Source: Ilumatobacteraceae bacterium (GTDB taxonomy: Bacteria; Actinomycetota; Acidimicrobiia; Acidimicrobiales; Ilumatobacteraceae). Taken from it: a DNA stretch of 35,464 bases. Positions within the stretch are counted from its first letter, which is position 1; each line of letters starts with the position of its first letter. The stretch is taken from NCBI GenBank assembly GCA_016462185.1, contig JAEMTQ010000006.1:1-35464 (forward strand), in the 5' to 3' direction. The position numbers and the translations under genes are program-made. This document shows positions 1 through 35,464 of the stretch, piece by piece. The notes under the pieces are model-generated. The model made no database searches. It was not told the origin of the DNA and was given only the letters and a program-made list of their open reading frames with translations.

Positions 1-57
1 TATTCGTCTTTTTCATCCGCGGGTTCGCGCCCACATTTTGCACTAGGTTTTGTGCTT

Positions 58-615
58 ATGAAGTTTGAAGAGTTGCGTGAATTGATTCGATCAAGGCGCA
101 CAGACATGATGGTCGACAAAGATCGAGCACTAGATAATGGCACGCTCGAAAAGTTGTGCGAACTTGCGATGTGGGCACCAAATCACAAAATGACGTTTCC
201 TTGGAAGTTTGCTGCCGTTACCGGTGATGCCCGTGAACGGCTCAGCAACTGCACTGCCGATGCAATGGCTCGCGAGGGCGACAAGCCTGAACGCGTCGCA
301 AAAGCCCGCACAAAGTTTCAACGCGCCCCAGTTATTTTGATCGTTGGCAGCGAACCAGGTGATACACAATTGCGAACTGAAGAAAATCGCGATGCGGTCA
401 GCGCGGGTATTCAAAATATCTTGCTTGGTGCAACAACTCTTGGTCTGGCAAGTTTTTGGTCAAGTTGCCCTCGTGGCGCCAACGACGACGTAGCTGAATT
501 TTGTAAGTTTCCAAAGGGCACACACATTACGGCGATGATCTATCTGGGCCACCCCGAACGCCAAGCACCCGTGATCGAACGACCACCGGCGAAAATCACG
601 CTTATTGCCGACTAA
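58..615 (+). CDS. Nitroreductase family protein
   Basis: ORF 52..615; the ATG at 58 is preferred over the GTG at 52 because a TAGGTT hexamer lies at -14..-9. Nitroreductase-like features: N-terminal RSRR motif, [14 protein letters not shown]-terminal IYLGHPE. Confidence 0.85.
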
Positions 616-2216
616 CTCGGCTGATATACCCCGAATACTTCGCGCAAAACATCGCTGACTTCGCCCAACGTCGCGTTTGCGCGCAACGCATCTTTCATCG
701 GATACAAAACGTTGTCGCTCCCCTGCGCCGCGCTCTTCAACTTGGCTAAAGCCGCCGTCACATCGGCTTGATTTCGCGACGCACGCAGTTTTGCCACTCG
801 TGCAATCTGACTGCGCTCTAACTCAGGGTCAACTTTCTTTGGCACAAACTTTTCTTCTGACTCGGCGACGAACTTGTTGACGCCCACCAAAACGCGTGAG
901 CCATCGTCAATCGACTTCGTGTACGAATAAGCCGATTCGTCAATTTCGCCAACTTGAAAACCCGACTCGATCGCCTGCACAGCGCCACCCATTTGCTCGA
1001 TGCGCTCGATGTACTCCCACGCAAGACGCTCTACTTCGTTGGTCAACGACTCGACGTAATACGAACCAGCTAATGGATCAGGCGTGTCTGTGACACCACT
1101 TTCGTAGCCAATTATCTGTTGGGTTCGCAATGCAATGCGAGCCGCATCTTCGGTTGGCAAACTCAACGCTTCGTCAAACCCGTTGGTGTGCAAACTCTGC
1201 GTGCCGCCCAAGACCGCCGCCATGCTCTGCACAGCGACTCGAACAATGTTGTTTTGCGGCTGCTGTGCGGTCAGTGTCGAGCCGCCAGTTTGGGTGTGAA
1301 AGCGCATCAAAGCACTCGCTGGGTTTTTCGCACCAAATCGCTTTGTCATAATCGTGTGCCACATTCGTCGACTTGCACGAAACTTTGCCACTTCTTCGAA
1401 AAAATTGTTGTGCCCGTTCCAAAAGAAACTCAAACGCGGCGCAAAATCATCGACATCGAGACCCGAATCAACTGCGGCTTGCACGTATGCAATCGCATTT
1501 GACAAAGTAAACGCCAACTCTTGAACGGCGGTGCTACCTGCTTCACGAATGTGATATCCGGAGATTGAAATCGTGTTCCACTTCGGTATGTGATTAGCGC
1601 AATACGCAAAAATATCGGTGATCACACGCATTGACGGGCGCGGCGGATAAATATAAGTACCGCGCGCAATATATTCTTTCAACAAGTCGTTTTGAATTGT
1701 TCCAGAAATTTCAGTCGACTTGACACCGCGCTCTTCGGCAACTAGTTCGTAAAGCAGTAACAACACTGATGCGGTCGAGTTGATCGTCATTGAAGTCGTC
1801 ACCTTGTCGAGCGGCAAGTCGGCCAACAGCACTCGCATGTCTTCAATCGAGTCAATCGCTACGCCAACTTTGCCTACTTCGCCTGCTGCACGCGGATGAT
1901 CACTGTCGTAACCCATTTGGGTCGGCAAATCAAACGCGCACGACAACCCTGTCTGTCCCGCATTGAGCAAAAACTTGAATCGCTCGTTTGTGTCAGCGGC
2001 CGTGCCGAAACCCGCGTACTGACGCATCGTCCAAAGTCGCTCACGATGCATAGTTGGATAAATTCCACGCGTGTATGGCGCAGCCCCAGGCACACCCAAA
2101 AGTTCGGGGGCATCAAAATCGTTTAACGACTTTGCCGTATACAACGGCTCGACTGAAATTCCAGAATCAGTTTTCTTTTCAGTCACTGGTTTACCAGTCG
2201 TCTTTTTCTCAGCCAT
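612..2216 (-). CDS. Methylmalonyl-CoA mutase large subunit, catalytic domain only (no B12-binding domain)
   Basis: Long homologous protein: [75 protein letters not shown]. Ends without a cobalamin-binding DxHxxG domain. Confidence 0.92.
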
Positions 2217-2232
2217 AGTCGCGCCCTTAAGG

Positions 2233-2655
2233 CTACGAGTTTGGTTGCTTCGCTGCGAGCACAGAGATCTCCATCAACCATTCTGGCTTTGCCAATGCGG
2301 GCACTGTCACAAGCGTGCTTGCTGCTCGATGCCCATTCAACGCTGCATCACGCGCCGCCATCACTGACTTTAATTTCTGATCAAGCTCAGCCGAGTTTGG
2401 AGAGTTAACAACATAAGTCGTGACCGAAATGACATCGCCAAGAGACATGCCACCCTCTTTCAAAATCGACGCGATGTTTTGCCACACAACCCCAGCCTGT
2501 TCGGCAATTGTGCTCGGCACACTGCCGTCTTTGCGTGTCGGCACAACCCCAGAAGTTACGACAAGTTCAAAACCTGCTGGCACGTGCACTCCGTGCGCAT
2601 ATTGCGCTGCCGGGGCCGCCATTTCAACGGGAGATAATTCGCGTGGCTTAGTCAA
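2233..2655 (-). CDS. RidA/YjgF family protein
   Basis: 140 aa, YjgF-like ([38 protein letters not shown]); TTG start. Confidence 0.82.
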
Positions 2656-2672
2656 GACATCTCACGATAAGC

Positions 2673-2678
2673 CATAAT
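2673..2678 (+). promoter_or_regulatory. -10 element at leaderless spacing (AceE-like gene)
   Basis: CATAAT at -12..-7 relative to ATG 2685; only 29 nt separate this start from the divergent RidA start. Confidence 0.5.
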
Positions 2679-2684
2679 TGACTG

Positions 2685-5057
2685 ATGAGCAAGAAAGCCG
2701 TTGGTAACGAAAATCTCGCCGACATCGATGTGCTCGAGAGAATTCAACAGCGCGTGTTGTGGCTTGCTGTGCGGATGGTCGACTACGCCAACCGTGAACG
2801 TGAAATACCCCCGGCCCCAGGCGGAAGAGATGCCGAGTTCAACGTAAAAGTTGGTGGCCACATGGCAAGCAGTGCATCGGTAGTCAGCATCATGACTTCA
2901 CTTTGGTTCGGTCACCTAAATGGTGACGACAAAGTTGCCGTCAAACCGCACGCTTCGCCAATCTTTCACGCGATCAAATATTTAACTGGCGAACTCGACA
3001 AATCGTATTTAAAACGGCTTCGCACACTTGGTGGTCTGCAGAGTTATCCGAGTCGCACTAAAGATCCAGATGTTGCCGACTTTTCAACTGGCTCAGTTGG
3101 CCTTGGTGCGGTCGCCCCGTTGTTTGCGTCAATGGTTCGCAGATATGTAGACGCACACTTCACTGCTCGACCAACCGCGCGTTTCATTGCCCTTGTTGGC
3201 GACGCCGAACTTGACGAGGGCAACATTTGGGAAGCCATCGCCGATCCGTCTCTGCAGGGTCTTGGCAACGTGATGTGGATCGTTGACGCCAACCGCCAAA
3301 GCCTCGACCGTGTCGTACCTGGAATGAAAATTAAAAAACTTGCAGGCTTTTTTGCCGATGCAGGTTGGCACGTGATTGAAGCCAAGTATGGCCACAAGTT
3401 GCAAGCTGCATTTGCCCAACCTGGTGGCGAAGCATTGCGCGACTACATCGATGACATGTCAAACGAGCGATACCAAAGTTTGTTCGCCGTTTATGGATCA
3501 GCACTGCGCCAAAAATTTCTTGACGGCGCACCAGACGAAGTTGTCGCATTCATCAACGATGTTTCAGACGATGATCTCGCGCCACTCGTACAAAACCTTG
3601 GTGGCCACGACATCGAAATGTTGCTCGACGCCTATCGCGAGTGCGACCTTGTCACTGATAAACCGAGCGTTGTTTTTGCCTACACCGTCAAGGGCTGGGG
3701 TTTACCAATTGCCGGCGACCCACTCAACCACGCGGCGTTACTTTCTGAGAATCAAATTAATGACCTGCGCAAGCGCAACGGCCTGACTCTCGACAACGAA
3801 TGGGAGCAATTCGAAAAAGATAGCGAAGAAGACAGGGTTTGTCGCGCCGTCGGTGGAGACATCAACAACAAGCAACTGCCAGAGCGCCCAGTTCTACAGA
3901 TTCCAAACGAAGTCAGTTTGGCAATCGGCAAAAAACCTGTTTCAACTCAAGAAATTTTTGGGCGACTATTAACCGGTCTGGGTGCAATCAAACCGATTGC
4001 CGAACGAATGGTCACGATGTCGCCAGATGTCAGCGTCAGCACAAACCTCGGTGGATGGATCAACAAATTTGGCGTGTTCAGTTCTGACGAACAACCAAAT
4101 TATTTAGGCGACGACAGACTTCTGCGATGGAATGAAGGACCTCAAGGTCGACACGTTGAACTTGGTCTAAGCGAAATGAATTTGTTTCTCGCGCTTCACG
4201 CGTTTGGTCTTGGCCACGAACTTCACGGCGAACATCTGCTGCCAATCGGCACTGTCTATGATCCGTTTGTCTGTCGCGGACTTGACGCACTTATTTACGC
4301 GCTCTACAACGGCGCAAGATTTATTTTGGTCGGCACTCCGTCGGGCGTAACGCTTGCTCCCGAAGGTGGCGCGCATCAAAGCACAGTTACAACTTCGCTC
4401 GGCATAGAACTACCAAACATGACTTATGCCGAACCGTGTTTTGCGCGAACCCTCGACTGGCTTCTTTGCAACGGCCTAGATCGTCTCAGCCAACCACACG
4501 GCGACAGCATGTATTTGCGACTCTCCACTCGGCCAATTGATCAAACACCGTTCGAAGATTTACTTGCAAAGCGTGGCGCCGATGCATTGCGCGCCGATGT
4601 TCTTGCTGGTGGATACAGATTGTGCGAACCGACCAACAATCAGCCGGCTGATTTAATCATCGCCGCCACTGGCAGCATCGTGCCTGAAGCAGTGGCCGCT
4701 GCGAAACTTCTCGAAGCCGAAGGAATCAACGCAGTTGTGCTCGATATTTGTTCTCCCGATCGCATCTACCGCGGTTGGCGTGAAGCACAACAAAACGCGA
4801 CACGACACGGCGTAACAACCAAAGATGTCGGCCACTTTGGCGCTTTGCTCGCTGAGCCAGAACGACGACTGCCAATTCTCACGGTGCAAGACTCGGCCAG
4901 TCACTCGCTGGCCTGGTTGGGTTCGGTATTTGGCTCGCGAACCGTGCCGGTCGGCGTTGACGAATTTGGCCAATCAGGCACAATTGCTGAGCTTTACGGC
5001 ACTTTTGATCTTCTTCCCGATCAGCTCGTGAACGCAGCGTTGCTCGCCTTGTCGTAG
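2685..5057 (+). CDS. ThDP-dependent E1-like/transketolase-like enzyme (related to homodimeric pyruvate dehydrogenase AceE, shortened)
   Basis: 790 aa; GDAELDEGNIWEA...VDANRQSLDR ThDP motif, GGHDIEMLLDAY, FAYTVKGWGLPIAGDPLNH, GGAHQSTVTTSLGIELPNM; transketolase-type C-terminal domain. Confidence 0.8.
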   Translation: MSKKAVGNENLADIDVLERIQQRVLWLAVRMVDYANREREIPPAPGGRDAEFNVKVGGHMASSASVVSIMTSLWFGHLNGDDKVAVKPHASPIFHAIKYLTGELDKSYLKRLRTLGGLQSYPSRTKDPDVADFSTGSVGLGAVAPLFASMVRRYVDAHFTARPTARFIALVGDAELDEGNIWEAIADPSLQGLGNVMWIVDANRQSLDRVVPGMKIKKLAGFFADAGWHVIEAKYGHKLQAAFAQPGGEALRDYIDDMSNERYQSLFAVYGSALRQKFLDGAPDEVVAFINDVSDDDLAPLVQNLGGHDIEMLLDAYRECDLVTDKPSVVFAYTVKGWGLPIAGDPLNHAALLSENQINDLRKRNGLTLDNEWEQFEKDSEEDRVCRAVGGDINNKQLPERPVLQIPNEVSLAIGKKPVSTQEIFGRLLTGLGAIKPIAERMVTMSPDVSVSTNLGGWINKFGVFSSDEQPNYLGDDRLLRWNEGPQGRHVELGLSEMNLFLALHAFGLGHELHGEHLLPIGTVYDPFVCRGLDALIYALYNGARFILVGTPSGVTLAPEGGAHQSTVTTSLGIELPNMTYAEPCFARTLDWLLCNGLDRLSQPHGDSMYLRLSTRPIDQTPFEDLLAKRGADALRADVLAGGYRLCEPTNNQPADLIIAATGSIVPEAVAAAKLLEAEGINAVVLDICSPDRIYRGWREAQQNATRHGVTTKDVGHFGALLAEPERRLPILTVQDSASHSLAWLGSVFGSRTVPVGVDEFGQSGTIAELYGTFDLLPDQLVNAALLALS

Positions 5058-5066
5058 CCTACGAAT

Positions 5067-5888
5067 ATGGCAATCGTTGAAAAACCATCCACGAAAAAAT
5101 TAATTGACGGCATCGAGCTGACTGCAAAAACAGTCACTCAAATGGCTCCACCAAAATTTGCAACAGTTGAACAAGAGCGTCAACACCGCAAAGAAAAACT
5201 CGCAGGCGCAATGCGTATCTTTGGTCGCCTCGGTTTCGGCGAAGGCGTCGCAGGCCACATCACAGTGCGCGACCCTGAGTTTCCTGATCACTTCTGGGTG
5301 AACCCGTTCGCCAAGAGTTTCCGATACATGCGTGTTAGCGATTTGTTGCTCGTTAATCACGACGGAGAAGTCGTTTACGGCTCTCAACCTGTAAACCGCG
5401 CGGCGTTTTGTATTCACGCGGCGATTCACCAAGCGCGTCCAGATGTAATTGCTGCCGCCCACGCTCACTCACCATTCGGTAAGTCTTGGTCGTCACTAGG
5501 ACGCAAACTTGACCCGATCACACAAGACTCGTGTTACTTTTACGAAGATCACACTGTGATCACCGAACAAGGCGGAGCAGTCGTCCTCGAAATTTCTGCA
5601 GGTCAAGAAATCGCTGCGAAGTTTCCGAAAGGCAAAGCTGCCATTCATCAAAACCACGGGCTATTCACGGTCAGCGACACTGTTGATGCCGCGGCATTTT
5701 GGTTCATCACGATGGAGCGAACATGTCAAGCTCAATTGATGGCCGAAGCTGCAGGCACGCCAAAATTGATTCCGCACGAGATGGCGAGTTACACCCGAGA
5801 ACTAACTGGTTTCCCCGCTGCAGGTTGGTTGCAGTTTCAACCGTTGTGGGAAGAAATCTGTCGCACTGATCCAGATCTCTTCGATTGA
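5067..5888 (+). CDS. Class II aldolase/adducin family protein
   Basis: 273 aa; GHITVRDPEFPDHFWVNPF, AAAHAHSPFGKSWSSLGR, IHQNHGLFTVSDTV metal-His motifs. Confidence 0.88.
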   Translation: MAIVEKPSTKKLIDGIELTAKTVTQMAPPKFATVEQERQHRKEKLAGAMRIFGRLGFGEGVAGHITVRDPEFPDHFWVNPFAKSFRYMRVSDLLLVNHDGEVVYGSQPVNRAAFCIHAAIHQARPDVIAAAHAHSPFGKSWSSLGRKLDPITQDSCYFYEDHTVITEQGGAVVLEISAGQEIAAKFPKGKAAIHQNHGLFTVSDTVDAAAFWFITMERTCQAQLMAEAAGTPKLIPHEMASYTRELTGFPAAGWLQFQPLWEEICRTDPDLFD

Positions 5889-6781
5889 GTTCTAGCACCG
5901 CACCACGCGGACTATCTCGCATAGCGAACACCGCGCCGCCAGAAGCACTGTTCGTCGTTTCTGCGGCGGGCCAATATTGTGGCGCAGTTATCGCTGTGCG
6001 TCTATTCGACGATCTCGCTCCGGCCAGCGTCGCCTGGCTTCGTGTGATTGGCGCGGCAATTGTGCTCATCGCATTTTCTTATCCTTCTCTCAAAAAAGGT
6101 GGTAGTTGGTCGCGCGAGCAACTTCTAGCCGTCAGTCTTTTTGGTATCTCGACCGCGTTGATGAATTTGTTTTTCTATTTGGCGATTCAACATCTTGATT
6201 TAGGCAAAGGTGTTGCAATTGAATTCATTGGACCAATTACCGTTGCGGCACTTCGCACCCGCACGACCCGCAATGCAATGGCGTTGGTTTTAGCAGTAAT
6301 TGGGGTGGTGATTTTGTCGGGGCTTGAACTTGGCAATGAACCACTTGGGCTTGTTTACATCTTTTTGGCGTCGATCATGTGGGCCTTATATATAGTCATC
6401 GGTTCTAAAGTTGCTGGCTTTGATCGCGGTGTTTCGGGGCTCGGCATCGGTCTGTTAATCGGCGCACTTTTCATTGCTCCGTTTGGTGCGCCGTCAAGTG
6501 GCCCAGCATTTCAAACACCGTGGATTCTGGCGACGTGTGTTCTTGTTGGCATCTTGTCAAATGCAATTGGCTACGGCATTGATCAATTCACACTTCGACG
6601 AATTCCAGTGCGACGATTTTCTGTGCTGCTCGCGTTGCTTCCAGTGACTGCAACAGTCTTCGGATTAATTTTTCTCAATCAAGTGCCAAGCATCACAGAT
6701 TTAATTGGCATCGGATTTGTGTTGATTGGTGTTGTTGTGCAACAACGCGACACACTTCCACCAACCGAAGTCGTCGCCTAA
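5885..6781 (+). CDS. EamA/RhtA-like DMT superfamily transporter
   Basis: 298 aa with about 10 hydrophobic segments; TTG start overlapping the upstream stop (TTGA). Confidence 0.85.
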   Translation: MSSSTAPRGLSRIANTAPPEALFVVSAAGQYCGAVIAVRLFDDLAPASVAWLRVIGAAIVLIAFSYPSLKKGGSWSREQLLAVSLFGISTALMNLFFYLAIQHLDLGKGVAIEFIGPITVAALRTRTTRNAMALVLAVIGVVILSGLELGNEPLGLVYIFLASIMWALYIVIGSKVAGFDRGVSGLGIGLLIGALFIAPFGAPSSGPAFQTPWILATCVLVGILSNAIGYGIDQFTLRRIPVRRFSVLLALLPVTATVFGLIFLNQVPSITDLIGIGFVLIGVVVQQRDTLPPTEVVA

Positions 6782-6787
6782 CTAGCA

Positions 6788-6825
6788 ACTCTCTCGTAGT
6801 AGACTGATAGAGCGGGCGAGGGAGT
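6788..6825 (+). promoter_or_regulatory. Candidate 5' leader hairpin that buries the purine-rich RBS of the SpoIID-like gene
   Basis: ACTCTCTCG (6788-6796) pairs with CGAGGGAGT (6817-6825), 9 bp with one G-U, 20-nt loop; the 3' arm is 11 nt upstream of the ATG at 6837. Confidence 0.45.
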
Positions 6826-6836
6826 TCTAATTCTCT

Positions 6837-9206
6837 ATGCGCATATCCCCAATTAAACGATGTTTCGTCGTTCTCATCGGTCTGGCAACTTTTGTTGCGG
6901 GTCTATCACCTGCTCGCCCTGTATCAGCTGAAGAAGGTCAACTTCCAGGCGGCGTAATAATCTACGGTCGCGGATTCGGCCACGGCCGCGGGCTCAGTCA
7001 ATATGGCTCTTACGGTTGGGCCACCGTGCACGGTTGGTCATGGGAGCAAATCCTTGATTTTTACTACGGCGGAGCAACCGGCAACTCGCGCTCAATGCTC
7101 GAAGCACCAAACCAAGAGATGACCGTTTGGCTCAGCGTGATGAATACCAAACAGACTGGTGTTGTCTCAGACTCAGGCACAATGCGCCTGCTTGAAGACC
7201 CCGACCAAGGTCGGCGCTTTACAAGCATGGTGGCGCGCGAAAAGTCAGGCGCCCAAAGGGTTTACCAAGTTTGGGGTTCTAACCAGCGCAAGTGTTTGAA
7301 CGAGTCAGACTCGCCTGAAGCAGCAGGTTTTGCCCTGCTCGGTGAGTTCAACGAAACTGCGTCGTTCGTGACAAACGCCAGCCAAGATCCGGCGGCAGCG
7401 GCGCTCGACACAGTTGGGCTCTGCGAACCAAAATCGTCTTCACTGAATCAAGTTCGCTACTACCGCGGAATCGTGCGAGCGATGAACAATTCAAAAAACG
7501 AAAATCGCACGATCAATATTGCTCAACTTGACGACTACTTGCGTGGCGTCGTTCCGCGCGAGTCACCTGCGTCATGGGGCGATGCGGCCGGCGGTGCAGG
7601 CATGAACGCTCTTCGGGCTCAAGCGGTTGCCGCTCGTTCATATTCAGTTACAGAAAATCGCTACGCGGGTCTTGCCAAGACGTGTGACACCCAGGACTGT
7701 CAGGTTTATGGTGGCGCCGCTCTTCGAACTTCTGTCAATGCTTCACCGTCTGTTTTAGAAAGTGCCAACACCGACCGTGCTGTCGCTGAGACGACTGGCG
7801 TAATTATTCGCACACCGCAAGGTGCCGTCGTGCGAACTGAGTTCTCTTCTTCTAACGGTGGCCGCACTGCGGGTGGCACATTTCCGGCGCTTGTTGATGC
7901 CGGTGATCTTTCTGCAGATAGTTCGTTGATGGTCTGGACGCGCGCATTTTCAGCCGCACAAATTGTCGCCAAATATCCGCAGGTCGGCATTCTCACTGCA
8001 GTGACAACTACAAACGACGGCCTCGGCGGCGACTGGGGCGGCTACACACTTGATGTAACAATCTCTGGCACAGCCGGATCGGTCAAAGTTTCTGGTTGGT
8101 CATTTCGCACGTCATTCGCACTACCCGCCCCATGGTTCGGTGCCACGCCAGTTTTTGGTGCGCCACTTGAATCAGGCGTCGTTGGCTCAATGCTGTTCGT
8201 CGGCGACTCGATCGGCCAAAGCATCGCCCCAGAATTTGCCGCCATTGTCGCCCCTGCGTATCCATCAATCAACTTTCAGGCAATCAACAACCGTTGCATG
8301 GTCGGTCCAGCGTGCGTAACCCCAGATAAAGGCCAACCCGACGCAATAGGCGTAGTCAATTCTCTCAGCGCCGAACAGTTCCCCAGCGTGGCAATTGTTC
8401 AACTGGGATACAACGACGACCCAAACACGATGGCCAGCGATGTAACTCAAGTCATAAACGCGCTTAATGCGCGCAATGTGCAACGCATCATCTTTGTCAA
8501 TCTTTCAACACGTCGTGCGTCGCAAAATTATGCTCTTTCAAACGCCGCGCTTGTTGCTGCTGCCCAAACAAACCCCAATGTTTCTGTTCTTGACTGGAAC
8601 GCTGCAAGCAGTGACCCATCGGCATCACGTTGGTTTTCTGATGATGTGCACTTAACAACCACCGGGCGCGCTGAATTCACGTTGTTCTTGCGCAATCAAC
8701 TCGATTCGTTGCGCGCTCAAGGCTTGATCACTCCGAATCCTGAAAGTGTTTTACCTCTCGCAGTACCACTCACTTCTGGCAACAAAGGTGAGCCCGTATC
8801 TGCTCTGCAAAAAGCACTTAATATCGCGCTCGATTTAAAGAAAAAACAGAAACTCGCCACAGACGGAAGCTTTGGCAAGGGCACAGCGGCTGCCATCAGC
8901 AAGATTGAAGAGCTCAATGGTTTGCCAATTGACGGTGTTGCCGATGCCGCGGTGCTCGGCATTCTGGGTATTGACCCTGCAAGTTTCAAACTTAGTCAGA
9001 ATGCACGACATACATCTGTTGCAACTGCTCAAACAGCACTTGCACGCGTGCTCAAAATAAAAATGAAAGCTGACGGCATCTTTGGCTCTGGGACGGCAAA
9101 GCAGGTCAAGCGCTTTCAAAAGAGTGTTGGCTTGAAGCAAACCGGCGTAATTGACCGCACAACTTGGCTCTCACTTCTGGCTGCTAGTGCAACACTTGCA
9201 CCATAA
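6837..9206 (+). CDS. Secreted SpoIID/LytB-domain protein with SGNH hydrolase domain and two C-terminal peptidoglycan-binding repeats
   Basis: Signal peptide; SpoIID motifs (GRGFGHGRGLSQYGSYGWA, GVVPRESPASWG, LRAQAVAARSYS); SGNH motifs (FVGDSIGQS, QLGYNDD, DDVHLT); two PG_binding_1-like repeats near the C-terminus. Confidence 0.85.
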   Translation: MRISPIKRCFVVLIGLATFVAGLSPARPVSAEEGQLPGGVIIYGRGFGHGRGLSQYGSYGWATVHGWSWEQILDFYYGGATGNSRSMLEAPNQEMTVWLSVMNTKQTGVVSDSGTMRLLEDPDQGRRFTSMVAREKSGAQRVYQVWGSNQRKCLNESDSPEAAGFALLGEFNETASFVTNASQDPAAAALDTVGLCEPKSSSLNQVRYYRGIVRAMNNSKNENRTINIAQLDDYLRGVVPRESPASWGDAAGGAGMNALRAQAVAARSYSVTENRYAGLAKTCDTQDCQVYGGAALRTSVNASPSVLESANTDRAVAETTGVIIRTPQGAVVRTEFSSSNGGRTAGGTFPALVDAGDLSADSSLMVWTRAFSAAQIVAKYPQVGILTAVTTTNDGLGGDWGGYTLDVTISGTAGSVKVSGWSFRTSFALPAPWFGATPVFGAPLESGVVGSMLFVGDSIGQSIAPEFAAIVAPAYPSINFQAINNRCMVGPACVTPDKGQPDAIGVVNSLSAEQFPSVAIVQLGYNDDPNTMASDVTQVINALNARNVQRIIFVNLSTRRASQNYALSNAALVAAAQTNPNVSVLDWNAASSDPSASRWFSDDVHLTTTGRAEFTLFLRNQLDSLRAQGLITPNPESVLPLAVPLTSGNKGEPVSALQKALNIALDLKKKQKLATDGSFGKGTAAAISKIEELNGLPIDGVADAAVLGILGIDPASFKLSQNARHTSVATAQTALARVLKIKMKADGIFGSGTAKQVKRFQKSVGLKQTGVIDRTTWLSLLAASATLAP

Positions 9207-9215
9207 ACAAAGTTC

Positions 9216-11072
9216 TTAGTTAACCGTCACAAATCTCTTTTGCCAAGACTCGTCGCTGACGAGGTCTGGGTAAGCAGCACGGTATTCACGCTTTAATCTT
9301 CTGTAATTGAGAGCAATGTCCTTTGTGACTACACAGACTTCACGCAACAAAGCAAAAAATCTGCGCGAGTCACGCTCAACCAAAAAGCCTTCTGGCAGTC
9401 GATCATGGCGATAAAGAATGCGGTTATAACGAGTCGCCAACCCAACTGCACGCGAGTCGATTGGCGCCGTCTTGAGCACGTCTCGACGCAACGCTTTGGG
9501 CAAAATGTAACCACCAACAAGTGGCACTGCGAGAGCGAAACCAATCAAACGAATCGGCTTCATTCGTGGTTTGGTGATCTTCACAGCCGCCAATTCAGCC
9601 GACAACGGTGCTGGTTTTTCTTCGGCAACTTTGCGCAAGTCGTCGTGCAACGCCGAATGATCGGTAGCCATCAACGCCGCTGGGCCTTGTAAATATGCGC
9701 GAACCCCGCGAATCATGTATTCAACACTGGCGTAACGCATTGAAAATAAATTTCTAAAACACAAGGCAATAAATCTTCGCGCCAAATGCCACCAGTGATG
9801 ACGATCAAACACCAACGTGTCAATTATCGCAAAATTGCGCTTCTCATAAAACAGTGACGACGGATTGTTCTTCAAGCCAAAGTCGGCGTGCCAAACAATT
9901 ACCCCGTTCATCGTCACGCTGTGCTTACCTGTGTGCAACAAGCCGTAACTTACATCGTCACCGCGCACGAAAATTGGCAGCGGGTTGTCACGAGTAATCG
10001 CCACCGGAAATGCCGTGTACCACCAAGCCGTGTAGGCGAACTTCTTTTCTGGGGCATCGCGCAACGCCAACTTTCGCTCGCGCAAGTCGTCTTCACGACC
10101 AATTGCTCGCAACGGGTAGAGCGAACGCCAACGATATTTTGAGCCTGCTTCGAACTGCATCCACGCGCGTTCTTCGCTGAGCATCGCACCATGAATGCAC
10201 AATTTTTCGTCACGGGCAAAACTAAACAACGCAAATGTTCGCACCAAAGCATCTGGCTCGAGAGTGATGTCGTCATCCATCAGCAGAATATGAGTCGCCC
10301 AGCCTTCGTTTCTCAACTGGATGATCCCGCGCGCAAACCCACCCGCGCCGCCAAGGTTCGGGTTCTGCACCACCGTGATCGGTGCATTTGGTGCAGTGTC
10401 AAACTCAATGTTTCTAGCGTTGTCTACAACCAATACGCGCAGCTTGCCGCGCAGTGTTTCAACTGTGTCTTCAAGCTGAAGAACTTTTGCCACTGTGGGT
10501 TTGACATATTCTTGGCGATTGAACGTTGTAATCGACAACGAAAGCCTGATCTCGCGTGCAACTGGCGTGGTTGTGGTCCACTCGCCGCCCATCACAGTTA
10601 CGTCACTTTGTTCAGCACTAACACGAACAAAAAAAGTGCCATATTTATGTGCAGCAAACTCTGGAACTTCGAGAACCGTCTTGCCGTTTTGGGCGATGCC
10701 GGTTGAAGCAACGATTCTTTCTTTTGCGCCGAAACCCGTGAATCTTAAACCCGCGTTTTCAACGCCGACAATTTCGATTCGACCAGAACCAGTTGCCAAA
10801 ATCGTTGCCGACAAATTCTCGACCACACTCAGGCGACGCCAACGACCGGCAGCAAAAGCCCCAAATGAAGTATCAAAACTTAATTCTGCTCCGACTCGCA
10901 TAATTGCGCGACCGTCTGCAAGTTGAACTTCACCATCTGTGCGCACATACAACAGCGGCTCAGTCGTCTCAACGCGCGGAAGCGTCATTTGCTGCAATAA
11001 AAAACTATTCACCTCAGGCCATCGGATCAACTGAAAAACTCGGGAGAGGCTGTTTGTTGGCAATGCACTCAA
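9216..11072 (-). CDS. GlfT2-like galactofuranosyltransferase, GT2-type
   Basis: 618 aa; LSITTFNRQEYVKPTV, VVQNPNLGGAGGFARGI, ILLMDDDITLEPDAL, FVRGDDVSYGLL, VIVWHADFGLKNNP. Next to glf. TTG start at 11072 gives a 59-nt overlap with glf; ATG 10988 is the alternative. Confidence 0.82.
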   Translation of the reverse strand: MSALPTNSLSRVFQLIRWPEVNSFLLQQMTLPRVETTEPLLYVRTDGEVQLADGRAIMRVGAELSFDTSFGAFAAGRWRRLSVVENLSATILATGSGRIEIVGVENAGLRFTGFGAKERIVASTGIAQNGKTVLEVPEFAAHKYGTFFVRVSAEQSDVTVMGGEWTTTTPVAREIRLSLSITTFNRQEYVKPTVAKVLQLEDTVETLRGKLRVLVVDNARNIEFDTAPNAPITVVQNPNLGGAGGFARGIIQLRNEGWATHILLMDDDITLEPDALVRTFALFSFARDEKLCIHGAMLSEERAWMQFEAGSKYRWRSLYPLRAIGREDDLRERKLALRDAPEKKFAYTAWWYTAFPVAITRDNPLPIFVRGDDVSYGLLHTGKHSVTMNGVIVWHADFGLKNNPSSLFYEKRNFAIIDTLVFDRHHWWHLARRFIALCFRNLFSMRYASVEYMIRGVRAYLQGPAALMATDHSALHDDLRKVAEEKPAPLSAELAAVKITKPRMKPIRLIGFALAVPLVGGYILPKALRRDVLKTAPIDSRAVGLATRYNRILYRHDRLPEGFLVERDSRRFFALLREVCVVTKDIALNYRRLKREYRAAYPDLVSDESWQKRFVTVN

Positions 11073-12168
11073 GCATTGTCTTTGATGCGAGCAGCGCTTC
11101 GTGAATTGTCACATCCATGTCTAGATAACGGTAGGTGCCGAGTCGGCCAATAAATGTGACCCCCTTGGCATCTCGCGCACGTTGCACGTAATTCAATAAT
11201 TGTTCTTTTTCTTTGACAAGCCGAATCGGATAATAAGGCGTATCAGCCTCGCCACATAACCGTGAAAACTCGCGGTAGACAATTGTTTTATCGTGCGACT
11301 CCCATGGCGCAAAGTGTTTGTGCTCGGTGATGCGCGTGTAAGGCACATCTGTGTCGCAATAGTTGACCACGGGGTGACCTTGATAGTCGCCATCTGCAAC
11401 TTCAGGCACGAAGTCGAGAGTTCGATAACCCAAACGACCAAACTCAAAACCAAAATAAGCATCAATTGGGCCTGTCCAAATAATGTGATCAAAGCTTCCA
11501 AATTCTTTTGACTCTGTCGGCGAAAATCGCGTGCTCAAATGCAGTTCAATTTCAGCATGATTCAAGATTGCTTCGACAATTGGCGTATAACCATCTTTCG
11601 GAATCGCCTGATAAGGGTGACTGAAATACGTGTCGTCATCGTTGAAGCGAACGGGCAATCGCGCCAAAATGCTTGCCGGCAATTCTTTGGGATCGACCCC
11701 CCACTGCTTTGACGTGTAACCCGCAAAAAATGCTTCATATAACTCGCGACCTACGAAGCGCAAACCTTGGTCTTCAAATGAAACTGGATCAGTAATCGTG
11801 TTGTCGGCTTTACTCGCAATAAATTTCTCGGCTTCATCGGCATCAAAATCGCGATCAAAGAACTGATTGATTGTTTTCAGGTTCACTGGCAACGAGTACA
11901 TCGTCTGTTTTGAGATCGCTTTTACCCGATGCTGATACGGCATCATTTCGCCAAACTTATTTATGTATTGCCAAACGTGCTCGTGTTGCGTATGAAAAAT
12001 GTGTGGCCCGTAGGTGTGAACCATTACCCCGGTTGCATGACGAGCCGTAAAGCAGTTGCCCGCGACATGATCTCGGGCGTCAAATACAACTATCGAATGG
12101 CCGGCTTCGGCCAGTTCGCGAGCCACAACAGCCCCAGAAAACCCAGCCCCAACTATGGCAAATCGCAC
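11014..12168 (-). CDS. glf: UDP-galactopyranose mutase
   Basis: 384 aa; FAIVGAGFSGAVVARELAEAGHSIVVFDARDHVAGNC, YGPHIFHTQHEHVWQYIN, FFAGYTSKQWGVDPKELP; GTG start. Confidence 0.95.
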   Translation of the reverse strand: MRFAIVGAGFSGAVVARELAEAGHSIVVFDARDHVAGNCFTARHATGVMVHTYGPHIFHTQHEHVWQYINKFGEMMPYQHRVKAISKQTMYSLPVNLKTINQFFDRDFDADEAEKFIASKADNTITDPVSFEDQGLRFVGRELYEAFFAGYTSKQWGVDPKELPASILARLPVRFNDDDTYFSHPYQAIPKDGYTPIVEAILNHAEIELHLSTRFSPTESKEFGSFDHIIWTGPIDAYFGFEFGRLGYRTLDFVPEVADGDYQGHPVVNYCDTDVPYTRITEHKHFAPWESHDKTIVYREFSRLCGEADTPYYPIRLVKEKEQLLNYVQRARDAKGVTFIGRLGTYRYLDMDVTIHEALLASKTMLECIANKQPLPSFSVDPMA

Positions 12169-12174
12169 TAGATA

Positions 12175-12180
12175 ATCATA
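12175..12180 (-). promoter_or_regulatory. -10 element at leaderless spacing (glf)
   Basis: Minus strand TATGAT-TATCTA-GTG; hexamer at -12..-7. Confidence 0.5.
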
Positions 12181-12256
12181 CGACTTTGACCCAAGTCGCT
12201 AAGTTCAAACGGCTGTACAACTAACCAGCAACTAAATGGCTCGTATTGCGATTTGT

Positions 12257-13423
12257 CTATTTGCTCAATATCGGCGCGCAAGAACCTTCAAGGTCACGCA
12301 CTTGAATCTTTTCGCGATTGTCATACGTCACAGCATTTTTTGGATCTCGCTGCAACTTAAATGTGCGAAATGACATCTCGGTCGTGTCGATCGCCAAAAT
12401 TTTACCGATCAGAGAATCTCCAAGACTCAAAATCAACTTCAATGCTTCAAGCGCTTGAATCGAACCAACTATGCCTGGCAAAACACCAAGCACGCCGGCT
12501 TCGGCGCAACTCGGTGCGAGCTCTGCTGGCGGTGGCTCTGGCACCATGTCGCGATATGTCGGCCCAAGAATTGGGTGAAACACGCTGACCATGCCTTCGA
12601 ACCTGAAAATTGAACCGTGTACAACCGGAATGCCCAACTTTACGCTCGCGTCGTTCAACAGATAACGGCTCGGAAAGTTATCTGCTCCGTCCACGATCAC
12701 GTCATAGCCGTCGATTATTTGCATCACATTTTCTGCGCTCAGACGAGTGTCGTAGGTAACGACATCTACATCGGGATTCAACATTGTCAGAGTCTTTTTT
12801 GCAGAGTCAACTTTGCGCTCACCGACGCGATCTAGGTTGTGCAAAATCTGGCGCTGCAAGTTTGATGCATCTACAACGTCCATGTCGACGATTCCGATCG
12901 TGCCAACACCGGCCGCTGCGAGATACATCGCTGCTGGTGAGCCCAAACCGCCAGCGCCCAGCAACAAAACTTTGCTTGCCAACAGTTTGGCTTGGCCTTC
13001 GATTCCAACTTCAGGCAACAAGACGTGGCGCTGATAACGATTGCGTTGCTCGGCTGACAACTGAACCGGTGTCGACCAAGGGCGTCCTTCGTCTTTCCAT
13101 TTACCGAACCCACCGGCCATGCTCAGAACATCTGTGTAGCCAAGTTCTTGCAGCGTCTTGGCGGCAAAAGCACTGCGCACACCGCCCGCACAATAAACGA
13201 TTACTGGTGAGGTCTTATCAACAATTTTGGTTTCAATCTGTGCCTCAAGATGGCCGCGCGGAATATGCACGACACCCAACAATGCTCCCTGTTCGAACTC
13301 ATCGGGTTCGCGTACGTCAAGCACCACCGCTTGATTTGCATCAATTTTTGTTGCCGCGGTCTGCGTGTCAACTTCTTTGATCTTTGACTTCGCATCAGCG
13401 AGCAATTCGCGAAAACTTGCCAT
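12257..13423 (-). CDS. N-terminal rhodanese + ThiF/MoeB/MoeZ-type E1-like adenylyltransferase
   Basis: Rhodanese LDVREPDEFEQG and active loop CAGGVRSA; ThiF GAGGLGSPAAMYLAAAGVGTIGIVD, DGADNFPSRYLLND, SCAEAGVLGVLPG. Confidence 0.88.
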   Translation of the reverse strand: MASFRELLADAKSKIKEVDTQTAATKIDANQAVVLDVREPDEFEQGALLGVVHIPRGHLEAQIETKIVDKTSPVIVYCAGGVRSAFAAKTLQELGYTDVLSMAGGFGKWKDEGRPWSTPVQLSAEQRNRYQRHVLLPEVGIEGQAKLLASKVLLLGAGGLGSPAAMYLAAAGVGTIGIVDMDVVDASNLQRQILHNLDRVGERKVDSAKKTLTMLNPDVDVVTYDTRLSAENVMQIIDGYDVIVDGADNFPSRYLLNDASVKLGIPVVHGSIFRFEGMVSVFHPILGPTYRDMVPEPPPAELAPSCAEAGVLGVLPGIVGSIQALEALKLILSLGDSLIGKILAIDTTEMSFRTFKLQRDPKNAVTYDNREKIQVRDLEGSCAPILSK

Positions 13424-13494
13424 ATCAATACCCTACCGTTCTTGTCAAGATTTGCCCACGCGCCAATTATTTGCAGCCTGGCACACACAGAGAC

Positions 13495-13914
13495 ATGGCT
13501 TCAAACATCTGTGACTTTACAAATCCCGAAATCTTTATCTCTGAATGGGTCGACCCAGTTGTCAATGCAACTGGCTTTGACGCGTGTGGCGAATACGTCG
13601 AGACATACTGGCTCGGCGTAATCGGCCCGAGCGCAACATGGGTACTGCGATATTTGTCTCGCGAACTTGAGATTTTTCCAAACGGATACTGCCTCGACCT
13701 CAACGACACGGCGTCCGCGCTGGGTCTCGCCTTTCGCCATGGCTCGGGGTCAATCGAGCGCGCAATTCAGCGTTGCGCAACATTCGGTTTAGTCGCCCAA
13801 ATGCCCCAGTCGTTAGCAGTGCGAAAACGAATTCCGCCAGTTACGAAACGTCAGTTGTTGCGTCTGCCGACGACTCTACAAAAAAGCCACGGTGACTTAT
13901 TCGCCAACAGCTAG
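13495..13914 (+). CDS. Conserved hypothetical protein
   Basis: Start reassigned from 13384 to ATG 13495 (MASNICDFTNPEIF...) because the longer ORF runs into the divergent moeB-like gene. Compact soluble protein lying alone between minus-strand genes. Confidence 0.6.
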   Translation: MASNICDFTNPEIFISEWVDPVVNATGFDACGEYVETYWLGVIGPSATWVLRYLSRELEIFPNGYCLDLNDTASALGLAFRHGSGSIERAIQRCATFGLVAQMPQSLAVRKRIPPVTKRQLLRLPTTLQKSHGDLFANS

Positions 13915-13924
13915 TTGGCGCGAC

Positions 13925-15160
13925 TTACTTTTCTGAGACCGTGCGTCGAATCTCGACTATTCGCTCGTGGTCATGATTTGCGTCATCGCCTTTTTCAGCC
14001 AGTGCTGCATTTCTGTCTTTTGCAGCTTCGCGCTCGGCCAATTCGGTATCAACACGCTTGATCGCCGCATCGGTGCCGTGCTCATGAATGAAAGTTGCCC
14101 ACTCAACTAGCGCTTCAACCATTTCGCTCTCGGGTACAACTGCGACATTGCGTCCCTTGACAAACAAATGACCGCGTTTGTTGCCTGCAGCAATACCCAA
14201 ATCGGCTTCACGCGCTTCACCGGGGCCGTTCACAACACAGCCCATTACTGCAATCTGCAGTGGCAACTTTTTGTCAGCAAATGCTGCTTGCGCTCGCTGA
14301 GCGATATCGATTACGTCTACTTCGGCTCGCCCACAACTCGGGCACGCAATTAGATCTACGTTTTTGCGCTCGCGCAGACCGAGCGCTTCAAGCAATTGAC
14401 GACCTGCTCGCGCCTCTTCGATCGGGTCTGCCGTGAGGCTGTAACGAATAGTGTCGCCGATGCCCTCAAGCAACAACGTGGCGATACCAGCGGTGGCTTT
14501 GACCAGACCACCCGGCAATGGCCCCGCTTCAGTCACACCGAGATGCAACGGAAAGTCAGTAACTTCGCTGAGCATTCGATACGCCTCAACCATCAATGGC
14601 ACGTTCGAGGCTTTCACTGAAATCTTGACAAGATCAAACCCAACTTCTTCGAAATATCGCAACTCTTGTTGGGCCGACTCAACCATTGCCTGGGCTGTCA
14701 AACCACCATGTTTTTCATAGAGTGCCGAATCTAGCGAGCCACCGTTTACTCCGATTCGAATTGACACACCGCGATCTCGCGCCTCTGACGCAACTGCTTT
14801 GATGTGTTCGGGTTTGCGAATGTTTCCTGGATTAAGACGCAAACCTTGTACGCCTGCTTCAAGAGCCGCCAACGCCATGCGATATTGATGATGAATGTCA
14901 GCAATGATTGGCACGGGTGAACGTGGCACGATTTTCGCCAAACCTTCAGCCGCCGCCGCATCGTTGCATGTGCATCGCACAATGTCGCAACCGGCAGCAG
15001 CAAGTGCATAGATTTGCTGCAAAGTTGCGTCAACATCGGCAGTTTTGGTGATCGTCATCGACTGCACGCTGATCGGCGCGTCTCCGCCAACTGCAACTTT
15101 GCCAACTTGAATCTGGCGAGTCTGTCTGCGCTGATAATTTTGCAAAGTATTTTTAGTCAC
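13925..15160 (-). CDS. ispG: 4-hydroxy-3-methylbut-2-en-1-yl diphosphate synthase
   Basis: GcpE/IspG motifs: VGGDAPISVQSMTITKTADVDATLQQI, LRLNPGNIRKPEH, CPSCGRAEVD, VMGCVVNGPGEAREADLGIA. Confidence 0.96.
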   Translation of the reverse strand: MTKNTLQNYQRRQTRQIQVGKVAVGGDAPISVQSMTITKTADVDATLQQIYALAAAGCDIVRCTCNDAAAAEGLAKIVPRSPVPIIADIHHQYRMALAALEAGVQGLRLNPGNIRKPEHIKAVASEARDRGVSIRIGVNGGSLDSALYEKHGGLTAQAMVESAQQELRYFEEVGFDLVKISVKASNVPLMVEAYRMLSEVTDFPLHLGVTEAGPLPGGLVKATAGIATLLLEGIGDTIRYSLTADPIEEARAGRQLLEALGLRERKNVDLIACPSCGRAEVDVIDIAQRAQAAFADKKLPLQIAVMGCVVNGPGEAREADLGIAAGNKRGHLFVKGRNVAVVPESEMVEALVEWATFIHEHGTDAAIKRVDTELAEREAAKDRNAALAEKGDDANHDHERIVEIRRTVSEK

Positions 15161-15184
15161 GAGTTTTCTCGAATCTCAGAATTG

Positions 15185-16432
15185 CTAGCCCAGCGGACTT
15201 GTTATATCTAGATAGAGACCAGCAAACATCAACATTACGAGCAAAACTACAACCGTTGTCGCCACGGGGATCATCTTGCCAACATCTGCACGATAAACCT
15301 TGCCGCGCCGAGAGCGCAGGCGTTCATACGTTGCAATTGCTGCATGACCACCATCAAACGGCAACAACGGCACCAAATTGAAGACACCGACAAAAATATT
15401 GACGCTGGCCAAGAGAATTAGCACGCCCTTTAGACCGTCGCTACGACCGATTTCGCCACCAACTTGGCTTGCCCCAACAACCGTTGTCGGTCGTGTCATC
15501 ATGTCGGGCTCGTCGGCGACGACATTTGAGAAAATATTTTTCGGATTTAAAACAACAAACAGCCCACCTACAGAATCTCGCGCTGTTCGGGCAACATCGA
15601 CGAGCCCAAATCGCACTGAGTTAAAGACATTTTGACGCACATAACGATACGAATCAGACGCCACACCTAAAAAAGCAACTTGCGGATTTGCCGGATTCGC
15701 CGCAAGCACCACTTGTTCGATTTGGCTTTGGCCATCTCGCAAATACTGAACTGAAACAGTGTCACCTGGTTTGTTTGCCACGATTGCAACTATCAATTCG
15801 CGACGTGAACTGATCTCTTGATTATCAACAGCCAAGATCTGATCGCCTTCACGCAAACCGATTTTCTCGGCCGGTGAATCTGCGGCGGGTGCACCATAAA
15901 TAAACAACTCGCCCGTATCGCCGTAACGACCAGCTGTTGCATAGATGCCCACGAACAAAACAATTGCAATCAACAGATGCATCAAGCTGCCGGCAGTAAT
16001 CACCAACATTCTCTTGGGGTATGACTGCTGGCGATAGGTGCGGGGCTCGTCTTGAGGGTCGCACTCATCCAAATTATTCATGCCAACAATTCGCACAAAG
16101 GCACCAACTGGCAGAGCACGCAAACCAAACTCGACTTCACCCCGCTGAAAACTAAACACCCGCGGGCCCATACCCATATAAAACTGCGTCACTTTCATTC
16201 CGCTTCGGCGGGCTGTAACAAAGTGCCCGACTTCATGCAAGAAAACCGAAACGATCAGACCGGCAACGAACACAAGCGACCACGGGTTCTTCACACCTAG
16301 CCACGCCAACAGACCCAAGACAACAGCCGAAGTTACAAACGTCGTAGCAGAATTGTTTTTTTGTTCGCTCTGATTGTCGGTTGCACCACCAGCAGCGATC
16401 TCATCGCGAAACTTCGTATAGAACGAACTCAA
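15185..16432 (-). CDS. rseP: Site-2 protease family zinc metalloprotease
   Basis: HEVGH active site, PDZ (GLREGDQILAVDN), FNLVPLLPFDGGHA. Start moved from 16456 to TTG 16432: preceded by AAAGGAG with 8-nt spacing and overlaps the dxr stop as TTGA. Confidence 0.92.
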   Translation of the reverse strand: MSSFYTKFRDEIAAGGATDNQSEQKNNSATTFVTSAVVLGLLAWLGVKNPWSLVFVAGLIVSVFLHEVGHFVTARRSGMKVTQFYMGMGPRVFSFQRGEVEFGLRALPVGAFVRIVGMNNLDECDPQDEPRTYRQQSYPKRMLVITAGSLMHLLIAIVLFVGIYATAGRYGDTGELFIYGAPAADSPAEKIGLREGDQILAVDNQEISSRRELIVAIVANKPGDTVSVQYLRDGQSQIEQVVLAANPANPQVAFLGVASDSYRYVRQNVFNSVRFGLVDVARTARDSVGGLFVVLNPKNIFSNVVADEPDMMTRPTTVVGASQVGGEIGRSDGLKGVLILLASVNIFVGVFNLVPLLPFDGGHAAIATYERLRSRRGKVYRADVGKMIPVATTVVVLLVMLMFAGLYLDITSPLG

Positions 16433-17580
16433 ACTCGTATCTCCTTTCGGGCCCAATCTCGCGCCAATCGATCGGCTTCCAAAATATCTTCGACGCTCAT
16501 CGGTATTTGACCATCATGGTGTTGCAAGGTTGCTTCAATGATGCTGGAAATCTGCGACCATTTCACGCCTCCAGCAAGAAAACTTTCGACAGCCACCTCG
16601 TTGGCTGCGCTCAACCATGCAGGCGCAGAGCCACCAATTCGACCCGCCTGATACGCGAGATCTAAGCAGCGAAATGTGTCACGGTCAGGTTTTTCAAAAT
16701 CAAGTCGCGACAAAGTCGTCCAGTCAATCGCCCCAAAACTTGACGTGCTCCGATTCGGGTACTCAAGGGCATATGCAATCGGCAACTTCATGTCAGGCAT
16801 CGACAATTGCGCGATTGTTGCCCCGTCACGAAACTCAACCATCGAATGAACAATCGATTGCGGGTGAACAACTACATCAATCGAGTCGTAGCCAACACCA
16901 AACAACTCGTGCGCTTCGATCACTTCGAGACCTTTGTTCATCAATGTTGAAGAATCAATTGTGATCTTCGGACCCATCGACCAAGTTGGGTGTGCCAAAG
17001 CTTCTTTTACCGAAACATTTTTTAGCGACTCTAGATTCTTTCCTCTGAAGGGCCCACCGCTTGCCGTCAAGAGCAGACGTTGTACATCGCGAGACTGATT
17101 CTGCGAACTACGCATGCACTGATGTATCGCGCAGTGTTCACTATCGACTGGGATTATCTCTGCGCCGGCGATCTTCCTCAACGGCGCAACTATTGGTCCG
17201 GCTGCAATGAGACTTTCTTTATTGGCAAGTGCGAGCCGCTTGCCGTTTTTGAGCGCAGCCATCGTCACACTCAACCCAGCAAAACCCACCACGCCATTCA
17301 CGACGACATCGGCAATCACGCTCATCTGCTCGGGCTCTGCGACAACTTCAATTTTTGGGTCAGTGGTTTTTAGTTCACGCGCAACCTTTTCTCGCGCTTC
17401 TTTGTCAGACACGACAACAATTGCCGGTTTAAACATTCGTGCCTGCGCAACAACCTCATCTACCGAAGAGTTCACACTTAGGGCAACCACCTGGTGCTCG
17501 CCCTCGCGAGCCGAGCGAATTACATCGAGAGTTTGTTTACCGATTGACCCGGTTGAACCGGCAATCGCAACACGTGCCAC
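16429..17580 (-). CDS. dxr: 1-deoxy-D-xylulose-5-phosphate reductoisomerase
   Basis: AGSTGSIGKQTLDVIR, LANKESLIAAGPIV, PVDSEHCAIHQC, ASGGPFRG, HPTWSMGPKITIDSSTLMNKGLEVIEAH. Confidence 0.96.
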   Translation of the reverse strand: MARVAIAGSTGSIGKQTLDVIRSAREGEHQVVALSVNSSVDEVVAQARMFKPAIVVVSDKEAREKVARELKTTDPKIEVVAEPEQMSVIADVVVNGVVGFAGLSVTMAALKNGKRLALANKESLIAAGPIVAPLRKIAGAEIIPVDSEHCAIHQCMRSSQNQSRDVQRLLLTASGGPFRGKNLESLKNVSVKEALAHPTWSMGPKITIDSSTLMNKGLEVIEAHELFGVGYDSIDVVVHPQSIVHSMVEFRDGATIAQLSMPDMKLPIAYALEYPNRSTSSFGAIDWTTLSRLDFEKPDRDTFRCLDLAYQAGRIGGSAPAWLSAANEVAVESFLAGGVKWSQISSIIEATLQHHDGQIPMSVEDILEADRLARDWARKEIRV

Positions 17581-17583
17581 GAC

Positions 17584-19017
17584 TCAGTTAGCCCAGGGAG
17601 TGAGCACCAACGTGATGTAGTAGATGAATGGCAAAGTGAACAACATGCTGTCGAAGCGATCAAGCGCTCCACCGTGCCCACGAAGGACAGTTCCAAAGTC
17701 TTTGATGTCTAAATTGCGTTTGAACATTGACTCGGTCAAATCGCCAAGCGGTCCGACAATTGAAATTACGAGCGCAATGATCATCCACTCACCAAAGTTC
17801 TGCCAAGTGCCGCTTTGAACGCCAACGAGTGTCACCGCAACAAATGTGCCGATTGCGCCACCAACGAAACCTTCCATTGTTTTCGATGGGCTGATCCAAG
17901 CACGAAGCGGAGTCTTGCCAGTTGCCGCACCAACAAAGTAGGCCGCCGTGTCATTGGCAATGATGCCGACAACGAGAATAAACAAAGTGTCGGTTCCGAT
18001 GTTTTCAAAACCTGGTCCCGAGTTTGACAGACGCAAAATTAATGCACCATACGAACCAAAAAGCCCAACCCACACGAGACCAAGCAAAGTTAAACCAAGG
18101 TTTGGCACCGGCCCACTCTCGACCGAACCTGTACCGATGAAACTGACAGATCCGGCAACAAATGCAAACACGAACACGAGCGGTAGCGCGGCGTCACCAA
18201 TCCAATAAGCAGCCAAAGGTGCGGCCACACATCCCACGACACCGACGATCATCGCTGGTTGATAACCAGTTGAAGACGTCTGCGTGAAAAATTCAACTGC
18301 AGCAAGACCCAACACCAACAACAACAGAATCATCACGGCTACCGGTCCCACCAAAATTGCTGCGATGAAAACAGCGGCCAACAACGCAGCTACTGCTGTC
18401 GCTGTCGGCAAGTCACGAGCAATTGAAGATGGCATCTTCGCGCCCGAACCAGATCGCGGAGCAGCCACGCGTGGCCTTGGTCGTGGACCAGTGCCCGAAT
18501 CGCTTCGATCATTTGGGCGTGAACGACGCACCTGTGTTGGGCGTTCTGTCTGGGAACTTCCAGTTATATCGCGGCTCGTTCCACCAGTCGGATCACGACG
18601 CGGAAGACCACCCGAAGAACTTGGTCGATTTCTTTCATCAGTTGGATCTGAACCGATTGAAACTCTGCCCTCGCGCGCTGGTCTAGCCACTGGCGGTGGC
18701 GCCGATGCTGGCTCAACTCGTCGCGTTGAGCCGGTCAAATTCACGCGTGGTCGCTCCGTGCCCGCACTCGGTGTAGGCGAAATGGTGTCTTCACTTGCTG
18801 TTACAAATTTTGGCAATTCACCGGTTGGTGGCTCTGTCCAATGCGGCAGTTGATCGGTTTGATTTTCAGGAAACGAAATCGCTGGCGCACTGTCGTCGTC
18901 GTCGGCAAACTTTACGACGCCAAACTCGTCACCAAAGTCAACAGTGGCATCGTTGCCGGTGCGATCAGTCGAATTTGTCGTGTCGTCGCTATTTTCATTG
19001 TTGGTGTCGTCGGTCAT
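17584..19017 (-). CDS. cdsA: Phosphatidate cytidylyltransferase with ~200-aa disordered N-terminal extension
   Basis: C-terminal CdsA signature (SPSKTMEGFVGGAIGT...GPLGDLTESMFKRNLDIKDFGTVLRGHGGALDRFDSMLFTLP); low-complexity N-terminus. Confidence 0.93.
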   Translation of the reverse strand: MTDDTNNENSDDTTNSTDRTGNDATVDFGDEFGVVKFADDDDSAPAISFPENQTDQLPHWTEPPTGELPKFVTASEDTISPTPSAGTERPRVNLTGSTRRVEPASAPPPVARPAREGRVSIGSDPTDERNRPSSSGGLPRRDPTGGTSRDITGSSQTERPTQVRRSRPNDRSDSGTGPRPRPRVAAPRSGSGAKMPSSIARDLPTATAVAALLAAVFIAAILVGPVAVMILLLLVLGLAAVEFFTQTSSTGYQPAMIVGVVGCVAAPLAAYWIGDAALPLVFVFAFVAGSVSFIGTGSVESGPVPNLGLTLLGLVWVGLFGSYGALILRLSNSGPGFENIGTDTLFILVVGIIANDTAAYFVGAATGKTPLRAWISPSKTMEGFVGGAIGTFVAVTLVGVQSGTWQNFGEWMIIALVISIVGPLGDLTESMFKRNLDIKDFGTVLRGHGGALDRFDSMLFTLPFIYYITLVLTPWAN

Positions 19018-19054
19018 TTTGTTTATTCCCCTCTAAAAATTCGCTGCTCTAACT

Positions 19055-19612
19055 TTACACTTCCAATAGTTCTTGCTCTTTGCGCCCAAACGCCTTGTCA
19101 ACAGCCTCAACCGTTGACTGGGTCATTTGTTCGAGTTCTTTTTCTGCACGGTCAAGATCATCTTGAGAAATATCTCCATCTTTTTGCGCAGTCTCCAAAA
19201 CTTTTCTTGCGTCACGACGAATGCTTCTCACGGTAACGCGACCTTCTTCAGCCATATTTTTCACAACTTTCACAAACTCTTTGCGTCGCTCTTCGGTCAA
19301 AGCAGGAAAATTCAATCGAATCACGACGCCGTCGTTGCTCGGCGAAAGTCCGAGGTCGCTCGACTGCAATGCGCGCTCAATTGCGGCGATTGAGCCACGA
19401 TCATGCGGCTTTACAACCAACATTCTGGCTTCTGGAACTTGAAACGATGCGAGTTGCTGCAACGGCACGTATGCGCCGTAGTACTCGACCTGCAATCTTT
19501 CAACTAGTGACGCGTTGGCACGACCAGTTCGTACGCCGAGAAACTGTGCTTGGACATGCTCTACGGCTTTGCCCATCTTCTCCATTGCGTCTAGCAGTGT
19601 TTCTTCAATCAC
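19055..19612 (-). CDS. frr: Ribosome recycling factor
   Basis: 185 aa; [76 protein letters not shown]. Confidence 0.97.
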
Positions 19613-20346
19613 CCGACGAGCGTCCCGATCTTTTGGCCCTCAAGAATTTTTCGTACGTTTCCTTTTTCTAGAAGATTAAAAACAACGATCGGCAATTTGT
19701 TGTCCATACAGAAAGTAATCGCGGTTGAGTCCATAACTTTAAGACCCTTGCTGATCACATCTAAATAACTGATCTCGTCAAACCGGGTCGCCGTTTTATC
19801 TTTCTTCGGATCTGCCGTATAAACACCGTCAACACCCGAGTGCGTACCTTTCAAAATTGCTTGGGCCGAAATTTCTGCGGCGCGCAATGCTGCCGCCGTG
19901 TCGGTCGTAAAGAACGGGTTGCCCGTGCCACCAGCCAAAATCACGATGCGACCTTTTTCAAGATGACGTTCGGCGCGACGACGAATGTATGGCTCGGCAA
20001 CTTTCGGCATCTCTACTGCGGTCATCACCCGCGAAAACTGACCCACGCGCTCAAATGCGTCTTGCAACGCCAAGGCGTTCATCACGGTTGCGATCATTCC
20101 CATGTAGTCGGCTTGAGCCTGGTCCATGCCTTGACCCGCACCTTTGAGTCCGCGCCAAAAGTTACCCCCGCCGACAACTACGGCGATATCAACATCTAGG
20201 TCGCGACGCGTTTCATGCAACTCAGTTGCAATCTGGTGCAATACATCTGAGTCAAGACCAAAACCACTCGGTTCGGCAAGCGCCTCACCCGATAATTTTA
20301 AAACCACCCGCTTCCAACGAGGATTCGCGGACGTCGCACCAGCCAT
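19609..20346 (-). CDS. pyrH: UMP kinase
   Basis: 245 aa; [69 protein letters not shown]. Confidence 0.97.
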
Positions 20347-20350
20347 GGCT

Positions 20351-21139
20351 CTAGCCTATTTCAACCTGCGCAAAGCGAATAATTTTGGCTGCGCCAATCA
20401 CTGATGCCACAGACTGCTTGTCATCCTTGGCGTATGGCTGTTCAAGCAGACACACATCTTTGAAGAAACCGGTCACTCGACCGTCAACAATCTTGGCAAT
20501 CGCTTGTTCAGGTTTGCCTTCGTTACGTGTAACGACTTCAAGTGTTGCGCGCTCGGCGGCGACAACCGACTCTGGCACATCGGCCTTGGTCAAATATTTT
20601 GGTCGAGCAAATGCGATGTGCACAGCAACATCATGCGCCAACTCTTCGTTCGCGCCATTCATTTCAACAAGCACACCGTTGATTCCGCGACCACCTTGAA
20701 GGTGCGAGTACGAACCGATTGTGCAGCCAGCCACACCTTCGAGACGAACAACATCACCGATCTCAATTTTTTCTTTAAGCAAAATCTTCAGGTCTTCAAG
20801 TTTGGTGGCTCGCTCGGCAATTGACGCCTCGCCTTTTTCGAGCACCAATGCAACAAGTGCATCTGCTTCGGCTTTGAAGCCGTCGCTGCTGGCTACGAAG
20901 TCAGTCTCACATTTGAGTTTGACCATTGCGCCAACGTTGCCCTTTACCAAGAGAGCAACAACGCCTTGAGCGTTGTCACGATCATCACGCTTCGCACTCG
21001 CCGACAAACCTTTTTCGCGAAGCCACAATTTGGCAGCCTCTAAATCACCGTTTGCTTCTTCAAGTGCTTTTTTGCAATCCATCATTCCGGCGCCAGTTGC
21101 CTGACGCAGAACTTGTACTTCTTTTGCTGAAAATGCCAT
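20351..21139 (-). CDS. tsf: Elongation factor Ts
   Basis: 262 aa; [53 protein letters not shown]. Confidence 0.97.
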
Positions 21140-21154
21140 CGTGATCAGTTCTGC

Positions 21155-22036
21155 CTATTTCGTCTCTGGTTTTGTCTCGGCTGCTGGTGCAACTTTTGCG
21201 TCGCGCTTAGCCATCGCTGCTACTGCTTGAGCCTTTGCGGCTTCTTGCTGTGATTCGAAAATTGCTTGTTCAGCAGGTGTGCGAGTGTTAACCGGTGCAG
21301 GCGGCACTGTTGTGCCAGTTGTTGTTGGTGCAGCACGCGGAGTCATTTTCTCTGCGATGTAGCGACCTTCAATTACTGCTTCGGCGATTACTCGTGCCAT
21401 CAATTCGTTCGCACGAATCGCGTCATCATTGCCCGGAATTGGGTAATCAATAATGTCTGGGTTCACATTTGTGTCGACCACAGCAATTACTGGGATGCCA
21501 AGTTTGCGAGCTTCGGTAACCGCGATGTGCTCTTTGAGAGTGTCAAGTACGAAAATTGCATTCGGACGACGACCCATCGAGCTGATGCCCGACAAGTTGC
21601 GTTGCAACTTCTCGAGTTCGCGACTAATCAACAATGCTTCTTTCTTTGGCATGAGTTCAAACTCGCCTGTCTCACGAAGGCGCTCGTACTCTTGCATTTT
21701 GCTGACACGCTTTGAAATCGTGTCGAAGTTTGTCAACATTCCACCCAACCAACGCTCGTTGACATAGGGCATGCCACAATGTTGAGCAAAAAGTCGAACT
21801 GGATCTTGTGCTTGCTTCTTTGTTCCGACGAACAAAATGTTGCCACCATTGGCTACAAGGTCGCGCACGAAGCGGTAAGCCTCTTCGATTCGAACAAGAG
21901 TCTGTTCAAGATCGATGATGTAAATGCCGTTGCGCTCTCCATAAATGAAGCGCTGCATTCGCGGGTCCCAACGGGCTGTGCGATGACCGAAGTGAACTCC
22001 AGCCTCAAGCATCTGACGCATGCTGATAATTGCCAT
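21155..22036 (-). CDS. rpsB: 30S ribosomal protein S2
   Basis: [55 protein letters not shown]. Start moved to ATG 22036 (MAIISMRQ...), preceded by AAAGG. Confidence 0.96.
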
Positions 22037-22050
22037 AACTAATTGCCTTT

Positions 22051-22093
22051 CTGTGGTTTGAGTGCACAACCCTCGGCGCCGAAGCGACCACAG
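22051..22093 (-). promoter_or_regulatory. Candidate structured rpsB mRNA leader
   Basis: Minus-strand CTGTGGT (22093-22087) can pair with ACCACAG (22057-22051), enclosing an inner CTTCG-GCGC-CGAGG hairpin; the 3' arm abuts the AAAGG Shine-Dalgarno. Confidence 0.4.
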
Positions 22094-22177
22094 GATGAAA
22101 GTCGTGCAATTTAATAGTGGGATATGAATTTCAATTACTTCAACTAGCCCCGAAATCCTAACCGTCAGAAGCTCAAA

Positions 22178-22702
22178 TCAGCACTGGTGATTAGCCGAAT
22201 TCTTGCCTTGATCCATGGCCGACCCACTCACCAGAACGGCCAGGTTTCGTGACTTCGTGAACCCTGCCAAATACGGCATCGGATCAACGTATTGTGCGCC
22301 GTCACGTGTTGCACCATTGCCTGATTCGCGCACGCCAAAATAAAGCCTCAGCCCAGACATCGCGATCTGCTGCCCCGCATAGACCACATCGCCGGCCCGC
22401 AATTTAGTTTCGGCGATTCTGCCATAGGTAATTTTCTTCTTGTCACGTGTTAATAAAACTAAATATTTGATTCGACCAACCTCGCCCGAGTAACTGATCA
22501 CACCGTCGGTCGCCGCCAAAATTGGTTGAGCGCTCTCAAGTTGCAACTCGATGCCCCGGTTACCTGCACATTGCTCACACTTTGGTGCGCGAAATTGATC
22601 GATCACGACAACGCTGCTCATGTCTTGAACAGGGTTTCGAAATTGACACGACGAGAAATTTGGCGCAGCCAAAAAAATAGTTGCAATTAGCCCAGCAAGC
22701 AC
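22178..22702 (-). CDS. Degenerate M23/LytM-like protein (probably catalytically inactive)
   Basis: Signal or anchor N-terminus and M23-like beta core (AGNRGIELQLESAQPILAATDGVISYSGEVGRIKYLVLLT, KLRAGDVVYAGQQIAMSG, LYFGVR); genomic position next to rpsB. Confidence 0.65.
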   Translation of the reverse strand: MLAGLIATIFLAAPNFSSCQFRNPVQDMSSVVVIDQFRAPKCEQCAGNRGIELQLESAQPILAATDGVISYSGEVGRIKYLVLLTRDKKKITYGRIAETKLRAGDVVYAGQQIAMSGLRLYFGVRESGNGATRDGAQYVDPMPYLAGFTKSRNLAVLVSGSAMDQGKNSANHQC

Positions 22703-22708
22703 GACTAA

Positions 22709-23473
22709 TTAAGCGACGTCAGCGGCAGCGAGTCGTGAGCGAAGTTGCAACACCGCTTTGGTGTGAATCTGCGATACACGACTTTCAGTAACACCAAGCA
22801 CTTCACCGATTTCGCCGAGTGTCAAATTTTCTTCGTAGTACAAAACCAACACCGTTCTTTCGCGTTCAGGAAGTCGCTTTATTTCACTGCGCATGATCTT
22901 GCGCAGTTCGGTCGCTTCAACAACTGCGTCAGGACTCGGCACATATGAAGCACCGCCATGTGTAGACGCAGGCGTGTTGTCGGCAACCACATGATCTAAC
23001 GGACCAACCGCACTTGAGGCGATCTCTGTCAACCACTTTTCGAGGTCACCGCTATTGATTTTTAATTTTGCCGCTAATTCTTCATCGGTTGGTGCGCGTT
23101 TTAATTCGTGCTCGAGATCTGAAATTGCGTTCTCAACTGTTCGAGCCTTAGATCGAACACTGCGCGGAACCCAATCGAGCGATCGCAAACTATCCAAAAT
23201 TGCGCCCCTAATTCTCGGTATCGCATAAGTCTCAAACTTGAAACCCAATGCCGGGTCAAACCGATCGATCGCGTTCATCAAACCAAACACACCCGAACTA
23301 ACTAAGTCACCAATTTCGACACGCTTGGGCAAACCAGCCGCGAGTCGACCCGCGACAAACTTGACAAGCGATGCGTAGTGAACGACCAGCCACTCGCGAG
23401 CGAGAGGGTCTTTGTTGCCGTGCCACTTCTCCCATGCTTGATCAATCGTCAGACGAACAGGCAGTGCGTTCAT
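22709..23473 (-). CDS. whiG: FliA/WhiG-family RNA polymerase sigma factor
   Basis: Sigma region 2 (DLVSSGVFGLMNAIDRFDPALGFKFETYAIPRIRGAILDSLRSLDWVPRSVR) and region 4 (LPERERTVLVLYYEENLTLGEIGEVLGVTESRVSQIHTKAVLQLR). Confidence 0.93.
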   Translation of the reverse strand: MNALPVRLTIDQAWEKWHGNKDPLAREWLVVHYASLVKFVAGRLAAGLPKRVEIGDLVSSGVFGLMNAIDRFDPALGFKFETYAIPRIRGAILDSLRSLDWVPRSVRSKARTVENAISDLEHELKRAPTDEELAAKLKINSGDLEKWLTEIASSAVGPLDHVVADNTPASTHGGASYVPSPDAVVEATELRKIMRSEIKRLPERERTVLVLYYEENLTLGEIGEVLGVTESRVSQIHTKAVLQLRSRLAAADVA

Positions 23474-24354
23474 GCTCGGGGGTGCGATGCGCCATACGCA
23501 GATTTGAGACGCTCTTTGCTGACTTGGGTGTATCGCTGAGTTGTTGCGACATCCGAATGGCCGAGCAACTCTTGCACTGCCCGCAAGTCGGCGCCGTTAT
23601 CTAATAAATGTGTGGCAAAAGTATGGCGCAAAGCATGCGGATGAGTCGGCGTCAGCGCACGCTCATCAATGATTCTTCGCACATCGCGAGGAGCAAGACG
23701 ACCGCCTCGCGCGTTCAAGAACAACGCCACTGCTTCACTCTTTTTTTCAGTCACTTCACTGCGACATTTCAACCAAATCTTGACTGCACCAATGCTTGGC
23801 TCACTTACGGGTATGCGTCGCTCTTTAGAGCCCTTGCCCATAACAATGACCGTGTTGTTTCGCGCGTCGATGCTGTCGATATCCAGCGAACACAGTTCGC
23901 TGACACGAAGCCCACTGCCATAAAGCAGTTCAATTACTGCCGTGTCGCGTGTCGACTTCCACTCTGGCACCTCGGGGTCGTTACATGTCAACAACGCATT
24001 CAACTGCTCTTTGGTTAAAACTTTTGGCAATCGACCTGTGCCAGACGGCGTGCGCACACCAGTTGTCGGATCAGCCTTAATGGTTTTATTGCGCACGAGC
24101 CACGCAAAGTACCTTCGTATCGCTGCTAATTTTCGTGTCACGCTTCGCTTCGCTTGACGGTTAGTCGTTAAGAAGCTCAGATACTGTCGCACAACCTCGC
24201 GAGTCACATTTTTTGGCGAGTTAATTTTTTGGCGCGCTACCCAGTCTGCAAACTGCTTTACGTCGCTCGCATATGCACTCGTCGTGTGTGGTGAGGCAGC
24301 CGTCATCGACCCAATGAAGTCGTCGATATTCCACCCCGCCGCCATAGCAGTCAT
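23470..24354 (-). CDS. xerC: Tyrosine recombinase XerC/XerD family
   Basis: 294 aa; LLYGSGLRVSELCSLDIDSID, GKGSKERRIPVS, HPHALRHTFATHLLDNGADLRAVQELLGHSDVATTQRYTQVS (R-H-R-H-Y residues present). Confidence 0.93.
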   Translation of the reverse strand: MTAMAAGWNIDDFIGSMTAASPHTTSAYASDVKQFADWVARQKINSPKNVTREVVRQYLSFLTTNRQAKRSVTRKLAAIRRYFAWLVRNKTIKADPTTGVRTPSGTGRLPKVLTKEQLNALLTCNDPEVPEWKSTRDTAVIELLYGSGLRVSELCSLDIDSIDARNNTVIVMGKGSKERRIPVSEPSIGAVKIWLKCRSEVTEKKSEAVALFLNARGGRLAPRDVRRIIDERALTPTHPHALRHTFATHLLDNGADLRAVQELLGHSDVATTQRYTQVSKERLKSAYGASHPRA

Positions 24355-24366
24355 AACGGTATCTCT

Positions 24367-25524
24367 TTAGCTGTATCGCTGCCCGAATTCAATCACTTCC
24401 CACCAGCCAGAGTTATTGATCACCCAACCAAGTGCCTCTAGCCGACCAAGACAAATAGCAGCCTCTAATAACGGCACCCCAGTGCGCATGACGAACTCAT
24501 CTAACGTGAACGGCGCACCAACCATCATTGCCACAACATGTGCGTCACTCTCAGCAAGTCTTGGACGCGGATCAAATGAATTGTCGTTGGCCCTGCGATT
24601 ATCTAGACCGAGCGCCACCAAAATGTCGTCGACGTTTACAACTGGCAAACAACCTTGTTGCACCAACATATTTGTGCCCGCTGAAGCAATATTTCGTGGC
24701 GACCCAGGCACAGCCAGCACAGTGATGTCGCGCTTTTGCGCTTCGTCGACTGTGATCATCGACCCACCCCGATCTTTGCTTTCAACAACAACCAATACTT
24801 CACTCAGCGCTGCCAAAATTCTGTTGCGCAACGGAAATCGAAACGCCTCGGGTGGCGCACCTGGTGGTGATTCGCTGACCAGCGCACCAGCTTGGGCAAC
24901 GTTTCGCCACAAGTCTGCGTGCTCTTTTGGATAAACATAGTCAAGACCCGACGCAACGACGCCCACCGGCGCAGCTGCAATCGCTGACGCTGATTTCTTT
25001 TCGCGTGCGCGCAACACTCCATGATGAGCCCAAGCATCTATCCCCCGCGCTAAACCCGAAATCACACAAACACCATTCATCGCCAACTCAAATGCCAAGT
25101 GTGAAGTCATATAACGACCCGATGCTGTTGCGCTTCGAGTGCCAATCATGCCCACGCGCCTAGTCGCCAGAGCCTGCAAATCTCCTTGATAAAACAGCAC
25201 GGCAGGTGGCGATATGTCGTTCTTCAAACATCGCGGATAATTCTCTTCACTGATTAGAGCGACATGAATGCTCGCTTTTTTACACCGCCCCAAAATTTGT
25301 TGTTGCAAACTCAGGGTTGCATTCGCCCGCCACATTTGACCCAGCCCATTTTCTTGCATCAAAGCTGCGACAACAACGTGTGGCTTGGCCCGACCTTGCA
25401 CGACTGCCCACGCCGTTTGTGGATCGTGATACTTCAAGATTGTCGTCAGTCTCTTTGGTCCGATTTTTGGCAAAGCCGACAGCGATGCAGCGGCTAATTG
25501 CTCATTGCTCAAAATTGAACTCAT
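24367..25524 (-). CDS. dprA: DNA-processing protein DprA
   Basis: 385 aa; VGMIGTRSATASGRYMTSHLAFELAMNGVCVISGLARGIDAWAHHGVL, SESPPGAPPEAFRFPLRNRILAALSEVLVVVESKDRGGSMITVDEA. Confidence 0.94.
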   Translation of the reverse strand: MSSILSNEQLAAASLSALPKIGPKRLTTILKYHDPQTAWAVVQGRAKPHVVVAALMQENGLGQMWRANATLSLQQQILGRCKKASIHVALISEENYPRCLKNDISPPAVLFYQGDLQALATRRVGMIGTRSATASGRYMTSHLAFELAMNGVCVISGLARGIDAWAHHGVLRAREKKSASAIAAAPVGVVASGLDYVYPKEHADLWRNVAQAGALVSESPPGAPPEAFRFPLRNRILAALSEVLVVVESKDRGGSMITVDEAQKRDITVLAVPGSPRNIASAGTNMLVQQGCLPVVNVDDILVALGLDNRRANDNSFDPRPRLAESDAHVVAMMVGAPFTLDEFVMRTGVPLLEAAICLGRLEALGWVINNSGWWEVIEFGQRYS

Positions 25525-25526
25525 GG

Positions 25527-27089
25527 CTAGAAAACAAGTTCACGCGAGCGCAGACCCGACGCCAAGTCAACTCGCATCATCAGCGCCAAATTTAAGTGTG
25601 CATCATCTACAACTTCGGGCGCACCGTTCAAATCAGCAACCGTGCGCGCCACCCGCCGCACGCGGTGATATCCCCGACCAGTCAGATGACCAGCTTCTAG
25701 CTCTCGACGCAAACGTTGCTCGGCTTTTTTTGACAACGGTGCGACTGCATCTAGTTGCTCGCGGGTCAACGCCGAGTTGGCGCACTTGAATCTGGCAAAT
25801 GCAATCTGTCGCGCGTTCGCCACTCGCTTGGCAACCTCGCTTGTTGACTCGCCACGTTCAGGGCTGAGTAGTTCGTTCGTGTTTGGGCGCGACACCGCCA
25901 CGCGCAAATCAAATCGATCGAGCAGTGGACCAGAAAACCTTCGCAAGTATCTGGCACGTGCCGCGTCGTCGCATGTGCAAACACCTGGCGTTCCCTCGCC
26001 ACATGGACAAGGGTTAGTTGCCGCCACCAATAAAAATTTTGCTGGCATCACCACACTTGTTCTGGCTCGCGCCAGCCGCACAATGCCTTGTTCAAGTGGC
26101 TGACGCAACGCATCTAAAACTGACGGTGCAAACTCGCCTAACTCATCTAAAAACAACACACCATTGCTTGCCAAAGAAATTTCACCAGGTCGCATCAACG
26201 CTGTGCCACCGCCAACCATCGACACCATCGACGACGAGTGATGTGGCGCGCGATACGGCGCACGTCGAATAAGTCCGGCGTTTGGTGACTCGAGTTGCAC
26301 CGACGAATGCACCATCGTTGTCGAAATCGCCTCATCATCGGTTAGTGGCGGCAATAAACCCACAAGTCGCTCAGCCAACATTGTTTTGCCTGCACCAGGC
26401 GGACCAACCAACAACAAATGGTGCGCGCCCGCCGCGGCAATCTCAAGTGCGCGCCGCGCGACTGGTTGACCTTGCACATCGGCCAAGTCACGACTGTTTA
26501 GCGCAGTCGCATCTGCGCCGACATCACGATTCAAACTTGTTGACTCACCCGAATTTAGATCAAAACTTTTCGAGCATTGCCAATCGGCACGCCTAGATAA
26601 ACACTCAACTACGTCGCGCAAATTTTTTGCACTGTAAACCTGAGCAGGCGTTGCAGCACTGGCCTCAGCCAGGTTTTCGGGTGCAACAACTGCCATGCGA
26701 TCAGTGAGCGCCAATACCAATGGTGTTGCCCCACGCACGGGTCGCAACGAACCGTCTAGGCCTAACTCGGCGACAAACGCAAAATTTGCAAGTGCATCAA
26801 TAGCAACTACTTCTTGTGCTGCAAGCAGCCCAATGGCGATCGCCAAATCTAAACATGCACCAGACTTTCGATCACCAGTTGGTGCAAGATTCACCGTTAC
26901 TCTTCGCGTTGGCCACGGCAGACCGCACGACAAAAGTGCCGCTCGCACACGATCGCGGCTCTCACGACAAACTTCATCAGGTTGACCGACCACTGTGAAG
27001 CCTGGCAACCCGATGCCTGCGTGAACTTCGACATCTACGCGCGAACCACGCACACCCAGCAATGTCGCAGACCGAACTGATGCAAACAC
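25527..27089 (-). CDS. comM: YifB/ComM family Mg-chelatase-like AAA+ ATPase
   Basis: 520 aa; Walker A GPPGAGKTMLAERLVGLLPPL, APHHSSSMVSMVGGG, GVLFLDELGEF; GTG start with purine-rich SD. Confidence 0.95.
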   Translation of the reverse strand: MFASVRSATLLGVRGSRVDVEVHAGIGLPGFTVVGQPDEVCRESRDRVRAALLSCGLPWPTRRVTVNLAPTGDRKSGACLDLAIAIGLLAAQEVVAIDALANFAFVAELGLDGSLRPVRGATPLVLALTDRMAVVAPENLAEASAATPAQVYSAKNLRDVVECLSRRADWQCSKSFDLNSGESTSLNRDVGADATALNSRDLADVQGQPVARRALEIAAAGAHHLLLVGPPGAGKTMLAERLVGLLPPLTDDEAISTTMVHSSVQLESPNAGLIRRAPYRAPHHSSSMVSMVGGGTALMRPGEISLASNGVLFLDELGEFAPSVLDALRQPLEQGIVRLARARTSVVMPAKFLLVAATNPCPCGEGTPGVCTCDDAARARYLRRFSGPLLDRFDLRVAVSRPNTNELLSPERGESTSEVAKRVANARQIAFARFKCANSALTREQLDAVAPLSKKAEQRLRRELEAGHLTGRGYHRVRRVARTVADLNGAPEVVDDAHLNLALMMRVDLASGLRSRELVF

Positions 27090-27188
27090 TTTTGTTTTCC
27101 TTTGGTAGTTGTCCGTAGCTGACGTTTTTATTTGCCGACAATCAACATGACGCCAAATTGATTAACCAACCTGAGATACTTGAGCGCG

Positions 27189-27668
27189 ATGGCTTTTGAT
27201 CAAATTTCTCTGACTAGATGGTTCGGCCAATGTGTACGGCACACCAGCAACTCGGCTCAGCGCACAAGACGCGCTTTCAGAACCGCTGCGACGGTCAGCG
27301 TTCTCGCACTTTTCACAGTTTCATGCTCTGAGACCCCGCGAACGGCGACAAACTTTTGTCGTCAGCTGGCAAAAGAACTTCCGGGCATCACCCAGCCCAG
27401 TGCAACACAGGCCGAAGTTTCGTCGATGCTGGATCGATACAAACGGCTCGGCAAAGTTGCACCTCTGGCGATTGAAGCCGACTGGAAGTCGCTAACCGAA
27501 CTTCTCACTCTCGCTTCGCGCATGAACGCGACAGATTCCGAAAGCGTGCAAGCCGTTGTCGACATGTCGTATTCAACAAAAAAAGCTGCCGATGCCGCCG
27601 CAAAGTGGATTCTTGAAACGTGTGCTGTAGATATCTCGACTGGACTCAACGTCGGGCCAAGCGGTTAA
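27189..27668 (+). CDS. Putative secreted protein/lipoprotein of unknown function
   Basis: Hydrophobic N-terminal segment followed by Cys (ATVSVLALFTVSCSE, imperfect lipobox). ATG 27189 preferred over TTG 27180 because a GATACT hexamer sits at -14..-9. Confidence 0.6.
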   Translation: MAFDQISLTRWFGQCVRHTSNSAQRTRRAFRTAATVSVLALFTVSCSETPRTATNFCRQLAKELPGITQPSATQAEVSSMLDRYKRLGKVAPLAIEADWKSLTELLTLASRMNATDSESVQAVVDMSYSTKKAADAAAKWILETCAVDISTGLNVGPSG

Positions 27669-27683
27669 AAATTAAAACACAAC

Positions 27684-27701
27684 TCTGGCTCGCAAGCCAG
27701 A
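27684..27701. terminator. Stem-loop between convergent genes, likely bidirectional terminator
   Basis: Perfect 7-bp inverted repeat TCTGGCT-CGCA-AGCCAGA between the lipoprotein (+) and clpP (-) stops; A/T-rich on both sides. Confidence 0.6.
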
Positions 27702-27708
27702 AAAAGTT

Positions 27709-28299
27709 TTAGCGAATTTCTCCGCGCTTGACAATTACTTTGTCAGCCAAACCGTAATCACGGGCTTGCTCGGCTGTGAACCAGCGATCGCGCTCAGAGT
27801 CGGCTTGAATTTCTTCGAGCTTGCGTCCCGAGTGATGCGCCGTAAGTTTGGCCATGCTCAACTTGGTGTAGGCAAGTTGCTCGGCTTGAATCGCGATATC
27901 TGAGGCTTGACCACGCAAACCAGCGAGTGGTTGGTGCATCATGATGCGTGCGTTCGGTAGTGAATATCGCTTGCCCGCTGCTCCTGCAGTCAACAAAAAC
28001 TGACCCATTGAAGCCGCCAAACCCAAACAGACAGTTGCAACATCGCAAGACACAAATTGCATCGTGTCGTAGATCGCCATTCCAGCGGTGACAGAACCGC
28101 CAGGACTATTTATATATAGCCAGATATCTGCCTTTGGATCTTCGCCTTCAAGAAACAACAACTGGGCACAAACTTGGTTTGCAATGTCATCGTTGACATC
28201 GGTGCCGAGCATTACAACACGACTCTTGAGCAACCGCACAAAAATATCGCTACGCGAGTCGAAACCGCCTTCAAGGGCTACTGGAAGAATATTTGACAT
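27709..28299 (-). CDS. clpP: ATP-dependent Clp protease proteolytic subunit
   Basis: 196 aa; [58 protein letters not shown]. Confidence 0.96.
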
Positions 28300-28324
28300 G
28301 CCTTGCAGGCTAGTGCGTTGTCAA

Positions 28325-29632
28325 CTATTGCCGACGGACGCCACTGAAAATAACAATCACACGCTCATCATCGGCAATTTCTTGGCGAATCGCCAACAGC
28401 CCCGCGAGACCTGCGGCACCAGTCGGGCTGACATCAATATTTGTCACACGATGTGCAAGCGCATAACTTTCGTGCACTTGCGCTTCGGTTGCCACAACTG
28501 GATACCCGTCGCTATCGGCCATTGCGTTGCACGCACCGATCCAGTCGTAAGTTTCGTCGTCCAAAATTCCGTCGGCAAGTGAAACCGGTGTGCTCTCCCA
28601 AGGCCACATACATTGCGTCCAACGATCCCCGGCATTACGTGCCCCACCCGAACTCTGGGCAATCTTGAAAGCCCGAGCAAGCGGAGCACAGCCCTGTGTT
28701 TGCACGGCATGCACTTTTGGTTTTGTGGCACCAGCAAAAAACCCTGCGGCAGCACACGCGACAAATGCACCGCCACCAGCCTGCACAAACATTCGACTCA
28801 TCAACGAGCCTGGCAAATTTTCGGCAACCACCGCCATCTCCCAACCAATCGTGCGACCACCATCTAGACACCATGCGTTCTCGGGGCCTTGCACTCCAAA
28901 CGGAATTGAGCCAGCAGCGATTGCTTCACGAAAACGAAACACGCAAGGGTCCCCCGCGGGGTCTGTCGCGATACGTTGACACAACACAGCATTCGCCTGC
29001 AACGAACTTAAAATTTTAAGCGTCGCTTCGTCTGCGCTTTGTGGAACAAAAACTTGAATCGGCCAATTCACTGCACGAGCAAGAGTGCTCGCCGCAATCG
29101 CCGCGTTGCCACATGATGCAATCGCCAGTGCTGGTCGTTCATTCGGGTTCTTCCACGGTGCACGTCCGACTTTTTCGACGGCAATTAAGTGCAGCAGTTC
29201 ACTGAACAGATGTCGGGCTTTTTGCGAGCCGGCAACATTATGCGTCTCGTCTTTTATCCACACACCGCCTTGTTGACTAAATCCCAGTTCATCGCTCAGT
29301 GCATCGTGTCGCGCAAACGGCGTTGTGCGAAAACCGGTGCCGGCAACAACCGAAACTGCGTCGTCAAGTTCGCGAATTATTTTTGTTCGGGCGTCGAAAT
29401 CAAGTCCGAGAGTCGCAGCGAATGCATCCCAAGCCAAATAACGCTGAAACCCAACATAAGGATTCGTGTCACCATTGCTGCGCAGCGGCGCAATTGAATT
29501 TTCTAATTCAAGAACATGATGCCGATCTAAGTCACTCGAGTTCGGACAACGCCAAGAAAATATCTCGCTGATCGCGACTCGCGTTCCACAGGCTGAGCAA
29601 CGCCAACCAGTTACAACTGGTGCTGGCTGCAT
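28325..29632 (-). CDS. Fold-type-II PLP enzyme, threonine synthase-like
   Basis: 435 aa; N-terminal Cys-rich ribbon (WRCSACGTR...WRCPNSS), PLP-lysine region KDETHNVAGSQKARH, AIASCGNAAIAASTLARAV, FVQAGGGAFVACAAAGF. Confidence 0.75.
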   Translation of the reverse strand: MQPAPVVTGWRCSACGTRVAISEIFSWRCPNSSDLDRHHVLELENSIAPLRSNGDTNPYVGFQRYLAWDAFAATLGLDFDARTKIIRELDDAVSVVAGTGFRTTPFARHDALSDELGFSQQGGVWIKDETHNVAGSQKARHLFSELLHLIAVEKVGRAPWKNPNERPALAIASCGNAAIAASTLARAVNWPIQVFVPQSADEATLKILSSLQANAVLCQRIATDPAGDPCVFRFREAIAAGSIPFGVQGPENAWCLDGGRTIGWEMAVVAENLPGSLMSRMFVQAGGGAFVACAAAGFFAGATKPKVHAVQTQGCAPLARAFKIAQSSGGARNAGDRWTQCMWPWESTPVSLADGILDDETYDWIGACNAMADSDGYPVVATEAQVHESYALAHRVTNIDVSPTGAAGLAGLLAIRQEIADDERVIVIFSGVRRQ

Positions 29633-29637
29633 CTTGG

Positions 29638-31182
29638 CTATTTTTTAGCGGCGACTCTACGGTTGAACTCGCCGATGAGTTCGTCCCACACGGGCAAATA
29701 CTTTCGCAAGTCGCGCCAAAACGACTGCGACCTGCGGGCTTCAAACACGGCCAATGGTGTTCCCTGTTGTTCAACCCATGTGTAGTAACCGAGATTAAAA
29801 ATTCGGGTGCGGTCGCGCTCGGTGCAATCAATCATCGCATCTGTGCCAACCATGCCAAGGTGCTCAGCAAAAACTTCTGCCGCGTCCATCTCACCGAATG
29901 AATCGTTAAAGCGTCGCGTCATAGTTTTTACGCGCTCACTTGGATACAAATCGGCGCCGTCCGTTGCAATCGTGATCAAGGCATCGTTCTCACCCAGTCC
30001 GAGCAGTTTCGCCGTCTTGATCGCCGCAATCACGTTGCAAATCGCCGAGAAACCAAAATGCTTCAATGTCTCGACGATTTCCACGGGCACACCTTTACGC
30101 TCGGCCAAGTATCGACAACCTGCGTCAGTGTTGAACATCACGTCCAACTCGTCTGTCGCTCGGTCTGAGACGCCGACAACAACGTCGGTGTTCATCACGT
30201 TATGAATTAAAGGTATGTGCTTGTCGCCGATTCCTTGAATGTTGTGTTCGCCAAAGCCGTTCTCCAACATCGTCGGGCATTCAAGAGCTTCAACGGCGAC
30301 AATTTTTGTTCCGTAGTCATCTTTGAGACGGTCGCCAGCACCAATCGTGCCTGCCGAGCCAGTGGCCGAAGTGAATGCAGCCAAGCGCAACTTGCCGCCA
30401 ACACTTTTGTTTACAAATTCAAAAACACTTGATAGCGCTCGACCCGTAACTTCGTAGTGGCCAGCATGATTGCCGAACTCACAGAATTGGTTGAAAACAA
30501 AATTCTTCGGGTCAAGTTCCATCTCGTTGCATGCGTCATAAATTTCTTTGACGTTGCTCTCGGTTCCCGGAGTGCGCACAATGTCGCTTGGGTCGCTCAC
30601 CCATTTGTCGAGCCAGTCGAATCTCTCTTGCGACATTCCGGCCGGCAAAACAGCAACGCCACGCGAACCCATAATTCGACTGATCGCCACTCCACCGCGG
30701 GCGTAGTTGCCAGTTGATGGCCAAACCGCACGGTGACGACTCGGGTCAAATTGGCCAGTTATGACTCTTGGCGCCAAGCACGAATAAGCCGCCAAAACTT
30801 TGTGCGCAGTAATCATCGGAAAGCGATCGCCGAACATAACAATTATCGGACTATCAATGCCCGTCAACGAACTTGGTAACACGACATGATCTGGCACCGA
30901 CACACGCTCGCCCTGCATGTTGTTGTACCAATGCACGCGAAACAAGTTGCGAGCATCTGCGGCGTTCTTGTCGACACCCTTGGCATAACTCGCATCGATT
31001 TTTGAAGGGTCTGCCAACTGGGCAAATGTCGGAAGCACAACTTTGTTCTTGGCGCAAAGTGCGACACTGTTCTCAAGAGCCTGCTGATCAACGACCGTGT
31101 CAGCTAAGCCAAGTTGTCCAGCCAAAGCAGCAGAGTCGAGCTGACCTTTTGAGCCATGATGCTGTGCAGTTATTGAAGTCAA
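29638..31182 (-). CDS. Fold-type-II PLP-dependent enzyme (cysteine synthase-like superfamily), substrate unknown
   Basis: 514 aa; [78 protein letters not shown] start with CATAAT at -13..-8. Confidence 0.72.
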
Positions 31183-31189
31183 GGTTTAC

Positions 31190-31195
31190 ATTATG
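31190..31195 (-). promoter_or_regulatory. -10 element at leaderless spacing (514-aa PLP enzyme)
   Basis: Minus strand CATAAT at -13..-8 relative to the TTG start 31182; lies in the 63-nt divergent region shared with the tRNA. Confidence 0.45.
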
Positions 31196-31245
31196 TCAAA
31201 TAATCATTAAAAAGCACTACTCTTACGGGCGTAAGGCATACGCAA

Positions 31246-31318
31246 GCCGACGTAGCCCAATGGCAGAGGCACGGCGCTTAGGACGCCGCCAGTGAGAGTT
31301 CGAGTCTCTCCGTCGGCA
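31246..31318 (+). tRNA. tRNA with UAG anticodon (Leu, CUA codon) and class I fold, short variable loop
   Basis: Acceptor GCCGACG/CGTCGGC (7 bp), anticodon arm CGGCG-CTTAGGA-CGCCG, variable loop CCAGT (5 nt), T arm GAGAG-TTCGAGT-CTCTC, discriminator A, no encoded CCA. Confidence 0.93.
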
Positions 31319-31324
31319 CAAAAT

Positions 31325-32353
31325 ATGGACGCGCACACAACTGAGCAACTCGCAACCCCCGCACTTCTCGTCGACCTCGACGCCCTGAATAAAAACATGC
31401 GAACGATGTCACTTCGCCATCCAGCCGCAAAATTGCGACCGCACACGAAGGCACACAAGTGCACGGGCATCGCACAACTGCAACAACATTACGGCCACAA
31501 AACTTTTACCTGTGCAACCCCTCGCGAAATAATCGGTATGGCCGCAGCCGGAGTTGGCGAAGACTTTTTGCTAGCCAACGAGGTGGTCGACATCGAACGA
31601 TTAAAAAAACTTGCCCAGATTGCAGAAAATGCTCGCGTAACAATCGCAGTTGACTCACAAGAAACTATCGATGCAGCCGCACGCGCAGGTCTGCACGATG
31701 TATTGATCGATGTCAATGTTGGTCTGCCTCGTTGCGGCATTGCGCCAGAACTTGCCGGCCGACTTGCCGATAGCGCGAGAAAATCTGGGTTAACAGTTCG
31801 AGGCGTAATGGGCTACGAAGGTCACTTGATGATGGCCGACGGCCATGACAACCGAAAGCAAAAAGTCGCAGAGTCAATGCAATTTCTCGCGCGCGCCGCA
31901 AGCGATGTGGGGGGCGAAATCATCTCGGCGGGCGGCACAGGAACTTTCGACATGCACGACGACACATGCATCAACGAACTTCAAGCCGGTTCGTATGCGC
32001 TAATGGATACGCATTACGCAAAACTCGAATTGCCGTTCGTCCAAAGTTGTTTTGTTTTGGGCACCATAATTTCTGCCAACCCGCAATGGCTCGTCATCGA
32101 TGTTGGCCTGAAATCACTCGGTATGGACCATGGCAATCCAACTGTGGATGGCTTCGATGTTCTCTTTTGCTCAGATGAACACACGACACTTAAACCGAAA
32201 AAAGATTCAGCAAAGCAAAAAGTCAAAGTCGGCGAAAGACTTCGCGTAATCCCGGCTCATATTGACCCAACAATGGCGATGCATAGTGTCGCCCACATTG
32301 TTCGTGGTGAAGAACTAATCGACACCTGGCAAATTGACTTACGGGGCTGGTAA
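31325..32353 (+). CDS. D-threonine aldolase/DSD1-like PLP enzyme (alanine racemase-like N-domain)
   Basis: Start corrected from 31292 (inside the tRNA) to ATG 31325. TPALLVDLDALNKNM, LRPHTKAHK (PLP Lys), VGLPRCGI, SAGGTGTF, ELQAGSYALMD, PAHIDPTMAMH metal motif. Confidence 0.87.
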   Translation: MDAHTTEQLATPALLVDLDALNKNMRTMSLRHPAAKLRPHTKAHKCTGIAQLQQHYGHKTFTCATPREIIGMAAAGVGEDFLLANEVVDIERLKKLAQIAENARVTIAVDSQETIDAAARAGLHDVLIDVNVGLPRCGIAPELAGRLADSARKSGLTVRGVMGYEGHLMMADGHDNRKQKVAESMQFLARAASDVGGEIISAGGTGTFDMHDDTCINELQAGSYALMDTHYAKLELPFVQSCFVLGTIISANPQWLVIDVGLKSLGMDHGNPTVDGFDVLFCSDEHTTLKPKKDSAKQKVKVGERLRVIPAHIDPTMAMHSVAHIVRGEELIDTWQIDLRGW

Positions 32354-32926
32354 CTCCCCAAGACGCTTAGCCAGCAAACGAAAAGCAATTGCGCGGTGTG
32401 AATACTGGTGCTTTTCTTCGACTGACATTTGGGCAAAGGTTCGACCGTCACCAGCAGCGGGCACAAATACCGAGTCATAACCAAAACCGCGATCACCGCG
32501 TTGTTCAGGGGCAATTGATCCCTCGCAGACACCTTCGCAAATAATTTCTTTGCCATCTGGCCACAACAGCAAAATCACCGTTCGAAATCTTGCCAAACGA
32601 TTGCTGTTTTGATTAAGCGCGTCAAGAAATTTGCGTCGATTTTGTTCATCTGTGGCACCTGGGCCAGCAAATCGTGCCGTAAATACACCGGGCTGACCGT
32701 TCAGCGCATCTACTTCTAAACCCGTGTCGTCTGCAAGTGCTGGCTGATTGGTCGCCCGACCTACAGCAATGGCTTTTAATCGTGCATTGCCAATCAGTGT
32801 CGTTTCAGTCTCGGCAACATCTGCCAAATCTTTTGGACGAGGCGCAAGTTCAATCACGCCACCAACCAGATCAAAAATTTCAGCGACCTTGTGCGGGTTC
32901 GCAGAAGCGCAAACAACGCGCAGCAT
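32339..32926 (-). CDS. rdgB: RdgB/HAM1 XTP/dITP diphosphatase
   Basis: 195 aa; CASANPHKVAEI, ALADDTGLEVDALNGQPGVFTARFAG, GDRGFGYDSVFVP, SHRAIAF. Confidence 0.94.
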   Translation of the reverse strand: MLRVVCASANPHKVAEIFDLVGGVIELAPRPKDLADVAETETTLIGNARLKAIAVGRATNQPALADDTGLEVDALNGQPGVFTARFAGPGATDEQNRRKFLDALNQNSNRLARFRTVILLLWPDGKEIICEGVCEGSIAPEQRGDRGFGYDSVFVPAAGDGRTFAQMSVEEKHQYSHRAIAFRLLAKRLGELPAP

Positions 32927-32928
32927 TT

Positions 32929-33684
32929 TTATTTTGGTCGTGGCGTCGGCGGCACAGAAAGAATCTGTGTTTGCAAAGCGAAGACTTCACGTAAGCCATT
33001 TGTAGCCAGCGCCAGCAACTCAGTCAATTGCGACTGGCTAAATGCCGCACCTTCGGCGGTGCCCTGCACTTCAACAAATTTTGCTTCGCTTGAACCGTGT
33101 TCTTGCAACATCACTACATTCATGTCAACTTCAGCCGAACTATCTTCGACATATGGCAGGTCGAGAATCGGCACACCGTTGTGAATGCCCACGCTCACTG
33201 CCGCGCACAAAGAATGAAGCGGATGTTTGTTGATCAAACCATTTTGTTGAACACGTGTCAGCGCATCATGTAACGCGATATACGCACCACAAATGCTGGC
33301 AGTGCGAGTGCCACCGTCAGCCTGCAACACATCGCAATCCACGATCACTTGACGTTCGCCGAGCAAAGTCATATCGCAACACGACCGCAGCGACCTGCCA
33401 ATCAATCTTTGAATTTCAATCGTTCGACCACCCTGCTTGCCCTTGGCGGCTTCGCGGTCGGCGCGATCTGGTGTCGACCCAGGCAACATCGAGTATTCAG
33501 CAGTAACCCAGCCTTTGTTTTTGCCTTTCATCCATCGCGGAACGTCTTCGTCAACCGATGCAGTACACAGCACTCGCGTCTTGCCGAACGAGACCAACAC
33601 AGAACCTGCAGCCATTTCAGTAAAGTCGCGCTCAAACTTCAACTCGCGCAATTGATTTGATTTTCGCCCGTCTGGTCGTGTCAT
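32929..33684 (-). CDS. rph: Ribonuclease PH
   Basis: 251 aa; [77 protein letters not shown]. Confidence 0.96.
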
Positions 33685-33697
33685 TTTTTCTCCATGA

Positions 33698-34516
33698 TCA
33701 TTTTTTTTGCCAATATTTCGTCGCCGATAATTCTGGCCCCAAGAATCTTCGGCCTAGTTCAGCAAACTGCTGAACATCTCCCGACGAATAAAACTCGTGA
33801 GTGCCCTTACTCGATGCCCCAACACTACGTGCAATGTTGTTTTTTACCAGAGCATCACGCACCGAGTTCGCCGTCTCATCGGCACCGTTCACTAGCTTCA
33901 CGCCTGCACCCATGACTTGGCTAATCACAGCACTTAAATACGGATAATGAGTGCACCCAAGAAGCAGCGCATCAACATCTGCATTTCGCACTGGTGCCAA
34001 CAACTTTTCGGCGAGTTCAGTTACCGCGACTCCAGTCGTCTCATCGCGCTCAACAAACTCGACAAACCCCGGACATGCAGCCGCCGTCAGCACAACATCT
34101 GACGAGACGCGGGCCACTGCTTTGTCGTATGCCCCCGACGAAATAGTTCCTGCTGTGCCGATCACTGCAACTCTCTTATTTTTGGTCACACTCACGAGCG
34201 CCCGCGCTCCTGGTTCAACCACACCAATTACTGGCACTGGCAAAGTCTCTTGCAACTCTTGCAACGCCACGGCAGCAGCGGTGTTACAGGCCACGACAAT
34301 CATTTTCACTTTGAAGTCGTTCACCAAACTGTTCGCTAATTCAATTGCAAAACTGCGCACGTCACTTGCAGGTTTTGGACCATACGGGTATCTGGCTGTA
34401 TCGCCGATATAAACCAGGTTCTCGCTCGGCAACAAATCAATCACCGATCGTGCAACAGTCAGACCACCAAATCCAGAGTCAAACATTCCGATCGGCTGGT
34501 CTGCTTGCGCGCTCAT
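33698..34516 (-). CDS. murI: Glutamate racemase
   Basis: 272 aa; [53 protein letters not shown]. Confidence 0.95.
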
Positions 34517-34593
34517 CGCTTACAACGCTACGCCGTGGCCGATATGCGAGTCGGCAACTGCGTGAATGGCGTTAGATGCTTTAGTCTTCATGC

Positions 34594-35424
34594 GTGCTTC
34601 TTGCCGCCGGACTCGCACTTGCCGCGGCTGTTCTTCATGCTTCATGGAACATCGCGGTAAAGCAAACCGGAGATCGTTTTCTAGCTCTTTGGGGTCAGTT
34701 TGTTTTTTCTGGCTCAATCGCAACGGCTATTTTGATCTTCTGGAGTTTTGTCGACGGCGTTCCCGACATTGCTTGGTGGTGGTCGGTCTTTAGCGGCTGT
34801 GGACACCTGCCGTATGTCATGTTGCTGGCTCGTGCTTATGACAAAAATGATTTTTCGGTCACTTACCCAATCGCTCGTGGTGCAGGCGCGCTTTCTGCAG
34901 CAATTCTTGGGCTTATCTTTCTGGGCGACGATCTTTCGGGCTTGAGCATGGGCGGCATCGCCGTCGTAATTTTTGGTTTGTGGATCTTGGTCTCAAATCA
35001 AAAGATCAACAACATCTCGCCCGCACTTGGCGTTGCACTAACAATTGGCGGATATTCAGTTGCCGACGCATATGGAGCACGAAACTCAAACTCAATTGCT
35101 TTTGCATTAAGCGTCTTTGCCAGTGGTGGATTAACGGTTTCAACTTGGGCATTCATCACGCGACGTCGTCAACTCACGCCATTTATCAAAGCACACTTAA
35201 AGACTTCGGCTGCGGGCGGTGCAATGTCTTTGCTCAGTTACACCATGGTTGTTTATGCGTTCACTCTTGCCCCGGTTGGTTATGTGGCAACATTGCGCGA
35301 GTCAAGCGTGGTTATTGCAGCACTCGCCGGCTGGAAGTATCTAAAAGAAGAAGATCACAAACGACGGCTAACTTCAGCCGCAGTTGTCGTCGTCGGACTC
35401 GTTGTGTTGGTTGCCGGACGTTAA
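34594..35424 (+). CDS. EamA/DMT family transporter
   Basis: 276 aa with about 10 TM segments, AVLHASWNIAVKQ, YTMVVYAFTLAPVGYVATLRESSVVIAALAGW; GTG start with TAGTCT at -12..-7. Confidence 0.83.
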   Translation: MLLAAGLALAAAVLHASWNIAVKQTGDRFLALWGQFVFSGSIATAILIFWSFVDGVPDIAWWWSVFSGCGHLPYVMLLARAYDKNDFSVTYPIARGAGALSAAILGLIFLGDDLSGLSMGGIAVVIFGLWILVSNQKINNISPALGVALTIGGYSVADAYGARNSNSIAFALSVFASGGLTVSTWAFITRRRQLTPFIKAHLKTSAAGGAMSLLSYTMVVYAFTLAPVGYVATLRESSVVIAALAGWKYLKEEDHKRRLTSAAVVVVGLVVLVAGR

Positions 35425-35464
35425 AAGTAAATTATTTTTTCGGCTGCAGCCTCGGCAGCATCTA

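What the first reader, a model, noticed from the sequence alone, without database searches (positions are those of the whole stretch)
31246..31318. tRNA with a Leu (UAG) anticodon but class I architecture
Seen directly: acceptor 7/7 paired, anticodon stem 5/5, T stem 5/5, anticodon loop C-U-UAG-G-A, and only 5 nt (CCAGU) between anticodon and T stems. A15-U48, G18-U55 and G19-C56 are all possible, so the class I tertiary core looks intact. The D arm (GCCC-AAUGGCA-GAGGC) fits only with a bulged A. Established: bacterial tRNA-Leu is normally class II, with a long variable arm. This gene is therefore an atypical Leu isoacceptor or a tRNA charged with, or used for, something else. I have a vague memory of similar short-arm Leu-anticodon tRNAs in actinomycetes but cannot verify it. 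CTA codons do occur at ordinary Leu positions in this window (e.g. PVLQI near 3890, IELPNM near 4400).
Basis: partly seen in the sequence, partly recalled or inferred. Interest (0 to 1): 0.85.

Follow-up and report, generated by a model that had tools for sequence, protein, structure and literature searches.

The report
Short-armed leucine tRNA replaces the standard one
The gene is a leucine transfer RNA that lacks the long extra arm textbooks give to all bacterial leucine tRNAs; in these bacteria it takes the place of the normal version for one leucine codon, and the same short form occurs in many other actinobacteria and in viruses of bacteria.

Summary
Window 31246-31318 (+) is an intact class I tRNA, anticodon UAG, 5-nt variable loop. 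It is 97-100% identical across its genus and most family genera with a match, at a conserved locus. The D arm is the leucine type: A14, A15-U48, G18G19, A20a, plus A73, the elements E. coli LeuRS needs (PMC9976931). Scans for its D arm, short variable loop and T arm with the anticodon left free gave 119/119 Leu anticodons in GTDB genomes and 122/122 in viral contigs. In the order, 36 scored genomes with a class I Leu(X) never show a class II Leu(X); shuffled labels give about 14 overlaps. Five near-complete genomes read in detail each have five Leu isoacceptors, class I filling exactly the missing class II slot; a sixth, G029, shows four. Each of 15 genomes has one LeuRS. Most likely it is an ordinary CUA-reading leucine isoacceptor, charged by LeuRS without the long arm. 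A 2023 review says no such tRNALeu exists outside animal mitochondria; one paper mentions a short-loop tRNALeu(TAG) in a mycobacterial tRNA cluster. Charging was not tested.

The parts
31246..31318 (+). class I tRNA-Leu(UAG), 73 nt, discriminator A73
   Evidence: ARAGORN; Rfam RF00005 57.6 bits; conservation
31246..31252 (+). acceptor stem 5' strand GCCGACG (pairs with 31311-31317 CGUCGGC)
   Evidence: read from sequence; 96-100% of 237 related sequences paired at each position
31255..31270 (+). leucine-type D arm GCCCAAUGGCAGAGGC (A14, A15, G18, G19, A20a)
   Evidence: alignment by eye with class II tRNALeu D arms of the same family; the outer pairs vary but stay paired in phage members
31279..31281 (+). 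anticodon UAG (reads CUA; wobble CUG)
   Evidence: Leu anticodon in all 119 GTDB and 122 viral matches of a free-anticodon scan
31289..31293 (+). short variable loop CCAGU; U48 can pair with A15
   Evidence: U48 in 237/237 sequences (mostly fixed by the search pattern)
31294..31310 (+). T arm GAGAG-UUCGAGU-CUCUC
31326..32353 (+). neighbouring gene, alanine-racemase-N / D-serine dehydratase-like protein; marks the conserved locus
   Evidence: Pfam PF01168 and PF14031; found beside the tRNA across the genus, in other genera of the family and in three loci of another family
29638..31182 (-). neighbouring gene, PLP-dependent (PALP) enzyme; marks the conserved locus
   Evidence: Pfam PF00291; conserved beside the tRNA in the family

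Best explanation
It is a functional leucine isoacceptor of ordinary translation with a class I body. LeuRS recognises it through A73 and the D-loop/T-loop corner (A14, A15-U48, G18-U55, G19-C56, A20a), which it shares with class II tRNALeu, so the long variable arm is not needed. It carries leucine to CUA (and by wobble CUG) codons in place of the class II tRNALeu(UAG), which this lineage lacks. It belongs to a widespread lineage of short-armed tRNALeu in Actinomycetota and phages that occupies one or two of the five Leu slots per genome (UAA, UAG or CAA, rarely others). Shown: sequence, structure, Leu-only anticodons, complementarity with class II, single LeuRS, conserved locus. Inferred: charging by LeuRS, expression, use at CUA.
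For: Free-anticodon scans for the D arm, short variable loop and T arm: 119/119 Leu anticodons in GTDB genomes and 122/122 in viral contigs; A73 in 106/108 and 107/107 distinct sequences. With two mismatches over 397 Actinomycetota, all 25 matches still carry Leu anticodons by my reading. In the own family the ordinary class I D arm carries many amino acids. Complementarity in the order: class I UAG genomes have class II UAG in 0/18, against 15/18 of the other class I genomes (Fisher 3e-7); UAA 0/13 against 12/23 (2e-3); CAA 0/5 against 17/31 (0.047); 0 overlaps against a mean of 14.2 when labels are shuffled, 0 of 20,000 shuffles as low. Genomes read by full RF00005 listing: G061 (one contig, 99% complete) has class II GAG, CAG, UAA plus class I UAG and CAA; G188 class II CAA, UAA, CAG, GAG plus class I UAG; G286 class II UAG, GAG, UAA, CAG plus class I CAA; G036 and G057 likewise complete; G029 class II CAA, GAG, UAA plus class I UAG (G286's Leu anticodons and one G036 anticodon). 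One LeuRS above cut-off in each of 15 genomes. Identity elements: PMC9976931 reports A73, A15-U48, G18G19, A20a and the D/T-loop pairs as essential for E. coli leucylation, the long arm as not, and variants lacking it as active. 56 CTA codons in the window genes; at 20 CTA positions read by hand against the best PDB homologue the residue is Leu 8, Ile 4, Met 3, Phe 1, other 4.
Against: No expression or charging data. The host is an 87.6% complete MAG, so absence of a class II UAG in G000 itself is weak; the point rests on relatives. The class II pattern has limited sensitivity (UAG in 10/22 genomes without a detected class I copy), genomes in the test are related, and the CAA test is marginal. 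Outside the order two genomes carry both a class I and a class II tRNA with one anticodon (Corynebacterium flavescens UAG, Actinoplanes subtropicus GAG). A class II tRNALeu(AAG), if A34 is deaminated, might also read CUA in this genus.
Confidence: 0.92

Rival explanations
1. The tRNA is charged with another amino acid and reassigns CUA, like yeast mitochondrial tRNAThr(UAG).
For: It has the unusual class I body, and no class II UAG was found beside it.
Against: All anticodons on this scaffold are Leu anticodons, A73 and the Leu D loop are conserved, the anticodon loop has the normal 7 nt, and CTA positions mostly match Leu/Ile/Met in homologues.
Confidence: 0.02
2. It has a job outside translation (donor for an aminoacyl-tRNA-dependent enzyme, or a regulatory RNA) and does little decoding.
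For: It is a solitary gene next to PLP enzymes.
Against: It fills the missing Leu slot in genome after genome, has a normal anticodon arm, and its anticodon differs between lineages in step with which class II gene is missing.
Confidence: 0.03
3. It is a redundant, recently acquired mobile or phage tRNA with no essential role.
For: Phages carry many such tRNAs; viral contig L294 has the same 58-nt core; in C. flavescens the class I gene is an extra copy with the same sequence as a viral one.
Against: In the window's family it sits at a conserved locus between the same two genes, is near-invariant, and no class II copy of the anticodon was seen beside it in this family.
Confidence: 0.03

Closest known systems
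Bacterial class II tRNALeu (E. coli type)
   Same: Leu anticodon, A73, A14, A15-U48, G18G19, A20a, 3-pair D stem
   Different: 5-nt variable loop instead of a long arm; A9 instead of G9; C12-G23 and C13 instead of G12-C23 and G/A13
Short-variable-loop tRNALeu(TAG) of the Mycobacterium mucogenicum/phocaicum tRNA cluster (PMC6582537)
   Same: tRNALeu(TAG) with a short variable loop in an actinobacterium
   Different: there it is an extra gene in a horizontally acquired tRNA cluster beside a normal tRNALeu(TAG); here it is a single gene at a conserved locus that takes the place of the class II gene. The paper's sequence was not compared
Animal mitochondrial tRNALeu
   Same: tRNALeu without a long arm, identity resting on A73 and A14 (PMC9976931)
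   Different: organellar, partly floppy structure, own LeuRS; no relation is implied
tRNA-Leu genes of phages (Erwinia phage phiEa21-4, Lactobacillus phage Bacchae)
   Same: same D loop and short variable loop, annotated simply as tRNA-Leu
   Different: in phage tRNA arrays; presumably extra to the host set
Yeast mitochondrial tRNAThr(UAG)
   Same: tRNA with a UAG anticodon that is not a class II tRNALeu
   Different: 8-nt anticodon loop and threonine identity (PMC7609411); here a 7-nt loop and Leu elements

Membership tests
tRNA (Rfam RF00005) | cloverleaf scoring above the gathering score | tested here: met
   57.6 bits against 29, full length
bacterial tRNALeu by identity | discriminator A73 | tested here: met
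   A73 in the window; 235/237 relatives
bacterial tRNALeu by identity | A14, A15-U48, G18G19, A20a | tested here: met
   present in the sequence; importance from PMC9976931
bacterial tRNALeu by identity | Leu anticodon | tested here: met
   UAG; 241/241 Leu anticodons on the scaffold in free-anticodon scans
bacterial tRNALeu by identity | aminoacylation by LeuRS | not testable with these tools
   needs an assay
class II tRNA | long variable arm (10 nt or more) | tested here: not met
   5 nt, CCAGU
allo-tRNA (8/4 or 9/3) | 12-bp acceptor branch split 8/4 or 9/3 | tested here: not met
   7 and 5 pairs
CUN-reassigning tRNAThr(UAG) | 8-nt anticodon loop | tested here: not met
   7-nt loop CUUAGGA
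mobile tRNA-cluster tRNALeu(TAG), short loop | lies in a tRNA cluster with HNH endonuclease | tested here: not met
   only tRNA in the window; conserved chromosomal neighbours

The most novel reading that the evidence does not exclude
One lineage of short-armed tRNALeu, spread partly by phages and able to switch among Leu anticodons, has repeatedly displaced the host's class II isoacceptors in Actinomycetota and a few other phyla, so that the long arm of bacterial tRNALeu is an optional feature of each isoacceptor.
Probability: 0.35. Interest if true: 0.75.

Novelty: new variant of a known kind. Interest (0 to 1): 0.62.

Why it matters
[quoted passage not shown] Here bacteria appear to rely on a short-armed form for a codon, and for UUA in the genomes where the class I form bears UAA and no class II UAA is found. 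It is a natural experiment on LeuRS recognition, gives a handle on why the long arm is otherwise kept, warns annotation tools and tRNA classifiers, and bears on UUA-based regulation (bldA-like) in actinomycetes, where the UUA reader may be class I.

Tried and rejected
A first GTDB pattern had a spacing error and found nothing; the corrected one was checked on the window first. The class II pattern alone misses some genes (variant D stems GTG/CAC and others), so full Rfam listings were read for six genomes. Considered and rejected: missed long arm, pseudogene, codon reassignment, allo-tRNA. Promoter and terminator scans found nothing useful. The energy-only fold pairs the D and anticodon arms differently from the cloverleaf; the comparative evidence was preferred. 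No tree was built: 73 nt with fixed arms is too little to settle one origin against several. Literature searches found one prior mention; subscription papers and tRNA databases were not searchable.

Full report
What is there. The window holds one tRNA gene, 31246-31318 on the + strand, a full-length match to RF00005 (57.6 bits). Read from the sequence: acceptor GCCGACG/CGUCGGC, UA, D arm GCC-CAAUGGCAGA-GGC, A26, anticodon arm CGGCG-CUUAGGA-CGCCG, variable loop CCAGU, T arm GAGAG-UUCGAGU-CUCUC, A73. Phage members vary the outer pairs while keeping them paired.

It is a real, selected gene. Among 60 relatives searched, the 73-mer is identical in 13 besides the own genome, including one other genus of the family (14 genomes in all), and 97-99% identical in most others with a match. 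It lies between the same two genes, a PALP enzyme and an alanine-racemase-N/D-serine dehydratase-like protein, across the genus and in other family genera; the downstream gene also recurs beside it in three loci from another family. A MAG titled Acidimicrobiaceae (L126) has the identical tRNA, so the host is most likely an uncultivated member of the Acidimicrobiia; this placement is an inference.

It is a leucine tRNA. I scanned GTDB genomes and viral contigs with a pattern for the D arm, the end of the short variable loop and the T loop, leaving the anticodon arm free. All 119 stretches from GTDB and all 122 viral matches carry Leu anticodons: UAA 66/65, UAG 27/26, CAA 20/22, GAG 4/7, CAG 2/0, AAG 0/2. 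The acceptor, anticodon and T stems of 237 distinct sequences vary widely and stay 92-100% paired at each position, so this is not one copied sequence. A73 stands in 235/237. With two mismatches allowed in 397 Actinomycetota, 24 genomes matched, and by my reading all 25 matches bear Leu anticodons. In contrast the ordinary class I D arm GCUCAG..GGYAGAGC occurs with Met, Gly, Arg, Thr, Asn, Phe and Val in the own genome alone (with small variations).

It replaces a class II isoacceptor. In the order, 33 of 298 genomes matched a strict class I pattern with three mismatches. I scored 36 class I genomes for class II tRNALeu anticodons with a D-arm pattern. No genome had class I and class II with the same anticodon; shuffling the class I labels gives 14.2 such overlaps on average and never 0 in 20,000 shuffles. 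By anticodon: UAG 0/18 against 15/18, UAA 0/13 against 12/23, CAA 0/5 against 17/31. The genomes are related and the pattern is not fully sensitive, so I read complete tRNA lists for six near-complete genomes. G061, a single 4.8 Mb contig, has class II GAG, CAG, UAA and class I UAG and CAA; no other Leu tRNA was seen among its class II genes and the low-scoring class I genes fetched. G188 has class II CAA, UAA, CAG, GAG and class I UAG. G286 has class II UAG, GAG, UAA, CAG and class I CAA. G057 has class II CAA, CAG, UAG, GAG and class I UAA. G036 has class II CAA, GAG, UAA, CAG and class I UAG. G029 has class II CAA, GAG, UAA and class I UAG; its CAG was not found. In the own MAG (87.6% complete) class II CAA, CAG and AAG were found, and no class II UAG. 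Outside the order 24 of 26 named genomes fit (compared by hand), though there the class II pattern often shows only two or three anticodons; Corynebacterium flavescens and Actinoplanes subtropicus carry both forms, and the former's class I gene has the same sequence as a viral one.

How it works. Each of 15 genomes checked has one LeuRS above the curated cut-off, so the same enzyme presumably charges both forms. The review PMC9976931 reports that in E. [quoted passage not shown] The window tRNA has every one of these elements. The step from this to 'LeuRS charges it' is inference. CUA is used 56 times in the window genes, 5.5% of Leu codons. At 20 CTA positions in AceE, Frr, Dxr, IspG, PyrH and MurI, read by hand against the best solved homologue, the aligned residue is Leu in 8, Ile 4, Met 3, Phe 1, other 4, as expected if CUA means leucine.

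Known or new. [quoted passage not shown] One paper notes that a tRNALeu(TAG) in a horizontally acquired tRNA cluster of Mycobacterium mucogenicum and phocaicum has a short variable loop, beside a normal one (PMC6582537). Phages carry such genes annotated simply as tRNA-Leu. I found no account of class I tRNALeu as the sole isoacceptor. Database annotations surely call these genes tRNA-Leu, so the genes are not new, but the pattern appears to be. I rate it a new variant of a known kind.

Origin. Nearest neighbours mostly share the anticodon, but the window's UAG form and the UAA forms of the same order agree at 61-62 of 73 positions, and a viral contig (L294) with a tRNA array has the same 58-nt core on another acceptor stem. 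This fits anticodon switching within the lineage and exchange with phages. Whether the form arose once, by loss of the arm, or several times is open.

Noticed in passing
L017 (G000 contig C129), also G005, G017, G026: The window's genus carries a class II tRNA-Leu with an AAG anticodon in place of the GAG seen in relatives, which is rare in bacteria and might need A34 deamination.
   Followed up: partly
L294:2303-2376: A 134-kb viral contig with a tRNA array encodes a class I tRNA-Leu(UAG) whose 58-nt core is identical to the window tRNA but on a different acceptor stem.
   Followed up: partly
L141, L326: Corynebacterium flavescens has an extra class I tRNA-Leu(UAG) identical to one in a viral contig, beside its class II UAG.
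   Followed up: partly
L114, L125: Some class I Leu(GAG) genes in Actinoplanes/Winogradskya have C33 instead of U33; in L114's genome (Actinoplanes subtropicus) a class II GAG is also present.
   Followed up: no
L393: Lactobacillus phage Bacchae has three short-armed tRNA-Leu genes (UAG, UAA, CAA) in one array.
   Followed up: no
31292-32353: The mechanical ORF starting at 31292 (GTG) overlaps the tRNA; the gene more likely starts downstream, near 31325 (sequence).
   Followed up: no
28325-31182: Two adjacent PALP-family (PLP-dependent) genes lie upstream of the tRNA on the - strand.
   Followed up: no
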